Made by a program: the position numbers and the translations under genes. This document shows, in pieces, positions 1 to 64,000 of a stretch of 64,000 bases of DNA (positions within the stretch are counted from its first letter, which is position 1; each line of letters starts with the position of its first letter). A model generated the notes under the pieces. It had not been told where the DNA came from and did not search any database. It worked only from the letters and a program-made list of their open reading frames with translations. Origin of the DNA: a virus; IMG/VR virus record IMGVR_UViG_3300042891_001130, positions 1 through 64,000 of that record; one strand, given 5' to 3'.

Positions 1-525
1 ACAATAGATAATGTACTAAACAATTATACTCTTGCTGGAATTTGGGATAGTAATACTATAGAATTTAGTTTAGATAATGCCACTTGGTACAAGTATAACG
101 GTGGAATCAGCGCTGACGGGAACGAAAGAGCATATGGATTAAATCTTCCTGGTGGTATTTTAAACTACAACGCGGGTGATACGGTTTGGTTTAGATACAG
201 CACAGGGGGAGAACCTGTGATATGGTGGGATAAGAATGAACTACCCGGAGGGGGAGGCTACTTCCGTGGTGCTGTTATAGACTATCATGCCTACGATCGT
301 AATGCAGGAACATTAGTTGGCACCATACACATTGTCGATGATAATGGTAACGAACATGTAGCCCACACCGAAGTTACTAGTGGTGGCACTGAAAGTGAAA
401 ATGTAATACTGTGGCTGCAGGACAACGAAGGCCAACTCAAGTTTAGGCGTATAGACGGTGTCGGAACTACTATAAAAATACAGTGGACTGCTAAAGTATT
501 CTACGGTTCAGAAACTTGGGATTAA
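1..525 (+). CDS. C-terminal part of a virion structural protein, 5' end outside window
   Basis: The frame is open from base 1 to the stop at 523-525, giving 174 residues without a start, so the gene begins upstream. An internal ATG at 217 is not needed. The sequence is rich in Gly, Asn, Asp, Trp and Tyr with alternating hydrophobic residues, as in beta-structured phage fibre or virion surface proteins. A fibre gene follows after 15 bases on the same strand. I recognise no specific family. A structural role is inferred from composition and neighbour. Confidence 0.55.
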   Translation, partial: TIDNVLNNYTLAGIWDSNTIEFSLDNATWYKYNGGISADGNERAYGLNLPGGILNYNAGDTVWFRYSTGGEPVIWWDKNELPGGGGYFRGAVIDYHAYDRNAGTLVGTIHIVDDNGNEHVAHTEVTSGGTESENVILWLQDNEGQLKFRRIDGVGTTIKIQWTAKVFYGSETWD

Positions 526-540
526 TTAGGGGCAAAATAA

Positions 541-2610
541 ATGACACGAGTAAGAAGACTAAACGTAAGTCAAGTTGAAGGTGGAGGATCAAACGATAAC
601 AATACCAACAAAATTCGCCCCTACGGTGAACTTGCTCTTTATGTTGGTGATAACAATAAATTAGAACTGTTAATGTTTGACGGTGTTCGCACACATGTAA
701 ACAGCAAAGTTTTAAGCAAAGGCACATTCTACGGTGGAGATGCCGACAGCAGTGACGGATTAAATTATGATTCTATTAAATTAGTTCCTGATGAGTTCTT
801 AAGACGAGACGGTAGTGACCAATATGTTATCATTGAACCTACAGGCGGCGAACCAGGACATGTTCACATTAGAGCAGGTGGCTCTATAGATTCTAGCACT
901 GCCGACTTATTTTTAGGCGGTGAAAAAAATAATGTGCGTGTCAGTGACACTAATGATCGTGTGACTATTACCACAGATGCTGGTTTTGACGATATTACAC
1001 GCACTTGGACTTTTGACGCCAACGGTGATTTAGTGTTTCCCGGAGCAACTAGTAAAATAGGTGAAAGCGAACCTGGACTGGTAGTATTCAGCGATAACAG
1101 ATTTGCCATATTAACCAACGCAGCTACTACATCAAGCCAATCTTGGATATTTGATACAGATGGCGATTTAACATTTCCTAGTAATCTGGTTATAACTCCT
1201 ATAGGCGATTTTGCTCCAGTAACTGGAACATTCATTACTCAAGCTCCTGGTGAATTTTTAGGTATAGTTTCAACAGGAGACGGGGGTGGCAGTCAAATAG
1301 GTTGGGCAGAAAATGCCTTTGTTCCAGGTAGGACGGCCGCATTAGCATTTAATGCCGGTAATGCTGGAGATGTGGATATCATAACCGGTGACTACACAGG
1401 GACTGTTTATACTTGGATTTTTAGAGCAAATGGTATTCTAGAATTACCTGGCGGTGGGGAAATTACATCCAATGAAATCACCAATGAAGTATTTGGAACT
1501 ACAACAACTTCTTTAACATTAGTTCCGGCTGGTGCAACTGACGCAGGTCAGCGTTTAGAAATATACTCAACTATCGGAGATGAAGGTAATCATTTACATC
1601 TAACTTCTGGTAGCACATCTACTGAACTATATTTAGGTAATGATTCTCAATATGTTAAATTAGGCTCATCGGGTGAAATAGAAGTCAGTGCCCAAAGTGG
1701 ATTGACGTTGCGTGGCGAAGGAGCAGGGTCTTATGCCTACCTAACATTACCAAACAATGTTGATTCGTCATCGACTATGGTAACATTGAACAATTCCAAT
1801 GGTGATGTTTTAATACGAGCAGCAGAACCCAGTGACCCAGCTCCTCAACAATGGGCTTTTGGTAAAGATGGTAGTTTAAAATTTACAGATGGCACATCAA
1901 CTATTAGAGCTCTTAATACAACCACCGACGGCCTACCAGGATTGAGTTTATTTGCTCCAGAGAGAATATTCCTTGGCATTAGTGGCACAAGCACAAATTG
2001 GAGTTGGGACTTTAGAAACTACGGTCAAAGTGACTACTCTACAGATAAAAAACCTGCGGTAATGTTGCCGGGCGGTAGCGTAATTGAGGAAGATCTAACA
2101 AATCCTCTATTGAATAATGGAATGGCGGGTCCATTGACCGTAAGCAGCCAAGATAACTTAACTTTAAGAACTAATACTTTAGACGAAGCGCAATCTCCGA
2201 CAGCAACTTACGATTGGGTGTTCGGTAAAGATGGCGTCTTAACATTCCCTAACGATGATTTAACGGTTAGCAGTATTGAAAACGAGTCAAGAATATGGAC
2301 AACGGCCACAGACATCACCGTATACCGCAACGGTCAAGATGGTTATGGCATAAAAGAAAATGAAGTAAGTGTCTATGTTAGTAACAGTAAAATCACTCAA
2401 GTTGTTCCAACAGGTTTAGAGATAGTCAACGGTTCATTAAAATTCCCAGACTCTACCATACAGACTACTGCTTTTATAATTGGAACTGCTCCACTAAGTT
2501 CCACATCTACAGGCACAGCAGGAACAATTGCATACGATGCAAGTTATTTTTATGTTTGCACCGCAACCAATAGCTGGCAAAGAATTGGTTGGGATCCAAC
2601 ACCTTGGTAA
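541..2610 (+). CDS. Tail-fibre-like structural protein with W-x-F-x3-G-x-L-x-FP repeats
   Basis: The protein has 689 residues and a good ribosome site (AGGGG) before ATG 541. It carries at least five copies of a short motif of the form W(T/I/A/V)F(x)3-4G(D/I/S/V)L(x)(F/L)P, for example 'WIFDTDGDLTFPS' and 'WVFGKDGVLTFPN'. Near the C terminus is 'GSLKFPDSTIQTTAF', a version of the LxFPDGTxQTTA element common in marine phage fibres. The spacers between copies are Gly/Ser/Thr-rich. Such repeats are expected to form trimeric beta structure in a fibre or baseplate appendage. The final 40 residues, rich in Thr and Ser and ending in 'WQRIGWDPTPW', may be a tip or cap. The receptor cannot be told. 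Confidence 0.75.
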   Translation: MTRVRRLNVSQVEGGGSNDNNTNKIRPYGELALYVGDNNKLELLMFDGVRTHVNSKVLSKGTFYGGDADSSDGLNYDSIKLVPDEFLRRDGSDQYVIIEPTGGEPGHVHIRAGGSIDSSTADLFLGGEKNNVRVSDTNDRVTITTDAGFDDITRTWTFDANGDLVFPGATSKIGESEPGLVVFSDNRFAILTNAATTSSQSWIFDTDGDLTFPSNLVITPIGDFAPVTGTFITQAPGEFLGIVSTGDGGGSQIGWAENAFVPGRTAALAFNAGNAGDVDIITGDYTGTVYTWIFRANGILELPGGGEITSNEITNEVFGTTTTSLTLVPAGATDAGQRLEIYSTIGDEGNHLHLTSGSTSTELYLGNDSQYVKLGSSGEIEVSAQSGLTLRGEGAGSYAYLTLPNNVDSSSTMVTLNNSNGDVLIRAAEPSDPAPQQWAFGKDGSLKFTDGTSTIRALNTTTDGLPGLSLFAPERIFLGISGTSTNWSWDFRNYGQSDYSTDKKPAVMLPGGSVIEEDLTNPLLNNGMAGPLTVSSQDNLTLRTNTLDEAQSPTATYDWVFGKDGVLTFPNDDLTVSSIENESRIWTTATDITVYRNGQDGYGIKENEVSVYVSNSKITQVVPTGLEIVNGSLKFPDSTIQTTAFIIGTAPLSSTSTGTAGTIAYDASYFYVCTATNSWQRIGWDPTPW

Positions 2611-2620
2611 ATATTAAATT

Positions 2621-3103
2621 ATGCGTATACTAGACTTAATCGAATCAGATAATACTATTAGAACTGGAGATGTATTTGCTCTAGAGCTTGATAACGGACT
2701 TCTTATAGAATCTGTTATCGTTGGATTTATGAATGACGGAGTTGTTATTCAAGGTGATGACACGGTGTTATCATATCTATCACATACCCCTGTCCAAGAA
2801 TCTATCACTAAATTTACAGAAATGCAACTGGCAATCATGGAGGGCGGTGGCAGTCTTGATGAAGCCGAATATCAAGGACGCAATGTTCAGTTAGGTAAAC
2901 CCATGTCTGGTGATGTTAAAAAATCTAAAGTTTATGTAAAAGGTCCAAAAGGAAATGTTGTCAAAGTCAATTTTGGCGATAAAAAGATGAAGATTAAAAA
3001 GTCTAATCCTAAACGTCGCAAAAGTTTTAGGGCTAGACATAATTGTGCTAATCCCGGGCCGCGGTGGAAAGCAAGATATTGGTCTTGCAGAGCATGGGAG
3101 TAA
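2621..3103 (+). CDS. Small basic protein with capsid-targeting-like N terminus
   Basis: The protein has 160 residues. It starts 'MRILDLIE|SDN', matching the pattern of T4 internal-protein targeting signals that are cut after (L/I)xE. A second match, 'IME|GGG', lies at residues 72-77. The C-terminal third is strongly basic ('KKMKIKKSNPKRRKSFRARH') and ends in a Cys/Trp-rich tail. I recall this tail from many marine T4-like phage proteins of unknown function. No Shine-Dalgarno sequence is visible; GTAAATA ends 7 nt before the ATG. A DNA-binding protein carried inside the head is a plausible inference, not a demonstrated role. Confidence 0.6.
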   Translation: MRILDLIESDNTIRTGDVFALELDNGLLIESVIVGFMNDGVVIQGDDTVLSYLSHTPVQESITKFTEMQLAIMEGGGSLDEAEYQGRNVQLGKPMSGDVKKSKVYVKGPKGNVVKVNFGDKKMKIKKSNPKRRKSFRARHNCANPGPRWKARYWSCRAWE

Positions 3104-3107
3104 TCTA

Positions 3108-3473
3108 ATGTTCTTAAAAGAATTTTTCAGCAAACCTATTGACATTGATCATAATCAAAAAAATAAAAATCAAATGCAAAATTTTGACGATGACTTATTT
3201 TGGTTTATTTTAGATAATGATCGGTTGCATAAAGAACATTTTTTTCCAATTTCTAAAAAAATAAAATCATTAGACGAATGTGGCGATCGACAAATATACG
3301 AATTGTTTATGCCAATGGTCGTAGACGGTTGTAAAAACTTTTATGAAGACAAAAAAATGTCCGGTAGGATGAATAAAAAATTTCCTCAAGAAATGAGAGA
3401 AGGCATTTGTAAAAGGTTGTATGACCACTATTGTGAAAATTATGGTTTGAGAAATAAAAATGAAAATCTTTGA
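3108..3473 (+). CDS. Hypothetical protein
   Basis: The protein has 121 residues. I chose ATG 3108, four bases after the upstream stop. The longer start at 3045 would overlap the conserved basic tail of the upstream gene and only gives a shadow translation. The protein is charged and helix-rich ('MFLKEFFSKPIDIDHNQ', then an aromatic and Asp-rich segment) with Cys near residues 57, 74, 97 and 108. It overlaps the next gene by 14 bases, suggesting translational coupling. No family is recognised. Confidence 0.55.
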   Translation: MFLKEFFSKPIDIDHNQKNKNQMQNFDDDLFWFILDNDRLHKEHFFPISKKIKSLDECGDRQIYELFMPMVVDGCKNFYEDKKMSGRMNKKFPQEMREGICKRLYDHYCENYGLRNKNENL

Positions 3474-6400
3474 AATTATAAATATCTTTCAAAATAAAAA
3501 ATTAACTGAAGGCGGTAATGCTCAAGTCGCCGATAGAGATAATCCAGAGATTGTATATTCTGCTGAAAAAATTGATCTTGAAAAAACTAACAGAACTCAG
3601 GCTGCTAATTTAGTAAAACAAACAATTAATGCGTTGAATCAAAGTTTTCAATCCATTTATAAAGAACCAATTTTTGGAGAAGAATTATTTAAATCAAACG
3701 AATATTTAAGCGGAAGTTCTAAACACTTTTTTAATACTGCTGGAATTTCAGATCAAGAATTTACAAAATATAAACAAAAAGTCGGCGATATCGATGTACA
3801 ATGCGATGTAGATCAAAAACCACAGATACAAAAATTTTTAGATGATCATTATAAACAACAGTTTGGTCCAGGAAGATTATTGGGATATTCTTCTTCTGCG
3901 GAACAATTCAATTCAATTTTTCGTATCGACGAAATTGGACTAAATGTTCAAATTGATTTTGAATTTGGGCAATATGATAAAGAATTAGGTCACCCCACCG
4001 AATGGTATAAATTTAGTCATAGTTCAGAGTGGGACGATATTACCGCAGGCATTAAGGGTGTATTTCATAAATGGATTTACAGAGCATTACCTGCTGCTAA
4101 AGTAACTCCAAAGCACATAGCAGCATATAAAGGCTCGGGAAAAAATCGTGCTATTAATATAGAACCAGAACCTACTCAATCAAAAGATATAAGTTTTGCA
4201 GTAGGAAGCAGTCAGGGAGGTGGAGCAAGTTATAAATTCTCTCCTTACTTAGATCCGCAAACTGGAAAACCTATGGATATAAAAGGTGTTCCTGTACAAC
4301 AAGAATTGCCCAGCGCTCAAAGAACTTATATACAAAATTTAGATCAACAGTTCGAAATGTTTTTTGGAGTGCAGCCCAGCGGAAACGATAAAACTTTACA
4401 AAAAAGTTATGTAGGGACTTTAGAACTAATGAACAAATATTTAGATCAAAGTCAAATAACTGCTGCATTTGAAGAATTTATAAAAATTTGTTTTGACGAA
4501 GCAGCACAGATGATCGATCGAGATAATCCAGAATCCGATGCTGAGGCAAAATTTGCCGCAATTGATAAAGGACTAGAAATTTTAAAAATTTCAAACAAAA
4601 AACAATTACGAGATCAAGCAGTAGCAATGGCAAAAATATATTCAGATGAATATTTTGATTTACAACAATTTAAGAAATGGTTTGATAGTTTACCTAAAGA
4701 AAAACAAGATGCTATCAATGTAACCAGCAAAGGTGCTGCTAGAAAAGATATTCAGTATAATTCTCTTAGAAAAAAATTAAAAGCAGCCGGACAATGGCCT
4801 ATTAATGTATTAACAGAAGAAGATGCCAAGCCAAATTATGGTAGGCAAGGTATTGAACACATTTATAGTCGTAGACCCGACGGTACTCCAAGTAGTACAG
4901 AAATGAAGCCTGCTGCATTCGTAGAATTATGCGACGAAATAGCACAACTAGGCGGAAATTTAGATAATATACAGATAAATTTAAAAGTCGACGGAATGGG
5001 TATGAGATTCGGTAAAGACGAATCTGGAGAGCCATTTTTTATTACTAGCAGTAGATCAGATCCAGTTAGATTAAAAGATGTAGGATCATTCTTGGCTTAT
5101 AATCAAGAATTAGTAAAAAAAGGTGAATTAGATCCGAACAGCGAATTAGGTAAAGCCGCAATTGCAAGAGCAATTAATTATGACAAGGCTGCTGAAACAA
5201 TTTTAAAAAGTAAATTTATTCAAACTTTACCCCCCGACACAATTGTACAAGCAGAAATGATGTACGATTCGAATATGACTCCAGACAGTCAAGGATTTAA
5301 AACATTTGTTAATATTCCTTACGATGTAAAAAAATTAGGGAAAGTAATGACGTTGGCCCCGTTCATGGTTAAAAAGTATTCAACTAAAGAACGAATACCC
5401 GATGAACAAAATATAATTAAAAAATTACTATCAACAAGTGATTCTAACATTAAAATTATTTCAAACGAATTAGATCAATCAGGAATAAATGTTGGTAAAA
5501 TAATTGCTCCTGTTGTCAATTTGCCTGCAGATTTGCGGGCAACACTGACTAGCAGAAAACCAGCAGACAGAGCCATTAGAGATGCTCAAGTAATTCCTGT
5601 ATTAGATAAAGCAAGGGCAGAATTAAGTAAGGCAATTATTGATAGTCCAAAATTAAAAGGTATGGATATGCTAGGCCCATACAACGAAGGTATTGTTGGA
5701 AACATGCCTAGTGGAAGACTATTTAAAGTTACAAGTCCCTTGATGAAAGAAAAAATATTACAAAAGCAATCATTTGGATCTGTTGAAAAAAGATCTGCGG
5801 TTGTTGCCATGGGTAGTTTTGCTGGACATAGAGGTCATGAACAGTTAATAAGTATTGCCATAGATAGAGCAAATAAAGAAGGAGCGACTCCATTTGTATA
5901 TGTAGGTGGTAAAGTAGGACCAGATGATCCATTTCCTGTAGAAACAAAATTAGAAACTCTTAGAAAACTATTTCCAGGAGTAGGCATATTAAGTGTAGAC
6001 GCACAATTTGATTTACAAACAGATAAAGCAACAATTGGTCAATTTGGTAAGAAAGTCGAATATGAACTAATGAAAAAACCGCCGTATTTTAATCATATTA
6101 TTATAGCAGTAGGCGAAGACAGAAAAGCATTTGCAGATGGGTTAGTTGCATGGGCAACCAATAGATTTGGAAACCATCCAAATCTAAAGCATGTTAAATG
6201 GGAAGAAGATATAAGTTCTCGAAATGAAGAAGCAGGCGGAACTGGTGTAAGCACTACTCAAATGAGAAATGCATTAAAAACTATGCCTGAAAATCAAGCC
6301 CTTCAAATATGGAGCAAAGGTTTTAATGTAGAAAAATTAGGTGTTGAATATATCAAACACCTAATGGATGTTGCAAGAAAAAATATGAATATCCAACCTC

Positions 6401-6717
6401 CCGCTGCTGCTCCCGTAGTAGAATCATCTATATTTGATCCTGTACCTGGAAAAATAAATGTAGGTGATTTAGTTTCATTTAAAGGTTCTAGCGAAACATG
6501 GAAAGTAATAGCAGTTAATTTAGATCGATCTAAAGCAAAAATAAAATCAGTTGACACAGGAATGATTCATAAATTCGACACTGAAAATCTTTATAAAATT
6601 AATAATAAAGATTATACATCAGAAACTAGATTGTTTAATGCACTATTAAGGTTAAATTTTACCAATGAAACAGTATTACATCACTCAAGAAAATATCGCA
6701 CAAGACAGCCCCGATGA
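3460..6717 (+). CDS. Large protein with three nucleotidyltransferase-type domains and a cleavable-looking N terminus
   Basis: The protein has 1,085 residues. Residues 1-17 end in 'KKLTE|GG', a possible capsid-targeting/prohead-protease site. Residues 80-210 look like a polymerase-beta-fold nucleotidyltransferase: GSS at 85-87, GDID with D110 and D112, and a third acid D166 in 'VQIDFEF'. Residues 480-770 look like a covalent (ligase/capping type) nucleotidyltransferase: KVDG at 509-512, E599 in 'VQAEMMYD', EGIVG at 743-747, then 'LFKVTSPLMKEK'. Residues 780-950 carry the HxGH signature ('GSFAGHRGH', H790/H793) and 'VSTTQMR' (930-936) of NMN adenylyl- and cytidylyltransferases. About 100 C-terminal residues with an SH3-like 'VGDLVSFKGSSETWKVI' follow. 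All assignments are by motif. Substrates are unknown; NAD or RNA/DNA end chemistry are options. Confidence 0.6.
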   Translation: MKIFEIINIFQNKKLTEGGNAQVADRDNPEIVYSAEKIDLEKTNRTQAANLVKQTINALNQSFQSIYKEPIFGEELFKSNEYLSGSSKHFFNTAGISDQEFTKYKQKVGDIDVQCDVDQKPQIQKFLDDHYKQQFGPGRLLGYSSSAEQFNSIFRIDEIGLNVQIDFEFGQYDKELGHPTEWYKFSHSSEWDDITAGIKGVFHKWIYRALPAAKVTPKHIAAYKGSGKNRAINIEPEPTQSKDISFAVGSSQGGGASYKFSPYLDPQTGKPMDIKGVPVQQELPSAQRTYIQNLDQQFEMFFGVQPSGNDKTLQKSYVGTLELMNKYLDQSQITAAFEEFIKICFDEAAQMIDRDNPESDAEAKFAAIDKGLEILKISNKKQLRDQAVAMAKIYSDEYFDLQQFKKWFDSLPKEKQDAINVTSKGAARKDIQYNSLRKKLKAAGQWPINVLTEEDAKPNYGRQGIEHIYSRRPDGTPSSTEMKPAAFVELCDEIAQLGGNLDNIQINLKVDGMGMRFGKDESGEPFFITSSRSDPVRLKDVGSFLAYNQELVKKGELDPNSELGKAAIARAINYDKAAETILKSKFIQTLPPDTIVQAEMMYDSNMTPDSQGFKTFVNIPYDVKKLGKVMTLAPFMVKKYSTKERIPDEQNIIKKLLSTSDSNIKIISNELDQSGINVGKIIAPVVNLPADLRATLTSRKPADRAIRDAQVIPVLDKARAELSKAIIDSPKLKGMDMLGPYNEGIVGNMPSGRLFKVTSPLMKEKILQKQSFGSVEKRSAVVAMGSFAGHRGHEQLISIAIDRANKEGATPFVYVGGKVGPDDPFPVETKLETLRKLFPGVGILSVDAQFDLQTDKATIGQFGKKVEYELMKKPPYFNHIIIAVGEDRKAFADGLVAWATNRFGNHPNLKHVKWEEDISSRNEEAGGTGVSTTQMRNALKTMPENQALQIWSKGFNVEKLGVEYIKHLMDVARKNMNIQPPAAAPVVESSIFDPVPGKINVGDLVSFKGSSETWKVIAVNLDRSKAKIKSVDTGMIHKFDTENLYKINNKDYTSETRLFNALLRLNFTNETVLHHSRKYRTRQPR

Positions 6718-6973
6718 TTGCTATCTTGCACCCGACGATCCCGCACATCAAATAAAAAGACTTCAGTTTTTAGGAGGTCTAGGCGGACAAGCAAGATTAG
6801 CGGAATATAATCAACAGACTGCGCAATCTAGATTAAATCAAGGTGGTAACATTACAACAACCGCAGCAGAAAATGCTCGTATTATGCGTGAAAAAAATAT
6901 TCAGCCAGGAACAGAAGAATGGTTTAAACTTTGGTTCAGTAAACCCTACCTAACTGGCGAACGTAAAATTTAA
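6665..6973 (+). CDS. Conserved small hypothetical protein
   Basis: The protein has 102 residues and starts inside the end of the preceding gene in another frame (53-base overlap). The body contains 'DDCYLAPDDPAHQIKRL', a Gly-rich 'FLGGLGGQARL' and the C-terminal block 'IQPGTEEWFKLWFSKPYL', which I recall from small proteins of marine T4-like phages. No Shine-Dalgarno sequence is obvious, so coupling to the upstream gene is likely. The function is unknown. Confidence 0.55.
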   Translation: MKQYYITQENIAQDSPDDCYLAPDDPAHQIKRLQFLGGLGGQARLAEYNQQTAQSRLNQGGNITTTAAENARIMREKNIQPGTEEWFKLWFSKPYLTGERKI

Positions 6974-6979
6974 TAAATA
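6972..6979 (+). promoter_or_regulatory. Candidate late promoter (AATAAATA) before dps
   Basis: The octamer differs at one position from the T4 late consensus TATAAATA. It ends 7 bases before the dps start codon, and no Shine-Dalgarno sequence lies between. In T4 transcription starts about six bases after the box, which here predicts a leader of only one or two bases. Confidence 0.45.
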
Positions 6980-6986
6980 TACGATC

Positions 6987-7421
6987 ATGGAACAATTACA
7001 CCAATTAGCAAAAATAGCATTTGCCAGCGAGTTTAGTTTTTATCTAAAAGCACACCAATTCCATTGGAACGTAGAAGGTATGTTTTTTGAACCTTTGCAT
7101 AATCTATTTGGTAAAATTTACGAAGAAGTTTATGAAAGCATAGATGTGTTTGCTGAACAAATTCGTAGTTTAGATACATATATGCCCGGCAGTTACACTA
7201 GACTTAATATGTTAACACAAGTCGAAGACGAAACAGAAATCTTCGACGGTAAGCAAATGGTTGCTGAATTGCTTAAAGATAATGAAAAAATGAAAGTTAT
7301 CTTAAAGAAATTGTTCGAAGTCAGTGAAGCAGCAGGCGAACATGGATTTAGTGATTTTATTGCTAGTAGATTAGATGCTCATGCTAAACACGGTTGGATG
7401 TTAAAGGCAACACTTAAATGA
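6987..7421 (+). CDS. dps: Dps-like ferritin-family protein
   Basis: The protein has 144 residues. Dps stores iron and shields DNA from peroxide in bacteria; family members form 12-subunit shells with ferroxidase sites between subunits. The signature 'HWNVEG' is at 26-31. The ligands H26, H38, D53 and E57 have the same spacing (12, 15, 4) as H51, H63, D78 and E82 of E. coli Dps, so the ferroxidase centre appears intact. The protein is a little shorter than bacterial Dps and lacks the long lysine-rich N-terminal tail that binds DNA. It sits among predicted head-packaged proteins but has no xxE targeting start itself. It may protect viral DNA or scavenge iron; this is inference. Confidence 0.85.
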   Translation: MEQLHQLAKIAFASEFSFYLKAHQFHWNVEGMFFEPLHNLFGKIYEEVYESIDVFAEQIRSLDTYMPGSYTRLNMLTQVEDETEIFDGKQMVAELLKDNEKMKVILKKLFEVSEAAGEHGFSDFIASRLDAHAKHGWMLKATLK

Positions 7422-7783
7422 GAGCACGCGAATTCATGGTTGAACGCAAAGGCGGAAAAATGACCAAGCGTCAACAAAATCCTACCCGCGGCGTTAACAA
7501 ATACACTGATGACGATAAGTGGAATAGCGATTACAAATTATATAGATTGGGCTTGGCACTGGCTGCAACTGATGGAAAAACAATGCCAGAGATGGATGAA
7601 GAAAGTTGGATCGGTAGATATAAAAGTCTACATCCATATAGTCAATGTGATCAAGATATGATCAATGTTGCGGCTAAAGTAGCCGGAGTTAATATACACG
7701 ATGTAAACAAAGGTGACATGAGAAGTCAAGAAACACCAGATACTTATACAGTAAGTCCAGTGGCGAATTGGAGTAAAAAATGA
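7418..7783 (+). CDS. Small protein with capsid-targeting-like N terminus
   Basis: The protein has 121 residues and overlaps dps by four bases (ATGA). It begins 'MRAREFMVE|RKGG', closely resembling the T4 internal-protein leader MKTYQEFIAE, which is cut after the final E. The rest is a compact domain containing 'YRLGLALAATDG', 'SWIGRYKSLHPYSQCDQDMI', and the ending 'SQETPDTYTVSPVANW'. I recall similar segments as modules in larger marine phage proteins. It overlaps the next gene by four bases. Likely a virion-internal protein; the biochemical role is unknown. Confidence 0.6.
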   Translation: MRAREFMVERKGGKMTKRQQNPTRGVNKYTDDDKWNSDYKLYRLGLALAATDGKTMPEMDEESWIGRYKSLHPYSQCDQDMINVAAKVAGVNIHDVNKGDMRSQETPDTYTVSPVANWSKK

Positions 7784-9729
7784 ACGAAGAATTTAAAAAA
7801 GTTAAATTACCTAATGAAACTAGGTACGTTTTAGAAACAACAACTGCAGGTGCTATTGGAACGAATAGTATTGCTACTGCGGAAAAACCCCTAGGTGAAC
7901 TTCAAAGACGACAGACAATTTCTGTGCCTGTTAATCAGAAGCCTCGTCAAGGTCCGATGAAATCACAGACCGGTGCAGGTGCGCATCGTGATAAGAAAAA
8001 AGAACAAAAACAAGGTAAAGAAAAACATCGTAAGCCTTTTGATGAAGAGAAAGGTGTAGCAGAAGGAATTGAACAAGCCGATCTAAGTCCAGAGGTTATT
8101 GAAATATCCAAGGATCTTTATAAATCCTTGCGTCGTTCAGCCAGAGATTCGTTACGAGCCAAAAAAACTATGTTAGTTATTAAGATAACCCGTGAATTGA
8201 CCCCTCAAGAAAAAAAACTAGTAGATGACACTATGAATCAATCTGGTATTGAGTATCAGATCAAAAATAATGTAAACGATTATGTGTATGGAACCTATAA
8301 AAATACATTAATCGGTATACCATATACACAATCTACTACGGAACAAGGTGTGGCGGAAACAACAGGTGACGAAAAATTTGATAAATCAATGAGAAAAATG
8401 ACTGGAAAAATTACTCCAGGCGATGCTGACGAGATGTGGCCGACACAAGAATTTGAACCAGTTGATCTTGATCCATCATACTTGCCAAGTATGGAAAAAT
8501 ACAAGGCAAAATTATTTCCATTGGCTTACCAATACTGGACTGACGGCGACAATGCAGATGAATTAAGGGCATTAGGATGGGAACCCGATTATGGCGACGA
8601 CTATGTTATGGTGGTGCTGTCTGGCATCGGACACGACGGTCACATTCAATACGACAAATATGATTTTGATGCTGAAGATGAAAACAATGAAGGTGTGGCG
8701 GAAGGCGATCAAGAACCTGACCACGAAATTAGCATGGCCAGCAACGAACTCCAAAGTATCATGTCTGATGCTAAAAAATTATTAGTTCTAATCAAACGTT
8801 ATAGCGAGATGGAAGGGCTAGAAGCATGGCAACAAAGTAAAATTACTAAATCGGCAGATTATTTAACTGCTGTATTGCGCAGCATCGGTGGAGAACAAGG
8901 TGCGTTAGAATCTCAAGTTAATGAGTACGAAACCCACACTTATAAAGATAGTCAAGGCAATGTATGGCGTGTCAACGACGAGGGCGAAAAAGAATTACTT
9001 CGTGGAGCACCGGGCAGTAGTTATGGCGGTAGCAGATATGGATCAAGATATCCTAGTAGATCATATTCAAAGCCTTCAGGAATGTATTTTTATAACGTAA
9101 AACCTGGGCAAGAAAATGATGCACAATCTGCTGGTTTAAAACAAAGCAAAAGTGGAAAATGGTATTCGACTTATCAAAATTCACAAGCAGATAAATTATT
9201 TGGTCCAGGAAAGTTTTGGCAACCAAAAAATGAAGCAAGTGTAGCGGAAGGTATGAATTCTTTATCATTCTGGAAGCGTGAAGCACAAAAGGCCGGTGGT
9301 GCTGCCAATATTGATTGGTATGCTATTGGCGTCGAACACGGCAAACAAGGTATTGTAATGAATCCTCCATATGGTGTAGGCGCTAAAGCCGTAACATTAT
9401 ACGGCAAAGGATTAGATGCCGGTCAGCAAGGTGTAGCGGAAGGCAAGAAAAAAGGTGTAGATGGTAAAGCCTGCTGGAAAGGTTACAAACGTATGGGCAC
9501 TAAAAAGAAAGGTGGCCGCACTGTAGACAACTGTGTACCAGTAGGCGAGGATTCTTATATCGAAAGTCTTATGAATCAACTATATGAAAAGGCTCCTCCA
9601 GGAGACAAATATGAACGTATAGTCAAGCATATTAAAGCAGGATATAGAAAAGACGGTAAACTAACTGATGTAGAAAAACGCAAGGCCTACGGTGCTGCTT
9701 GGAAGGCAAAAAATAAATCAAAAAAGTAA
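7780..9729 (+). CDS. Modular polyprotein with five VAE motifs (zero-frame product)
   Basis: The protein has 649 residues. Five near-identical motifs divide it: GVAE|G (E95), GVAE|T (E193), GVAE|G (E308), SVAE|G (E490), GVAE|G (E554). They resemble prohead protease sites (small/aliphatic-x-E). The segments differ in character. Residues 1-95 are a basic, Gln/Lys-rich head. 96-193 and 194-308 are folded-looking domains. 309-490 is a helical segment followed by a Gly/Ser/Arg/Tyr-rich stretch near 412-430. 491-554 is a small domain. 555-649 contains a two-Cys block ('GKACWKGYKRMGTKKKGG') and a basic helical block ('YERIVKHIKAGYRKDG'). The last two blocks resemble modules I recall in other phage proteins. 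The stop follows directly after a slippery A AAA AAG. Likely an internal head polyprotein; this is inference. Confidence 0.65.
   Translation: MNEEFKKVKLPNETRYVLETTTAGAIGTNSIATAEKPLGELQRRQTISVPVNQKPRQGPMKSQTGAGAHRDKKKEQKQGKEKHRKPFDEEKGVAEGIEQADLSPEVIEISKDLYKSLRRSARDSLRAKKTMLVIKITRELTPQEKKLVDDTMNQSGIEYQIKNNVNDYVYGTYKNTLIGIPYTQSTTEQGVAETTGDEKFDKSMRKMTGKITPGDADEMWPTQEFEPVDLDPSYLPSMEKYKAKLFPLAYQYWTDGDNADELRALGWEPDYGDDYVMVVLSGIGHDGHIQYDKYDFDAEDENNEGVAEGDQEPDHEISMASNELQSIMSDAKKLLVLIKRYSEMEGLEAWQQSKITKSADYLTAVLRSIGGEQGALESQVNEYETHTYKDSQGNVWRVNDEGEKELLRGAPGSSYGGSRYGSRYPSRSYSKPSGMYFYNVKPGQENDAQSAGLKQSKSGKWYSTYQNSQADKLFGPGKFWQPKNEASVAEGMNSLSFWKREAQKAGGAANIDWYAIGVEHGKQGIVMNPPYGVGAKAVTLYGKGLDAGQQGVAEGKKKGVDGKACWKGYKRMGTKKKGGRTVDNCVPVGEDSYIESLMNQLYEKAPPGDKYERIVKHIKAGYRKDGKLTDVEKRKAYGAAWKAKNKSKK
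8053..9444 (+). repeat. Five dispersed copies of a ~15-base VAE-coding repeat
   Basis: Copies lie at 8053-8067, 8347-8358, 8692-8706, 9238-9252 and 9430-9444, all in the same frame. The consensus is GGTGTRGCRGAAGG, with an upstream CAAG or GAAG in some copies. The segments between them share no obvious similarity, so these are linker repeats rather than copies of a domain. They could serve as protease sites in the protein and as short homologies for module exchange in DNA. Confidence 0.75.
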
Positions 9730-9768
9730 GTGAGCAGGAACCGCAAGATCCGGCACAGGATCCTGCTC
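9720..9768 (+). promoter_or_regulatory. Candidate programmed -1 ribosomal frameshift signal
   Basis: The heptamer A AAA AAG (9720-9726) is in the frame required for -1 slippage (tcA AAA AAG TAA). The zero-frame stop follows at once. After a five-base spacer, GAGCAGGA (9732-9739) pairs perfectly with TCCTGCTC (9761-9768) around a 21-base loop. A purine-rich GGAAGG (9701-9706) lies 13 bases upstream, similar to the dnaX stimulator. The -1 frame is open to 9947, where its stop overlaps the next start. The alternative is an indel in the run of six A. Confidence 0.7.
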
Positions 9769-9947
9769 AAGATAAACCTAAATTAAAGCCGGCAGTAAAA
9801 TTAACTCCTGCCGTGTCATTGGATCAATGGGAACAAACTTTTTTAGATGCTGACCCAGAAAGATATCATCAATTTAGAAATAAAACTCCTGCTAAAAAAA
9901 TTCAAATGGCACAGTCTGCTAGAAAACACGCTATTGAGAAAAACTGA
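9726..9947 (+). CDS. -1 frame extension of the polyprotein (73 codons)
   Basis: This frame has no plausible start of its own: the only in-frame ATG is 14 codons from the end, and no ribosome site is visible. It is entered naturally by a -1 slip at 9720-9726. The product begins with a Gln/Asp/Pro-rich repeat ('EQEPQDPAQDPAQDKPKLKP') and ends in a short charged helical segment ('LDADPERYHQFRNKTPAKK'). Codon use and Lys/Gln richness match the upstream gene. Its TGA overlaps the ATG of the next gene (TGATG). Slippage would give a 722-residue long form. Confidence 0.6.
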   Translation, partial: VSEQEPQDPAQDPAQDKPKLKPAVKLTPAVSLDQWEQTFLDADPERYHQFRNKTPAKKIQMAQSARKHAIEKN

Positions 9948-10375
9948 TGAGAAATTTTATAACATTAGTCGAATCGGCAAATAAAGGTTGCCCAATTGCC
10001 ACACATAACATAGATATTAATTTAAAAAATCGGCAAAAAGCCATAGACGAATATCACTACGGGCCAGCCAATCCCGATAAACCAGAAGATTATTGGAAAA
10101 AATCTGCTAAGATATTTGGAGTAAGTGAGACAACTGCTAAAACAATGCGATGCGGTAATTGTGCAGCATTCGATGTTAGCGATAGCATGAGGGAATGCAT
10201 TGCAACTGGGATTAAAGGCAACGAAAAAAATATTGACCCAAACGCAACTATAAATCTCAGCGATCTAGGATATTGTAATTTTTTACATTTTAAATGTGCA
10301 GGTAGTCGCAGTTGTAAAGCATGGGTTACCGGAGGCCCAATTACTGAAAAAGATAAAGGTAAGAAAGCAGATTAA
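9947..10375 (+). CDS. Cys-rich small protein with capsid-targeting-like N terminus
   Basis: The protein has 142 residues. The start overlaps the stop of the -1 frame extension. It begins 'MRNFITLVE|SANKG', again a short leader ending in (L)xE. The mature part has CPIATH, CGNC, a Cys in 'RECIATG', 'YCNF', 'FKCAGSRSCKAW' and ends 'VTGGP'. Seven Cys plus conserved His suggest a metal-binding or disulfide-linked fold. I recall the same domain, starting 'CPIAT' and ending 'AWVTGGP', in other marine phage proteins without assigned function. Predicted virion-internal by its leader and its neighbours. Confidence 0.6.
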   Translation: MRNFITLVESANKGCPIATHNIDINLKNRQKAIDEYHYGPANPDKPEDYWKKSAKIFGVSETTAKTMRCGNCAAFDVSDSMRECIATGIKGNEKNIDPNATINLSDLGYCNFLHFKCAGSRSCKAWVTGGPITEKDKGKKAD

Positions 10376-10376
10376 C

Positions 10377-10940
10377 ATGAGATTTAAAGAGTTAAATGAA
10401 ATTAGTCCTCCGACCTTTAAGGGTAGTTTAACTCCCGATCTGCTAAAAAGTAAACTTTGGCTATGCCAAAATTTAAAAGTGTTAAATCGAGAAAAATTCT
10501 CAACAATTTATATATTAGGATCGTGGTACGGCACAATGGCAATAATGCTAGACCGATGCGGAATAAAATTTAAAAAAGTGATTAATGTTGATTTAGACAA
10601 AAATCATATTGCTATTTCTAAAAAAATACTTTCAGCATTAAAAATAAATCATCAGTGTATCCAAAAAGATGTTAACACGTTAAAATTTGAACAATTGGAT
10701 AAAAACAGTCTAATTATTAACACTTCAATAAACGACATTAATGGAACAGAATGGTTTGATAAAATTCCAGATGGGACATTGATAGCACTACAAAGTAGAA
10801 ACAATGCCAACGGAGTATACGATACATTAGAAGAATTAGATCAAGAATTTTTTCTTACTGATACCTTAGTTTTAGACGAAAAAACTTTCGAAGATCCAGA
10901 GACTCAATATCAAAGATTTATGAAAATTGGCATTAAATGA
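10377..10940 (+). CDS. Class I SAM-dependent methyltransferase-like protein with targeting-like N terminus
   Basis: The protein has 187 residues. I chose ATG 10377, one base after the preceding stop, rather than 10296, because it yields the leader 'MRFKELNE|ISPP' and avoids an 80-base overlap. Residues 40-80 form a Rossmann motif I/II ('IYILGSWYGTMAIML', then acidic 'VINVDLD'), and 'LIINTSINDINGTEWF' fits motif IV. The substrate is unknown. With its leader it could be packaged with DNA and act on nucleic acid in the newly infected cell; that is inference. Confidence 0.6.
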   Translation: MRFKELNEISPPTFKGSLTPDLLKSKLWLCQNLKVLNREKFSTIYILGSWYGTMAIMLDRCGIKFKKVINVDLDKNHIAISKKILSALKINHQCIQKDVNTLKFEQLDKNSLIINTSINDINGTEWFDKIPDGTLIALQSRNNANGVYDTLEELDQEFFLTDTLVLDEKTFEDPETQYQRFMKIGIK

Positions 10941-10941
10941 T

Positions 10942-10971
10942 TTGACTTTAATCCTTTAATTTTTATATAAT
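10942..10971 (+). promoter_or_regulatory. Sigma70-like promoter
   Basis: TTGACT at 10942-10947 and TATAAT at 10966-10971 are separated by 18 bp. The promoter lies 20 bases before the dsbA-like start codon, which has its own AAGGAG. It marks a new transcription unit after the accessory block. Confidence 0.65.
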
Positions 10972-10991
10972 TAAATTATTAAGGAGAAATT

Positions 10992-11261
10992 ATGAGTAAA
11001 TCATTCGGGACCCCCGAGCAGGCCAAAATTAAACAAATTATTTCAGAAGGTGTTACTGTTCTACAAGAAATTCAAGATCTTACTGAAGGGCTAAATGAAA
11101 CTATTAAAGCCGTTGCACAAGAGTTAGATGTTAAACCCAGTGTAATTCGAAAAGCAATTCGTATTGCACTTAAAGATCAATGGGATCAGGTATTCCGTGA
11201 ATTTGATGACCTCGAAACTATTGTCGATATCAGCGGACATGCTAATCGCCGTGAAGACTAA
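10992..11261 (+). CDS. dsbA: DsbA-like late transcription regulator (dsDNA-binding)
   Basis: The protein has 89 residues, the length of T4 DsbA, a small double-stranded-DNA-binding protein affecting late transcription. The sequence is all-helical: 'SFGTPEQAKIKQIISEGV', a central helix 'GLNETIKAVAQELDVKPSVIRKA' that reads like a helix-turn-helix, and an acidic C terminus. Marine phage homologues sharing the 'SFGTPEQ' start are usually annotated this way. It has a sigma70-like promoter and a strong ribosome site, and the next gene starts three bases after its stop. Confidence 0.65.
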   Translation: MSKSFGTPEQAKIKQIISEGVTVLQEIQDLTEGLNETIKAVAQELDVKPSVIRKAIRIALKDQWDQVFREFDDLETIVDISGHANRRED

Positions 11262-11263
11262 AA

Positions 11264-11554
11264 ATGTTAGATTTGTTAAAGCCAACATTTGATTGGATTC
11301 GAGATGACTTTCGTTCTTATCCTTTTAGGTTCATTGTTGAGTTGGGTGCTTGGGCAATATCTATTGGTTGTGCAATCACAATGGCCCTTACAGTCCCAAC
11401 GCCGCCGCTTCTCGTTCTATATCCTATTTGGATTACAGGTTGTGCTATGTACGCTTGGGCTGCTTACACTCGTCAATCCTTCGGAATGCTCGCAAACTAT
11501 CTATTACTTACCACAATCGATTCAGTGGGTTTAATTCGGATGTTAATACAATGA
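11264..11554 (+). CDS. Small inner-membrane protein
   Basis: The protein has 96 residues. After an amphipathic aromatic N terminus ('DWIRDDFRSYPFRF') come two or three hydrophobic spans: about 24-46, 48-67, and a weaker one at 76-94 ('LANYLLLTTIDSVGLI'). I recall close relatives with the block 'YAWAAYTRQSFGMLANY' in many marine T4-like phages, all without known function. The ATGA overlap with the next gene shows tight coupling. A holin or transport role is possible but unsupported. Confidence 0.65.
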   Translation: MLDLLKPTFDWIRDDFRSYPFRFIVELGAWAISIGCAITMALTVPTPPLLVLYPIWITGCAMYAWAAYTRQSFGMLANYLLLTTIDSVGLIRMLIQ

Positions 11555-11655
11555 TTAGATTATTAAAATCACTTTTCCAAAAGTGGAGACAAAAAAAGCA
11601 ATTAAAACAAAGAATTAAAGAATTGCGAAAAAGAGATCCATTTATCTATAAATGA
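11551..11655 (+). CDS. Very small basic protein, 34 residues
   Basis: This gene is joined to both neighbours by four-base ATGA overlaps (11551-11554 and 11652-11655), which supports translation despite its size. The product is strongly basic and helical, with 'FQKWRQKKQLKQRIKELRKR' followed by 'DPFIYK'. I recall the ending 'LRKRDPFIY' in other marine phages. A longer ORF in the same frame starting at 11350 lies across the membrane-protein gene and is a shadow. Confidence 0.6.
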   Translation: MIRLLKSLFQKWRQKKQLKQRIKELRKRDPFIYK

Positions 11656-12527
11656 AAATTTTTGGAATTAACGCACTCAATCACGACACAAGTATATGCG
11701 TGTTCGATAAAGACATACTTTTTCATAAAAAATCAAAAAACAGTCTTTATTTAACTAATGATCTTGTGGAAGAAGCAAAGAAATTTGGAAATCCAGATGT
11801 GATTGCGTGGTACGAAAACCCTTGGCTTAAAAAAACAAGACAGATCTATGCCGGTCAATTTAAAGATGCATTATCTTTTAAAAATTTGCCGTCTGTATAT
11901 CTAAAACAATTTAATTTAAATTCAATTCCTATTTTTTATGCACCCCATCATCTAAGTCATGCACATTTTGGTGTTTATTCTAGCGGTTTTGATAATACGG
12001 CTGTACTAGTAGTAGATGCTATCGGAGAGTGGAATACTGTCAGCATTTGGAATTACAGTTATGGAAATTTTGAACGTGTTATGGTTAAAAACTACCCATA
12101 TAGTTTAGGTTTATTTTATTCAGCATTTACAGAGTTAATTGGATTAAAACCAGTTCGAGATGAATCTGTATTAATGAATATAAGTCAAAAAGGAAATCCT
12201 TGGATTTACCACGATAAAGTTAAATCTTATTTAGATAAAAATTTGCATAAAGGAATATGGGATTGGGACGTTAACACAAGTAATAGCAACGATACAATTA
12301 ATATTGCGGCTTCGGTTCAGTTTGTGTTCGAGAAAGAAATTATTAAATTAGCCAATATTGCAAGGCAGTATAGTAATAAACTTGTATTTACTGGAGGTTG
12401 TGCGTATAATAAATTTGTACACAACAAAATTAAGATTTTATTCAAAGATTTTCATGTGCCAAATTTTCCCGGTGATGCCGGTTCTAGTATAGGTGCCGCT
12501 TTATATATCAGCAAAAAAATTCTATAA
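11652..12527 (+). CDS. Carbamoyltransferase-family protein, Kae1-like domain only
   Basis: The protein has 291 residues. NodU/CmcH-type O-carbamoyltransferases start with a Kae1-like ATPase domain that makes carbamoyl-AMP, followed by a C-terminal transfer domain. Here 'FGINALNHDTSICVF' (residue 3 on), the metal-binding 'HHLSHAHFG' near 98-106, 'VVDAIGEWNTVS' and the phosphate-binding 'VFTGGCAYN' and 'FPGDAGSSIGAAL' identify the N-terminal domain. The protein stops where the second domain (usually ~200 further residues) should begin. Either another protein supplies the second half or the domain acts alone, as in TsaD-like proteins. The acceptor is unknown. Confidence 0.7.
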   Translation: MKIFGINALNHDTSICVFDKDILFHKKSKNSLYLTNDLVEEAKKFGNPDVIAWYENPWLKKTRQIYAGQFKDALSFKNLPSVYLKQFNLNSIPIFYAPHHLSHAHFGVYSSGFDNTAVLVVDAIGEWNTVSIWNYSYGNFERVMVKNYPYSLGLFYSAFTELIGLKPVRDESVLMNISQKGNPWIYHDKVKSYLDKNLHKGIWDWDVNTSNSNDTINIAASVQFVFEKEIIKLANIARQYSNKLVFTGGCAYNKFVHNKIKILFKDFHVPNFPGDAGSSIGAALYISKKIL

Positions 12528-12542
12528 TAAATAATTTTGTTC

Positions 12543-12600
12543 AAGGTTAGCGAGCCATAATTCGCATTATTAAGGTTAACCGGCCATAAACGGTAGGAGA
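12543..12600 (+). promoter_or_regulatory. Tandem RNA hairpins, candidate autogenous translational operator of gp43
   Basis: Two copies of a 29-base unit start at 12543 and 12572, each with AAGGTTA, a four-pair stem and the loop GCCATAA. Stem 1 is GCGA/TCGC (12550-12553, 12562-12565). Stem 2 is ACCG/CGGT (12579-12582, 12591-12594). Three of the four pairs differ between copies and every difference keeps pairing. The second hairpin abuts the ribosome site TAGGAG. In T4 and RB69 the polymerase represses its own mRNA through a hairpin at this place. Confidence 0.75.
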
Positions 12601-12604
12601 AAAA

Positions 12605-15277
12605 ATGAGTTACGTTGATGCTATCTGGGATAGAGAAAAGGACACCGTTTTTGTTGTTGAACGAGACAATAAGAAAGGCAGAATTTATCAAGAATATCCT
12701 GCAAGATATATTTTTTATTACCCCGATACAAAAGGGAAACACCGATCAATATACGGAGAAAGTCTAAGTCGTGTATTGTGCAAGAATTACAAAGACTTTC
12801 AAAAAGAACAACGAGTTTATAGCAATCATAAACTTTTTGAACATGACATTAATCCAATCTTTAGAACATTAGAAGAAAACTATTTAGGTCGAGATGCACC
12901 AAAATTACATGCAGCATTTTTTGACATCGAAGTAGATTTTGATCCCGAAAGAGGATACGCTAGTCCAGATGATGCATTTATGCCAATAACGGCAATTACT
13001 GTATGTCTTCAATGGCTTGATGTCTTAGTAACACTAGCAGTTCCACCAAAAACACTAACTATCAGTCAAGCAACCGAATTAGTTAAAGACTTCCCCAACA
13101 CTCACTTGTTCGAAACTGAAGGTGAAATGTTAGAAATGTTCTTACAATTAATTGAAGATGCAGATGTGTTAAGCGGATGGAACAGCGAAGGTTTTGATAT
13201 TCCTTATACTGTTAATAGAGTTGCAAAAGTTTTAAGTAAAGACGACACTAGAAGTTTCTGCTTATGGAATAAGTTTCCTAAAAAGCGTGAATATGAAAAA
13301 TTTGGTAAAGCCGCAACTACTTACGACTTAGTCGGTCGTGTACATATGGACAGTCTCGAACTATATCGCAAGTATACATATGAAGAACGACATAGTTATA
13401 GATTAGATGCTATCGCTGAATACGAATTAGGTGAAACTAAAACAGTTTACGAAGGAACCCTAGATCAGTTATATAACAATGACTTTCGAAAGTTTATAGA
13501 ATATAACAGACAGGACGTTTCTCTGTTAGATAAACTAGATAAAAAATTAAAATTTTTAGATCTAGCCAATACAATTGCACACGAAAATACAGTTTTGCTA
13601 CAAACAACACTCGGGGCTGTTGCTGTCACTGAACAGGCTATTATTAATGAATCACATCAGAGAGGATTGATTGTTCCTAGCAGATCAAACAGAGACGAAT
13701 TAGGAGATACACAAGCCGCAGGTGCATATGTTGCATACCCTAAAAAAGGTCTTCACGACTGGATAGGATCAATGGACATTAACAGTCTATACCCTTCAGT
13801 AATTCGTGCGTTAAACATGGGTCCAGAAACTATTGTAGGACAATTAAGACCTGTAAAAACTGATCAATTTATACATGAGCAAATGAATTTGCATAAAAAA
13901 TCGTTTGCAGCAGCATGGGAAGGTATGTTTGGTACATTTGAGTATGAGGCTGTCATGCGGCAAGATCGAGCATTTGAAATTACGTTAGATTTAGAAAACG
14001 GAGAGACTCATATTTTAAGTGCGGCTCAAGTTTATCAACTTATTTTTGAAAATAATAAGCCATGGATGTTAAGTGCTAACGGAACAATTTTTAGTTACGA
14101 AAACGAAGGTATTATTCCCGGATTGCTAAAAAGATGGTATTCAGAACGTAAAGAGTTACAGGCTAAATTAAAGGAAGCAATTAAAGCCGAAAATAAAATT
14201 GAAGAAGAATATTGGGATAAAAGACAACTAGTTAAAAAGATTAATCTAAACAGTTTATACGGAGCCATTCTTAATGTCGGATGTAGATTTTTTGATAAAA
14301 GAATTGGTCAGAGCACTACGTTAACTGGAAGACAAATTGCCAAGCACATGGCTAGCAAAATTAATGAAGTAATTACTGGAGAATACGATCACACTGGAAA
14401 GAGCATCATTTATGGTGATACTGACTCTGCTTACTTCAGTGCATACAGTACATTAAAAATTGACATTCAGAAAAACTTAGTCCCCTGGGATAAAGATATT
14501 GTTATTCAACTTTATAACACTATTGCAGAAACAGTTAATGCCACTTTTCCTCATTTTATGCAAGATTCATTTCATTGTCCAAAATCTAGAGGAGAAGTAA
14601 TTAAAGCAGGTAGAGAAATTGTTGCCAGTAAAGGCCTCTTTATTACAAAGAAAAGGTATGCTGTTCTTTATTACGACAAAGAAGGTAAAAGACTAGACGT
14701 CGACGGTAAACCTGGTAAAATTAAAGCAATGGGATTAGACTTAAAACGTGCAGATACTCCAGAATTTATGCAGATATTTTTAGAAGAAATTTTAACCAAG
14801 GTACTAAACGGTGCTCAAGAAAAAGAAATATTGGAGAGAATTAGTGAGTTCAGAACAGAATTTAAAACTCGCCCAGGATGGGAAAAAGGTTCGCCCAAAC
14901 GAGCCAACAACATTACAGAATACGAAGATAAAGAGAAGAAGGCTGGCAAGGCAAATATGCCTGGTCATGTCCGAGCAAGTATTAATTGGAATACGCTCCG
15001 TAAGATGAATGGTGACAAATATTCTATAGGAATCGTTGATGGAATGAAAGTCATCGTCTGCAAAATGAAAGATAATCCCCTAGGATTTACCAGTGTTGCA
15101 TATCCTGTAGACGAACTTAGACTACCTAAATGGTTTCAAGAATTACCGTTTGATCATGCAGAAATGGAAGCCACAATTATTAACAACAAATTAGACAACC
15201 TAATTGGTGTTTTAGAGTGGGACCTAAACTCAACTAAAGATGATAATATGTTCGGAAAATTGTTTTCCTTTAATTAA
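12605..15277 (+). CDS. 43: Family B DNA polymerase (gp43)
   Basis: The protein has 890 residues, similar to T4 gp43 (898). It replicates phage DNA with 3'-5' proofreading. Exonuclease motifs are 'FDIEVDFD' (D107, E109), 'WNSEGFDIPY' (190-199) and 'YNRQDVSLLD' (298-306). Polymerase motifs are A 'SMDINSLYPS' (386-395), B 'KKINLNSLYG' (541-550) and C 'YGDTDS' (600-605). The end 'DNMFGKLFSFN' resembles the clamp-binding tail of gp43. All catalytic acids are present. The gene lies behind tandem hairpins and before the clamp gene, which has its own promoter. Confidence 0.95.
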   Translation: MSYVDAIWDREKDTVFVVERDNKKGRIYQEYPARYIFYYPDTKGKHRSIYGESLSRVLCKNYKDFQKEQRVYSNHKLFEHDINPIFRTLEENYLGRDAPKLHAAFFDIEVDFDPERGYASPDDAFMPITAITVCLQWLDVLVTLAVPPKTLTISQATELVKDFPNTHLFETEGEMLEMFLQLIEDADVLSGWNSEGFDIPYTVNRVAKVLSKDDTRSFCLWNKFPKKREYEKFGKAATTYDLVGRVHMDSLELYRKYTYEERHSYRLDAIAEYELGETKTVYEGTLDQLYNNDFRKFIEYNRQDVSLLDKLDKKLKFLDLANTIAHENTVLLQTTLGAVAVTEQAIINESHQRGLIVPSRSNRDELGDTQAAGAYVAYPKKGLHDWIGSMDINSLYPSVIRALNMGPETIVGQLRPVKTDQFIHEQMNLHKKSFAAAWEGMFGTFEYEAVMRQDRAFEITLDLENGETHILSAAQVYQLIFENNKPWMLSANGTIFSYENEGIIPGLLKRWYSERKELQAKLKEAIKAENKIEEEYWDKRQLVKKINLNSLYGAILNVGCRFFDKRIGQSTTLTGRQIAKHMASKINEVITGEYDHTGKSIIYGDTDSAYFSAYSTLKIDIQKNLVPWDKDIVIQLYNTIAETVNATFPHFMQDSFHCPKSRGEVIKAGREIVASKGLFITKKRYAVLYYDKEGKRLDVDGKPGKIKAMGLDLKRADTPEFMQIFLEEILTKVLNGAQEKEILERISEFRTEFKTRPGWEKGSPKRANNITEYEDKEKKAGKANMPGHVRASINWNTLRKMNGDKYSIGIVDGMKVIVCKMKDNPLGFTSVAYPVDELRLPKWFQELPFDHAEMEATIINNKLDNLIGVLEWDLNSTKDDNMFGKLFSFN

Positions 15278-15286
15278 AAAAAATTG

Positions 15287-15315
15287 TTGACTTTTATCAT
15301 TAACCTAAATAAAAT
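15287..15315 (+). promoter_or_regulatory. Sigma70-like promoter of the clamp gene
   Basis: TTGACT (15287-15292) and TAAAAT (15310-15315) are spaced by 17 bp in the short gap between polymerase and clamp. AAAGGA follows before the start codon. This allows the clamp to be made in excess of the polymerase, as its trimeric form would require. Confidence 0.6.
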
Positions 15316-15332
15316 AACAGAAAGGATTTTAT

Positions 15333-16067
15333 ATGAAAGATATTTTACAAGACATTGTTAGTCACACACACAGCCTGGGATTCCTTAATATTGTTAGGGT
15401 AACCGGCACAGATGAAAAAACACAAATCGACAGCATGGCCGATGATCGAACTGTTATCATGTTTGCAGAAACATCTAATCCGTACGAAGACATGATCGGA
15501 GTATTTGGAATGGCACAAATGAATAAACTAAAATATTTGTTAGATTGCCCCGAATATAAAGAAGGTGCAAAAATTGAAGTAGTCAAAACTGACAAAAACG
15601 GAGAAACTTTTCCATCCGGACTACTTTTTGAAAATGCTTTAAAAGATTTTAAAAACGATTATCGTTTTATGAATTCCGAAGTTATTAATATTAAACTTCA
15701 AACAGTTAAATTTAGAGGCGTTAAGTGGGATGTCGAAGTTCAACCAAGCATTGCTAGTGTACAAAGATTTGCATTCCAAGCAGCAGCAAATAGCGAACAT
15801 GCTACATTTTTAACAAAAACTGACAGCAATAATTTAAAATTTATTTTCGGTGATGCAGCAAGTCACGGTGGTGAATTTATTTTCGCACAAAATGTCACAG
15901 GTAGTCTAAACAAAAATTGGTCTTGGCCTGTGTTACAGGTATTGAGCATACTCAAAGCATCCGATGTTAACAATTGCAAAATGAGTATCAGCAATGAAGG
16001 TGCTCTACAAATTACACTGGACAGCGGCCTAGCAACTTACAAATATATTATTCCAGCATTGACATGA
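15333..16067 (+). CDS. 45: DNA polymerase sliding clamp (gp45-like)
   Basis: The protein has 244 residues; T4 gp45 has 228. The trimeric ring tethers gp43 and, in T4, also activates late transcription together with gp33 and gp55. The assignment rests on position directly after gp43, length, and the pattern of two similar halves of alternating strands with few motifs. Marine phage clamps share segments like 'DILQDIVSHTHSLGF' and 'FGMAQMNKLKYLLDCPEY'. No loader genes (gp44/62) are in the window. The next gene overlaps by four bases. Confidence 0.8.
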   Translation: MKDILQDIVSHTHSLGFLNIVRVTGTDEKTQIDSMADDRTVIMFAETSNPYEDMIGVFGMAQMNKLKYLLDCPEYKEGAKIEVVKTDKNGETFPSGLLFENALKDFKNDYRFMNSEVINIKLQTVKFRGVKWDVEVQPSIASVQRFAFQAAANSEHATFLTKTDSNNLKFIFGDAASHGGEFIFAQNVTGSLNKNWSWPVLQVLSILKASDVNNCKMSISNEGALQITLDSGLATYKYIIPALT

Positions 16068-16420
16068 TTACAAGTCTATCATCTGGAAAATACATAACTG
16101 TTAACGGCTCTTCTGGATCGTATTATAATAATTCTTCTCAGACGTTTACAGGCATGTTACGCTATCATAGCGGCGGACGAGTTGAAGTTTTTGATGGTAC
16201 TTCTTGGATGCAGGTTAATTCAAATCAATTTGTAGATTTAAGCCCAGATACTCAAATAATTATAGAATGGGCAAGAAGTAAGATGATAGAAGATCAAGAA
16301 TTAGAAAAACTAAGCCAAGAACATCCTGCTGTTAAAGCCGCATATGAAAATTTAAATCATGCAAAAGAACAGTTAAAAGCAACAATTATATTGAGTAAAG
16401 ATGAAGAAACCACCAGTTAA
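16064..16420 (+). CDS. Hypothetical protein with short fibre-like motif
   Basis: The protein has 118 residues. The first half is Ser/Gly/Tyr-rich and carries 'TGMLRYHSGGRVEVFDGTSWMQV', the 'GxLRY...LEVYDGxxW' element found in phage structural proteins. The second half is a charged helix. It overlaps both the clamp gene (4 bases) and the following gene (20 bases), so it is translated with the replication genes. The function is unknown, and a structural role here would be unusual. Confidence 0.55.
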   Translation: MITSLSSGKYITVNGSSGSYYNNSSQTFTGMLRYHSGGRVEVFDGTSWMQVNSNQFVDLSPDTQIIIEWARSKMIEDQELEKLSQEHPAVKAAYENLNHAKEQLKATIILSKDEETTS

Positions 16421-17954
16421 CTTAACCCCATTACAAAAAGACTATGCTGTATATTTGCCAGCTATTAGTAGTTTCTACAGTACCTATGTTGCCAAGCAAC
16501 GCCTAGAAGAATTTGTTCCTAAAGATCGAATTCCTAAAGGATTTGATCGCGGTATTGAGGGAATGAATTTCTTAAATGAAGAACAAGGATACTTTACCTA
16601 CAAATATGCTCTTTATTCAGCAGGCCATGCACAATTAGATCTTCAAAAAAGTCTAGAACAAGAGTCTATGATTCAACAACGTGATCGTGGACAAACTATG
16701 ATTTTAGGAGATTCTGGTGGATACCAGATTGGTAAAGGTGTTCTTAAATTTGATTGGTTAAATTTTGAAGGTGCAGAAGCAAATAAAACACGTCAAAAAA
16801 TTCTAGAATGGCTAGAACTAACTGCTGACTGGTCTATGATGTTAGACGTTCCAACTTGGGCCTGTGATCATATACACAGTCCTAAAACTGGACTAAAGAC
16901 ATTTGAAGATTGTCTAGAAAAAACACGTTTCAATAACGATTACTTTCTTAAGAATCGCTTAGGTCAAACTAAATGGCTAAATGTTCTACAGGGATCAGAT
17001 TGGGATACTGCGGAACAATGGTACAATGGTGTAAAAGAATTTAGTGACTCCACAGGTCAGTACGCTGGCAAAGAAGCAGAAGGGTGGGCCTTTGGTGGTG
17101 CTAATATGTGTAAGATGGACATTACTCTTAAAAGATTAATGACCATGAGGGAAGATGGAATGCTGAAAGGCAAAAATTGGATCCACTTCCTGGGCACTGC
17201 TCAATTAGATTGGAGTTGTTATCTTACATTAATCCAAAGACAACTAAGGAAACATATCAATGAAGAAGTTACCATATCTTTTGATTGCGCCTCACCGTTT
17301 ATCGCAACTGCACACGGGCTTGTCTACACAGACAGTTCACACCAAGCCAAAAGGTGGAGTGTTATTATGGACAAAGCACCAGATAACAAATCACTTTCAA
17401 AATCAGACATCCCATTCCCATGGAAATCAGAAATCGCTGATAGGTTAACTATGGGAGACATTTGCTGGTATGCTCCGGGAATGTTAAACAAAGTAGGTAA
17501 AGAAGGTAAAACTTCTTGGGATAGTTTTGCTTACGCTCTAATGATGGGCCATAATGTTTATTGCCATATTGCAGCAGTGCAAAAAGCACAACAATTAATG
17601 GACATCGAATCTGCAAGATTTAATCCAAATTGGAGATTGTCGGGAATCGAAGGTAAAAAAGAAAAAGAATATAGCGAATGGGTTCCAAATCGAATACTTT
17701 ACTTTAAAAACTTTTTAGATGAATTGTTTTCCACAAATACTAAAAAAGAAGCATTTGATCTAATTGAACAAGCATTGCCATTTATAAAAAGTTTGGAAGG
17801 CGCTAGACTACAAGGCGGTCCTGCTCAAAACAATTTTAGAGTTTTATTTAAATCTAGCGAAATTAAAAAAGAAGAAATTGATCTTGCTAACCCAGATGAC
17901 GACGAATTAAGAGCCTTAGAAGAAAGTATTACAGGAGAATTAAATGCCTCGTAA
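16401..17954 (+). CDS. TGT/DpdA-like 7-deazaguanine transglycosylase
   Basis: The protein has 517 residues. Queuine tRNA-guanine transglycosylases swap guanine for a 7-deazaguanine; DpdA relatives do this in phage DNA. The TGT pattern is readable: 'GDSGGYQ' (general-base D104), 'MLDVPTW' (D149), 'LNVLQGSDW' (194-201), 'GWAFGGANM' (228-236), 'IHFLGTAQLD' (261-270) and 'SFDCASP' (D295, expected nucleophile). The CxCxxC zinc site of bacterial TGT is not visible. A queD-like gene follows 0.7 kb downstream and queE 6 kb downstream. DNA is the likely substrate by context, but tRNA cannot be excluded. Confidence 0.75.
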   Translation: MKKPPVNLTPLQKDYAVYLPAISSFYSTYVAKQRLEEFVPKDRIPKGFDRGIEGMNFLNEEQGYFTYKYALYSAGHAQLDLQKSLEQESMIQQRDRGQTMILGDSGGYQIGKGVLKFDWLNFEGAEANKTRQKILEWLELTADWSMMLDVPTWACDHIHSPKTGLKTFEDCLEKTRFNNDYFLKNRLGQTKWLNVLQGSDWDTAEQWYNGVKEFSDSTGQYAGKEAEGWAFGGANMCKMDITLKRLMTMREDGMLKGKNWIHFLGTAQLDWSCYLTLIQRQLRKHINEEVTISFDCASPFIATAHGLVYTDSSHQAKRWSVIMDKAPDNKSLSKSDIPFPWKSEIADRLTMGDICWYAPGMLNKVGKEGKTSWDSFAYALMMGHNVYCHIAAVQKAQQLMDIESARFNPNWRLSGIEGKKEKEYSEWVPNRILYFKNFLDELFSTNTKKEAFDLIEQALPFIKSLEGARLQGGPAQNNFRVLFKSSEIKKEEIDLANPDDDELRALEESITGELNAS

Positions 17955-18156
17955 AAAAGAAACAGTAAAAGAAAAAGATGTAAAATGGCCCAAAATTATT
18001 CAAGGTAGTCATAGTACCAGAACCGAATATGAAGATGGTCGAGTAGAATTCGTTACAGATTGGGATGCTCTTCAAAAAGATGTTCATAATGCATTGACAG
18101 AATATGAAAATTCCGTTAAACTAAAAAAGTCAAAAACTTCAAAAGTTAAAAAATGA
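17944..18156 (+). CDS. Small basic hypothetical protein
   Basis: The protein has 70 residues and a good ribosome site (AGGAGA) inside the end of the upstream gene (11-base overlap). It has lysine-rich ends and a central beta-like 'GSHSTRTEYEDGRVEFVTDWD'. Its position within the transglycosylase operon suggests an accessory role. No family is recognised. Confidence 0.55.
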   Translation: MPRKKETVKEKDVKWPKIIQGSHSTRTEYEDGRVEFVTDWDALQKDVHNALTEYENSVKLKKSKTSKVKK

Positions 18157-18665
18157 AAAGAAATTACGCATCTGGTGTTAACGAAAACATTGTTTTCTTT
18201 ACTGGCAAAGAAGTAGAACGGACTCCAGCATACGGAATGACTACATTATTTGTAGTAGGTATTCAATCCGTAGAATCTATTGCACTTAAAATGCAAGGTT
18301 GTGAGCATATCTTCTTTGGTGCTAACCATAGTTATAATCCTCAAACTTATGACGAACATAAGGCTTGGGAAGAAATGATCCAATTTTTCCTTGATAGAGA
18401 TTATCTATGCAGTCTTGATATTCCGATGAATCAAGTCGAAGAATTTCATGAAGGTGGTCTTTGCGAATATGATAATTTTATTCCGCAAATTCGTGTACCA
18501 ATTCCGTATATTAAACTTTGGAATTACAATACGATGCTCAAAATTGATGACAAAGGTTTTAATTCAACTAACCCCGGTGTGTGGTCACACAGTCTACATA
18601 CACTAATGGATCGTAGTAAATTTACAGACTGGAATCAATATAATAAGGACAACGTGCTTCAATGA
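18153..18665 (+). CDS. Conserved hypothetical protein in the 7-deazaguanine-type operon
   Basis: The protein has 170 residues, with four-base overlaps to both neighbours. Conserved-looking segments are 'NIVFFTGKEVERTPAYG', 'CEHIFFGANHSYNP', 'DYLCSLDIP' and 'IPYIKLWNYNTMLKIDDK'. I recall the same protein in marine T4-like phages, always unnamed. The pattern of strands ending in charged or Asn/His residues could be a small alpha/beta barrel or Rossmann-like fold. Co-transcription with TGT-like and QueD-like genes hints at base modification. Confidence 0.55.
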   Translation: MKRNYASGVNENIVFFTGKEVERTPAYGMTTLFVVGIQSVESIALKMQGCEHIFFGANHSYNPQTYDEHKAWEEMIQFFLDRDYLCSLDIPMNQVEEFHEGGLCEYDNFIPQIRVPIPYIKLWNYNTMLKIDDKGFNSTNPGVWSHSLHTLMDRSKFTDWNQYNKDNVLQ

Positions 18666-19048
18666 ATACCGAACAATCCATGATTTGGGTAACTTTCCAA
18701 AAAGAAGGCATTCATCATTATCCAGACGCTAGGTTTAATCCTAAACTAGTTACTAATGATGAATATGATGTAAGTTTTTTAGGTTATCCACATAGACACA
18801 TTTTTCATTTCAAAGTATATATCCAAGTTCATCACGATGATCGTGATATTGAATTTATTCAATTTAAACGTTGGCTCGAAAGCCTATACAACGAAGGCAC
18901 ACTCGAACTCAACCACAAATCCTGCGAAATGATTGCAAGAGATCTTCATGCAACCATTAACGCAAGATACCCAGTCCGAGAGGTCTGGATTAGTGTAAGT
19001 GAAGACAACGAAAATGGTTGCTTCATTAAATTTCCATCAACCCTTTAA
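18662..19048 (+). CDS. QueD-like T-fold protein
   Basis: The protein has 128 residues, the length of 6-carboxytetrahydropterin synthase (QueD), which makes the second intermediate of 7-deazaguanine synthesis. 'GIHHYPDA' and 'GYPHRHIFHFKVYIQV' reproduce the three-His zinc site (H...HxH). 'IEFIQFKRWL' matches 'xxDFxxLK', 'KSCEMIARDLHATI' matches 'xxENLAxxL', and 'VWISVSEDNENG' matches the substrate-binding 'VxVxET'. The catalytic Cys expected between the first His and HxH is absent, so the reaction may differ. Context supports the pathway; the call is by motif reading only. Confidence 0.5.
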   Translation: MNTEQSMIWVTFQKEGIHHYPDARFNPKLVTNDEYDVSFLGYPHRHIFHFKVYIQVHHDDRDIEFIQFKRWLESLYNEGTLELNHKSCEMIARDLHATINARYPVREVWISVSEDNENGCFIKFPSTL

Positions 19049-19065
19049 TTTAAGGTATTTTTAAA

Positions 19066-19269
19066 ATGGCATTGTCTCCTAACGTTCAACGCACTCTTGT
19101 TATGAAGCCCGAAGTGACTAAGATCTTCGATGATCTTGAAGCGTGGCTCGATCATTGTCGGTTTAATCTGCTCAAGTATGACGAGAGAGATCTTTACAAA
19201 TCCCCCGAATACAAAGCATGGGCTAAGGAAAAAGGAAAAAAGACAAAAAGTTATAAGAGACATTCATAA
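19066..19269 (+). CDS. Small conserved hypothetical protein
   Basis: The protein has 67 residues, is mostly helical, with 'KIFDDLEAWLDHCRFNLL' and a basic tail ('KAWAKEKGKKTKSYKR'). AAGGT lies before the start. It is the last gene of the rightward operon before a bidirectional terminator. The function is unknown. Confidence 0.55.
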   Translation: MALSPNVQRTLVMKPEVTKIFDDLEAWLDHCRFNLLKYDERDLYKSPEYKAWAKEKGKKTKSYKRHS

Positions 19270-19270
19270 T

Positions 19271-19299
19271 AAAAAAGCCGCATTATGCGGCTTTTTTTT
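19271..19299. terminator. Bidirectional rho-independent terminator
   Basis: GCCGCA (19277-19282), a three-base loop and TGCGGC (19286-19291) are flanked by A6 on the left and T7 on the right. It therefore works in both directions. It sits exactly between convergent genes ending at 19269 (+) and 19298 (-). Confidence 0.9.
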
Positions 19300-20143
19300 A
19301 GATCTTTTCTTTTGGAACCCAAAATCTATCCATCTTTTTAGGTACTACTTGCCAATCTCTACCCAGTACTGTACCATCATTAAGTGTTTGAACATAATCA
19401 ATATCATTCATATATTCACACAGTTCTTGTGCAGTATAACCAGCACGTAAACATTGTTTTTCTACCATTTCTGTTTGAATAACAGGCCTATCTCTATCGA
19501 TCAAAGTCCTAGCACCTTTAATAACAGGCAATTCCCATCCTTCAACATCGATTTTGATTCCATCAACTTCTGTAAATCCAAAACTATCTAATGTTTTAAC
19601 TTCGACTGAATATTTAATTTTTTCAACTTTTGGTTCTCGACGTTTTGCCCATCCACTTTTAGTCAACTGCATTTCTCCTTCTGGGACAATATGATTATGG
19701 CCAGCATTTCTTGGATGACAATACATTTCAGTATTGTATGCTTTATCACTAAGTGCATATGGAAAAATTTCAACTTTCCCCACAGGCGCTAAACTTGCCC
19801 AAGAATCATCTGCTAATTTATACCATCCGTCGCTGTCAATAAATGTAGATTGATTATGTTGTAAGTTTTCTTCAAACCAACTTCTTACCCAAGGTGTAGG
19901 TTCAAAACTTTTTACTTGTTTTGCCCATGTTGCATATTCAATAGTGTTATTTCCAATATTTGCACCAACATCGATCAATGTTCTTGCATTTTTAGTTAGA
20001 TCTCTGAATCTTCGTAAATTACTAATTTGATAACCTCTTCCTGCCAATCTTTGAAGGTATAATGTATCCTGGTCTTCTAAAATAAATTTTCTTCCTATGC
20101 GATTGGTAATATAAGTAGTTGCGGGACTATAAACTTGTGTCAT
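19298..20143 (-). CDS. FkbM-family methyltransferase
   Basis: The protein has 281 residues. FkbM enzymes transfer methyl groups from SAM, often to sugar hydroxyls. SAM motif I is 'LIDVGANIGNNTIEYA' (about 56-71), followed by the acidic 'SFEPTPW'. The family signature 'GIKIDVEGWELPVIKGA' lies near 194-210. The N-terminal 45 residues and a C-terminal 50-residue segment are phage-specific. The gene is alone on this strand, has its own ribosome site (AAGGA) and late-type box, and ends at a terminator. With the adjacent divergent glycosyltransferase it may modify glycans of the virion, host surface or DNA. Confidence 0.8.
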   Translation of the reverse strand: MTQVYSPATTYITNRIGRKFILEDQDTLYLQRLAGRGYQISNLRRFRDLTKNARTLIDVGANIGNNTIEYATWAKQVKSFEPTPWVRSWFEENLQHNQSTFIDSDGWYKLADDSWASLAPVGKVEIFPYALSDKAYNTEMYCHPRNAGHNHIVPEGEMQLTKSGWAKRREPKVEKIKYSVEVKTLDSFGFTEVDGIKIDVEGWELPVIKGARTLIDRDRPVIQTEMVEKQCLRAGYTAQELCEYMNDIDYVQTLNDGTVLGRDWQVVPKKMDRFWVPKEKI

Positions 20144-20168
20144 ATAATATCCTTAAAATTGTTGAAGA

Positions 20169-20175
20169 TATTTAT
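20169..20175 (-). promoter_or_regulatory. Candidate late promoter (cATAAATA) of the FkbM gene
   Basis: On the minus strand the box reads CATAAATA, one base from the T4 late consensus. The start codon lies 25 bases further with AAGGA between, so a normal leader of about 20 bases is predicted. Confidence 0.4.
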
Positions 20176-20206
20176 GACACAATTTTTTTAAAGTAAGGAT
20201 TCGTGA

Positions 20207-21280
20207 ATGTCAATTTATATAATAGATCTAGAACCGGTTGAATCTAGATACACAGCACAATGGAAAGATCATGTACCAGAACTTCTTAAAAAAACAGGAC
20301 ATCAAATTCAAGTTATTAGTGGCCCTAAAGATATTCCTAATGCCACTACTCCTGGTGCCTTTCTTAATTTTGGGGGGACTAATGTTTATAAGTCTAGCCA
20401 AGTTGAGCAACTGGGTCGTTTATTTTGCGCCGGAGCAATTAAGTCTGGTGATCATTTTCTGTTTACTGATGCTTGGCATCCTGGTATCATAAACTTAAAA
20501 TACATGAGTGAACTTCTTAACATCCCAGTTAAGATTCACGCTCTGTGGCATGCCGGTAGTTATGATCCACATGATTTCTTAGGCCGACTTATCAATGATG
20601 CACCATGGGTTAGACATGCCGAAAAAAGTTTTTTTCATGCCATCGATCATAACTATTTTGCAACTAAATTCCATATTGAAATGTTCATGGAAAATCTTTT
20701 AGGAGTAGATTTTAGAACAGGTGCGATGAGATACATGGAAAATAAAAATATCATCAGGTCTGGCTGGCCTATGGAATATATGGAAAAAACACTTGAGCCT
20801 TTTAAAGGTCTCACAAAGAAAAATCAAATTGTTTTCCCTCATCGAATTGCTCCAGAAAAACAAGTAGAAATTTTTAGAGATCTTGCCAAACATTTACCAC
20901 AGTACAATTTTGTAGTTTGCCAAGATCAACAACTAACAAAAGACGAATATCATAAAATTTTAGGCGAATCTAAAATAGTATTCAGTTGCAGTCTACAAGA
21001 AACACTAGGTATAGGCTGTTATGAAGGTGCGTTAGTGGGTGCAATCCCAATGGTTCCAGATCGGCTTTCCTATAAAGAAATGTATTACGAAGGGTTTAAA
21101 TACCCTAGCCAATGGACCGAATCTTGGAAGTCTTATGAAATTCACCGACGAGAAATTTGCTTTTCTATAATTAGATTTATTGACAACTACGATAAACATC
21201 TTGTTTATCTAGAAAAACAGGCAACAGATCTTACAAATTATTTTTTCAGTGCAAATTCGTTATTGGAGAATTTTAAATGA
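20207..21280 (+). CDS. Glycosyltransferase, GT-B type
   Basis: The protein has 357 residues. The C-terminal half shows the GT-B nucleotide-sugar site: 'FPHRIAPEKQVEIFRDLA' (about 222-239), then 'YNFVVCQD', 'VFSCSLQETLGIGCYEGALVGAIPMVP' (near 260-286) with the E-x7-E-like acid pattern of group 1 enzymes. The N-terminal half has 'GGTNVYKSSQ' and 'LWHAGSYDPHDF', expected for acceptor binding. The acceptor is unknown. T4-like phages use such enzymes on modified DNA bases, others on surface glycans. The next gene overlaps by four bases. Confidence 0.7.
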   Translation: MSIYIIDLEPVESRYTAQWKDHVPELLKKTGHQIQVISGPKDIPNATTPGAFLNFGGTNVYKSSQVEQLGRLFCAGAIKSGDHFLFTDAWHPGIINLKYMSELLNIPVKIHALWHAGSYDPHDFLGRLINDAPWVRHAEKSFFHAIDHNYFATKFHIEMFMENLLGVDFRTGAMRYMENKNIIRSGWPMEYMEKTLEPFKGLTKKNQIVFPHRIAPEKQVEIFRDLAKHLPQYNFVVCQDQQLTKDEYHKILGESKIVFSCSLQETLGIGCYEGALVGAIPMVPDRLSYKEMYYEGFKYPSQWTESWKSYEIHRREICFSIIRFIDNYDKHLVYLEKQATDLTNYFFSANSLLENFK

Positions 21281-21750
21281 AATGGTTACTAAATATTCTT
21301 GAAAAGAATAATCGAAAAAGAATTGTATTGGATAGACAATCAAATGAACCATATCTCGAACGCTATTATCTATTTCTCCGCGACAGAAAATGGTTTCCTT
21401 TCAATGTGTTCTTGCACAAGTTTCTTAAGTCAGACCCCGATGATGTGCATGATCATCCATGGCCTTACGCTACTTTAATTCTCAAGGGTGGTTACTACGA
21501 ATGGGTTCCACAATTTAATTCTACTGGAAAAAAGATTGGCGAAATACGTCATTGGAGGGGACCCGGTCATTTTCGTGTATGCCGGTCTACTTCGTATCAT
21601 CGCATCGAACTTGCCGAAGGAGTAGAATGCTGGACAATGTTTATGCCAGGACCTCAACGTCGCGAATGGGGGTTCTTAATTCCAGGACAAGAACATGATC
21701 GTTGGGTACACAACAACGTATACTTAAAACATAAATCAAAAAATGGATAA
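21277..21750 (+). CDS. Cupin-like protein
   Basis: The protein has 157 residues. 'DVHDHPWPYATLILKGGYYEWV' (about residues 51-72) and a later 'CRSTSYHRIEL' give two His-bearing beta segments separated by ~50 residues, as in single-domain cupins that bind a metal. A C-terminal 'WTMFMPGPQRREWGF' and 'HDRWV' complete the barrel. Cupins range from dioxygenases to sugar epimerases. Its overlap with a glycosyltransferase gene on one side and a HIT gene on the other suggests small-molecule or sugar chemistry. Confidence 0.55.
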   Translation: MKWLLNILEKNNRKRIVLDRQSNEPYLERYYLFLRDRKWFPFNVFLHKFLKSDPDDVHDHPWPYATLILKGGYYEWVPQFNSTGKKIGEIRHWRGPGHFRVCRSTSYHRIELAEGVECWTMFMPGPQRREWGFLIPGQEHDRWVHNNVYLKHKSKNG

Positions 21751-22117
21751 AAATAAAGAATTAGAAACTGCCGATGTCCCTTGGACAAATCCCATTAACG
21801 AAGATTATCATGTCACTGTTTACCGAGATGGATATCCTGTTTCTCTCGGACACCTGTTGTTCGTTCCCAATTACAACACTCCAGAAGTTATTCAAGATGC
21901 ATTTTACGATGCATATAAGGCAGGACTAGAATTAGTAAAGTCTGGAAAGGCAGATGGGTTTAACATTGGGTTTAATTTTGGTAGTGCCGCAGGACAAACT
22001 GTAATGTATCCTCATGTGCATTTAATTCCTAGATACGAAGGTGATGTTGAAGATCCCGTTGGAGGAGTAAGAAACGTTATTCCAGGAAAAGGTAATTATA
22101 GAAAGTGGCCTAAATGA
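21743..22117 (+). CDS. HIT-family nucleotide hydrolase-like protein
   Basis: The protein has 124 residues. HIT proteins cleave nucleotide-phosphate or phosphoramidate bonds through a His triad. 'GHLLFVPN' and '[26 protein letters not shown]' fit the family throughout. In the triad the first His is replaced by Tyr (YPHVH instead of HxHxH) while the presumed nucleophile and third His remain. It could still be active or could have become a binding protein. It overlaps both neighbours by 4-8 bases. Confidence 0.8.
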
Positions 22118-23220
22118 GAATCGAAGACGAAATTAAGTTAGATTTTAAAGACGTATTAATTCGCCCAAAGCGTAGTACACTTAGTAGTCGCAAAGAAGTT
22201 GATTTAAATCGCACTTACAAATTTAAACATAGCGGGTGGGAATGGACTGGTGTTCCAATCATGGCTGCTAACATGGACGGAGTGGGTACTTTTAATATGG
22301 CGGAAGCATTGCAAGAACATAAAATGTTTACTTGTCTTGTTAAAAGTTATCTACTGAATGATTTTATTTACATGCAAGAACTTATCAATGGTAAGCATTT
22401 TGCCGTTAGTACAGGCACCAGTGACAAAGATTGGACCAAATTACAGCAAATTCTAAATACGTATCCAGAATTACATTTTATATGTATCGATGTAGCAAAC
22501 GGTTATAGTGAACACTTTGGAGACTTTGTTGCTAAGGTCCGTGCTAGATATCCTACACATACTATTATTGCAGGTAATGTAGTTACTGCTGACATGACAC
22601 AGGAGTTAATTTTACGTGGAGCAGATATTATTAAAGTTGGTATTGGGCCTGGTAGTGTTTGCACTACTCGTATTCAGACAGGTGTTGGCTATCCGCAATT
22701 ATCCGCTATTATTGAATGTGCCGATGCCGCTCATGGTCTTGGTGGACACATCATTGCTGACGGCGGCTGTACTTGTCCTGGAGATGTAGTCAAAGCATTT
22801 GGGGCCGGTGCTGACTTTGTAATGCTAGGCGGTATGCTAGCCGGTCATGATGAAGGTGGTGGGGAAGTAATTACAAATTATTTTAAAACCAATGAAGTCC
22901 TAACCAAAGAATTTGATAAAAATGGTGATTTGCTAATTCATAACTATAAAGTTGAAGTAAAAAAATTTGTTGAATTTTATGGCATGAGTAGTGATACTGC
23001 AATGGATAAACACCACGGCGGAGTAGCAAGTTATCGTAGTAGTGAGGGTCGCACAGTTACAATTCCATATCGAGGAAAAGTGAACGATACTGTATTAGAT
23101 TTATTAGGCGGGTTAAGAAGTGCTTGTACTTATGTAGGTGCACCTACATTAAAACAACTTAGTAAGTGTACCACATTTGTGAGAGTAAGCAGACAAATAA
23201 ACGATGTGTTTGTTAAATAA
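22114..23220 (+). CDS. guaC: GMP reductase (IMPDH/GMPR family)
   Basis: The protein has 368 residues without CBS domains, near the 347 of E. coli GuaC. GMP reductase turns GMP into IMP using NADPH. The catalytic loop '[17 protein letters not shown]' (about 185-201), '[27 protein letters not shown]' and the GMPR-type flap '[10 protein letters not shown]' followed by '[12 protein letters not shown]' are all present. Phage purine enzymes of this kind probably redirect host GMP towards adenine nucleotides, useful for an AT-rich genome. IMP dehydrogenase is the alternative but lacks support in the flap. Confidence 0.85.
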
Positions 23221-24064
23221 TTTTTGTTATTTTTTGATCGTAAATTGACGTACAGGCTTGCATTTTACATGGTTCGGGTTCTTTTAACAAATCAAAATTT
23301 TTAAAAATATTTCCATGATTGGTATTATTGCAATCTGAACCAGAAATGTAACCTTCTGCCGATATTTTTAATTTTTCAATTCCGGCAAAACATTTTTTTC
23401 CTGTAAATGAGGGACTGGTCTCTAGTATTTCAACCCATTTTTGTTTAAAAGTTTCTTCTTGTTTTCCTCGATTTTTATCAACCCATTCTTTTCCAAATAA
23501 TTTTTCTAACTGATTTTCTGTATACGGCAACAATCCTAACATATATTCGGCACTTTTATATAAAGCAGTTTTTTCTACATGCATATTATGCATTTCTTGT
23601 ACTAACTCGGCCCTGTTCCAATCTTCATCGAAATAGTCAGGTCTAATTGGAACCATCATTTTAAAAGTTGTACTCTTAGATTTAAAAGTTTGAATTATAT
23701 AATTAATAAGATTAGGATTTTGCCAATAATGATAAGTTAAAATCAAATTATCTAAATTAGGTTCAATAGCAAACCAGTCTAACCAAAGTTTTCCACCGTT
23801 GGTACTTAATGTTGTTGTTCCACCATTTTCTTTACACAGTTTTAACAACATTGGAAATTCAAAAAATTCTAACGGTTCTCCTCCATCAAATTTCCAATTA
23901 ATTATTCTCCCCATACTATTAAAATGCTCTATCATTTTTTTAGCAACTGACATGTATTCATCAAAATGCCTAATACCGCCTCCCCAAAATTTTGAAGGAC
24001 AGTATGAACATCCGCCTGTGCAATAATTATGAATGGTCCAAGAAATTTCAGTTTTATTATTCAT
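23213..24064 (-). CDS. Radical SAM protein with C-terminal Cys cluster
   Basis: The protein has 283 residues. 'CTGGCSYC' (about 15-22) is the CxxxCxxC site for the SAM-binding 4Fe-4S cluster, and 'FDGGEPLEF' (59-67) is the GGE motif. The last 70 residues contain further Cys ('[16 protein letters not shown]', 'SDCNN', '[10 protein letters not shown]') arranged like a SPASM or twitch auxiliary cluster domain, known in peptide- and carbohydrate-modifying enzymes. The substrate is unknown. The gene is isolated on the minus strand and its end overlaps the end of guaC by eight bases. Confidence 0.8.
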
Positions 24065-24069
24065 TGCTC

Positions 24070-24098
24070 TTGATTTTTCTAAATATTAGTAATATACT
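24070..24098 (+). promoter_or_regulatory. Sigma70-like promoter of queE
   Basis: TTGATT (24070-24075) and TATACT (24093-24098) are 17 bp apart, 23 bases before the queE start, which has CAAGGAA as ribosome site. Confidence 0.55.
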
Positions 24099-24121
24099 TA
24101 CTTATTATTCAAGGAATAAAA

Positions 24122-24970
24122 ATGGCAAAAATTAAAGTTAGTGAACTATTTTATTCTATCCAGGGAGAAGGAAGATATATGGGCGTGCCTAGTGTGTTCT
24201 TAAGAACATTTGGGTGCAACTTTACCTGTGATGGATTTGGAATGCCTAAAGGAGAAAAATCAAATGAACGACACAATGTGGCAAGTCGTATTTCAGAGTT
24301 TAAACAGTATAGAGATTTACCTCTTGTTCATACCGGTTGTGATTCTTATGCTAGTTGGGATCCTAGGTTCAAAGACCTTTCACCTATGGTTGAAACGGAT
24401 GGCCTTGCGGAGGATATCGTCAACCTCTTACCATACAAAAGATGGACGAGGGAACATTTAGTCATTACTGGAGGCGAACCTCTTTTGGGATGGCAACGTG
24501 CTTATCCAGAGTTACTAGAACATCCAAAGATGCAGAGTCTTAAAGAAATTACATTCGAGACGAACGGTACTCAAAGATTAGACGAAAAATTTAAAAAATA
24601 TCTAAAAGAATGGCAAACTGCTAACCGTGATCGAGAAATTACTTTTAGTGTCAGTGCAAAACTTCCTGCAAGCGGTGAACTGTGGGAAGATGCAATTAAA
24701 CCAGATATTGTATATGATTATTCCACAGTCGGTTATACGTATCTTAAATTTGTCGTAGCCACAGAAGATGACATTAAAGATGCGTTAATGGCAATGGGAA
24801 AATTTAGAGACGAAGGTTTCCTTGGTGAAGTATATCTTATGCCTGTTGGAGGCGTCGAAAGTGTTTATAATTTAAATAATAAAAACGTAGCACTGGCATG
24901 TATGAAACACGGTCTTAGGTACAGTGATAGATTACAAGTACCGCTTTTTAAGAACGAGTGGGGAACTTAA
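24122..24970 (+). CDS. queE: 7-carboxy-7-deazaguanine synthase-like radical SAM enzyme
   Basis: The protein has 282 residues. QueE contracts 6-carboxytetrahydropterin to 7-carboxy-7-deazaguanine. 'SELFYSIQGEGRYMGVPSVFLRTFGCNFTC' in sequence matches QueE, followed by 'VITGGEPLLGW', 'TFETNGTQ' and 'FSVSAKL'. The cluster Cys are unusual: C32 and C36 fit CxxxC, but the third Cys comes at C73 in 'GCDSYASW', which aligns with the normal 'WCDTxYSW', leaving a 34-residue insertion. I recall the same form in marine phages. Together with the QueD-like and TGT-like genes it implies 7-deazaguanine synthesis; FolE and QueC are not in the window. Confidence 0.85.
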   Translation: MAKIKVSELFYSIQGEGRYMGVPSVFLRTFGCNFTCDGFGMPKGEKSNERHNVASRISEFKQYRDLPLVHTGCDSYASWDPRFKDLSPMVETDGLAEDIVNLLPYKRWTREHLVITGGEPLLGWQRAYPELLEHPKMQSLKEITFETNGTQRLDEKFKKYLKEWQTANRDREITFSVSAKLPASGELWEDAIKPDIVYDYSTVGYTYLKFVVATEDDIKDALMAMGKFRDEGFLGEVYLMPVGGVESVYNLNNKNVALACMKHGLRYSDRLQVPLFKNEWGT

Positions 24971-24971
24971 A

Positions 24972-25418
24972 ATGAATAAATTTATAGAAAAACTTTTTGG
25001 TATTGATAAAATCAAAGCAGAAACTGAAGCAAACATTCGTGCAGCAGAAGAAGCCAAAAAACAAGCAGAAGAAGCAATCGCCGCTGCTGAAACCGCAAAA
25101 GAAACAGAACGTTTAGCCAAATTAAGTCCAAAAGAGTTAGCAACAGAACGAAAAGAACCCTGGGTTGCGGTTTTAGATACCCATGTAAATAAAGATAATC
25201 TCAGAAACGGTTTTTTTGAACTTGACTGGAATGAATATTTTGTGTTATCGTTACGTGAATCTGGTTACACCGGAGAAACTGAAGAAGCAGTAGTAGATCA
25301 ATGGTTTCAGGAACTATGTAAAAACATAGGATCAGAATCCGGTGTTAACATGGAAAGAAGAGGAAGTGGCTATGTCAATCGAGCACTTCGTGATGATGGT
25401 ATGACTGAGGTTTATTAA
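24972..25418 (+). CDS. Conserved coiled-coil protein
   Basis: The protein has 148 residues. I use ATG 24972, one base after the queE stop; the in-frame start at 24924 would lie inside queE. Residues 12-50 are an Ala/Glu/Lys-rich coiled coil. The C-terminal part is compact: 'KEPWVAVLDTHVNKDN', 'RNGFFELDWNEYFVLSLRESGY', 'DQWFQELCKNI', ending in 'RRGSGYVNRAL'. I recall this protein in marine T4-like phages with no assigned role. The stop overlaps the start of the exonuclease gene. Confidence 0.6.
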   Translation: MNKFIEKLFGIDKIKAETEANIRAAEEAKKQAEEAIAAAETAKETERLAKLSPKELATERKEPWVAVLDTHVNKDNLRNGFFELDWNEYFVLSLRESGYTGETEEAVVDQWFQELCKNIGSESGVNMERRGSGYVNRALRDDGMTEVY

Positions 25419-26404
25419 TGGCTACATATATTCTTGTCGATACTGCTAATACTTTTTTTAGAGCACGCCATGTTGTTAGAGGCAGTCTCGAAGATAAAGT
25501 GGGCATGAGTCTCCATACTGTATTTGGTAGTATTAGAAAAGCATGGAGAGATTTTAACGGCGATCATGTTGTCTTTTTCCTAGAAGGGAGATCATGGCGT
25601 AAAGATTTTTACGAACCCTATAAAAGGCAGCGTTCAGAAGCAAGAGCAGCACTATCTCCTAGAGAAGCAGAAGAAGATCGTACCTTTTGGGAAACATTTG
25701 ATCAATTTAAAGATTTTGTTATCAACAAGACAAACTGCACAGTATTGCATAATCAGCAACTAGAAGCAGACGATCTTATTGCTGGCTGGATTCGTTTTCA
25801 TCCTAAAGATACACACATTATCATCAGTACAGACGGCGATTTCGCGCAATTAATTGCACCGAATGTAAAACAATATAATGGTGTAACTGGAGTTACTACT
25901 ACACATGAAGGATACTTCGACGAAAAAAATCGCCCTGTTGTAGATAAAAAAACAAAGCAAATTAAACCGGCTCCGGATCCCGAATGGTTACTTTTTGAAA
26001 AATGTATGAGGGGTGACACTAGCGATAACATTTTTAGTGCGTATCCGGGTGTAAGAGAAAAAGGAACAAAGAATAAAGTTGGTCTAAGAGATGCGTTTGC
26101 AGATAGAAACAGCAAAGGATGGGCATGGAACAATCTCATGCTACAGAAATGGATTGATCACGAAGGGGTTGAGCATCGTGTGCTAGACGATTACTATCGC
26201 AATGTTAAACTTTGTGACCTTAAGGCCCAGCCTGATGATATTCAGAAAATCATCGACGATACCATTATTGCAAATAAAAATTCAAAAAATGTTGAACAGG
26301 TGGGGATTAGACTTTTGAAGTTCTGTTCAACATATGATCTTCAAAAAATTAGTGAGCAAATACAAAGTTATTCAGAACCGTTGAATGCGAGGTATACCAC
26401 ATGA
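25418..26404 (+). CDS. rnh: FEN-family RNase H / 5'-3' exonuclease
   Basis: The protein has 328 residues; T4 RNase H has 305. It removes RNA primers and trims flaps during lagging-strand synthesis. Metal-site motifs are 'ILVDTANTFFRARH' (D8), 'HVVFFLEGRSWRKDFYEPYKRQR', 'LEADDLIAGW' (about 112-121) and 'IISTDGDFAQL' (about 132-142), with a later 'CMRGDTSDNI'. These are the ordered acidic clusters of the 5' nuclease family. The start overlaps the previous stop (TAATG). Confidence 0.85.
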   Translation: MATYILVDTANTFFRARHVVRGSLEDKVGMSLHTVFGSIRKAWRDFNGDHVVFFLEGRSWRKDFYEPYKRQRSEARAALSPREAEEDRTFWETFDQFKDFVINKTNCTVLHNQQLEADDLIAGWIRFHPKDTHIIISTDGDFAQLIAPNVKQYNGVTGVTTTHEGYFDEKNRPVVDKKTKQIKPAPDPEWLLFEKCMRGDTSDNIFSAYPGVREKGTKNKVGLRDAFADRNSKGWAWNNLMLQKWIDHEGVEHRVLDDYYRNVKLCDLKAQPDDIQKIIDDTIIANKNSKNVEQVGIRLLKFCSTYDLQKISEQIQSYSEPLNARYTT

Positions 26405-26868
26405 TTATTTCAAAAAATATTGTCCCAAACAAAGAATGGATTTTAGAAGACGAACAAGGAAAAATTGGATCTATTTCAAAAAAGAAAAAAGGTTACGACT
26501 TTCTTAGAAAAGGTCAAAAATTTGAATTTAAAAATCTAAACGAAATCAAAAAAGAGTTAGGAATACAAACATTAGAAAATTCTAACCCTTCTCCTTGTGT
26601 AGAAGAAAAGTACGAAATTTACGACTATCCGTGTAGTTCCAAACCGTTTAATCCTTTATACAACATACGAAAAAAATTACCGTTATTTTCTAAAAGCAAT
26701 AAAAGTAAAAGCCAATATTGTGCAGGATATTATTTGGTAAAATTTAGAAAAGGATGGGTAAAAAGTTTTTGTCCAAAATTAATTACTATAGAACGATATC
26801 AGCATCACGGTCCATTTAAAACAGATACTGATACAAAACTATTTTTAAACAAAATTAATAAAATATGA
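26401..26868 (+). CDS. Conserved basic hypothetical protein
   Basis: The protein has 155 residues and overlaps the exonuclease gene by four bases. It has a lysine-rich N-terminal half and a conserved-looking C-terminal half: 'YDYPCSSKPFNPLYNIRKKL', 'SKSQYCAGYYLVKFRKGWVKSFCPKL', then 'HHGPFKT'. Three Cys and many aromatics suggest a folded nucleic-acid-binding domain. I recall it next to replication genes in marine T4-like phages. The function is unknown. Confidence 0.55.
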   Translation: MIISKNIVPNKEWILEDEQGKIGSISKKKKGYDFLRKGQKFEFKNLNEIKKELGIQTLENSNPSPCVEEKYEIYDYPCSSKPFNPLYNIRKKLPLFSKSNKSKSQYCAGYYLVKFRKGWVKSFCPKLITIERYQHHGPFKTDTDTKLFLNKINKI

Positions 26869-27086
26869 AACATCTAAATACTTTACCAATTGAAGATTTT
26901 TTAGATAAAGCAAGGATTGCTATTAAATCAAATCAAAAATCAATCACTTTAACTTTGCAAGAAGTTATCAATTTACAAAGTAGTTTAGCAATTGTAATGA
27001 CAAAATTAGCAGGTGATTTAGATCAAAAAGCATCGACTCCTACACCTAGTATGGTCCAAATAAAAATGGACGGCGGAAAATTCTAA
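26865..27086 (+). CDS. Small hypothetical protein
   Basis: The protein has 73 residues and overlaps its upstream neighbour by four bases. The N-terminal 50 residues are one or two amphipathic helices ('IEDFLDKARIAIKSNQK', 'LTLQEVINLQSSLAIVMTKL') followed by a short flexible tail. No family is recognised; the operon link to the exonuclease gene supports that it is translated. Confidence 0.5.
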   Translation: MKHLNTLPIEDFLDKARIAIKSNQKSITLTLQEVINLQSSLAIVMTKLAGDLDQKASTPTPSMVQIKMDGGKF

Positions 27087-27094
27087 TTATACAT

Positions 27095-27131
27095 AATAAA
27101 TATACACGTACTTTTTGGAGATACGTGTATA
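27095..27131 (+). promoter_or_regulatory. Late-promoter box overlapping a 10-bp hairpin at a start site
   Basis: AATAAATA (27095-27102) is a T4-late-like box. TATACACGTA (27101-27110) pairs perfectly with TACGTGTATA (27122-27131) around an 11-base loop containing the ribosome site TTTGGAG; ATG follows at 27134. Read-through mRNA would carry the full hairpin at the start site. Initiation about six bases after the box (near 27108) would delete most of its left arm. Confidence 0.65.
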
Positions 27132-27133
27132 CT

Positions 27134-27433
27134 ATGAGCCGCCCAAAACCAAAAATTTTATTAGAGATTGTAAATAAGAAAAATTATAAAACAGATCAAG
27201 TTTTAGAATCCGATGCCATTTGGGCTGTTTTTTACAAAGGTAAACCAATAAATTTAAAAACTTCAAGTTTGTTAGGGGAATCTACGGGTCCAAAATACAA
27301 AAAAGTTAGTTTTTCAAATAGTGGTCATGCCTTCAATTTGGCTGAAAAATTAAATAAAATATTTGATACAGACGAGTTTTCTGTTTATAAGTTAACTACT
27401 GGTCAAAAAATTAATAATGAATCCGAAATTTAA
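27134..27433 (+). CDS. Conserved hypothetical protein behind a regulatory hairpin
   Basis: The protein has 99 residues. ATG 27134 is preferred; GTG 27125 in the same frame lies inside the hairpin arm and too close to the ribosome site. The protein is basic, with 'SDAIWAVFYKGKPINLKTSS' and 'GPKYKKVSFSNSGHAFNLAEKLNKIF'. I recall relatives in marine T4-like phages. The function is unknown. It overlaps the next gene by 17 bases. Confidence 0.6.
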   Translation: MSRPKPKILLEIVNKKNYKTDQVLESDAIWAVFYKGKPINLKTSSLLGESTGPKYKKVSFSNSGHAFNLAEKLNKIFDTDEFSVYKLTTGQKINNESEI

Positions 27434-27815
27434 TATAACCACACTAATAGCAAAAATTTTAAATCTTCCCTGTGACGAAAAAAATATAAAAAAATATACT
27501 CGAGTATGGTGGGTAAACCCAAGAGACAAACGAACTGGAGGTCTTCAACTTACCGAAAAAGGGTTTGAAGTATTCCAAAAGTCAAATATAAAACACTACG
27601 AAATAGTATTAGAATCTCCAATTATATACACAAACAGTATGATAGTTTGGTTAGACAACAAAATAGATTGTCCTTACTTTTTAACTAATAAAAAAATATT
27701 TGTATTTGGTGAAAAAACTGCTGTCCAATTGTTATTGTTTTCCGGAGACTTAAACAAAATGAAACGGGCTCAAGACAGATTTCAGCAAAAAGTCCTTGAC
27801 AATTCGTTGCGGTGA
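27417..27815 (+). CDS. Conserved hypothetical protein
   Basis: The protein has 132 residues. Distinct blocks are 'KKYTRVWWVNPRDKRTGGLQLTEKGFEVF', split here by a Trp pair, and 'IVWLDNKIDCPYFLTNKKIFVFGEKTAVQLLLFSGDL'. I recall the same blocks in marine T4-like phages. The aromatic, basic N-terminal block could bind nucleic acid; no catalytic motif is seen. The moxR promoter overlaps its last codons. Confidence 0.6.
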   Translation: MNPKFNITTLIAKILNLPCDEKNIKKYTRVWWVNPRDKRTGGLQLTEKGFEVFQKSNIKHYEIVLESPIIYTNSMIVWLDNKIDCPYFLTNKKIFVFGEKTAVQLLLFSGDLNKMKRAQDRFQQKVLDNSLR

Positions 27816-27824
27816 CGCTAATAT
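27796..27824 (+). promoter_or_regulatory. Sigma70-like promoter of moxR-like gene
   Basis: A perfect TTGACA (27796-27801) is followed after 17 bp by TAATAT (27819-27824), with an overlapping TATAAT at 27822-27827. The start codon is at 27858 with AGAAGG before it. Confidence 0.65.
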
Positions 27825-27857
27825 AATAAAACAAACTTAAACTTTAGAAGGTGTTTT

Positions 27858-28943
27858 ATGGCAAAAGAAGCAATGTCTGCTAACAGAACTGTCAGCCCTA
27901 ACGAAGCAAAATTTGCTCTTCGTAAGGCTATTAAAAAGCAACGTCCAATTTTCATGTGGGGTCCTCCAGGTATTGGTAAATCTGATATTATTAAACAACT
28001 CGGAGACGAACAAGGTCGTGAAGTTGTCGACGTTAGATTAAGTCTATGGGAACCTACTGACATTAAGGGCATTCCTTATTACAACAGTCAATTGAACTCT
28101 ATGAGTTGGGCTCCTCCTGCAGAACTTCCTACTGATCCAGAATCTACTGCTATTCTATTCCTAGACGAACTCAACTCTGCGGCTCCTGCTACTCAGGCTG
28201 CTGCTTATCAACTAATTTTGAACCGTAGAGTTGGAACATATGTTTTGCCAAAAGGCGTGGCAATTGTTGCTGCCGGAAATAGAGAAACTGACAAAGGTGT
28301 TACATATCGTATGCCTGCACCGCTGGCTAATAGATTTGTTCATATCGAACTTCGTGTTGATTTTGATGATTGGCACCAATGGGCTGTTATGAATCGTCTG
28401 CATGAACAAGTTGTTGGTTACATCGGCTTTGCCAAGCAAGATCTTTACGATTTTGATCCAAGGAGCGCCAGTAAGGCTTTTGCTACTCCTCGTTCTTGGA
28501 GTTTTGTTAGTGAACTTCTCGAAGACGACGACGTTAGCGAAAATACATTAACCGATCTTGTAGCAGGTGCTATTGGAGAAGGGCTTGCTGTTAAGTTTAT
28601 GGCTCACCGTAAGGTTGCCAAACAAATGCCTAAGCCCGAAGATATCCTTAAAGGTAAAGTTAAAAAGTTCGAAATTAAAGAAATTTCTGCAATGTATTCT
28701 TTGACCATTAGTCTTTGCTACGAACTACAAGAAGCAGACAAGAAAAAAGTCATTGAGTGGGACGAAATGGCTGATAATTTCTTTGGATTTATGATGAACA
28801 ATTTCCCAACTGAACTTGTTGTTATGGGTGCTAAGGTTGCTTTAACTAATTATCAACTTCCGTTTGATGCTAGCAAACTAAGCAATTTTGATAAATTCCA
28901 CGACAAATACGGAAAATATATTATCCAAGCAATGGAAGGTTAA
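27858..28943 (+). CDS. MoxR-family AAA+ ATPase
   Basis: The protein has 361 residues. MoxR ATPases act as chaperones that remodel or insert metal cofactors into partners and are typically paired with a VWA protein, as here. Walker A is 'GPPGIGKS' (35-42), Walker B 'LFLDELN' (100-106), with sensor-like 'GIAIVAAGNRETDKG' and an arginine-bearing 'MPAPLANRFVHIEL' further on. A terminator follows directly, and the VWA gene has its own promoter. The client in the infected cell is unknown. Confidence 0.85.
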   Translation: MAKEAMSANRTVSPNEAKFALRKAIKKQRPIFMWGPPGIGKSDIIKQLGDEQGREVVDVRLSLWEPTDIKGIPYYNSQLNSMSWAPPAELPTDPESTAILFLDELNSAAPATQAAAYQLILNRRVGTYVLPKGVAIVAAGNRETDKGVTYRMPAPLANRFVHIELRVDFDDWHQWAVMNRLHEQVVGYIGFAKQDLYDFDPRSASKAFATPRSWSFVSELLEDDDVSENTLTDLVAGAIGEGLAVKFMAHRKVAKQMPKPEDILKGKVKKFEIKEISAMYSLTISLCYELQEADKKKVIEWDEMADNFFGFMMNNFPTELVVMGAKVALTNYQLPFDASKLSNFDKFHDKYGKYIIQAMEG

Positions 28944-28944
28944 T

Positions 28945-28968
28945 AAAAAGGCCCTGCAGGGCCTTTTT
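28945..28968. terminator. Rho-independent terminator
   Basis: GGCCC (28950-28954), a four-base loop TGCA and GGGCC (28959-28963) are flanked by A5 and T5. It separates the MoxR and VWA genes and could act on either strand. Confidence 0.85.
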
Positions 28969-28970
28969 AA

Positions 28971-28999
28971 TTGACTTTAAATAAAAAAACTTATATAAT
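28971..28999 (+). promoter_or_regulatory. Sigma70-like promoter of VWA gene
   Basis: TTGACT (28971-28976) and TATAAT (28994-28999) are spaced exactly 17 bp, immediately after the terminator; ACAGGAGAA precedes the start at 29025. One of the clearest promoters of the window. Confidence 0.75.
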
Positions 29000-29024
29000 G
29001 TATTATGTCTAACAGGAGAAATTT

Positions 29025-30278
29025 ATGTCGTCAGTGATGAAACAAGAACGCCAAAAAAATCAAGATTGGGTCGGAAAAAAATTTAATGAATCTGAAAAAG
29101 CAAAAATTCTTGATAAACTAATTACTGCTCGTGTGGGATTGTTGCTTCGCCATCCCTTTTTTGGTAATTTGGCCACTCGCATGAAATTAGTAGATGCCAG
29201 TGACTGGTGTCCAACGCTGGCTACTGACGGTCGCAATTTTTACTTTAATTACGGGTTTGTTAATAAATTGACTCCAAAAGAATGCGAATTTGGTTTCGCA
29301 CACGAAGTACTTCATAATGTGTTTGACCATATTGGACGTCGCGAAGGAAGAGATCCTCGACTGTCTAATATTGCCGCAGACTTTGCAGTTAATCAAATTC
29401 TTGTAGATGAAAAAATTGGAAGTGTTCCGAAATGGATACAAATTTTTCAACTTGACAAATATCGAGGAAAGGCCTACGAAGAAATTTATTCAGACCTTTA
29501 CGATAATGCTGAAAAAATTAATATCGACGAACTTGGAGAATTGCTAGACGAACATTTAGACGGTGAGGGCGACGACGGAGATGGAGATGATGGCAATGAC
29601 GGAAAAGGTAAACGTCCAAAATTGACTCCAGAAGAACGTAAAGCAATTAGAGACGAAATTAAAGAAGCAATGGTAGCAGCCGCGCAAAGTGCAGGCGCTG
29701 GTAGGGTTCCAGCAGGTGTTGCTCGCCTTATTAAAGACTTTACTGAGCCGAAGATGGATTGGAGACAATTACTTCGAATGAATATTCAAAGTATTCTAAA
29801 AAGTAATTTTAGTTTTGCCCGTCCAAATCGTAAAAGTCAACATTCAGGTGCTATCCTTCCGGGCATGATGAACGAAGAAACTATCGATGTTTCTGTTGCT
29901 ATTGATATGTCTGGAAGTATTTCAGACGTCCAAGCAAAAGATTTTATCAGCGAAGTAAAAGGAATCATGGATGAATACGTAGATTTTAAACTGGATATTT
30001 GGTGCTTTGATACCGAAGTTTATAACTATGCAAAATTCACTGGTGATAACGCAGATGAAATTGTTTCTTATGAAGTTAAAGGCGGGGGCGGAACTGACTT
30101 TGAAGCAAACTGGGGGTTTATGAAGAACGAAAACATCACTCCCAAAAAATTCATTATGTTTACTGACGGCTATCCTTGTGGAAGTTGGGGTGACGAAGAT
30201 TACTGCGATACCCTTTTTGTAATTCACGGAAACGAATCTATTATTGCTCCATTTGGTCAAACTGCATATTATAAATAA
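29025..30278 (+). CDS. VWA-like protein with N-terminal metallopeptidase-type motif
   Basis: The protein has 417 residues. 'HEVLHNVFDH' (93-102) reads as HExxHxxxxH, the zinc site of DUF2201-type domains. Residues 178-196 are an acidic Gly/Asp-rich linker. The C-terminal VWA domain has the MIDAS 'DMSGS' (294-298), then 'GGGGTDF' and 'FTDGYPCG'. MoxR and VWA proteins form complexes in bacteria, so the pair with the upstream ATPase is probably functional. Whether the zinc site is catalytic is not known for the family. The stop lies in a TATAAATA box for the next gene. Confidence 0.85.
   Translation: MSSVMKQERQKNQDWVGKKFNESEKAKILDKLITARVGLLLRHPFFGNLATRMKLVDASDWCPTLATDGRNFYFNYGFVNKLTPKECEFGFAHEVLHNVFDHIGRREGRDPRLSNIAADFAVNQILVDEKIGSVPKWIQIFQLDKYRGKAYEEIYSDLYDNAEKINIDELGELLDEHLDGEGDDGDGDDGNDGKGKRPKLTPEERKAIRDEIKEAMVAAAQSAGAGRVPAGVARLIKDFTEPKMDWRQLLRMNIQSILKSNFSFARPNRKSQHSGAILPGMMNEETIDVSVAIDMSGSISDVQAKDFISEVKGIMDEYVDFKLDIWCFDTEVYNYAKFTGDNADEIVSYEVKGGGGTDFEANWGFMKNENITPKKFIMFTDGYPCGSWGDEDYCDTLFVIHGNESIIAPFGQTAYYK
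30270..30277 (+). promoter_or_regulatory. Candidate late promoter, exact TATAAATA
   Basis: The box is identical to the T4 late consensus and lies 13 bases before ATG 30291, overlapping the last codons of the VWA gene. Confidence 0.5.
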
Positions 30279-30290
30279 ACTAGGTATATT

Positions 30291-30578
30291 ATGCCATTAA
30301 ATAGGGGAAAAATAAATCCATTAAATGTTCTGGGTTTAAGAAAACTATCTTTTATCCCAGAACATTTTTCTAAAATATCTATTGATCACAAAACAGATAT
30401 CAAATTATTAGAACACTGGATTGAATATAACTTAAATAGCAGATATGGTATTCAACAGAGATTTAGCATAGATGATGACAGAAAAATGATCAATGTAATT
30501 GATATTGGATTAGAAGATCCGAGAGAATTAACTATGCTTACTGTAGGTTGTCAATACATACATAAAAAAAGGAACTAA
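30291..30578 (+). CDS. Conserved small hypothetical protein
   Basis: The protein has 95 residues, with 'PLNRGKINPLNVLGLRKLSF', 'LEHWIEYNLNSRYGI' and 'IGLEDPRELTMLTVGC'. I recall close relatives in marine T4-like phages next to similar genes. No catalytic motif is seen. It is followed after one base by the next gene of the same operon. Confidence 0.55.
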   Translation: MPLNRGKINPLNVLGLRKLSFIPEHFSKISIDHKTDIKLLEHWIEYNLNSRYGIQQRFSIDDDRKMINVIDIGLEDPRELTMLTVGCQYIHKKRN

Positions 30579-30579
30579 A

Positions 30580-30804
30580 ATGGAAAATTTAGATAATACA
30601 AAAAATACACCAGAAAATAAAACACCAGATTTAACAATTGCAGATCTTACAAATTTAAGAGCAGTGGTTGATGTTGCAGTAAGACGAGGTGCATTTAGTG
30701 CATCAGAAATTTCCGGTGTTGGTTCTGTCTATGATAAACTTAATGCATTTTTAAACGCATTACAGCAACCTAAGTCAGAAGAACCAAATAAAGCACCACA
30801 ATAA
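30580..30804 (+). CDS. Small hypothetical protein
   Basis: The protein has 74 residues: a Thr/Asn/Lys-rich disordered start, a helical core ('LTNLRAVVDVAVRRGAFSASEI', 'VYDKLNAFLNAL') and a charged tail. AAAGGAA precedes the start. The function is unknown. Confidence 0.55.
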   Translation: MENLDNTKNTPENKTPDLTIADLTNLRAVVDVAVRRGAFSASEISGVGSVYDKLNAFLNALQQPKSEEPNKAPQ

Positions 30805-30814
30805 GGAGAAATAA

Positions 30815-31420
30815 ATGAAACATGTGGGAAAAATGAAAAACAATGCAGCAAGAGTTGCAGTTGTTTTTAGAACATTGCCCGGAGAAGCAAATAATGCATT
30901 AGTAGTAGGAACTTCCGGACTTCCTGATGCATATCACGACTCTCTAATGAGTCTTATTGAAAGTGACACAGGTCAACAAGCAAATGAATTAGCAGATGTA
31001 TTAGCGTCCCGTCGTTTTCCAGATGGGGAAATAATGCTTCAATGGCTACATTCAAGAGGGCAACTGAAAAAGGTTCCCACTAGTTTAGTTTTAATGACTC
31101 CTAATACTCAAACTGCGATTCCATTGGACCAAGTAAATCAGGCTATTGCAGAAAGTAAAGGAATTCGTGTTGAAGATCTAGCAGTAGGTGAAAATTTAAC
31201 CGCAGTTGAATCAAAAACTACTGAAACCAAACCAACTCGTCAACGAGAAGAAATCATCGTCGATACTACGGAAACTACAACTCAAGACTCACCTATTACA
31301 CCTTCCGATCTTAGATCGATGGCTGACAAACTGTTTAAAGAAGCGCAGGCTCTTAGGAGAAAAGCAGACGAGATTGATCCGCCTGCAAAAAAAACAAAGA
31401 CAGTTAAAGCGGAAGCATGA
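30815..31420 (+). CDS. Conserved hypothetical protein, upstream of dihydrofolate reductase
   Basis: The protein has 201 residues with a strong ribosome site (AAGGAGA). The N-terminal ~125 residues are folded-looking: 'RVAVVFRTLPGEANNALVVG', 'LPDAYHDSLMSLIES', 'FPDGEIMLQWLHSRGQLKKVP'. A Thr/Glu-rich linker and a C-terminal helix with a Lys-rich end follow. I recall the first domain in marine phages, with unknown function. It overlaps folA by four bases. Confidence 0.55.
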   Translation: MKHVGKMKNNAARVAVVFRTLPGEANNALVVGTSGLPDAYHDSLMSLIESDTGQQANELADVLASRRFPDGEIMLQWLHSRGQLKKVPTSLVLMTPNTQTAIPLDQVNQAIAESKGIRVEDLAVGENLTAVESKTTETKPTRQREEIIVDTTETTTQDSPITPSDLRSMADKLFKEAQALRRKADEIDPPAKKTKTVKAEA

Positions 31421-31899
31421 TCAACTGTATAGTTGCAGTAGAACGCAACCAGGGCATTGGATTTGAAGGTCAAATGCCCTGGCCTCGCCTTACCGGCGAC
31501 ATGCGTTGGTTCAGAGAACAAACTACTGATCAAATTGTTATTATGGGTCGAAAAACTTGGGATAGTATTGGTGCAAAAATTTTGCCTAATAGAATTAACT
31601 TAGTGTTAAGTAGATCTAAAATTAAAGGTCCAGATTTTTGTTCAGACGACCCAGATAGACTTTTACAGTACTCTAGAATGTTTTATCCTTTTAAAGAAAT
31701 TTTTATCATCGGCGGAAGTGCCGTTTATCAGCATTATCTTGATATTGTAGATCGATTTTACGTTACAGAAATTGATGCAGATTATAAGTGTGATACATTC
31801 TTTGATTTAAATTATGTTCGAGAAAACTTTACAAAAATAAAAGAACATGCTACATTTAATGAACCAATCAAATACACAATAAAAGAATATAATTTATGA
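31417..31899 (+). CDS. folA: Dihydrofolate reductase
   Basis: The protein has 160 residues, the usual length. It regenerates tetrahydrofolate used up by thymidylate synthase. 'IVAVERNQGIGFEGQMPWPRLTGDMRWF' from residue 4, broken here by the flexible loop, 'VIMGRKTWDSIG', 'NLVLSR' and 'FIIGGSAVYQHYL' are all standard. The gene overlaps thyA by four bases, a common phage arrangement. Confidence 0.9.
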   Translation: MINCIVAVERNQGIGFEGQMPWPRLTGDMRWFREQTTDQIVIMGRKTWDSIGAKILPNRINLVLSRSKIKGPDFCSDDPDRLLQYSRMFYPFKEIFIIGGSAVYQHYLDIVDRFYVTEIDADYKCDTFFDLNYVRENFTKIKEHATFNEPIKYTIKEYNL

Positions 31900-32780
31900 A
31901 ACATCAAGAATTTGTATATCTAAACGCATTGAAAGATATTTTAGAGAACGGCGAACATAGGCCGGACAGAACCGGCACAGGAACTATTAGTAAATTTGGT
32001 GTTCCGATGCGTTTTAATTTAGAAAACGAGTTTCCCGCAATCACAACTAAAAAATTAGCGTGGAAATCAGTAGTTAGCGAACTACTGTGGTTTATTGAAG
32101 GCAGTGGCGACGAAAACAGATTGAAAGAAATTCTCCATGGTGAACGATATATCGATAAAAAAACTATCTGGACTGAAAATGCCAATGCACCATATTGGGT
32201 TGAAAAAAGATTAAAACGGCATGCCGGAGATCTTGGAAGAATATATGGAGTTCAATGGCGGAAATGGCGACAACCACTAATTCGAATTAACAAAGTCATT
32301 TTACAAAATTTAGATCAATTGCAAAATTTAATTGACGGTATTAAAAAAGATCCATACGGTCGGCGCCATATAATCACTGCATGGAATCCAGGAGAACTAG
32401 ACTTAATGGCATTGCCTCCATGTCATATGATGGCACAATTTTATGTAGCAAATGGGAAACTTAGTTGCCAAATGTATCAGCGTTCAGCAGATATGTTCTT
32501 AGGTGTTCCGTTTAATATTGCATCATATGCTTTGTTTACACATATGATTGCTCAAGTTACTAATTTAAAAGTAGGAGAATTAATTGTTGTGTTAGGAGAT
32601 GCACACATCTATGAAAATCATATAGAGCAGGTAAAAGAACAACTTACAAGAAATCCTTTACCATTTCCTACACTGAGTTTAAATTCAGAGATTAAAGATA
32701 TCAATAAGTTTACAATGGACGATGTACAGTTGTTAAATTATAACAGCCACGATACCATTAAAGCACAGATGGCTGTTTAA
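31896..32780 (+). CDS. thyA: Thymidylate synthase
   Basis: The protein has 294 residues, close to T4 Td (286). It makes dTMP from dUMP, fitting an AT-rich phage. 'DRTGTGTISKFG', 'TTKKLAWKSVVSELLWF', the active site 'LPPCHMMAQFY' (catalytic Cys), 'CQMYQRSADMFLGVPFNIASYA' and 'GDAHIYENH' are conserved. Its stop meets the end of the leftward fibre operon with no terminator between. Confidence 0.93.
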   Translation: MKHQEFVYLNALKDILENGEHRPDRTGTGTISKFGVPMRFNLENEFPAITTKKLAWKSVVSELLWFIEGSGDENRLKEILHGERYIDKKTIWTENANAPYWVEKRLKRHAGDLGRIYGVQWRKWRQPLIRINKVILQNLDQLQNLIDGIKKDPYGRRHIITAWNPGELDLMALPPCHMMAQFYVANGKLSCQMYQRSADMFLGVPFNIASYALFTHMIAQVTNLKVGELIVVLGDAHIYENHIEQVKEQLTRNPLPFPTLSLNSEIKDINKFTMDDVQLLNYNSHDTIKAQMAV

Positions 32781-34033
32781 ATTAAAATTTCAATTAATCC
32801 CTTTATTCCAGAATAGTCAACCAAAGATTTTCCTAAAACTGCATTTGGGTTATCACCCTGTCTATATGCCTCTGCATATCCAGGATAAGAACTAGTAACT
32901 AACAGTTCACCTTTTTTAATAGGTCCAATTACTTTACAAAAAACTCTGCCCCTTAATGCAACATAAGGATGTGTTTTATCATCTCCTGCTGCTGCATTCA
33001 TCATATAAGCAGGATTTTTAGAAATAACCCCTGCAACTGAGGTATCTGCTCTGTTGTGTGTTTCAGTTATTTCTTTTTTCCCACCTATTACTACCACAGT
33101 TCCAACATCGTATGATTGATCTGTTTCATATCTTTCTGCTAGGTCTGCATAATAAGCACTGGTCGCAACTCCCCTAAATAAAACAGAATTTACAGATCTT
33201 TCAGTAGGGTTATAGAAAAACGTAGATGTAGAATATATTTCTGTTGCTTTTAAAACTGAAGTAGAAGTATTAACGTATGGAATTGGAAAATTTCCTGTTG
33301 GTGGAGAAATTTTCATAGTTAACCCAATCGCCGAGGTTGCTGTATTTGCTTCTACAGCATGGCGTGCTGAACCCCAAAAATAATTCCCAGAAGATTCAGA
33401 ATTTCCAGTAATTGCATCTGCACCAATTAATGTAATTCCTTTTGATACTTTAGTTACAGAAAAATTATTATATATAGGATACTTAGGAAACGGAGATTCA
33501 GTTGCAAGGTCAACTGTAAAAGTCTCGGCTGATGCAACGGCAATAACTTCATTATTAATCCCCACTACCGCCTTAATCATATATTTTTTAGCACGATCTT
33601 CTGCGCTGTCTTCGATGTCCCCCCTCCACTGTGCTCTAGTATCAGCACCGCTAGGAGGACCGATTAACCCAAATTCTGATCCATTAAATGCGTATAGTTG
33701 TTCTTCAAATGTATTATACCAAAGATCTCCAATTTTTGGCTGTAATGGAGTATCTGTAGAATTGGTTAAATTTGCTAGAGATTTCCAACGCTCGCCATCA
33801 AACGCATTTACGTTTTTATTACTTGTATCAAACCACAGTTGACCTTCAATAGGCTTAGGTGGACTAATAGTATTAGCAAAATTTTCTAAAAGTTTAACAA
33901 AATTTTCATTTTGCCATTCGCCATAACCTGCATAATTTCTACCAACAAAAATTAAATCTGTATTAGTATCAATTGTAGCATCTTGAACTACAGCAATTGT
34001 AGTTCCATTAGTTTTGTTTAAAATATATGGCAT
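32777..34033 (-). CDS. Fibre/tail structural protein, paralogue 1
   Basis: The protein has 418 residues. The N terminus shares with the next two upstream genes the plan (T)DLxxxGxNxxxYGxxxxxNFxxLLxNFA followed by 'GQLWFDTSNKNVNAFDGERW' and 'GDLWYNTFEEQLYAFNG'. The C-terminal 130 residues run from 'SYDVGTVVVIGG' through 'SVAGVISKNPAYMMN' to 'ALRGRVFCKVIGPIKKGELLV'. This resembles the peptidase-G2-type autoprocessing/chaperone end of phage tail spikes, so cleavage after trimer folding is possible. It is the last gene of the leftward structural block. Confidence 0.7.
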   Translation of the reverse strand: MPYILNKTNGTTIAVVQDATIDTNTDLIFVGRNYAGYGEWQNENFVKLLENFANTISPPKPIEGQLWFDTSNKNVNAFDGERWKSLANLTNSTDTPLQPKIGDLWYNTFEEQLYAFNGSEFGLIGPPSGADTRAQWRGDIEDSAEDRAKKYMIKAVVGINNEVIAVASAETFTVDLATESPFPKYPIYNNFSVTKVSKGITLIGADAITGNSESSGNYFWGSARHAVEANTATSAIGLTMKISPPTGNFPIPYVNTSTSVLKATEIYSTSTFFYNPTERSVNSVLFRGVATSAYYADLAERYETDQSYDVGTVVVIGGKKEITETHNRADTSVAGVISKNPAYMMNAAAGDDKTHPYVALRGRVFCKVIGPIKKGELLVTSSYPGYAEAYRQGDNPNAVLGKSLVDYSGIKGLIEILI

Positions 34034-34036
34034 ACA

Positions 34037-35002
34037 TTAATCCTGAAATACAATATTGTTGTTTATTGTGGTATAACTATTCAAATAGTTGTCAACCGGT
34101 CTCCACAATAAAACACCACCAAAATCTTCTATTTGAAAATGTCGAATAGATATTTTTGCATTATATTGACAAAGAACTTTTACTTCAGAACCCGCTTTAA
34201 ATGTACTTGTACTAAACAAATAAGGTAAAACCTTTGTTCTCAATGCATCATTACTCGATTGAATTCTTGTGTCATTTGTAGAAGTCGATCCTGTCTGTGT
34301 ATCGCCGTAAGAAGTAATATCTAAATAAGTCGTTAGATTTTTATCATATACAGTATTACCACGGACATACAAATCTCCCCTAATGTCAAGTGTACCTAAT
34401 AATGTTACCCCGGACACTACTTCAGTAACCTGAGAAGTATTAAAATATACTGTAGAACTTGATGTCGACATATCAAATGTCGCAGTTGTTATCAATGCAG
34501 TAGGTCGACCATATGAATATAAAACTGCAACATTTTGTTCTTGATTAAAATCATTTTCTAAAATAGGAGTTGCCGGCCTATCTAAACCAAATTTTCCATA
34601 TAAAGATGATACTTGCGGTCCAATAACTTTAAATTTATTTCCATCCCATATATTCAATTGACTATTGACAGTATCATACCATAAATCTCCAGTACTAGTA
34701 GAACTAAATCCGCTGTCAGAAACAGATGCACCGTCTAAAGTCTTCCATCCTGTTCCGTCCCAAACAGTCAATTTTTTTAATGTAGTGTTAAACCAAACTT
34801 GACCAACTTGCGGGCTTCTGGGTTGATTAGCCGAAGATGATGCAAAGTTTGTTAATAATCTTGTAAAATTATTATTTAAATACTGACCATAATTATTTAA
34901 ATTTTGGCCGAATAAATCCAAACTAGTAGAAACAGAATCTACTTCTCCTGTCGGTAAAGTTAATAAAACTGTTCCATCATTATTATAAATTACATAGGCC
35001 AT
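34037..35002 (-). CDS. Fibre/tail structural protein, paralogue 2
   Basis: The protein has 321 residues. N-terminal module: 'TSLDLFGQNLNNYGQYLNNNF', then 'GQVWFNTTLKKLTVWDGTGW' and 'GDLWYDTVNSQLNIWDG'. The remainder is Ser/Thr-rich with a short 'GTLDIRGDLYVRGNT' segment typical of fibre shafts, and a beta-rich tip. It is a paralogue of both neighbours, probably by tandem duplication, differing in the distal half. Three bases separate it from the downstream paralogue. Confidence 0.7.
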   Translation of the reverse strand: MAYVIYNNDGTVLLTLPTGEVDSVSTSLDLFGQNLNNYGQYLNNNFTRLLTNFASSSANQPRSPQVGQVWFNTTLKKLTVWDGTGWKTLDGASVSDSGFSSTSTGDLWYDTVNSQLNIWDGNKFKVIGPQVSSLYGKFGLDRPATPILENDFNQEQNVAVLYSYGRPTALITTATFDMSTSSSTVYFNTSQVTEVVSGVTLLGTLDIRGDLYVRGNTVYDKNLTTYLDITSYGDTQTGSTSTNDTRIQSSNDALRTKVLPYLFSTSTFKAGSEVKVLCQYNAKISIRHFQIEDFGGVLLWRPVDNYLNSYTTINNNIVFQD

Positions 35003-35006
35003 TATT

Positions 35007-36782
35007 TTATCTCTTTATTATGTAATGAATTGGAATGCCTCCGGCAGCAGATGTAACTCCTGTCAAATTAGGCAAATTAAAATTAGCACCAGACCCACCA
35101 TAGGTATATCCAATTACTGTGAATAATTTTGAATCTGTAATAATATTTTTCGATGATCCATTGCAAATATACCAATCATTTTGCATTAATGTTGTTAAAG
35201 TTGATGTACCGTATGCTGTTATCATTCCAGTTTGAAATATCTGAGCATATACATCTGAAAGAAAATCAGATTTACTAATTTTGTTTAATTGACCAGATGC
35301 AATAGTGGATGTATCAACTACAAGAATCGTTTGAGTAGCGGTAGTAGATGTAGTTAAAACTTGTCCAGTAATTAATTGTGAAGTCGCTGTTGTTACTAAA
35401 TTCACATTGCTAGTTCCGTTAAATGAAACAGGCGAGGATGTTTGAACTTGTCCGGAGATAGAAAAATTTCGCCCAACTTCAAGTTGTGAAGAAGTAGTTA
35501 CCGCCCCGTAAATAGTAATTGGCGAGGAAGGACTTCCAATTTTAGAAACAAATATCTGTCTAAATGCTTTAATTGGAGATCCTAGATCATATGAATCGTT
35601 TGCCGCCGGTTCAATAATTACTCCAGAACCCACAGCGGCTCCAACGACCACCTTTCCAGTTAATGTACTGATCCCACTTACTCTTAAATTTTCATTTATA
35701 TTGACACTTTTAGCAAAGGAAGAAAGTCCGCTAACACTTAATGCCAATGATGTTGTAGTAAGATTTAATGTATTTGAAAATCTTCCAGAACCTAATACGT
35801 CAAACGTTGACTGAGGATCAGGATTGTTAACCCCAACCGTATTTAAAGATCCAACAAATTTAATATAAGACTTATTGGTTATTCCTACTGTAAAGTTAGA
35901 CGTTTGATTTGTGTATTCTACTTTGCCGCCAGCATTCGAAAAAACATTAATCTGTTCACCAGAATCAGCGTTTCTAATTTGTATTCCTGCTGAAGATTCT
36001 ACTCTAAATGTTCCCGTATGCGTTTGAGGGGTTAATAAAGATTTGTTTTTTAATACTTCAGTTGCCCTTATTGACAATGTCGGAGAAATATATAAAGAAG
36101 TAGCACTTTCTGCCACACCGTTATATCTTGCCGGTATTCTTCTAGTTAAATTTGTTCCAGGTTTTATAGTAGAAAAACCATCAATAACAGTTCTAGGTGT
36201 AAATTCATTGTATGCTAAAATTTCAACAACCTTGCCATTAATCCAATTTAATATTACAGGATAAGTTACATTGGGATCAATATTACTCTGTAGCCTAACT
36301 GTTTCAGAACCAGACTTTAGTTCGCCTGCTTCTATATTTGGCCCAACTGTGATCCAACTACTTTGATTTCTAATCTTTACTTGATACGATGAAGTATCAA
36401 CCCAAAGATCTCCAACTTTTACGTTTTGACTGTAACTTAAACTTGGATCTTGAGCCTGCTGAAACACTCCATTAGTAGGTTGCCATCTATTGCTTGTATT
36501 CGATCCGTTATTGACTCGCAACACACTTCTTTCGGGATTACTTGTATCATACCATAACTGGCCTTTTATAGAATTAATTGGCGGATTAGGTCCGGCAAAA
36601 TTTTCTAACAATTTAAGAAAATTTTGCGAAATATCTTGTCCGTAATTAGTATAACCCGAACCAACAAGATCTAAACTTGTACTGTAATTATTTTTTCCAC
36701 TGCCAACAGAAGTACCAAGAACTTCAATAACTTCAGTATTATTAGGATCTGAAAAAGTTAAAGTAAAAATATATGATGACAT
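35007..36782 (-). CDS. Fibre/tail structural protein with collar-type tip, paralogue 3
   Basis: The protein has 591 residues. It has the same N-terminal module as its two downstream paralogues ('TSLDLVGSGYTNYGQDISQNF', 'GQLWYDTSN', 'GDLWVDTSSYQVKIRNQSSW'). The long central shaft is Ser/Thr/Val-rich ('LNLTTTSLALSVSGLSSF', 'VNINENLRVSGISTLTGKV'). The C-terminal 70 residues are a tail-collar domain: 'GMITAYG', 'DWYICNGSS', 'YTYGGSGANFNLPNLTG'. Collar domains cap fibre tips and often contact receptors. This is the largest of the three fibre candidates. Confidence 0.75.
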   Translation of the reverse strand: MSSYIFTLTFSDPNNTEVIEVLGTSVGSGKNNYSTSLDLVGSGYTNYGQDISQNFLKLLENFAGPNPPINSIKGQLWYDTSNPERSVLRVNNGSNTSNRWQPTNGVFQQAQDPSLSYSQNVKVGDLWVDTSSYQVKIRNQSSWITVGPNIEAGELKSGSETVRLQSNIDPNVTYPVILNWINGKVVEILAYNEFTPRTVIDGFSTIKPGTNLTRRIPARYNGVAESATSLYISPTLSIRATEVLKNKSLLTPQTHTGTFRVESSAGIQIRNADSGEQINVFSNAGGKVEYTNQTSNFTVGITNKSYIKFVGSLNTVGVNNPDPQSTFDVLGSGRFSNTLNLTTTSLALSVSGLSSFAKSVNINENLRVSGISTLTGKVVVGAAVGSGVIIEPAANDSYDLGSPIKAFRQIFVSKIGSPSSPITIYGAVTTSSQLEVGRNFSISGQVQTSSPVSFNGTSNVNLVTTATSQLITGQVLTTSTTATQTILVVDTSTIASGQLNKISKSDFLSDVYAQIFQTGMITAYGTSTLTTLMQNDWYICNGSSKNIITDSKLFTVIGYTYGGSGANFNLPNLTGVTSAAGGIPIHYIIKR

Positions 36783-36785
36783 ATT

Positions 36786-37406
36786 TTAAGTTCCAGTACT
36801 CAAACTTTGAATTCTAATTGTATAATCAATTTGAATCATTCTGTTTAAAGATTTTTGAACAGGATGGAAAATTACATGAGTTAACAAATCTCCAGTATTC
36901 GGACCGTCTGGGTTAAATGCCCTTAACCCTAATTCGTCAAAAACAAATGGACTATCTAAATTAGTTTCATTGTCAAATGCAGACTGACCACTAGGTTCTC
37001 CAAAATCTAATAAACAACTTATTAAAATATCTGTGTAAACAGTGCCTTCTATGTGCCTAGTTTCCATGAAATTTCTTGCAGGATCTAAAGAATAACTGCT
37101 CTTAGAATCTACATTTTTATAATAGGTTTGATTATATAAAGTTGCACCTCTACCAATGGAATTTGGAGTTAGATAAGTAATAACGCCATTTGTTACTCTA
37201 GTCCCTCCGTTACCAAAAACCATTTCGGAAATGATTCCTCGTCCTTGATTAGAAATACTTTGAGCAAGTGCAATAGAAAAATTTTCATAATGAATTGCAT
37301 TTCGTTTGTTAATAAAAATTTCTCCAGTACTAGGATCAAATATTTTTATATGACCTTGAATACTAAACGCACCGGTCTCATGTTTTAAATCTTGTTTGTT
37401 ATTCAT
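36786..37406 (-). CDS. Virion structural protein, possible baseplate/fibre connector
   Basis: The protein has 206 residues. 'IQGHIKIFDPSTGEIFINKRNAIHYENFS', read in two parts around the Gly-Glu turn, and 'RMIQIDYTIRIQ' at the end are beta-rich and marine-phage conserved as I recall. No enzyme motif is seen. It lies between fibre genes and baseplate genes, so a connector role is plausible. An ATAAATA box ends five bases before its ATG and no Shine-Dalgarno sequence is present. Confidence 0.55.
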   Translation of the reverse strand: MNNKQDLKHETGAFSIQGHIKIFDPSTGEIFINKRNAIHYENFSIALAQSISNQGRGIISEMVFGNGGTRVTNGVITYLTPNSIGRGATLYNQTYYKNVDSKSSYSLDPARNFMETRHIEGTVYTDILISCLLDFGEPSGQSAFDNETNLDSPFVFDELGLRAFNPDGPNTGDLLTHVIFHPVQKSLNRMIQIDYTIRIQSLSTGT

Positions 37407-37411
37407 AATGG

Positions 37412-37418
37412 TATTTAT
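37412..37418 (-). promoter_or_regulatory. Candidate late promoter, ATAAATA with predicted leaderless start
   Basis: On the minus strand GATAAATA is followed by CCATT and then the ATG at 37406. With T4 geometry the first transcribed base would be the A of the start codon. Confidence 0.45.
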
Positions 37419-37428
37419 CCATATAATT

Positions 37429-38106
37429 TTATCGAATTTCTACAATAGTTTCATTACTAGGTTTTAATTTTCTAATTTTATCTGTTAAGTGTTGAGGAAT
37501 ATTATAATTATCGTATCCAACTATTTTATTTTCATGGTATACTGCTTTTAATAAACATGGATTAGAGACATCACTATGATCTTGCATGTATCCCACACCC
37601 AATGCAACTAAAGCATATTCGTCTGTATAACCTAAAGCATTGGCTACATTTTTTGAATCAAAACAAATAGAAAATCCTGTATCTAACCCAAGATCTTCAG
37701 CAATTGTCATTACTACGCCTGCACCAATTCCAGATTCTAAAAATGCCTTTTGTATTCTTTTTTCAAATCTATATTTTTGAATTGCCCAATTTTCTTCAGT
37801 TCCGTCAACTTCCTTATATCTAGTTACCCACATAAAAAGATATTGTGCAAGTAGTTGCCCGTTAAAATATTTAACAACACCGGGTCCTAATAATTTATTA
37901 TTTTCATCAGCCCAAGCATAGTTATCGTAAATATTTTTTTTAATATCATAAGAATTTGGACCAAAAATGACACATTTTTGTTCGTATCCGCATTGTTTAC
38001 TAGGAACTCGATATAAGTTTTCAATAATAGTATCAATTTTTTCTTTTTCTACTACTCTTGTATAATCCCACCATCTTGCGGTAATTCTATTTTCTAAGTA
38101 TGTCAT
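37429..38106 (-). CDS. Nitroreductase-like flavoprotein fold
   Basis: The protein has 225 residues. 'RITARWWDYTRVVEKEKIDTIIENLYRVPSKQ', read as the usual 'RRSxRxF...LLxxAxxAPS' start, 'QYLFMWVTRY', and 'GIGAGVVMTIAEDLGLDTGFSICFD' with 'LGYTDEYALVALGVGYM' match the nitroreductase (FMN, NAD(P)H) pattern including the late 'LGxG' helix start. Its place between the giant baseplate gene and fibre genes is odd for an enzyme. It could be a virion component with a reused fold or a host-modulating enzyme in a late operon. Confidence 0.6.
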   Translation of the reverse strand: MTYLENRITARWWDYTRVVEKEKIDTIIENLYRVPSKQCGYEQKCVIFGPNSYDIKKNIYDNYAWADENNKLLGPGVVKYFNGQLLAQYLFMWVTRYKEVDGTEENWAIQKYRFEKRIQKAFLESGIGAGVVMTIAEDLGLDTGFSICFDSKNVANALGYTDEYALVALGVGYMQDHSDVSNPCLLKAVYHENKIVGYDNYNIPQHLTDKIRKLKPSNETIVEIR

Positions 38107-38126
38107 ATTGTTCCTTCAAAAAATTA

Positions 38127-41100
38127 TTAATTTGAATTTCCGTAATACCATTTATCAGGAATTTCTGTAGAATGTCGCCTTATGAACTTAGATTGAATTG
38201 ACTCGGATTCCATCAACGATGTTGATGTATTCCAATAATTTCCTATTTTTTGTTCTATTTCAACTTTAGTTCTTAAAGTAAAATCTTCAACATGAATATT
38301 TAATTCAAAATTACCAGTTGATTCATTAAATTTAACAGTAAATTCTGGATCAAGTGTTCTTAAACTTGTAGACGTAGAATCGTATGCTAAATTGTAATCA
38401 TGTACTTTAGACGCAGTTTTTCTCAACAGTCTACCACCAAATTTAACAGAAATCTGATCGTTAAGGTACTGCTCTAAACCATTTGTTGTACTTAATATAA
38501 TACCATCTCCACCAGACTGATACATAGTTCCGGTGTTAATAACAAATGAACTTGAACTAATAGCAATCGTGTACGTTCCATTAGAATTTGTAACAGTATT
38601 AACAACATATGTTCCAGTGGCTTCAGATGTTATATGATACTGTTTCTTAATGGTATCAGTATAAGGAATAAATTGTTGAGGGCTTTGATCAAAGACTTTT
38701 GTTCCAACATCGGATATTTCTGCAGGAGAAGTACCCATAGTACCCCTTCTAAGTCCGCTTAGTACATTACTATCTTTAGAGAAAAATTCAATTCTTTCGC
38801 TATCGACGAATATAACTCCCGGAATATTTCTGTGGAAATTAGGAGGTATTAAACTTGAAGAATCTGTTACATGAATTTCAGTATCAGTTAACTTTAATTC
38901 TTTAGTTAATCTTGTACCGTAAAAATTAGATAATCTAGAATATGTGGTTCTATTAAAAATGTCATTAAATATTTTATATCCATAAACTAAATTAGATCGT
39001 AATGTTGTCGAAACATATGAAATAGTAATTTCGTCATCAGATTGAATACTAATAGAATTGTTTAGTGAAACTGTTCTAAAATCATCCAAAATAGTAAAAT
39101 CATTGTTAGCAATCAAATATTGTTTATTCAATGCTACCCAAACATATCTACTATCAGATACCGGCAATCCTAAAGTAAATTTTAGACCAGCATCGCCTTT
39201 AAATCTTTCCGTCCTCAACATCATTCCATCATAATCAGCAAATGATATAACTTTAACTGAACTAGAAGGTTGAATTGGAGTTGTAAAAATTATAGTGTTA
39301 TTATTAATTACATAATCAAAATTAACTAATGATTCAATTGCTAAAATTGCGCCGTTAGATGCTATTCCAGATGATATTGTCACTGTACCAGTAACACTAT
39401 TAATAGAATAATCAAAACCAGGAGCAAGCAATCGACCGTTTAAATAGACTTTAATATTTGAATTAGTATATGTTCCCGGAGGACGGCTTGTATTGTCAAT
39501 ATTGAAAGTTGTTGTCGATCCATCCAATTTATAGTAATTAACATCAGGAGGATTTAAACGCTTTCTGCCTTTAACTAAAGTAGTCGAATCTGGTTCATAT
39601 ACTTCAACAAATACTTGAGCACTTAACGGCTCAGTTGTTCCTAATAAATTTGTGACCAAAATACTAGAAGTAGGTGCTGCAATACTAAATTGTTCTTCAA
39701 ATATTTGACTAAATTTTCCAAAATTAGATTTTAAAAACCAAGCCTGGATTGTTCGTTTACTGTCTGCAATATTAGTTACCCTAACTGCCGCCCTCTTATT
39801 TTTTGGTCCCGCAGGTATTAGTTCGTAATTGCTAGAATTAACTTCACGACCGTCTATTGTCACATATACACTTCTTATATCATCAATAAACGCAGAACTA
39901 ATCAATGTCGCAGTACTCTGTCCATATTCAGTTAATAACGTAACCGAGTCTGCAACATATTCTCCGCCAATAGTTAATAAATTGTAACCTACTTTACCGT
40001 TAACATCTTGAGGCGCAATATACAATTCATCATTCATAACGTAAAATTGAGAAGAGGTTGTAAAGAAATACTCATCAACAACTCCACTGCTAGGAGGTTC
40101 ATATATTCTATCTAACATCTTTCCTTCGAAATTTACAGTTATATAAATTGATTCTTCTAAAGGTACTCCCAATTTAAACGATGATATAGCGTTTGCACTA
40201 ATAGGGACTATACCGGACATTGCAATCGGCGACGATTTATTTTCTTGAGTAAACACATTGATAGAAACAGATTCATATGTATTACCTTTAACATGCTCTT
40301 CCGGTGATTGACCAATATTTTGAGATATTAATCCACTACCGTCAATAACTAAATCACCAGGATTAATGCCAAGGGCTCCTACAAAATTTCCAGAACCGTT
40401 CCACGACCCTGCACTTATTTCAGTATCTAATTCATCAAAACTAAAGTTATCTTTCCAAAATTCTACAATTGGATATCCATACAAATCAACTTTTATTTTG
40501 TTTGTTACATTTGAATTTAGATTAAAAATTTCAACATTATATGTGTTATTTGAAGTAGTTGAAACATTATAATAACTTCCATACAATAGATCGTTTACAT
40601 ATATGGTAACCGTAGAAACACTGTTAAATAAAACATTTGTGTCATAGGCCACTGTTGAAGTATTAGATACTAAATTTTCAAAAGAATAAATGTTGTAAAG
40701 AGAATTTACATTAACTTCATTAAATACCGCCGGAACAGTTACCTTTGCAGTTACACCTAAAGTTTTTACTGTTGATGTTGTCAATAATGTAATAGCGTGT
40801 GTTCCGGTTCCTACAGCAGTAAATCTATCTGTTCCAGAATTAGTAACAATATATTTTCCGTCAAATCCTAAAATAGTTCCGTCGTCAACTCCGGATATTT
40901 CTATAATAGAACCACTAGTTATTTTTCCATTAAAATCTTCGGTAGTAAAAAATACTATATTTCCTTGAGTAGTTAAGGAATCAGATATAATTCGTTTTAA
41001 TCTGTATTCAGAATTTGCAATAGAAACTGTTTTAGTAGAAGTATTAACAGCAGATACTACTGCATCACTTCTTATATGAGATGTAGAAGTATTTGTTAAT

Positions 41101-44100
41101 AAAATTTTCTGACCAATACTTACACCTTCAACAGAATCTAGATAAAGAACTGTTCCAGAATAATTTATATTTTTAACTAATTTAGCCGAAGTATAATAGT
41201 TAACTAAATTTGACCACGCTGAATCGTTATCAAAATAACCGTAATTCCATGGTAACGAATAACCAAAATTTAACCCTTGAATTACTGTATTTTTATATTC
41301 TGCTCCCGACATCAATAGCGGGATTTCTTTACCTACCATATCGTCCGTTGGTTGATAAAATTTGTTAATTCTATCAACAGCATGATAAATTGATATATTT
41401 TTCTCGTAGGTAATTTTAAATTTTTGTCCTAATTTTGGAATATAATTTAAAAATACAAACTCACAATATTGACTTGTATAATTATTAATATTTTCTGTAA
41501 AATATTCAATTGTATAATCAGTTGAAAAAATAATTTTACTATCCAATAAAGGAACAATTTTTGATTTATTCGGTTGCGCTAACCATGTTAATCTAAATCT
41601 ATTATTTCCAGTACACTCAAAAGTTTCAGTAATTCTAGAACTATCTATTTCTTCATTAACTCCAGTTCTATCAAATTTAATGCCTAATATATTTTTTCTA
41701 ATATAATCATTGCCTAATTCTACCGAAACCTTTGCAGGTTTTACAACATTTGGGCCGCCACCGACTATAGTAACAGTAGGTGGTCGAACATATCCGCTTC
41801 CAGGATTTGAAACTAAAACTTTAAATACTCCGCCATTTCGAATATATGCTTCTGCAGTTGCTCCACTGCCTGTATCACCGAGTGCAGGAGTTATAACTAC
41901 CGTAGGATTCTGTGTGTATCCTTCTCCGTTGTCAGCAACTAAGACATTCTTAACATAATATTTGTAATTGTCAGCCCACCATTTCCAAGGATACTCAGTA
42001 ATCTCACTACTTGTCAATCCAACTAATTCATAACTGTTTGAAACAGTATTAAAATATGCAGGCAAATCAAAATCTGTAGATACACTATTTGAAGTTTCAT
42101 TTGTTAATGAGTATTTTGATGTGTAAGATCTAATTTTTGTTCTATATGGTTTTACTTCTCTAATATAATCTTCGAAATAGTTTTCGTTGTCTAACCTATA
42201 AACTGATTTTTGATCTAATTCGCCAACTTGATTGTTAACAGAAATAAAACTAGTTTTAAATACCCAATCTAAAAGTTTTTGTTCAGTAAATGCATATCGA
42301 ACTGCTTTAAAGAAGAATAAATTCCAATTTATTTTTAGATTACCTACAAAAATATCGTCTTTTAGGGCATATAAAATATGATTTAATTCTTGATCAGGAA
42401 TTTGATCATATAAAGTTTCTTCCAATGTAGCAGCGTCATAGGAATAATTAGATTCTTTAAAATTCCAAATTTCATCAGAAATTTGAATTGTTCCATTTTG
42501 GCTATAGACAATTTTATATTGTAGGGCAAAATCTCCTATTTGATCACTATCTAATTTTTCTAGAATTATGTATCGACCATCACCTACATTATTGATTTTT
42601 ACATAATCACCCGTGACAGTAGAAGACGCTATCGGCAATTCTGTTGGATCTTTTAATACTACTGCGTAGTCTTTATAACCATTGTAATTTTCGTCTACCC
42701 AATCTACATAATTCCAATACAACGGAGTATTATAAGATTGTGTCTGAATTCTTGTCCAATTTTTAAATTCATAATTGAAAAGATGTTTAGTCCACCTGTT
42801 TCCGTATTCTGAATTTGTTCGAACAATCGTCGTGTGCCCTCTTATAATAATTTTTTCTGAACTATCTAAATTTCCTAGATAATTTTTTCCAGGGTTAGAA
42901 ATTATTACATTAATAACTCTTCCACTTCCGTCAATTTCAGATAATAGTTCGGCACCTTCTCCAGAACTAGAAAGTATTTCAATTTTTGGAGGAATGCTAT
43001 ACCCAAAACCAGGATTTATAATTTCAACACTAACTACTTTTCCATTATATGTACTATAGATTAGTTCTGCTTGTGAGAATTTAGAAATATCAATTTGATC
43101 TAATTCTTCTAAATCATCAACAATAAAATCATACTCTCTAGATAAAATATCTGGTATTTCTTCTTTCTTATTTAGGTTAGTAAAATCATAAAACCCAGTA
43201 ATTTTATTTTTTATTAGTACAGAATTAGTAAACTCAACAAGATTTCTTAACGCCAATAATCTATCTTTAAACATTGATTGACGAGGTCTTATTTCTATGC
43301 CATACCTATTTCTTACTGATAAATTTAAATCAGGAACTGTTTGACCTAAATCATCGTGACCTAATAAACTATCAAATAACTTTTTAGTTAACGTGGTAGT
43401 TGGGACACTGTCTTTATTTCCTTCTTCTAATAGCAACCATTCTGTATGTTTAGGAATATTATTATTAATTTCATCAAATGAAATGTTTGAATTAATTCTA
43501 TCGCCGACTAAAATTGGTTGAACATTCGCAAACGAAATAGCATTTTGAGACAATATCGATGCAAATCTTATTCCATTTGCAGCAGGATCTAAAATCAAAT
43601 TAGCAACTTGTATAGCACTGATTCTTCTATTACGAGAATTAGGTACAGTAACTTTATTTTTTACCCAGAAATAATAAACATTCTCAAAAGAATTAGTAAC
43701 ATTGTTGAACACCTGTTTAACAGACATTACTGAATTATCTGGATATTTTGGTTGTCCGCTAATTCCTTTTGTTAATCCTTCATTAGTATCTGCTTGCGCA
43801 GCCCATTCTGACGGCAATAAATCGGATTTAACCCATTCGTAAATATCTATACTTGATCCAGGAAAAATTTTACCCCAATTATTTTTTCTAAATATTTCAT
43901 CGCCCTGTTCATACCATAGATATTTAACAGTACTTAGATCCCACCATAAATCACCTATATGGTCATCAATCCAACTAGAATTTGAATCTACAGAATTTAA
44001 TGCAGTTCCTATCGAATACATTGCAGGATCAAACGTAGATTTGTATTTTAACTCTTGTTCTGCTAATCCTATAATTTTTCCTTTTACAGGATCAAAAATA

Positions 44101-47100
44101 TCTAGATACTCAATTATTTCTTCTTTAAAAGAATCTATTAATTTAATACTTTTGATTTTTTGAGAATCTACTAGATTTGGTTGATTTCTTAAAACTTTCC
44201 AACTGTTGATTGAAGTATCTAATTTGTCAAATTTAAAGAACGTAGAATCGTCTAGAGAAGTAGCATTTTTAATCCACGGTGCGCCTACAAGAATAAAATC
44301 ATTTAGAGAAGACACAGAAAAACCAAATCTACTTCCTTCTAAAATTGAAGAATCGCTTAATTCTTCAGATTGAATAAAATATCCATCTAAGTTGTTGAAA
44401 ACATAAACAGTTCCAGAATCGTCAACAGGTGAAATAAATTCTGTGCTTCCTTTATCAAATGTTGTTTTTCCTACATTTGAATTTTCATCAAATACATAAG
44501 TTGATGATCTATTTCTTCCAAGAGCGCCTACTGTTAAAATATCTTCATTCTTGTTTAGAGAAATACTTACTCCAAATTTTAAATCTGTAGTAAACGATGG
44601 ATTTTCTATAATTTGATTTAAGACGTAAGTTCCAGTAGATGTTAAATTTGTAGCAGAATAAACTGCAATATTTCCAAATGTACCATCACTATTTTTTATG
44701 TCAGGAGACGAAATTAATAAGAATTTTCCTGACGATGAAACAAAAATATCAGAACCAAATGTTCGATTTTCTTCAAACGGAGAATATATAACTTGCTTTG
44801 AAACTAAATTTTTATTAAAAATTTCCACCAACCCTGTTTTACTACCGGTTGTAAATCCAGGTGCCGAAACTGCAATAAAATTTCCATTATCGCTTCCGGA
44901 TATTTTTTCACCCCACTTACTGTATTGAGTAAGTATTACGGAAGAAGTTAAAGATATACCAGCGGTATGTTGAACTAAACTTATTGCGTTAGAATCAGTA
45001 GAAGTAGTTAAATGATATGCAAACACAAATCCAGTTGATGTATTGTTAACTCCATCGCCAGGTGCTCCAATTAATACTGTCGTAGCAGTTGATTTGTTAA
45101 CTTTATCAACATATATTGTATTTCCGAATCTTAAATAATTTGCTTTAGCAGATGTGTTAGAGTAAGAGCCTGGAGCAAGCAATATTGCTACAGTTTCTTC
45201 CTCTTCTACTGTAGATTTTTCTCTACTAATTTTTACTAATCCTTCAGAAATAAATCCCTTAGAACTTCCCGTGCCCGTACTAAAAGAAATTGTTCCAGTG
45301 TTGTTAGTAATAATATTAGATGCTTTAGGTGCTCCAGCAAAAATTAATTCTTTACCATCATCATAATTTAATGTATATCCAAATTCAGAATTTGTCGATG
45401 TACTGCAATAAATTTTGTTGTTTGAATTTAAAATGTATTCGAACAACTTATCTAATATATTCTGTTTTTGGTTGTAAACCCATATTCTTCCAACACTATT
45501 AGCACTACCGCTGTTCCAAGATGGAGAAGAAACTAAAACAACTTGAGAATTGTCTCTAGCATAAATTGAATACCCTAATTCTTGTCCAAAAGGATTACCC
45601 AAAGAATTAAAATAGGTTCCTGTACTATAATTTTTAACTTTTTCATAGACAGACCACTTTTGATCAACTTTATCTACCCAAATTTTTTCTCCGTTTTCAA
45701 ATTTATATAATTCTTTAAACTCTGAAACTTTTAAAAAATCTTCAAATCTAACTGATTGAAATTTAAAAATACTACCTAGTTCAACAAGATCGTCGTCTAC
45801 AATCGAAGATAGAGTAGAATCAACTGTAAATTGATTTAATTTTGGTACTGCTTTAACATTATAGATACCGTTTACTTGATCATTAAAATTAACAACGGAA
45901 ACAATATCTCCAATTTTTAAATCATGAAATAGATCACAAGAAAATGTGATATCAATTCCAGGTGAACTTACAAACACTCCTGTAATTTTTGCTGTTTGTT
46001 TAGAATACCTGTAAACGTCCCAATTTCCATTGTCTAAAAATCCTATCCATATTGTATCTTTTTCATTTAATAAATTGTTGTTTGCAATATCAAGAATACT
46101 GTTAGTGTTGTATGCTGTTACATTTACATCATCGGGTCTAACATAACCTGCTGAAGGAAATTGAAATAAACTTTCGTCTTGCACTTCATTTTTACTAATC
46201 TTAAATACGTCATTTATTTCAAAATTTGTAGGCTTAATTAAAATATCTTCTGATAGAATATAATTAATTAAGTTATTTTTTTCTGCAGGAACTTCATTGC
46301 TAAACTTAACAATATAAGGATTTTCTAAAGAATTTCCTTCATTTAATTTAAATTCTACTTCTTGGAATGTTTCGTATCCACCATAATGACCGACTCTAAA
46401 TGCCCACTCTTCAGTAAAATTAATACTTCCTTTTCTAGCATAAGATCCAACTTTTACAATTTTATCTAATGCGTTTTTGGTTCCTTTTTCTTTAATGTAA
46501 CCTTGATAAAATTTATACTGAGTTGTTGGGTTAGTAAAAATGTTATTTAAATAAGGTCTCTCAGAGTAACCTATTAGGTGTTGCGCTAATTGTTGTTGAG
46601 AGATATCAAAATTATCAATATCTAAACTGTAAAAATCTTCAAACTGATTAATCTTATAAGAAAAATTAGGCAATAAATCTGGAGAAGGTTGTTCTCTTAA
46701 TTTCGACCATTCATTAAAATTAAAAAATTCACTTCCCACAATTTTAATGTTTGATTGATAATAAACTCCATTATACCTAACAATTGAACCCGGCAAGTAG
46801 GAAACAAATGGTTTCCAATCGCCAACAAAAACTTCATCATAAACAAATCCCGGACTAAAGAAATCACCGTTCCAATTTGCTGTTCTAAATCCAGAAATTT
46901 TTAATCTTCTTTGTCTGTAGCCGGTGTCTAAATCATAAATTATATCATTGAATAATGTCCTATTATCAAAAATCATTGCATGTTCTTTTTGTACAGTATT
47001 CAATAATGCAAAAAACAATCCTTCTTCAGTGTTAACAGTTTCGATGACACAAATACCATCATCTCTAGATAACTTAATATTTTCTTTTGGAAAACTTTTT

Positions 47101-50100
47101 CCATCTGCTTTTAATAAGTTATATTCATAAGAATTATAATTGATATCATCAACTATAGAATTCTTATTTCCAAATTTTAAAGATTTTGCAAAAGGACTAA
47201 TTGTTATGAGATTATTATTACTCCAATTTTGAGTTGTCCAAAATAAAAATTCTTTCGCGGAAAATTTCCAATCTAATATCTCAGTTAGGTCATTATCATA
47301 CTGATCAAATATAAAACCATTTGATTCTAACCAACGACTGTAACCTAAAATAACATTATAAACTTCTTGAATTGTAGAATACATTGTTCCATACGGAATA
47401 CGAACAGACCTTGATTCAAATAAAGATGGGACTAAAACAGTAACTCCGCCTTTTACTGGTAATTTTGATATTGGTTGGAATAATGTAGGATCAAAATTTG
47501 AAGAAGCATTATGACCAACTTTTACTCTATAGTATGAATTATTGTATCTAACCAGTTGACCTGATTTATAATACCTAGTGGTATTAACGTTGGCTGTAGT
47601 TGTATCAGAAAAAGTTACACTAGAATTTGCATTACCAGTAATGCTAGACCATTCAGTAAACGGTTCTGCAATCCCTCCGACCGTAACTGATTTTGAATTT
47701 CCAGATATAATAGCAGGAAAAATTTCAAAATATGGATTTGATTTATCGTATCCTTTAATTAAAAATTTTCCATTGTATTTTTGAATTACAATACCAGAAA
47801 TTCTAAATGATTGAATTGTATTACTTTTATTTAAAATAAGGTCATAATTTTCAGGAGGTAAAATGGCGCCCTGTGACATAGAAGAAACATCAACAGTGTC
47901 CATAATCAATTGAATTTTGTTTTTACTTGTAAATCCTCCCAATTTATGAAATAGATTAAAGTCTAAGAAAGACAAATCATTTTTTAAAGTGTTTAAATAA
48001 TTGAGATTTTTCAATCTACCATATTCTATAATTAAATTTCCAAATCCAGAACTTTGGTTATTTTCATTATCTAAAATTAACTTATTTGGGTTCAAATATA
48101 AATCATCATTGTATAAAATTTGATTTAATTCATTAATAGTTGTCCTACTAACATCAAACAATTTAGAAGTATATGAACAAGGATCAAGTAAGGCCGCTAC
48201 AATGTTTAATGCAAAAGGCCAAAGACTGCTTCTTCTCCATGCAACTTCTGCAGGACTGAAATCTCCAAATTTCCAATCTTGTTGTTTTTCAAATATAGAA
48301 GATTCTGATACTAAAAATGTATCAGGAGATTTTAAATTTCCAAATTCATCTACCGGTATAATAGATAACAATCCAGATCTTGCATAATTTAAGTTATATC
48401 TATTTTCTCCTCGAATGTATCCATTACTCAAGTCTGTCCAAAGCAATACATTTGAAGATGTATACGGTGCTAATCCGTAAGTAGTTGTCCACCAGTTTGG
48501 TCTTTCATTAAAACCCAACATTTCCCACGGTGTTAAATGAGGCTTATCTGTATCATAAAAATACTGGTATATTCCTCGCCATGAACCGCTTACATTTTTT
48601 GAAAATAAAGTATCAACAGTTGTTGAATAGTTAAATGTAAAAGGATTTGTTTCATCAAAGGTTGTATTTGACGAAAAATTAACATTAAATTGATTTGTCC
48701 AATTTATAAATTCTTTTATTAAAATATTATTAGAGTCGTCGATTGTATATCTGTTGATTCTGAAAGCACCAGAAATGACAGAATTCATATCAAACAATTT
48801 AGAATTGTAACTTACTTTGATATTGTTATAAATTCTTTTTTCAAATTCTAAAATAATTTGATCCCTGTAATCACCATATGCCTTTGTTAAACTTCCATCG
48901 TGTCCAAGTATCATCGTCACTGGACCTTGTACATAAGAAGTATCTTCGACTATTGCAGGTTTAAATTTTGGATACAACCCCAATTTGCTAGGAGTCGGTG
49001 GCACAAAAGATCCTGTGGTGTCGTTATAAAAATAAATTTTAATTTTATCTCCAGTAGATAAATTTGATAATATTTCTACTGTCGAGTCTAACGAATTTAT
49101 TTGATAATCTTGACCGTTAATTAGTAAACTATCATTTACATACACAGAAAGTGCATTAAAACTTAACTTTGTATTGTCAAAATTATCTCTAATAGGGTAA
49201 ATTTTATTAACTACGATACCAACCGTAAATTCAGTAACAATTTTGTCTTCACCATAAGGTACCATATCGGACCTGTAAAATAAAGAATCTATATTGTTGT
49301 TTCTGTTAATATACTTCAGTGCAATATCTAATGCTTCTGCAGGAGAAAACTGACTTTCAATCTTTCCTAATGTGTCAAACAAATTTAATTTATATTGGTT
49401 ATATAAGTACCCAACAAATCTTAAGGAATCTAAAACATTATGATCTTTTTTTGCTAAAAATAATTTTGAATATACTAGCGGAGTAGAATTAATTATAAGC
49501 CTTGTACCAAATTTTGAATAATTGCTTAAATCTCTTAAATTGCTTTTTCCCGGAAATTGTCCTTGAAAATTTGTAATTTTTGGTATCATCGATCCTACAT
49601 GATCTGATAATTCACTTAATGTAAAACTAGAAATTGGACCATTTAATGGATTGTTAGTTAAGTTTAAAACAGGTTCATAAAATCCGTTGTTGTTTGGAGA
49701 ATTATTAGAAAATATATTAAAATAAATGGCATCATTTTCTTTTAGCGGCTGTGAAAATGTGACCGTTGCTGTTTGATTAAAAGAAACTGTAGATTGAACA
49801 ATATTATTGTTAACATAAGAAATTACTTGAGTAGATGTATCAAAAGGATAATCTAATGATTTTAATTCTATTGTTGTTGTATTTGTTTGAACCGTTTGAT
49901 TTTCAACAATTGGAATTTTATATCCTTCCGCCGAAGACCAAACATTAACTAAAAAGTTACCTAATTTTAAATATCCTAATGCAAGACTTTTTTGAGAAGT
50001 TACGTTATCAATAGTAACATTTATTGTATCAGTAGTGAAATAGTTTTTAAAAAGATAGTTTCCTATTCCCGAATTATTATTCTTTAAAGGAAATCCTAAA

Positions 50101-51848
50101 ATTGAATCAGAAATTCCACTACCAATTTCGTAACCAAAAATCTTTGTTCCCGAAAAATCATTAGTTATTTCTTGTTTAGTAAAACTAATACCATTTTTAT
50201 CAAACAAATCAAACAACGGAGCATCATTTATAGAGGCATGTTGCTGACCAAATTTCCAGTTTTTATCGTCAGCACTGAAATACCATTCAGTTCCTCCATA
50301 AATATTTCCAAGATTAATTGCTACAGAGTCTAAGTCATTAGGGTTATAAAATTCTACTAATTTTATCACAGTAGAATCTAAAAACGGATCATAATTTATA
50401 GATTTAATTAATTCATCGCCTATTTCTTTAATCCAAGTCGACTGGCTTAGATTGAAATACCATCTAGATTCTGATTGAGAATTTCCATTTTTAATATAAA
50501 CTAAATCTCTATCTTTTGTTTTATAAAATTCAACTAATCTTAATTTTAGAACTGAGTTGTCATTGAATTGTTGAACTCTATAAATAATTCCTCTTTTGGT
50601 TAAATCAGCAGCAGCATTATAAACCACTAATTGATTTTCTAATAAGGGTACACCGTCTATTGAAGAACTAACAACTCCATTTAAAAGTGAAGTTAAATTT
50701 GTAGTTGCTGTATCAATTAAGTTAATTTGAATTCTATTTTTAAATTCAATGCTGTAAATTTTTCCTTTTACATTTTCATTTAAATCATTGTTGAAAATAA
50801 CTTTTTGTCCGCCTTCAACTAACACACCGTCTACATAATAACCGTATGTTCCATCAATTTGATCAAAAGCGTTAGTTGTTATTGTATCTATTAAATCAAC
50901 ATTGCCAATTCCCTTAACACCATAATTGTATAGTTTTAAATTTGCTTTAAATTCTATAATTGGTCTCTTTGCTTTACTTTGAACAGGATAAATTGGTGAT
51001 TTATTATTAATCAGAGCAACAGTCTTAATTACATCTTCATGAAACCATCGATTATATCTAGTCCAAGGATTTAAATCATTGCTAGATTTATTAATTGTGA
51101 TATATTCGGGTGTTCCGGGAAGTTTTCTGTCGCCGTCAAAGGGCAACGAATCAAACGGTGCATTATCAAATTTTTCGTTAAAAGTTTCTGCAAAATTCTT
51201 ATTAATTTCTAATTTGTCAAAATCAACTAAAACAATAGAATCTCCTACCCCTTCAACGATATATTCTCTACCAACGCTTATTTCAAATCCATTATAAGTT
51301 TCATTTTTACTAAATGTTAATTTCATACCATTGGATAATTTGTATCCATAACTAGTAGTATAATTTTGATTTCCTAAAATAGATGGCAAAACATTTGAAG
51401 ACAAATTGTCAATTAGTATTGATTCAGGACCCGACGGTAACCAGTAATAAAAAGAATAGTTGATTAGTTTATCCCAGTCAATTAATGGATCGTATGCACT
51501 AAACTCATTTTTAAAAAGTTTATTATGATCTTGTGTATTTCCACCTTGATTTTTTATTTCATTTAATAAATCATCATATGCAATAGCATCTTTTACATTT
51601 GACAGAGAATCTTTAATAATTAAAGCCGGCTCTAACTGATAATTTCTTCTTAATGGGGTATCTTTTTCTAAATAAAGATCTAAAATTGTATTATAATTAG
51701 GTGTTAATTTTGAACCAATAAATGCATTAATTCTTTCAAGTTCGGGCTCTTGAATAAATTGATCAATGGTGCTAGATAAAAATTTAGAATTTTTTTCTGA
51801 TCTAATATATTCAGGAAGAAGATTTACGGTTTTTCTTTTTTCTGCCAT
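38127..51848 (-). CDS. Giant 4,573-residue baseplate/tail protein with beta-propeller
   Basis: A single intact frame of 13.7 kb. The first 150 residues ('NLLPEYIRSEKNSKFLSSTIDQFI', 'YDPLIDWDKLINYSFYYWLP', split by a variable part) look like the start of large marine phage baseplate proteins downstream of gp6, in the place of T4 gp7/gp8. At about residues 2090-2520 are repeated FG-GAP-like blades ('FGYTLNYDDGKELIFAGAPK', 'TTVLIGAPGDGVN', 'FGVSISLNKNEDILTVGA', 'FGFSVSSLNDFILVGAPW'). This is an integrin-alpha-type propeller. Around 2940-3360 are four 'NPGxGYxxPPxxxI' elements. The rest is beta-rich Ser/Thr/Asn sequence. A role as baseplate wedge fused to host-contact parts is likely. Confidence 0.75.
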   Translation of the reverse strand: MAEKRKTVNLLPEYIRSEKNSKFLSSTIDQFIQEPELERINAFIGSKLTPNYNTILDLYLEKDTPLRRNYQLEPALIIKDSLSNVKDAIAYDDLLNEIKNQGGNTQDHNKLFKNEFSAYDPLIDWDKLINYSFYYWLPSGPESILIDNLSSNVLPSILGNQNYTTSYGYKLSNGMKLTFSKNETYNGFEISVGREYIVEGVGDSIVLVDFDKLEINKNFAETFNEKFDNAPFDSLPFDGDRKLPGTPEYITINKSSNDLNPWTRYNRWFHEDVIKTVALINNKSPIYPVQSKAKRPIIEFKANLKLYNYGVKGIGNVDLIDTITTNAFDQIDGTYGYYVDGVLVEGGQKVIFNNDLNENVKGKIYSIEFKNRIQINLIDTATTNLTSLLNGVVSSSIDGVPLLENQLVVYNAAADLTKRGIIYRVQQFNDNSVLKLRLVEFYKTKDRDLVYIKNGNSQSESRWYFNLSQSTWIKEIGDELIKSINYDPFLDSTVIKLVEFYNPNDLDSVAINLGNIYGGTEWYFSADDKNWKFGQQHASINDAPLFDLFDKNGISFTKQEITNDFSGTKIFGYEIGSGISDSILGFPLKNNNSGIGNYLFKNYFTTDTINVTIDNVTSQKSLALGYLKLGNFLVNVWSSAEGYKIPIVENQTVQTNTTTIELKSLDYPFDTSTQVISYVNNNIVQSTVSFNQTATVTFSQPLKENDAIYFNIFSNNSPNNNGFYEPVLNLTNNPLNGPISSFTLSELSDHVGSMIPKITNFQGQFPGKSNLRDLSNYSKFGTRLIINSTPLVYSKLFLAKKDHNVLDSLRFVGYLYNQYKLNLFDTLGKIESQFSPAEALDIALKYINRNNNIDSLFYRSDMVPYGEDKIVTEFTVGIVVNKIYPIRDNFDNTKLSFNALSVYVNDSLLINGQDYQINSLDSTVEILSNLSTGDKIKIYFYNDTTGSFVPPTPSKLGLYPKFKPAIVEDTSYVQGPVTMILGHDGSLTKAYGDYRDQIILEFEKRIYNNIKVSYNSKLFDMNSVISGAFRINRYTIDDSNNILIKEFINWTNQFNVNFSSNTTFDETNPFTFNYSTTVDTLFSKNVSGSWRGIYQYFYDTDKPHLTPWEMLGFNERPNWWTTTYGLAPYTSSNVLLWTDLSNGYIRGENRYNLNYARSGLLSIIPVDEFGNLKSPDTFLVSESSIFEKQQDWKFGDFSPAEVAWRRSSLWPFALNIVAALLDPCSYTSKLFDVSRTTINELNQILYNDDLYLNPNKLILDNENNQSSGFGNLIIEYGRLKNLNYLNTLKNDLSFLDFNLFHKLGGFTSKNKIQLIMDTVDVSSMSQGAILPPENYDLILNKSNTIQSFRISGIVIQKYNGKFLIKGYDKSNPYFEIFPAIISGNSKSVTVGGIAEPFTEWSSITGNANSSVTFSDTTTANVNTTRYYKSGQLVRYNNSYYRVKVGHNASSNFDPTLFQPISKLPVKGGVTVLVPSLFESRSVRIPYGTMYSTIQEVYNVILGYSRWLESNGFIFDQYDNDLTEILDWKFSAKEFLFWTTQNWSNNNLITISPFAKSLKFGNKNSIVDDINYNSYEYNLLKADGKSFPKENIKLSRDDGICVIETVNTEEGLFFALLNTVQKEHAMIFDNRTLFNDIIYDLDTGYRQRRLKISGFRTANWNGDFFSPGFVYDEVFVGDWKPFVSYLPGSIVRYNGVYYQSNIKIVGSEFFNFNEWSKLREQPSPDLLPNFSYKINQFEDFYSLDIDNFDISQQQLAQHLIGYSERPYLNNIFTNPTTQYKFYQGYIKEKGTKNALDKIVKVGSYARKGSINFTEEWAFRVGHYGGYETFQEVEFKLNEGNSLENPYIVKFSNEVPAEKNNLINYILSEDILIKPTNFEINDVFKISKNEVQDESLFQFPSAGYVRPDDVNVTAYNTNSILDIANNNLLNEKDTIWIGFLDNGNWDVYRYSKQTAKITGVFVSSPGIDITFSCDLFHDLKIGDIVSVVNFNDQVNGIYNVKAVPKLNQFTVDSTLSSIVDDDLVELGSIFKFQSVRFEDFLKVSEFKELYKFENGEKIWVDKVDQKWSVYEKVKNYSTGTYFNSLGNPFGQELGYSIYARDNSQVVLVSSPSWNSGSANSVGRIWVYNQKQNILDKLFEYILNSNNKIYCSTSTNSEFGYTLNYDDGKELIFAGAPKASNIITNNTGTISFSTGTGSSKGFISEGLVKISREKSTVEEEETVAILLAPGSYSNTSAKANYLRFGNTIYVDKVNKSTATTVLIGAPGDGVNNTSTGFVFAYHLTTSTDSNAISLVQHTAGISLTSSVILTQYSKWGEKISGSDNGNFIAVSAPGFTTGSKTGLVEIFNKNLVSKQVIYSPFEENRTFGSDIFVSSSGKFLLISSPDIKNSDGTFGNIAVYSATNLTSTGTYVLNQIIENPSFTTDLKFGVSISLNKNEDILTVGALGRNRSSTYVFDENSNVGKTTFDKGSTEFISPVDDSGTVYVFNNLDGYFIQSEELSDSSILEGSRFGFSVSSLNDFILVGAPWIKNATSLDDSTFFKFDKLDTSINSWKVLRNQPNLVDSQKIKSIKLIDSFKEEIIEYLDIFDPVKGKIIGLAEQELKYKSTFDPAMYSIGTALNSVDSNSSWIDDHIGDLWWDLSTVKYLWYEQGDEIFRKNNWGKIFPGSSIDIYEWVKSDLLPSEWAAQADTNEGLTKGISGQPKYPDNSVMSVKQVFNNVTNSFENVYYFWVKNKVTVPNSRNRRISAIQVANLILDPAANGIRFASILSQNAISFANVQPILVGDRINSNISFDEINNNIPKHTEWLLLEEGNKDSVPTTTLTKKLFDSLLGHDDLGQTVPDLNLSVRNRYGIEIRPRQSMFKDRLLALRNLVEFTNSVLIKNKITGFYDFTNLNKKEEIPDILSREYDFIVDDLEELDQIDISKFSQAELIYSTYNGKVVSVEIINPGFGYSIPPKIEILSSSGEGAELLSEIDGSGRVINVIISNPGKNYLGNLDSSEKIIIRGHTTIVRTNSEYGNRWTKHLFNYEFKNWTRIQTQSYNTPLYWNYVDWVDENYNGYKDYAVVLKDPTELPIASSTVTGDYVKINNVGDGRYIILEKLDSDQIGDFALQYKIVYSQNGTIQISDEIWNFKESNYSYDAATLEETLYDQIPDQELNHILYALKDDIFVGNLKINWNLFFFKAVRYAFTEQKLLDWVFKTSFISVNNQVGELDQKSVYRLDNENYFEDYIREVKPYRTKIRSYTSKYSLTNETSNSVSTDFDLPAYFNTVSNSYELVGLTSSEITEYPWKWWADNYKYYVKNVLVADNGEGYTQNPTVVITPALGDTGSGATAEAYIRNGGVFKVLVSNPGSGYVRPPTVTIVGGGPNVVKPAKVSVELGNDYIRKNILGIKFDRTGVNEEIDSSRITETFECTGNNRFRLTWLAQPNKSKIVPLLDSKIIFSTDYTIEYFTENINNYTSQYCEFVFLNYIPKLGQKFKITYEKNISIYHAVDRINKFYQPTDDMVGKEIPLLMSGAEYKNTVIQGLNFGYSLPWNYGYFDNDSAWSNLVNYYTSAKLVKNINYSGTVLYLDSVEGVSIGQKILLTNTSTSHIRSDAVVSAVNTSTKTVSIANSEYRLKRIISDSLTTQGNIVFFTTEDFNGKITSGSIIEISGVDDGTILGFDGKYIVTNSGTDRFTAVGTGTHAITLLTTSTVKTLGVTAKVTVPAVFNEVNVNSLYNIYSFENLVSNTSTVAYDTNVLFNSVSTVTIYVNDLLYGSYYNVSTTSNNTYNVEIFNLNSNVTNKIKVDLYGYPIVEFWKDNFSFDELDTEISAGSWNGSGNFVGALGINPGDLVIDGSGLISQNIGQSPEEHVKGNTYESVSINVFTQENKSSPIAMSGIVPISANAISSFKLGVPLEESIYITVNFEGKMLDRIYEPPSSGVVDEYFFTTSSQFYVMNDELYIAPQDVNGKVGYNLLTIGGEYVADSVTLLTEYGQSTATLISSAFIDDIRSVYVTIDGREVNSSNYELIPAGPKNKRAAVRVTNIADSKRTIQAWFLKSNFGKFSQIFEEQFSIAAPTSSILVTNLLGTTEPLSAQVFVEVYEPDSTTLVKGRKRLNPPDVNYYKLDGSTTTFNIDNTSRPPGTYTNSNIKVYLNGRLLAPGFDYSINSVTGTVTISSGIASNGAILAIESLVNFDYVINNNTIIFTTPIQPSSSVKVISFADYDGMMLRTERFKGDAGLKFTLGLPVSDSRYVWVALNKQYLIANNDFTILDDFRTVSLNNSISIQSDDEITISYVSTTLRSNLVYGYKIFNDIFNRTTYSRLSNFYGTRLTKELKLTDTEIHVTDSSSLIPPNFHRNIPGVIFVDSERIEFFSKDSNVLSGLRRGTMGTSPAEISDVGTKVFDQSPQQFIPYTDTIKKQYHITSEATGTYVVNTVTNSNGTYTIAISSSSFVINTGTMYQSGGDGIILSTTNGLEQYLNDQISVKFGGRLLRKTASKVHDYNLAYDSTSTSLRTLDPEFTVKFNESTGNFELNIHVEDFTLRTKVEIEQKIGNYWNTSTSLMESESIQSKFIRRHSTEIPDKWYYGNSN

Positions 51849-51849
51849 T

Positions 51850-54800
51850 TTAAGTTCCGCTTGATGTTACAATATTCGAAGATGACTTTAATTGCGACGC
51901 AGTTATAGCACTTATTACTTCGATATCATTAATTGATACTGAATGAATAAAAAGTTCATTCGGTTGACTTGAAATTTCATAAAAACTTCCGAACCCTGAA
52001 TTACCTTTTGGTACTATAACAAAGTTAGTTATGTCTGGAGTTAACTTGTTCATTACGTATGTAGAAAGTTCACTAAAATAAAAAGTTTGTCCAAATTCCC
52101 AATTTTCTAAAGAGAAAAATTCATTTATAGCATTTAAAATTTTAGTTTTTATATCATTATCAGTTATTAGTCTTTCGTTATTTTTTACTGCTTTAAATGT
52201 TGCTTGCAAATTAGGATCTGCTTTTTCTCCAAATAAAATTTTATACTTTACAGGATGAAAAATAATTTCATCACTAATAGATTTAATGTTGTCTAATTTT
52301 GATTTATAGTTTTGTTCTAAACTTTGCGTAGTTGGCGCAAGTGGTTCTTGATTAACCACTCCTGATAGATATTGTCTAAATTCATTATCATACGAAACTG
52401 TTAAAAGATATATATCAATAATATTTGATTTACTCGGATCTATTCTTCTATTGTTTCCACTATTGTGTGTATATTGAAACTTTAAATCAGCCCTTCCTGA
52501 TCTTCCTATATAGTTTTCGTCAAATATCAAAGTTGAAGTTTCTGTAGACCACTTTTTTACCACATTCTCGTTTGGATTATAAAAATAAAATAAATCTCCA
52601 TTATTAATCGGTTGGTTAATTGGATTCAAAAGATAACTATTCCAATTATCTTCTGATTCAATAGCATCTCTTACATCTGTAGTTAATCTATAAATGCCAT
52701 CAGAATCTAATTTAAAATAAACAAATTTATTATCGCCGACAATTTTATCAAAAGAATCAGGATCTTCAATTTGACCTAGCGTGTTAAAATCATAAAAATT
52801 TATTTTAACTTTTCTAGGATTTACATAGCCATCTTTTTCTATTGTAGGACTTTCAATTTGCCATAGAAAATCATTACCTAATTCTCCAGTAATATTTGAA
52901 CTTTGTACCCAAACTCCTGACATTTTTTGAAATATAGTTCCATTAGTAGTGTTCAAATAATAAGACCCATCCTGTCCAATAGTATTAGAAGGATTTGTAG
53001 GGCCTCCAAACCATTTTGGTATACCTGTTGGAACTGAATTTACCGATAATACATTAATTTTATCTTTTAAAACTGTATTATCATTAAAATTGTAATTCAC
53101 AGAAGAGTTGTCAACAAAAAATGCTGTTTTTTGATTACTTTCAAAAACAAAATTTAAAGTTCTATAAGTTACTTTATATTTTTTACCAGTCCATACAAAT
53201 GAAATTATCCAACTTGAATCTAATCCTATATCTTCGATATTATTTTGATTTGCTAACGAAAATGCATCTTGAAGATTTAAATTAGAATTTAAAATAAATT
53301 GCCATTCCCTCGAAACAGAATCAATTGTTAAACCAAAATTTCTTTGTCCTAAACAAAAATTAGAAATTTCATTTTCTAAACCAAAAGACAGCAAATTGTT
53401 ATACTTGGGTATAACTTCTGTAGGAATAGCACTATTTGAATTTGTACCGTCACCGGGAATTTTTGTTGAAAAAATTATAGGACCAGTGCCGTCGTCGAGC
53501 GCACCAAGCCCACCGTTTGAACCATCTAATACTACCTGTTTTACCATCGACCAAAAATATATTTTTCCACCAGATGGAATAATATTTGATGTTGGAATAG
53601 TCTTAATGTTGTTGTTATCGTCAAAATACTTGCCGGTAGGAGCAATGAATTTTACTAAAGCACCTGGAGTTATATATTTTAAATTAGATATAGAAAATGT
53701 TCCAACTGAAAAAACTTGAGATCCTAAATTAAAATATCCTCTACTTTCGTTAGGAATTTTGTTAACTTCGGTCCATCTTATACCTAAATATGCTAAATCA
53801 ATTTTAGAATACTTGTCTAAATAAAAATTTTTTAATTTTGAACTATTAACAATAGGCGCTAATTGATTTTTAATTACAGAAAGTATTTGAGATCGGCTGG
53901 CAAAATCAAATTCAAAAAATTCTTCTATTTCTTCTTTATACAAAATCCCGTCATCTGCAAAAATGTTTGTTTGACTATACTTTCCTGTTACATCAGAAAT
54001 ATCAAAATATTTGCTTAATCCACTAGAAATTCTATTAATACTTTTAACTTTTAAAATATCAGACCCGGCATTTAATGGAGAAATGTTATAATCTTCTCCA
54101 GTAATCATTCTATTTTGTGTGTAATAAAGTTGAGGTGCTTTTAACTGTATACTAGCATTTGATTCTGGGCCAGCACTATTGCTTACCGTATATTCAAGAC
54201 TTAGCGTTAGTTGCAATTCTTGAGACTGACCAAATGAATTAAAATATGGAATAGTAATAACTACTCCAGACATCTGCTCTGGTTTAATTATATAACTTAA
54301 ACCATTGCTCTGTCTGTAAAATAATCGAAAATCTCCTTTAGGTAAATCTCCAAAAACGCCATCAGCAAAATTTAAATCAATTTGATCATCATTTCTAGTT
54401 GATACAGCATATATAGATCTCAAACTTTGATTTAAACTATTATAAATTACGTTATTTCCTAGTAATGCCGGGACTTGAGTCCATAATGTACTATAATTTC
54501 CGTTTTTGTCTAATTGCCATAACCAAACATCAGAATTATTAATATTAGGAGTATTAACGCCAACAATTTCATTAGGTACCGGATTATCTAAACTAAAGTT
54601 CGCCAAACTTAATGTTCCTTGTCTAAAATGAACTAAAAATCCTGTATTTGGACTAGCCGAGCCTTGATTGTCATTTTTATAAATTAAACTAAATGATTTT
54701 CCAGGTGCTGGCGAATCTTCATAAATGTACGATTCTCCTGTAAAAGTACAAGGAACAATTTCAAAATTCATTGACACCCCATTAATAACTTTTGAAAAAT

Positions 54801-55389
54801 TAAAAATAGGCACATCATTATTAGAACTGTTAACTACATACCTTTCTGTTAACGCTCCAGATATTGTATCTCTATCAACTGGATTGCCAAACGCTGTAGT
54901 CATTGCAGAATTCATTATGTTGACAAATTGCTGATACCAATCTTGATTTGTTGGATCGTTCCACGCAATAACTGTGTTTGCTAAATTTACACCGTTTGCA
55001 TCAAAAACATTATCTGTAGTAGAAATAGCAGTAACTTTTAAAAATCCGTTTGCTGGAACATTTCTTGCAGGATTATAACTAATTAACTGTGCTAATCTTA
55101 AAATACTCTCACGACGTTCAGCAGTTTCTAAAAAGTTTTCTCTAGCATTTAAGTCAATTCTAAAACTTAAATTTTGGCCAAGGTACGCAATTAAATCAAT
55201 TAACGCAATGTATTCACTACTGTCAATGAAGTCATTAAATTCTTCAGGATAATTTTCACGAAGATAAGAAATCATTACCCTTTTAAGGGTTTCAAAATCA
55301 TAACTTTTAAAATCGGCATTTTTAAAAGATTGGTATACTTTTTTCCAATCTTCTGCCACTAATAATTTTGTATTTGTAGATGGAATCAT
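51850..55389 (-). CDS. 6: Baseplate wedge protein gp6
   Basis: The protein has 1,179 residues; T4 gp6 has 660, so this is the long form. gp6 dimers link the wedges into the ring around the hub. The N-terminal ~130 residues are characteristic: 'DFETLKRVMISYLRENYPEEFNDF', 'SSEYIALIDLIAYLGQNLSF' and 'RIDLNARENFLETAERRESI', taken piecewise. The central J-like region and C-terminal 'KTKILNAINEFFSLENWEFG' with 'FYFSELSTYV' fit baseplate J-type proteins. It lies next to gp25, as in T4-like clusters. Confidence 0.88.
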   Translation of the reverse strand: MIPSTNTKLLVAEDWKKVYQSFKNADFKSYDFETLKRVMISYLRENYPEEFNDFIDSSEYIALIDLIAYLGQNLSFRIDLNARENFLETAERRESILRLAQLISYNPARNVPANGFLKVTAISTTDNVFDANGVNLANTVIAWNDPTNQDWYQQFVNIMNSAMTTAFGNPVDRDTISGALTERYVVNSSNNDVPIFNFSKVINGVSMNFEIVPCTFTGESYIYEDSPAPGKSFSLIYKNDNQGSASPNTGFLVHFRQGTLSLANFSLDNPVPNEIVGVNTPNINNSDVWLWQLDKNGNYSTLWTQVPALLGNNVIYNSLNQSLRSIYAVSTRNDDQIDLNFADGVFGDLPKGDFRLFYRQSNGLSYIIKPEQMSGVVITIPYFNSFGQSQELQLTLSLEYTVSNSAGPESNASIQLKAPQLYYTQNRMITGEDYNISPLNAGSDILKVKSINRISSGLSKYFDISDVTGKYSQTNIFADDGILYKEEIEEFFEFDFASRSQILSVIKNQLAPIVNSSKLKNFYLDKYSKIDLAYLGIRWTEVNKIPNESRGYFNLGSQVFSVGTFSISNLKYITPGALVKFIAPTGKYFDDNNNIKTIPTSNIIPSGGKIYFWSMVKQVVLDGSNGGLGALDDGTGPIIFSTKIPGDGTNSNSAIPTEVIPKYNNLLSFGLENEISNFCLGQRNFGLTIDSVSREWQFILNSNLNLQDAFSLANQNNIEDIGLDSSWIISFVWTGKKYKVTYRTLNFVFESNQKTAFFVDNSSVNYNFNDNTVLKDKINVLSVNSVPTGIPKWFGGPTNPSNTIGQDGSYYLNTTNGTIFQKMSGVWVQSSNITGELGNDFLWQIESPTIEKDGYVNPRKVKINFYDFNTLGQIEDPDSFDKIVGDNKFVYFKLDSDGIYRLTTDVRDAIESEDNWNSYLLNPINQPINNGDLFYFYNPNENVVKKWSTETSTLIFDENYIGRSGRADLKFQYTHNSGNNRRIDPSKSNIIDIYLLTVSYDNEFRQYLSGVVNQEPLAPTTQSLEQNYKSKLDNIKSISDEIIFHPVKYKILFGEKADPNLQATFKAVKNNERLITDNDIKTKILNAINEFFSLENWEFGQTFYFSELSTYVMNKLTPDITNFVIVPKGNSGFGSFYEISSQPNELFIHSVSINDIEVISAITASQLKSSSNIVTSSGT

Positions 55390-55407
55390 AATTTTAACTC
55401 GATACCA

Positions 55408-55415
55408 TATTTATT
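55408..55415 (-). promoter_or_regulatory. Candidate late promoter before gp6
   Basis: AATAAATA on the minus strand, about 18 bases upstream of the gp6 start. It lies in the 46-base gap after gp25 and could start a separate late transcript for gp6 and the giant gene. Confidence 0.45.
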
Positions 55416-55435
55416 TTTAAAATAAACTGCATACT

Positions 55436-55873
55436 TTATTCTGCAAGAAGGCCAAGTTTTTGATCAAACATTAACCTCAATTGCGTACTTTGATTTGTCT
55501 CAGTTAAATTCAAAGTAATTTCTAATAAAAATCCCTGTTCGTATTCTCTTATATCAATCTGTGTAGGATATGTTCTAGGATCAAAAGTACAAATTGTTTT
55601 TATATCATTAGTTAACAATTCTCTTGTTTCTTCAGTTAAAGGTTCCATTAATAAATCCCAAATTATTGTTCCAAACTGAGGATTCATCACCCTACTACCT
55701 TTTCTAGTATTAAAATGATTTAAAATATTTTGTTTGATAAGATCATAATCATACAATTTTGATCCAAAGTTTAATGGGTTAACTGTACTAAACCCTTTAT
55801 AAAATTGGCTTAATTTATTAGTATGAGTTTCTCTGTAATTAGAAACATTAATTTCAATAGTTTTGTAAGGCAT
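55436..55873 (-). CDS. 25: Baseplate wedge protein gp25
   Basis: The protein has 145 residues; T4 gp25 has 132. gp25-like proteins join gp6 to gp53 in the wedge and nucleate sheath assembly. 'YDYDLIKQNILNHFNTRKGSRVMNPQFGTIIWDLLMEPL' in order contains the family EPR-like core with 'RKGSRVMNPQFG', and 'ICTFDPRTYP' follows. The GPW/gp25 fold is thus complete. The gene sits between gp5 and gp6. Confidence 0.9.
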   Translation of the reverse strand: MPYKTIEINVSNYRETHTNKLSQFYKGFSTVNPLNFGSKLYDYDLIKQNILNHFNTRKGSRVMNPQFGTIIWDLLMEPLTEETRELLTNDIKTICTFDPRTYPTQIDIREYEQGFLLEITLNLTETNQSTQLRLMFDQKLGLLAE

Positions 55874-55878
55874 AATAA

Positions 55879-55885
55879 TATTTAT
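55879..55885 (-). promoter_or_regulatory. Candidate late promoter, ATAAATA five bases before gp25
   Basis: AATAAATA on the minus strand is followed by TTATT and the gp25 ATG at 55873. A GGAGG exists only 17 bases upstream of the ATG, at the end of gp5, so a transcript from this box would be leaderless. Confidence 0.4.
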
Positions 55886-55886
55886 T

Positions 55887-58211
55887 TTAACCTCCAGACC
55901 CGGTTCTTATAGGATTTCCCTGACCATCTGTTACAATTCCACCAGAGCCTGTTCCTAAAAGTTGTCCTTGCAACTGACCTAAAAAGCATTCATAAAAACC
56001 TTTTTTCTTTGCTTTAATATCAGCAGTATTATTTCCAACAGCCTTGCAAGCGGCTTCAAAATAACCAGGATTAGTTTGATCTAATTTAACTCTGTCTAGT
56101 AGATATATAACTGCGGATTCCGCTGCAAGATCTGGTCTGTTTAATAGTTTAGGATTTTTAACTAAATCCCATTTCATTAATTTTCCATATTTTTCATAGT
56201 TGGCTCGACCGGTTATTTGTATATAGCCTCGGCCAATAAATTTTGTTCCGTCACCAGGTTCTTTATTTCCTAATTCTCTACCTTTTGCGCCTTGATACCC
56301 ATATAAAAATTCAGGTAAACTATTATTAGGATTTCCTGCATACTTTTCTGCAAGGCTTCGATCTCCTTTAAATATACTAGGAAACACTTGTAACAATCGA
56401 TTAGCAGTATAATTAAAATTTTCTTCTTTTACTTCCCATAATGTTTCTCCTCCGCAAATCCCCAATAACGAAGCGACTGCATAAGGACTTTTTAACCCAT
56501 ATTTTTCTGCGGCAGTTTTTAAAGCATCTATCCCAAACCCAGATGTTCCTTTGTTAATTGCTCTAGCATATTCAATTGTACAAGTTCCCGGAACAACTAC
56601 TGGAGGGTTTGTTGGTTCAACTGGCGGTGTATTTTGACTTACTTGTCCCGATGCTCGAGCAGCAGCAGAAGCAGGATTTGGAGGGATTCCGTCGGCTGTT
56701 CTATCTGCCAATGTTACATCTGTTTTGGGCGGTTCTACTTTTGGAGGATTAATGTTTTCGTGTTGATCCCACGGTTCGTGTGTTGGAACCCTCTGCATAA
56801 TACTTTTAATATCTGGTGCTTTATAAAATTCTCCGTTTGACCAACCAGAGTTTGCTTTTCTATTAGGTAAAGTGAATAAAGGCAAATCTGGAGGAATTGC
56901 TGCATTTTCTGCACTGCTAGGTGCGGCAGCAGCAGGGCCATTCAAATGAATTACTGACCCGCTTGCTATAATTTGTCCGTTGGCGCCTAAATTTAGTGTT
57001 GCAGCAGTTCCTATGTTGATATTTGATTCTGCTCCTATATTAAAACTTGCGCCCGCTGTTTCTTTAATATCACCGGCGACATTTAAATTAAACGAATTAG
57101 CAACCGAAACTTTAGCCACTCCCCCAATCGTTTTATCATAAGTTTTCGTAACAGAAATTTTGGCATCTTTATCAACATTTAAAAAATAATGGCCGACAAT
57201 ATTTGTTTCCATGTTTCCATCGGCCCTAATGTGTATGTTGCGACCTGCTTCTAAATTTATATCTCTATCTGCTCTAAAATTAAAATCATTTTCAGTATGA
57301 ATACTAACACTATCCTGAGCAAAAATATCAATCTTACCGTTACTAGTTAATTCAATCCATGCTGTACCTTTACTGTTAGCAATGTAGATTAAATCTTGAC
57401 TATTATGCATTAATATTTGATGCCCGGTGCGTGTTCTTAATCTTACTAATTCATTTTGACCATTAACATCCCCGTCATCCATTACAAAAGTTGTACCACC
57501 CAATCTGCTTACAGGTATCCTTGCTTTAGATTGATATCCAATTTCTCCACGTTTTGCACCGGGGCTATCATCAATGGGCCCTGGTGTAGATATTCCGAAT
57601 ACTCCGCTAGGTATTTCTCTTCTTGCAGAACTAGACGTAACACCTCTTGTAGTATCTAGTAATAAACCTTGTTGCAATAGCCTATCAGCAAAAGGATGAA
57701 CAGGTTTGGTAAATTTGTCAACACTTAAAGAAAACTTTCGAGAAGATTTATGAAATTCAGCAACTGGTAACAAATCTGTACCGTATTTTCTTCGTTGCTC
57801 GTCCGTAATAGCAGATTGTTTTGATGCTGCAATTCCAGGAATCATGTGATTTTGAAACATGTCAGAAACACAACCAAACCAATATCCCTGATTAGGATCC
57901 CCGTCAATAAACACAACCATAACTGTTGATCCAATGTCCGGAGGTACTGCCCACCATCCGTAACTTTTTTGAACATCGTTAAAATCAGAACTGTTAGTGC
58001 CTTCGTATTTTATGCTTGTATTTCCTGCAAATGGACTTAAATATCTAACAATATATGTTTCTGCTTGAAGATCAAAATCTGGTGCTACACCTTTAAATAG
58101 TGCAACTTCTAAACTTCCCATATAAGTGGGATCTAGGTGATTTCTAACCTCTGCTAAAAAAGGGCCGGGCGACCCTAATTTTGCCGAGCGTCTTTTTTCA
58201 AAATTTGCCAT
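55887..58211 (-). CDS. 5: Baseplate hub spike gp5 with C-terminal GH19-type lysozyme
   Basis: The protein has 774 residues. gp5 forms the trimeric membrane-piercing spike. Residues 15-125 are the OB-fold ('FLAEVRNHLDPTYMGSLEVAL', given in part, with 'PPDIGSTVMVVFIDGDP'). Residues 265-425 are VgrG/gp5 beta-helix repeats ('DIFAQDSVSIHTENDF', 'DINLEAGRNIHIRADGNM', 'FNIGAESNINIGTAATLNLGA'). Residues 430-540 are a Pro-rich linker. Residues 545-745 are a GH19 chitinase/endolysin domain with 'GICGGETLWEV' and 'GRGYIQITGRANYEKYG' (660-676). In T4 the lysozyme lies between OB-fold and beta-helix; here it is at the end. Confidence 0.85.
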   Translation of the reverse strand: MANFEKRRSAKLGSPGPFLAEVRNHLDPTYMGSLEVALFKGVAPDFDLQAETYIVRYLSPFAGNTSIKYEGTNSSDFNDVQKSYGWWAVPPDIGSTVMVVFIDGDPNQGYWFGCVSDMFQNHMIPGIAASKQSAITDEQRRKYGTDLLPVAEFHKSSRKFSLSVDKFTKPVHPFADRLLQQGLLLDTTRGVTSSSARREIPSGVFGISTPGPIDDSPGAKRGEIGYQSKARIPVSRLGGTTFVMDDGDVNGQNELVRLRTRTGHQILMHNSQDLIYIANSKGTAWIELTSNGKIDIFAQDSVSIHTENDFNFRADRDINLEAGRNIHIRADGNMETNIVGHYFLNVDKDAKISVTKTYDKTIGGVAKVSVANSFNLNVAGDIKETAGASFNIGAESNINIGTAATLNLGANGQIIASGSVIHLNGPAAAAPSSAENAAIPPDLPLFTLPNRKANSGWSNGEFYKAPDIKSIMQRVPTHEPWDQHENINPPKVEPPKTDVTLADRTADGIPPNPASAAARASGQVSQNTPPVEPTNPPVVVPGTCTIEYARAINKGTSGFGIDALKTAAEKYGLKSPYAVASLLGICGGETLWEVKEENFNYTANRLLQVFPSIFKGDRSLAEKYAGNPNNSLPEFLYGYQGAKGRELGNKEPGDGTKFIGRGYIQITGRANYEKYGKLMKWDLVKNPKLLNRPDLAAESAVIYLLDRVKLDQTNPGYFEAACKAVGNNTADIKAKKKGFYECFLGQLQGQLLGTGSGGIVTDGQGNPIRTGSGG

Positions 58212-58223
58212 ATTATTCTTCCA

Positions 58224-61200
58224 TTATTCTAACGGTGGTAGTCCTAATCTTTTTCTAATTATTGGATCATCACCTGTATAAGGAGGCGCATTGGGATCAT
58301 TTAATTTATTAAACAGTCGATCAAGTGGACTTGGAGAAGATGCATTACTTCCAAATTTAGACCCAACTGATCCTAATATACTTTTATCTTTTACAGATTT
58401 ACTTCCTATTTGATTCGAAATTAATTTTGACGAAGTTTCATACTTATCTTTAATAATAGTACTATCAATTCTATTTTCAGTCGAAATTAAATTTTTATAA
58501 GGATTAATTTCAAAATTTTGAGGGTTATTTGAAACTTGACTTAATAAATCTTCTGGTACAATATTCGTTGACAAATTTTTAAAACTTCTAGACCCATATA
58601 AGTCTGCAAGACCTTGCACTCCTTTTTTAGAAACTACAGATCTTGCATAACTTTTGTCAATCTCAGATAAAGGATTAGGTGCAACAGAATATGGCGCAGT
58701 AGGAGGAATATTTGGAATCTTGCTCGACGGCAATATATCAAACGCTAAACCTGTATCCACGGCTTGTTCTAAATTAACATCAGAGGGAATAGATTTTGAT
58801 AGGTCTTTTATTTGCCCTAAAACTTTACTTTGTAATTTAGGATCAATACCAGATAAAGAAGAAGGATTAATTCCTACGCCGGCAGCAACTGCTTCTGGAT
58901 CTGCAGGACCTCCGGCAAAAGATTTAATTTTATCTCCAACTTTTCCAACAAACTTTCCAACATCATTTGCCATTCCAGAAACTGCATTTAAGGTATCTTT
59001 ACCTAACTTCTTAAAAGGCTCTACTGTACCTGAAAATTGATTTTCAGGCAAACTAGTATCAGCAGGGTTTGTTATAGAAACAGTTGCCCCCTCACCAATT
59101 CCAGAACCGACATTAGATTGATTTTTAATAGATTTTAATGCAGAATTAATAACTCCTGTTGCTAATAACCCTATAGCTCTTTCTTTAGGCAAATTTCCAG
59201 TAAGAACATTTGTAGCAATTGCCAATGCTGCTGCAGAATCTATATCTCCCTTGGCTCGATCAAATAAACCACCAGGATTAATAGAAGGTTGAGGAATTCT
59301 TGAAACTGCTGGTACTATATCTTTAGCCTGTCTAGAATTAATATAAAGTCCTGTAACACTGTTTTGCATTCTTGATCCTTGAAAGATTGCAGATGAAGGA
59401 ATGTTATTTGACATTAATCTAATGTTTGATGAGACATCAACTGGCAAAGGTTGTCCAATAACAGATGATCCTGCAAATAATCCGCTAGGTCTGCCTGCCA
59501 GTCCATAGGATCTAGTTAAATTAGTAACAGGAGTACCACCAAGACCACCGCTGGGAGGTGGAGGGGGTGGAGGAGGTGCCTCTTCTTGAATTTGATCTGC
59601 GGCAGTTGTAGCAGAAGATCCTTGGCTAAGTTGTTCTGCTATCGTTGCAGAACTAGGTCTAAAACTAGCACCCCTAGCAGTTGAAGAATCAGCCCTAACT
59701 TGATCAACAGGATCACTTGTTTGAACTAACAGCGTTTTTGGATCAGTAGGTTTTACACTATAATCTAATATTTGACCAGGTACTCTAATAACACTTAAAG
59801 TTTGTTTAAACACACCTTCTCTAAAAGTACTTAAAATTTCAGTAACTTGATATGATCCACTAAAAGGTACTCTATTTTTATCAAAAAACATAGTACCTCC
59901 GTTTTCTAAAGGTAAAATATCAATTGGATTTCTAAAATTAATTGTTATTAAAAGTTGTCCGTAAAGATGATTCGCTTCGCCATTTTTATTTAGACCTCTT
60001 TTTTCTGGTTCCAAATTTATATTGCCTATACCGCCGGTTATTAAAAATAATGGATCGCCTAAAATTTCTAATTTTCCATCAACAAGACTTGCTTTAGAAT
60101 TAACTACAGCCTCATGCATATGTCTCGCCATAACAGAATATGGATCGTCTAATGGCTGACTTGCATTACCTCCATATGCTTGAACTGGAGTAATTGCTAT
60201 CTTTTTAGGTGGAAGAGGAACTTGCGATTGTTTTTGATCTCCAACAGTCGGTGATTCTGCTCCAATTTTTTTACCACCATCACTAGTAGATCCAAGTTGA
60301 GAACTAGGCCTTTTATCATTAGCCATAGCAGCAGGTAATGCTTCAAAAAACAATGTATTAAAATTTAATCTAAAATTTATAACATCATAGTTTTGACCAG
60401 TATATATGTAATTATATTCTCTTAAACTTAATTTTTTAAGTTCAGATTCATTAATAATTGCATCTGAATAATTTGGTATTTCTGTATAATGAATCTTATA
60501 TGGTGAAACAACATATGTAATATTTTGTGCTGGTTTTTTTGTTACTTTATTAATTCCGTTTTTTAATGTTACTTCTATTCGAACCGTAAAATAATCAACC
60601 ATTCCAAACTGGTCTGGAATATTTGGAACTTTTCCTAAGAAAGCAATTAAATTTTTTGTATATTCACTGTCTCTTATAACTGACGCAATAACTTCGTGAA
60701 CGTTTGCGTTTTCATTAATATGAATTACTGATTTAGTAGGAGTTAACTTTGACCCTTCAGGATTTCTAGATTGATCCTGAGGAGTAGGTTGAGGATTTTG
60801 TTGCGGAGCACCTTCTACCTTATAAGCAGTAGGCTGAGTTGTTTCGGCAGGATCTTCCATCTTATATAACGCATTTTCTTTCATAACTTTGACAAAAATA
60901 GATTTTGCCAATGGACTGTCATCACTATCTATCCATCCTTGTTCATTATCAAAAATTTTAAACTTAATAAAATATTCGTCAATTTGTGTACTATCTAGTC
61001 CAGCATTTGTATCTTTATACATTTGAACTGTTTGCGAATTTAAATTTTTAATAAGATTATATAAAATTTCTTTAACTGTATTTCCTTCGGATTTGAGAGG
61101 TTTCTTAATTTGATTTGCTTCACCAAAAAGTTTTTCGTTTGCAGGCACAGCCTCGCATCTATAACGAGTTCCTCTTTCAGTAATATCAACTTCAATATTT

Positions 61201-61916
61201 GAAAATGTTATAGGAAAATATCGAGTAGATTTTGGAACTGTTTCTGGATCTGAAAATTCGTTGCCATCTTTATAACCTTTAAATTCTAATTTTAAAATAA
61301 AATTTGCTTGCACATAACTTGTATATCCTGTTGCAATAGAAGTTACATAAAGAGCTTCAAGAAATCCATTTACACTATATGGTTCAATTATTTCAAATTT
61401 GATTGACGTAGGCATTGATACATTTGACTGTTTACTAAATGATGCTACTGATTGAATTTCTACATTGTCTATAAACATGTCAAATCGACCAGGACTGTCT
61501 TTATTAAAGCCTGCGACTGTAGATGATGCACTATAATCTGTCACAGTAATGTCTTTAGTTCCTGCAACTACAACTTCATTTCCTTCCATTACTGTAATCT
61601 TTTCTTCTCCAACTTTTCTTTCGATACCTGCAACGTTAGTTGAAAGACCTGTGGTACCTTTACCTCCAGATTTTAAAATTACAAAATCTAATTCTCCTTC
61701 ACTTAATAGTTGTGGATTTGAAAGAAATTCTTTTTTACATCCGGCCAATGTCCAATTATATGTAACTGATCTATAATTGTGAAGGATATTTTTTTCACCG
61801 GACTGAACAACTTCTTGTTTGTTTTGTTCCTGAAATTGATTTTCTTCAGAATTAGTATTTCTAGAAATTTCTGGAGAATCATATACATTATTTTGAACAT
61901 CTATCCTGGAAGACAT
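58224..61916 (-). CDS. Large baseplate hub-like structural protein
   Basis: The protein has 1,230 residues. The N-terminal ~750 residues are well folded ('SVTYNWTLAGCKKEFLSNP', 'FDMFIDNVEIQSV', 'IKFEIIEPYSVNGFLEALY', 'TLSVIRVPGQILDYS'). The latter half is low-complexity with a run of seven or eight Pro near residue 780 and many Ser/Pro/Gly, ending 'DPIIRKRLGLPPLE'. The position between gp53 and gp5 suggests a hub component in the role of T4 gp27 or a fused hub/tape-like protein. No enzyme domain is evident. Confidence 0.65.
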   Translation of the reverse strand: MSSRIDVQNNVYDSPEISRNTNSEENQFQEQNKQEVVQSGEKNILHNYRSVTYNWTLAGCKKEFLSNPQLLSEGELDFVILKSGGKGTTGLSTNVAGIERKVGEEKITVMEGNEVVVAGTKDITVTDYSASSTVAGFNKDSPGRFDMFIDNVEIQSVASFSKQSNVSMPTSIKFEIIEPYSVNGFLEALYVTSIATGYTSYVQANFILKLEFKGYKDGNEFSDPETVPKSTRYFPITFSNIEVDITERGTRYRCEAVPANEKLFGEANQIKKPLKSEGNTVKEILYNLIKNLNSQTVQMYKDTNAGLDSTQIDEYFIKFKIFDNEQGWIDSDDSPLAKSIFVKVMKENALYKMEDPAETTQPTAYKVEGAPQQNPQPTPQDQSRNPEGSKLTPTKSVIHINENANVHEVIASVIRDSEYTKNLIAFLGKVPNIPDQFGMVDYFTVRIEVTLKNGINKVTKKPAQNITYVVSPYKIHYTEIPNYSDAIINESELKKLSLREYNYIYTGQNYDVINFRLNFNTLFFEALPAAMANDKRPSSQLGSTSDGGKKIGAESPTVGDQKQSQVPLPPKKIAITPVQAYGGNASQPLDDPYSVMARHMHEAVVNSKASLVDGKLEILGDPLFLITGGIGNINLEPEKRGLNKNGEANHLYGQLLITINFRNPIDILPLENGGTMFFDKNRVPFSGSYQVTEILSTFREGVFKQTLSVIRVPGQILDYSVKPTDPKTLLVQTSDPVDQVRADSSTARGASFRPSSATIAEQLSQGSSATTAADQIQEEAPPPPPPPPSGGLGGTPVTNLTRSYGLAGRPSGLFAGSSVIGQPLPVDVSSNIRLMSNNIPSSAIFQGSRMQNSVTGLYINSRQAKDIVPAVSRIPQPSINPGGLFDRAKGDIDSAAALAIATNVLTGNLPKERAIGLLATGVINSALKSIKNQSNVGSGIGEGATVSITNPADTSLPENQFSGTVEPFKKLGKDTLNAVSGMANDVGKFVGKVGDKIKSFAGGPADPEAVAAGVGINPSSLSGIDPKLQSKVLGQIKDLSKSIPSDVNLEQAVDTGLAFDILPSSKIPNIPPTAPYSVAPNPLSEIDKSYARSVVSKKGVQGLADLYGSRSFKNLSTNIVPEDLLSQVSNNPQNFEINPYKNLISTENRIDSTIIKDKYETSSKLISNQIGSKSVKDKSILGSVGSKFGSNASSPSPLDRLFNKLNDPNAPPYTGDDPIIRKRLGLPPLE

Positions 61917-61917
61917 A

Positions 61918-62217
61918 TTAGATACCTAACACTCGTTGAATGGTTGTTATTTTAGGAAGATATATATTTGTGCCTGCCCGCATATCAAAAATTGGATCTT
62001 TAATTTTTGCTTTATTTCTTACAGAAAAAACCCACCATAACTTTTCATTTTTGTACAAATCGTAAGCCAATAAATCTGGCCTATTTTCGTATGTCGAGGT
62101 AATGGTGTATAAAATATCATCCTTTTCTGCAGGTATATCTCTAGGAACATAGGTATCAAGATAACCATTTGATACAGATGTCAAATAATAAGGACTGTCT
62201 TTAGAATACAATGCCAT
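61918..62217 (-). CDS. 53: Baseplate wedge protein gp53
   Basis: The protein has 99 residues. The gp53 signature 'ENRPDLLAYDLYKNEKLWWVF', continued by 'VRNKAKIKDPIFDMRAGTNIYLP', is clear and LysM-like. T4 gp53 is 196 residues, so this is a short core version as in marine relatives. gp53 clamps neighbouring wedges together around gp25. The gene starts at the stop of the preceding one. Confidence 0.85.
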   Translation of the reverse strand: MALYSKDSPYYLTSVSNGYLDTYVPRDIPAEKDDILYTITSTYENRPDLLAYDLYKNEKLWWVFSVRNKAKIKDPIFDMRAGTNIYLPKITTIQRVLGI

Positions 62218-63143
62218 TATACAAACCCTTTAGAAGATATAAAATTCGATTCATTGTTAATATATTTTGTAACACTGAAATCTTGCATTTCTGCTCTACT
62301 GTACATAGGTATACAAGTAACAGAAATTGTTGAGACAACAGGAACTGAAGTTGATCCAAAAATTTCATCATCGACGATTGTAAAATAATCAACACTATCG
62401 GGCAGTTCCATCCTAACACTACCTATGGCTACCGGCACATTATCAAGTATAAATTTTCCATGTGCTACGAGCCTACAAACTGGAGGAGGACTACCGCTGT
62501 CAGGATCCCCTGTCCTTCCTCCAGATCGCATCCTTGTCAAGGATTTAAGAAGATGCATAGTCGATAGCAATACCAATGCATCGTTTTTTGATTCTACAGT
62601 AAATTTTCCCGAAACACTAATATTTCCTATTGAAGATTTTTGATAAAAATTTATCTGAAAGTTAGAGTGCAGCGGTGTTGCCGAACTATAGTCTGCTTTT
62701 AAATCAAACTGAATGCTAGGGGTATATGGAAAAATTACACCTTTAAGTGTTCTCAATGCGCCATTTGGCCCTGAAGTAATTTTTGTCCAATAATTAGGAG
62801 GAACTAAAATTTTAACTCTAAGATCTTGTCCTAATTTTTTTCCTCCCACATCATAAACATTGACAACAGGATCGCCTTTTTGTTTTTTAGGCATAGCACC
62901 AGGATCTCCTGCAGGAGTCGGTCTAGCACCGTAGTCAACTTCAGGAGTTTCTTCACGAGGCAAGTTTCTTCCTGCTCCATAAATGTCAATTTCTGGAGTA
63001 AAAATTTCTGCTGTTTGTTGCCTGGCTTGTCTTGCATTGTCTGTTCTACTAGGCAATGTTGTTGAATCTATAGAACTTCTAAACGCTTCATACTCAGCCT
63101 TTGAAACTTGCTTTCCATTGATAGTATAAACTTCAGTGCTCAT
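62217..63143 (-). CDS. Tail tube/baseplate-associated structural protein
   Basis: The protein has 308 residues. I chose the ATG at 63143, preceded by AAGGAAAAAAG; a longer in-frame start at 63332 would cross the promoter and the start of the divergent sigma gene. The N-terminal third is Pro/Arg-rich and disordered. The C-terminal domain has 'GVIFPYTPSIQFDLKADYS', 'NFQINFYQKSSIGNISVSGKF', 'GSPPPVCRLVAHGKFILDNVPV' and 'LPDSVDYFTI'. I recall this pattern in marine phage tail genes upstream of gp53. A tube-initiator role (gp48/gp54-like) is possible. Confidence 0.6.
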   Translation of the reverse strand: MSTEVYTINGKQVSKAEYEAFRSSIDSTTLPSRTDNARQARQQTAEIFTPEIDIYGAGRNLPREETPEVDYGARPTPAGDPGAMPKKQKGDPVVNVYDVGGKKLGQDLRVKILVPPNYWTKITSGPNGALRTLKGVIFPYTPSIQFDLKADYSSATPLHSNFQINFYQKSSIGNISVSGKFTVESKNDALVLLSTMHLLKSLTRMRSGGRTGDPDSGSPPPVCRLVAHGKFILDNVPVAIGSVRMELPDSVDYFTIVDDEIFGSTSVPVVSTISVTCIPMYSRAEMQDFSVTKYINNESNFISSKGFV

Positions 63144-63197
63144 TTCTTTTTTCCTTATCATTGTATTTAACCAATAAATAAACCACCCGTTTAATGG

Positions 63198-63226
63198 TTG
63201 ACATTTGCAGTTTTTATTAATACAAT
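63198..63226 (+). promoter_or_regulatory. Sigma70-like promoter of the late sigma factor gene
   Basis: TTGACA (63198-63203) and TACAAT (63221-63226) are exactly 17 bp apart; AAAGGA lies before ATG 63250. Early or middle expression by host-type polymerase fits a factor that must precede late transcription. An AATAAATA at 63173-63180 further upstream could add late feedback. Confidence 0.7.
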
Positions 63227-63249
63227 CAACTACAAAGGAAAAAACAATA

Positions 63250-64000
63250 ATGACCGACCCAGTGTTACCGACTTTACGAAAAGTAAAATATTTAAATAAT
63301 AAAGATTTATTAGCAGAAATCCATAAGAGCAAATGCAGTTTTTCGAGTTTTACTAAAAAAGAATACAGCCAACATGATATAATCTTGTCAAATATAGATA
63401 AAATTAATATTCGATCAATAGCAGAAGCAAAAAGAAATCGAGCAAAAAGATTAGGTTTAGAATTATTTTTAAAATTAAAAACCGAAGGAGATAAAAAAAC
63501 AAAACTTTCGGAATGTATCCCAAATTATAAAACTATTCCAAAAACAGATCTAATATTTAGAATAATGACATTTGATCATATTCCCCTGTCTCCGGGAAGA
63601 AAAAAAACAACAAAAACTACCGCAGATAGTCACGATAAAGTTAATTTTCCCCCGTTCCAACATTGGAAATTTGATGAAAACGACGAATTAGTGTGTGTCG
63701 GTAAAAGCCATTGGAAGGGCACTTTAGAAAAAGGAAAATTTTCAAAGGATCATGGAAGAATTACTGAAGAATTGGGAAAGATGTTCTTAAAATTAAGTGA
63801 ACGATATGCACAGAGATCAAACTGGCGTGGTTATACTTACGTAGACGAAATGAAGGGACAAGCCATACTACAACTAAGTCAAATTGGGTTGCAATTTGAC
63901 GAAAGCAAATCAGAAAATCCTTTTGCATATTATACTGCGGCAGTAACTAATAGTTTTACTAGAGTGTTAAACATTGAAAAGAAAAATCAAAACATTCGAG
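63250..64000 (+). CDS. 55: Late transcription sigma factor gp55-like, 3' end outside window
   Basis: About 250 residues are visible and the frame is open at the window end. T4 gp55 (185 residues) directs RNA polymerase to TATAAATA promoters. Residues from about 178 on contain the region-2-like part: 'LGKMFLKLSERYAQRSNWRG', 'YTYVDEMKGQAILQLSQIGLQF', each cut here at 20-22, and 'ENPFAYYTAAVTNSFTRVLNIEKKNQ'. This matches the sigma-2 helices including the NPFAYxT block. The N-terminal ~170 residues are an extension absent from T4 gp55, with 'DHIPLSPGRKKTTKTTADSH' and 'NFPPFQHWKF'. The ATAAATA boxes in the window suit this factor. Confidence 0.85.
   Translation, partial: MTDPVLPTLRKVKYLNNKDLLAEIHKSKCSFSSFTKKEYSQHDIILSNIDKINIRSIAEAKRNRAKRLGLELFLKLKTEGDKKTKLSECIPNYKTIPKTDLIFRIMTFDHIPLSPGRKKTTKTTADSHDKVNFPPFQHWKFDENDELVCVGKSHWKGTLEKGKFSKDHGRITEELGKMFLKLSERYAQRSNWRGYTYVDEMKGQAILQLSQIGLQFDESKSENPFAYYTAAVTNSFTRVLNIEKKNQNIR

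Follow-up and report, generated by a model that had tools for sequence, protein, structure and literature searches.

A probable programmed -1 ribosomal frameshift appends a conserved tail to the likely internal head polyprotein of uncultured T4-like phages

The window, by which the whole 64,000-nucleotide stretch of viral DNA analysed here is meant, encodes a modular 'VAE' polyprotein whose zero frame terminates immediately behind a slippery heptamer, with an open -1 frame, a putative stimulator stem and a conserved tail domain extending beyond the stop (Table 1). As described in the initial annotation of this DNA, the heptamer lies in the A_AAA_AAG phase of the 649-residue ORF, UAA follows it directly, GGAAGG is found 13 bases upstream, and the -1 frame is open for 73 codons, with its TGA (9945-9947) overlapping the next ATG (9947-9949). 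The stem is also present, with nine base pairs in place of the eight and a spacer of four nucleotides in place of the five originally given, while an alternative structure pairs twelve positions with one mismatch (9731-9742 with 9758-9769). The -1 frame had further been described as lacking a usable start; its start codons are a GTG and a TTG found shortly before a conserved Trp, and an ATG located only at tail residue 61. No tRNA genes were found within the window.

Table 1. Features of the polyprotein gene and its frameshift region (positions in the window)
Feature	Coordinates	Strand	Remarks
Zero-frame ORF, modular 'VAE' polyprotein	7780..9729	+	649 aa, short product
N-terminal propeptide-like segment	7780..7836	+	19 residues, ends VLE; putative cut position
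VAEG motif 1, putative prohead protease site	8056..8067	+	putative cleavage
VAEG motif 2, putative prohead protease site	8695..8706	+	putative cleavage
VAEG motif 3, putative prohead protease site	9241..9252	+	putative cleavage
VAEG motif 4, putative protease site	9433..9444	+	putative cleavage; last before the frameshift
GGAAGG, possible Shine-Dalgarno stimulator	9701..9706	+	13 nt upstream of heptamer; no conserved element in relatives
Slippery heptamer A AAA AAG	9720..9726	+	A_AAA_AAG phase of ORF 7780-9729
-1 frame extension	9726..9947	+	73 codons (9726-9944) + TGA; long product 722 aa
Zero-frame stop UAA	9727..9729	+	directly 3' of heptamer
5' arm, putative stimulator stem	9731..9739	+	predicted pairing
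3' arm, putative stimulator stem	9761..9769	+	predicted pairing
Conserved C-terminal domain of tail	9819..9944	+	LDxWxxxFxxADPxxYHQFxNKTPxKKxQMAxxA; predicted helical

The heptamer in itself means little, as had been cautioned, with AAAAAAG occurring 51 times against an expectation of 53.2. Across both strands of the window 107 A6A or A6G heptamers could be distinguished, seventeen of which share this phase and are preceded by 60 codons or more. Among these seventeen, the site at 9720 ranks first in -1 extension (75 codons from the heptamer onward) as well as in stem score (26), and is the only one to combine a long extension with a strong stem; the next in-phase site reaches a stem score of 22 with an extension of 20 codons. 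Stem scores of 26 or more occur at 0.2 % of 1703 background positions, and the RNA fold at the site gave a z of -3.59, with one of 200 shuffles as stable. Under a null that preserves the -1 peptide, the stem of the window sequence (row L099) had a p value of 0.01 and its free energy one of 0.0225. No further copies of the cassette were found in the window, the single minus-strand match being the same palindromic stem.

Seventy-eight homologous loci hold the tail, which is reached only by a -1 slip in 51 of them, is in frame in 26 and is unreadable in one. The slip loci comprise 48 in which an in-phase A_AAA_AAG or A_AAA_AAA heptamer is followed after 3-6 nt by the same stem core, and three stemless loci with an A9 run; A9 runs without the conserved stem are found in six relatives (L164, L168, L174, L304, L324 and L364). 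Heptamer, stem and open -1 frame thus recur in 48/78 tail loci, an outcome that the initial annotation had named as support for the frameshift. Among 30 distinct tails the first A of the heptamer forms the third base of TCA (8), GCA (15), ACA (2), CTA (2), CCA (1) or AAA (2) codons, where the share of A-ending codons for S, A, T, P and L in these ORFs ranges from 0.19 to 0.64. A DNA-only scan for the heptamer, UAA and 5' arm identified three further diverged tails (L192, L212 and L220), each with a 3' arm, and L023 represents one more diverged tail. Among the 80 stretches listed, of 111 in the cassette DNA scan, 35 contain the tail by motif, three contain diverged tails and 42 are without a tail.

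Within the flanks covered, gp43 is encoded downstream on the same strand in 43/48 stem-class loci and in 26/26 fused loci, and the frameshift and fused genes occupy the same slot upstream of gp43. Fused homologues, whose existence the initial annotation had counted against a frameshift, do occur, and form a set of their own within this slot. The tail has decayed in L018 and is absent from seventeen loci of the slot whose upstream sequence extends to 1 kb or more; together with the fused loci, this indicates that it is dispensable for the gene family. Same-slot relatives display alternative states, namely fusion (full dose), an A9 slip lacking a stem, A6 with a stem, and absence of the tail. 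State labels are strongly clustered on the tail-domain phylogeny (4 changes versus a shuffled mean of 17.5), the 50 columns of which are too few to order the states or to name an ancestral one. The zero-frame C-terminal modules differ between loci yet run up to the same heptamer-stem-tail cassette, and this persistence of heptamer and stem core behind dissimilar modules suggests that the cassette moves as a unit.

Within the 5' stem arm, two codons show hardly any synonymous change (GAG 29/30 and CAG 28/28), compared to GAA:GAG and CAA:CAG ratios of 46:23 and 117:49 in the rest of the tails; synonymous constraint had been named in the initial annotation as supporting evidence. Such constancy is not unique to the stem, as it is matched in some other columns, such as those of a Lys (AAA 30/30) and a Gln (CAA 23/24), and other stem-arm codons vary (GAG 12, GAA 15). 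Under a synonymous-codon null the stem score had p < 0.05 in 27 of the 28 stem-class tails, and the free energy in only 18/28, these tails being related and hence not independent. No stem covariation was observed, with 225/280 cells paired against a shuffle mean of 226.3; the six core pairs never vary, so that covariation is without power here. When the arms were slid by one to three positions 72-134 cells were paired, the structure having been chosen on these same sequences. No conserved Shine-Dalgarno sequence was seen upstream of the heptamer when the flanks of the relatives were read by eye. These include GGAAGG in the window, L109 and L115, and purine stretches such as GAGGAA in L110 and L117, while L103, L106 and L107 have nothing comparable. 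The E. coli dnaX heptamer is A AAA AAG, and the present locus resembles dnaX in this heptamer and in a stem a few nucleotides downstream. The 'dnaX-type' architecture originally assigned to the locus thus applies to heptamer and stem only, since the upstream Shine-Dalgarno is not conserved, and a further difference is that the shift yields the long form here and the short form in E. coli. A minority of bacterial dnaX genes, according to the excerpted text of PMC5009743, share with this locus a zero-frame stop directly after the site.

The tail itself was initially characterised as Pro/Gln-rich, which is true of its first half, while the second half forms a conserved small domain that is predicted to be helical. 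Structure prediction placed helices at residues 32-41 and 55-72, with no strands and a mean pLDDT of 74. The -1 frame has a median dN/dS of 0.131 (30 distinct tails; dS usable in 207 of the 435 pairs), compared to 1.11 (380 pairs) and 2.03 (332 pairs) when this DNA is read in either of the remaining frames, and the tail domain thus evolves in the -1 frame as a protein subject to purifying selection. Neither Pfam nor PHROG yielded a match for the tail at E <= 1, and a tblastn search of the window's tail against 50,697 phage records, from which those nearest the window's genome may be excluded, gave no match at E <= 10. Similarly, none of 134 candidate stretches in prokaryote genomes could be confirmed as a tail relative. 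A BFVD fold search returned 57 matches at E <= 10 and none at E <= 0.001; the best five had E values of 0.15-0.43 and include an uncultured Caudovirales cytidyltransferase-like protein. The domain may represent an assembly or retention element needed sub-stoichiometrically.

Residues 8-44 of the polyprotein (7801-7911) align with the N-terminal region of gp23 of the same genome (YLAE-SATAGATSAGNIAT). The comparison of the polyprotein N-terminus with the first 120 gp23 residues gave a score of 62, with 0/1000 shuffles as high, although the similarity spans only approximately 37 residues. Twelve of the 28 N-termini found, one a duplicate of that of the window, were compared with gp23, and eleven likewise gave 0/1000, while L012 aligned at another place in gp23 with 13/1000 shuffles as high. 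At the aligned place the polyprotein has V-L-E where its own gp23 has L-A-E, both being putative cuts. The genome encodes a T4-type prohead protease (PF03420), and its shell protein is the product of a separate PF07068 gp23 gene, not the carrier of the tail. Considering the gp23-like N-terminus, the four VAE-G motifs and the T4-type protease, the carrier is probably a polyprotein located inside the head of a T4-like phage, and the phages carrying the gene are a family of uncultured T4-like phages. In T4, the internal proteins bear capsid targeting sequences, which are propeptides of 10-19 residues with the motif L/I-x-E (PMC9026906, excerpted text). The 19-residue propeptide-like segment ending in Glu and the T4-type prohead protease of the genome recall these proteins, from which the carrier differs in being a single long polyprotein that combines four VAE-G motifs with a frameshift tail, and in the departure of its V-x-E from the T4 motif.

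The proposed -1 frameshift at the end of the polyprotein is largely upheld by the conservation among homologues and the selection on the -1 frame. It is highly probable that a programmed -1 ribosomal frameshift adds the 73-residue tail, with the carrier most likely a protease-cut polyprotein from the head interior of a T4-like phage. Ribosomes on A AAA AAG would slip back one base at some rate, helped by the stem 4 nt downstream, bypass UAA and add the tail with the small helical domain at its end, while non-slipping ribosomes would terminate at UAA to give the 649-residue product. The polyprotein would be targeted to the prohead via its N-terminal propeptide and cut after V-x-E by the prohead protease, so that the last fragment (approximately 95 aa) would be present in two forms, with and without the tail domain.

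Transcriptional slippage, where RNA polymerase adds or drops an A in the A-run and some of the mRNAs carry the tail in frame, appears improbable. It is described for Thermus dnaX in the excerpted text of PMC5009743 and could be used by the six A9-run relatives without a conserved stem, but 48 loci keep both an in-phase heptamer and the stem core, whereas a polymerase requires no particular phase and no stem. Expression of the tail as a separate gene, by reinitiation or internal initiation inside the -1 frame at an ATG before the Trp domain (GTG in the window), is considered very improbable. An ATG does occur within eight codons before the conserved Trp in 23/30 distinct tails, with AAGG a few bases before it in a few of these (L128, L136), and a stop-start overlap (AAAAAAATGA) serves a different downstream gene in at least four orthologues of the slot. 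However, five of the 30 tails have no start codon within these eight codons, one has only a TTG and the window has GTG and TTG, and, read by eye, the 16 bases that precede the ATG contain no Shine-Dalgarno in most cases. The linker is furthermore conserved among tails from the heptamer onward, and a separate gene gives no reason for keeping heptamer and stem.

That there is no functional frameshift, the tail being the broken remnant of genes fused in frame, or the A-run an assembly error, is extremely improbable. The 26/78 fused relatives and the decayed L018 are consistent with a relic, but the -1 frame is under purifying selection, and the zero-frame stop stands directly after the heptamer in 28/30 distinct tails, following one codon further on in L111 and L174. 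The stretch recurs unchanged, A6 run included, in four further metagenome contigs, which makes an assembly error less likely.

As the product of a probable programmed ribosomal frameshift, the tail is a variation on already known phage frameshift extensions. Phage structural proteins gain Ig-like domains by programmed frameshifting (Fraser et al. 2006, cited in the excerpted text of PMC5009743), where a C-terminal domain is likewise encoded in frame by some phages and lies beyond a frameshift in others, and is carried by a fraction of the virion-protein copies. The present tail domain differs in being predicted as helical without strands, and thus not Ig-like, while its carrier is probably a polyprotein of the head interior, and signal and domain stay together behind different upstream modules. 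Gene 10 of T7 and T3 similarly yields a head protein in short and -1 extended forms (the T7 X_XX being G_GU; PMC5009743, excerpted text), but with another slippery site, and the carrier here, for which the head location is putative, is not the shell protein. In the excerpted account of the tail assembly chaperone gpG/gpGT a -1 frameshift also gives two products in a ratio, whereas the present gene lies upstream of gp43 and not in a tail operon between the major tail protein and the tape measure.

It is possible, although we lean slightly away from it, that a mobile recoding cassette of approximately 230 nt (slippery site, stop, stem and tail domain) is swapped as a unit behind varied C-terminal modules of a capsid-packaged, protease-processed polyprotein, with slippage setting the dose of the domain in the head or injected into the host. 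Given the lack of a match in the tblastn search, annotated phages may under-represent the tail, and gene callers without a frameshift model are expected to report the short form only. One orthologous gene occurs here in a natural series, from obligate fusion through an A9 run to a classical heptamer-plus-stem frameshift, and the origin and spread of recoding signals thereby become testable. If the head assignment is true, the proportion between the two forms of a phage protein that is packaged, and possibly injected, would be governed by recoding.

The record, classed as a virus in IMG/VR, is 93,201 bases in length, and the window corresponds to its first 64 kb. The open reading frame (ORF) of the VAE polyprotein ends in the codons TCA AAA AAG TAA, which places the slippery heptamer A AAA AAG in phase, and the -1 frame stays open for 73 codons before a TGA that overlaps the start codon (ATG) of the following gene. 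Folding the 59 nt of RNA downstream of the heptamer gave a stem of -18.4 kcal/mol (z -3.59), with equal stability in 1/200 shuffles. On re-reading of the sequence and folding, the initial annotation, which proposed a -1 ribosomal frameshift, proved correct in its description of heptamer, phase, UAA, -1 frame and stem to within one base pair.

Coordinates of the frameshift site and associated features (window positions unless a handle precedes; G000:C1, genome of this phage; L289, a stretch of it; L177, a locus of Cyanophage S-RIM32)
Feature	Position	Remark
Gene of a protein with a cytidyltransferase/FAD-synthetase-like part	3460-6717	1085 aa
Ferritin-like gene	6987-7421	
Polyprotein ORF	7780-9729 (+)	649 residues
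gp23-like region	7801-7911	polyprotein residues 8-44
Heptamer A AAA AAG	9720-9726	
Stem	9731-9739 with 9761-9769	
TGA of the -1 frame	9945-9947	
ATG of the next gene	9947	
Small neighbour gene	10992	
Acidic ORF	G000:C1 77329-78372; L289:1330-2373	347 aa
gp23 (major capsid protein)	G000:C1 80145-81326	
Cyanophage S-RIM32 hypothetical protein	L177:5605-6285	

The heptamer by itself is uninformative, as AAAAAAG occurs 51 times in the window against 53.2 expected. On both strands of the window 107 A6A/A6G heptamers could be distinguished, of which 17/107 are in A_AAA_AAR phase within an ORF and are preceded there by 60 codons or more. Among these seventeen, the site at 9720 ranks first for length of the -1 extension and also for stem score, and its score of 26 is attained at 0.2 % of 1703 background positions.

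Using the 73-aa tail encoded in the -1 frame as query, seventeen loci were obtained. Four of them match the window exactly and twelve share its frameshift arrangement; in the remaining one (L018) the tail domain, the conserved C-terminal part of the tail, has decayed, with two in-frame stops (TAA) and a frame break. An alignment of six tails retrieved 78 loci. The tail is reachable only by a -1 slip in 51 of these and continues the upstream ORF without a change of frame in 26 (fused loci; L169 and L170 are visible over only 25 and 61 codons, as the loci begin there), and one, L175, was assigned to no class since it begins inside the domain, leaving its frame undecidable. A stem with a common core (AGCAGG with CCTGCT) accompanies A AAA AAG or A AAA AAA in 48/51 slip loci (stem class), and the other three (L164, L168, L174) carry a run of nine A (A9 class) without that stem. 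Alignment of homologous loci had been proposed as a check on the frameshift; heptamer, stem and open -1 frame recur in 48/78. Many loci are near-copies, with thirty distinct tails (28 stem class, two A9 class), and the zero-frame stop lies directly 3' of the heptamer in 28/30, with L111 and L174 having it one codon further on.

In all thirty distinct tails the heptamer's first A falls on the third base of a TCA, GCA, ACA, CTA, CCA or AAA codon, with A-ending codons making up only 19-64 % of those that the same ORFs use for Ser, Ala, Thr, Pro and Leu. Two 5' arm codons are near-invariant (GAG 29/30; CAG 28/28), with GAA:GAG at 46:23 and CAA:CAG at 117:49 in the remaining tail codons; the following arm codon is variable (GAG 12, GAA 15), and certain columns beyond the stem are as constant as the two arm codons. 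Under a null of random synonymous codon draws that keep the -1 peptide, p < 0.05 was obtained for stem score in 27/28 stem-class tails (exception L109, 0.09) and for free energy in only 18/28, and the two A9 tails gave no stem signal (0.395 and 0.92). Loop length ranges from 15 to 31 nt across relatives with the arms retained, and no stem covariation was demonstrable among them because the core pairs are invariant. Judged by eye, GGAAGG is present upstream in the window, L109 and L115, and other flanks hold different purine stretches or none, so that the upstream flanks of the relatives contain no conserved Shine-Dalgarno element.

Within the domain part of the tail the median dN/dS of the -1 frame is 0.131 (207/435 pairs with usable dS), and the other two frames of the same DNA give 1.11 (380 pairs) and 2.03 (332 pairs). 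The domain is probably functional rather than translational noise, given the purifying selection on it and its presence in every copy of the protein in fused relatives. Two helices are predicted in it (residues 32-41 and 55-72; mean pLDDT 74), with pLDDT mostly < 50 over the first 16 residues of the tail, and a BFVD search yielded no confident structural relative. An ATG stands shortly before the domain in 23/30 tails. Of the other seven, five lack any start codon in this stretch, one offers only TTG, and the window carries GTG and TTG. The -1 frame of L007, L008, L111, L112 and L324 runs on past the domain into more modules (for example ENFADGKNPQDKGDSKRHGINTKASVSSLRKTA...).

The zero-frame modules ending at the heptamer vary (...KAYGAAWKAKNKSKK, ...DPYFESLRAKVEELAKK, ...INKLITALESKK, ...STKHKGLPEKKKSKK, ...WMKNKGYKSHKAKK and others), and downstream of the tail domain some loci terminate and others extend into further modules. 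Scanning DNA alone for heptamer, UAA and 5' arm (80 of 111 stretches examined) gave at least 35 tails by motif and at least three diverged tails (L192, L212, L220) in which the 3' arm is also present; L023 is one further diverged tail. Since the same cassette sits behind differing modules, it may move by recombination. Frameshift and fused versions occupy the same gene place, with a relative of the small neighbour gene following in 46/48 stem-class, 3/3 A9 and 26/26 fused loci, and gp43 in 43/48, 3/3 and 26/26, respectively. A survey through this neighbour took the best 80 of 456 confirmed loci and thus covers those nearest the window; it comprised 20 frameshift, 25 fused and three more A9-run loci (L304, L324, L364), three that start at the domain or inside it, and 29 in which no tail was recognised (12 with < 1 kb upstream, 17 with more). 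In at least four tail-less loci (L306, L308, L309, L311), which encode orthologous polyproteins ending ...LKK, a TGA overlaps an ATG after an A7 run, a stop-start overlap that apparently couples a different gene. The six A9 loci (L164, L168, L174, L304, L324, L364), with UAA directly after AAG in 5/6 and no conserved stem, are candidate sites of slippage by polymerase or ribosome. The sequence that follows the run (GTAAGTGAG) is stem-class-like in 4/6 (L164, L168, L324, L364), and ERQLEP after it in 5/6 resembles fused relatives such as L161. These shared features suggest that A9, stem-class and fused loci are related states, for which a tree of the tail domain gives no order.

The polyprotein has no Pfam match above cut-off (best E 0.14), and its PHROGs matches at E <= 0.001 are to families of unknown function only. 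Its N-terminus aligns with the N-terminal part of gp23, the major capsid protein of this phage (NETRYVLE-TTTAGA...IAT versus NTRRYLAE-SATAGA...IAT), presumably the gp23 cleavage region, with a score of 62 that 0/1000 shuffles reached. Twenty-eight polyprotein N-termini were found by motif, and twelve, one duplicating that of the window, were tested against gp23 residues 1-120; 11/12 gave 0/1000 shuffles, and L012 aligned elsewhere in gp23 (13/1000). Four VAEG motifs occur in the polyprotein ORF, with one other [IVLM]AEG among window ORFs of >= 100 aa starting with ATG, and the genome encodes a prohead protease (PF03420) and gp23 (PF07068). Together, the gp23-like N-terminus, the VAEG motifs and these two genes point to the polyprotein belonging to the head. 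T4 gp21 cleaves after L/I-x-E, and the targeting propeptides of T4 internal proteins comprise 10-19 residues (PMC9026906); related motifs are reported in PMC5694885. The V-x-E of the polyprotein departs from the T4 motif, and we can thus only infer that the prohead protease cleaves there. The acidic ORF directly before the protease contains DDVEEG/VEES repeats in tandem and may encode a scaffold core protein rich in V-x-E sites. The polyprotein and the Cyanophage S-RIM32 protein have the module LDGKACWKGYKxMGTKxKGGKxVDNC in common, and the ferritin-like gene lies near that of the 1085-aa protein (PF06574 below cut-off, phrog_3041).

Frameshifting adds C-terminal domains to phage virion proteins, as with Ig-like domains and in T7/T3 gene 10, and a review (PMC5009743) reports the view that chance decides whether such domains end up in frame or out of it. 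Here the out-of-frame state is conserved together with its signal behind differing modules, on another kind of protein and with another kind of domain. Within the open-licence literature, which takes in few subscription papers, we found nothing that linked frameshifting to head-internal or ejection proteins, nothing joining prohead protease, polyprotein and cyanophage, and, among the titles and abstracts listed, none on this frameshift-tail system. A fraction of ribosomes would most likely slip at A AAA AAG, assisted by the stem, and append the tail, while non-slipping ribosomes would terminate immediately after the heptamer; prohead cleavage would then leave the last fragment of the polyprotein in two forms. 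Our best guess is that the tail domain serves as an assembly or retention element required in limited number.

Follow-up and report, generated by a model that had tools for sequence, protein, structure and literature searches.

Results

Gene content and late promoter boxes of the source record

The DNA analyzed here (the window) is the initial 64 kb of a 93,201-base IMG/VR virus record that, judging from its sequence, is T4-related. The window encodes a phage DNA polymerase (phrog_262), a thymidylate synthase, and the first part of a gp55-type late sigma factor gene that continues in the remainder of the record (Table 1). A gp55 homologue was found in 19 of the 20 records searched, with the window's own record among them.

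The T4-type late promoter motif ATAAATA was scarce in the window (12 copies on both strands versus 43.2 expected), as if selection acted against stray late promoters. Most copies in the 93-kb record (14 of 17) were located within 71 nt of the start of an open reading frame on the same strand, and only the copy at 27096 was associated with the hairpin described below. A related box, CTAAATA, is present at 24079 and could make the operon upstream of this leader late as well.

Anatomy of the leader

The leader under study (27087 to 27136) leads from a 73-aa gene to the start codon of a co-directional gene for a 99-aa protein (MSRPKP...) and combines a late promoter box with a hairpin. The two arms, TATACACGTA and TACGTGTATA, are perfect reverse complements over 10 bp; just eight perfect stems of at least 10 bp with a loop of 3 to 20 nt occur in the whole window. 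The right arm is followed by two bases (CT) and then by the ATG, whose A is at the third position after the arm; the distance from GGAG to ATG (13 nt) is long for a ribosome site. The stop codon of the 73-aa gene ends 14 nt 5' of the hairpin, with no terminator in between. Farther downstream, the window contains a strong terminator that is immediately followed by a sigma-70-like promoter (TTGACT-17-TATAAT; 28944 to 28999).

An earlier note on this DNA had described AATAAATA at the left arm of a perfect 10-bp hairpin, and its coordinates proved exact on a base-by-base check; its account of a ribosome site in an 11-base loop, with the ATG close past the right arm, was right almost to the base.

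Table 1. Features of the leader, its flanking genes, and the late sigma factor gene (positions in the window)
Feature	Positions	Strand	Basis or remark
Upstream co-directional gene, 73 aa	26865-27086	+	
Late promoter box AATAAATA, T4-type	27095-27102	+	Sequence exact; A(-13) variant of TATAAATA
Hairpin left arm TATACACGTA	27101-27110	+	Shares final two bases of promoter box AATAAATA
Predicted late transcription start, G	27108	+	6 nt past last A of box; T4 spacing
Loop CTTTTTGGAGA, 11 nt, GGAGA inside	27111-27121	+	Sequence and fold
Shine-Dalgarno GGAG, within loop	27117-27120	+	
Hairpin right arm TACGTGTATA	27122-27131	+	Between Shine-Dalgarno and start codon
Gene for 99-aa protein (MSRPKP...)	27134-27433	+	ATG 27134-27136
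gp55-type late sigma factor gene	63205-64000 (to 64155 in record)	+	phrog_234 match 63709-64119, E 1e-27

The isolated leader RNA had a predicted fold of -12.6 kcal/mol, compared with a mean of -6.31 kcal/mol for shuffled sequences (z = -2.86; 2 of 200 shuffles were equal or better). On this single genome, a chance origin of the promoter and hairpin is unlikely; given the leaders of the relatives, it is ruled out for practical purposes.

The 99-aa protein and its relatives

The 99-aa protein matched no Pfam family and no PHROG family. It has hundreds of relatives among viral contigs, and those in named phages include PA5oct, Phosso, Atu_ph07, and SCTP-2 (genomes of 285 to 490 kb). These were found by protein search; a DNA similarity search of the region against named phages and plasmids returned nothing. 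An AlphaFold2 model of the protein was confident (mean pLDDT, 89). Searches with this model gave no PDB match at an E value of 0.001 or better and, in a viral structure library at E ≤0.001, matched uncharacterized phage proteins only. The leader and its surroundings (positions 26000 to 28500) had no Rfam family match up to an E value of 1.

Conservation of the promoter and of pairing

TAAATA was present within 70 nt upstream of 291 of the 293 homologous genes fetched, compared with a background of 0.026 per 70 nt. Among 78 distinct leaders, the predicted +1 base was a purine in 71 and the preceding base was a pyrimidine in 63, which is the pattern expected of a start site. The late promoter reading of the earlier note thus gains support from the conserved box, from the gp55 homologue in the record, and from the published geometry of T4 late promoters: A(-13) was found at nine T4 late-promoter sites (PMC2988020), and from this numbering and the one-turn spacing we infer that late boxes in T4 extend from -13 to -6 relative to the start (PMC2988020).

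The distance of the stem from the ATG varies by a few bases from phage to phage, and we therefore used an arm-swap test, which allows for this, rather than a fixed-register covariation table, as the main test of pairing. The pairing of each leader's own arms was compared with that of arms exchanged among the 78 distinct leaders (10,000 permutations). The mean pairing energy was -6.87 kcal/mol for own arms and -3.65 kcal/mol for swapped arms (z = -13.8; 0 of 10,000 permutations). The window's own arms (-12.5 kcal/mol) paired better than all swaps. Controls in which one arm was moved or reversed gave z values of -4.2, -3.9, and +0.8; these are not zero, indicating that relatedness and composition account for a minor part of the signal. 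Conservation of pairing in relatives had been named beforehand as a check of the hairpin, and the outcome was favorable, i.e., the arms differ among relatives and yet stay complementary.

The part of the left arm 5' of the predicted +1 held a pairing signal by itself (z = -9.6), and the part after it gave none in the arm-swap test (z = -0.8). The signal thus sits in the portion that late RNA would lack. The 38 leaders with strong hairpins contained 25 distinct left-arm heptamers, with two to four Watson-Crick pair types at each of left-arm positions 1 to 7 past the box. Such compensated changes support the reading of this structure as a hairpin. In all 33 of the strong leaders in which a Shine-Dalgarno-like sequence was recognized, the hairpin enclosed it.

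In the leaders of L157 and L173, a strong hairpin over the promoter stops short of the Shine-Dalgarno sequence, which therefore lies outside.

Predicted folding of read-through and late RNA

The 38 strong leaders average 11.1 stem pairs, and in 6.8 of these, on average, the left base lies 5' of the predicted +1. Beginning the RNA at that position weakened the mean fold from -10.4 to -1.65 kcal/mol. For the window, late RNA starting at 27108 would retain 3 of the 10 stem pairs. The calculated cost of opening the ribosome footprint was 13 to 19 kcal/mol for read-through RNA and 5.5 to 9 kcal/mol for RNA starting at 27108, the ranges reflecting the ends used; some Shine-Dalgarno bases in the late RNA may still be paired locally. 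These predictions, from geometry and energy, agree with the proposal that initiation at the late promoter would remove the hairpin.

The same calculation gave similar values for the window (duplex, -12.5; fold, -12.6; late RNA, -1.6 kcal/mol) and for T4 gene e (duplex, -13.8; fold, -13.3; late RNA, -2.8 kcal/mol).

Distribution of the hairpin

On the protein tree, the hairpin was found mainly in one large clade, in which 151 of 166 distinct proteins had a strong hairpin and 8 had a weak one. The Phosso, PA5oct, and Atu_ph07 lineages have kept the promoter, and the hairpin is mostly absent from them. Considering family starts with the promoter 18 to 42 nt upstream, a strong stem was present in 199 of 273. 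At other late-box starts in these contigs, a comparable stem was present in 13 of 117, close to the swap background, and one of these 13 is a family member in another stretch.

An intrinsic terminator preceded the promoter in none of 156 hairpin leaders versus 11 of 59 leaders whose hairpin was weak or absent, and PA5oct has an obvious one. These counts fit two ways of keeping early RNA untranslated. An analysis of independent pairs fell short of significance and the trait is clustered on the tree, and for these reasons we treat the trade-off between terminator and hairpin as a lead only.

In L052 (2411 to 3001) and also in L053, a homing endonuclease open reading frame (phrog_314, E 2e-16) directly follows the promoter-hairpin and precedes the family gene. 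The arms of the hairpin there, CTGCGTAT and ATACGCAG, are similar to those of a relative, L040. Separately, the same promoter-hairpin arrangement precedes a 1140-aa gene on the minus strand of L315 (about 5772 to 5805 in reverse-strand coordinates); the apparent counterpart of that gene in the window's own record, which starts at 55389 on the minus strand, has a late box but lacks the hairpin.

Discussion

Resemblance to late-gene leaders of T4

For T4 gene e, both an approximately 100-fold block of read-through RNA and its late release are established by experiment, and soc and gene 49 of T4 are listed as late genes with an inhibitory structure at the start (PMC3014915). A late promoter and a hairpin that sequesters the ribosome-binding site, placed inside early or middle transcription units, are also described for I-TevI, I-TevII, I-TevIII, and segB of T4 and for mobE of Aeh1, and the I-TevI device has been tested in published experiments (PMC2988022).

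The leader in the window resembles that of gene e in that a hairpin containing the ribosome site has its left arm overlapped by the late box; its box-to-ATG distance and energies are also close to those of gene e by the same measure. Gene e differs in having two late boxes and a Shine-Dalgarno sequence partly in the stem, whereas the window has one box and a Shine-Dalgarno sequence in the loop. The 99-aa protein is, as far as family searches show, unrelated to that of gene e. With soc and gene 49, the likeness (an inhibitory structure at a late-gene start) is taken from their listing. The leaders of the homing endonuclease genes share the pairing of a late promoter with a sequestering hairpin, but the gene in the window encodes no endonuclease, and a wide range of phages has retained it. 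The endonuclease of L052 and L053, like those of T4, sits behind this type of device.

Proposed switch and alternative readings

We consider it highly probable that the leader acts as a switch for late expression, of the type known from T4 gene e, soc, and I-TevI. Read-through RNA from the upstream co-directional genes, whose early transcription we assume, would carry the whole hairpin. With the Shine-Dalgarno sequence in the loop and the right arm taking up most of the interval before the AUG, a 30S subunit would be unable to engage both, and such RNA would be silent because access to the two together is blocked. Later, a gp55-type sigma factor would direct polymerase to AATAAATA. The RNA would begin near 27108 and lack 7 of the 10 left-arm bases, such that the stem could not form and the 99-aa protein would be made. 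Early RNA is thus probably untranslatable and late RNA translatable; for the timing and the effect on translation, as for the individual steps of read-through, start site, and block, we infer the course of events from T4.

An inverted repeat that overlaps a promoter could instead be a DNA operator bound by a dimeric repressor, e.g., the product of the gene itself, and I-TevI, which represses its own expression by binding over its late promoter, provides a precedent (PMC2988022). The arms, however, are free to change in sequence as long as complementarity is kept, and in-register G-U pairs outnumber A-C mismatches by 19 to 8, an RNA-like ratio, although from leaders that are not independent. 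The ribosome site also lies inside the repeat, with the start codon at or just beyond its right end. We therefore regard an operator as very improbable. Slightly less probable again is that the promoter is real and the hairpin is a by-product of an A+T-rich leader, with no role in timing. The sister clade, with its promoter and no hairpin, and the near-background frequency of stems at other late-promoter starts would suit such an origin, but strong stems are present at most family starts and their arms covary.

RegB cuts at GGAG, and this motif is present in the loop here; exposed there, it might allow a RegB-type or other endonuclease to destroy read-through RNA. RNA decay is a general form of control in T4. 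Many relatives, however, carry TAGGA or GGGAA in place of GGAG, and 17 records gave no RegB match, a result of little weight as the positive control also gave none. Of the readings considered, we give this one the least credence.

More speculatively, and with doubt prevailing over confidence, the late-expression switch may be placed in a wider scheme. The 99-aa protein, conserved across T4-related phages of the jumbo type, would do harm or be of no use when produced early. One large lineage would for this reason shut off its translation by a freely evolving hairpin over the late promoter; other lineages may use an upstream terminator; and on at least one occasion the device would have been adopted by a homing endonuclease.

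Implications

The device itself is known from T4. What is new, from comparison of the sequences, is the depth of its conservation on one uncharacterized gene, together with one lineage that has a homing endonuclease gene directly behind the same device. Previously known from a few genes of laboratory phages, the T4 device is found here with compensated arms across a large uncultured lineage. The natural leader variants form a ready test set in which the constraints of promoter and hairpin are met in the same bases. For the biology of these phages, the device singles out the 99-aa protein: selection probably acts against its being made early.
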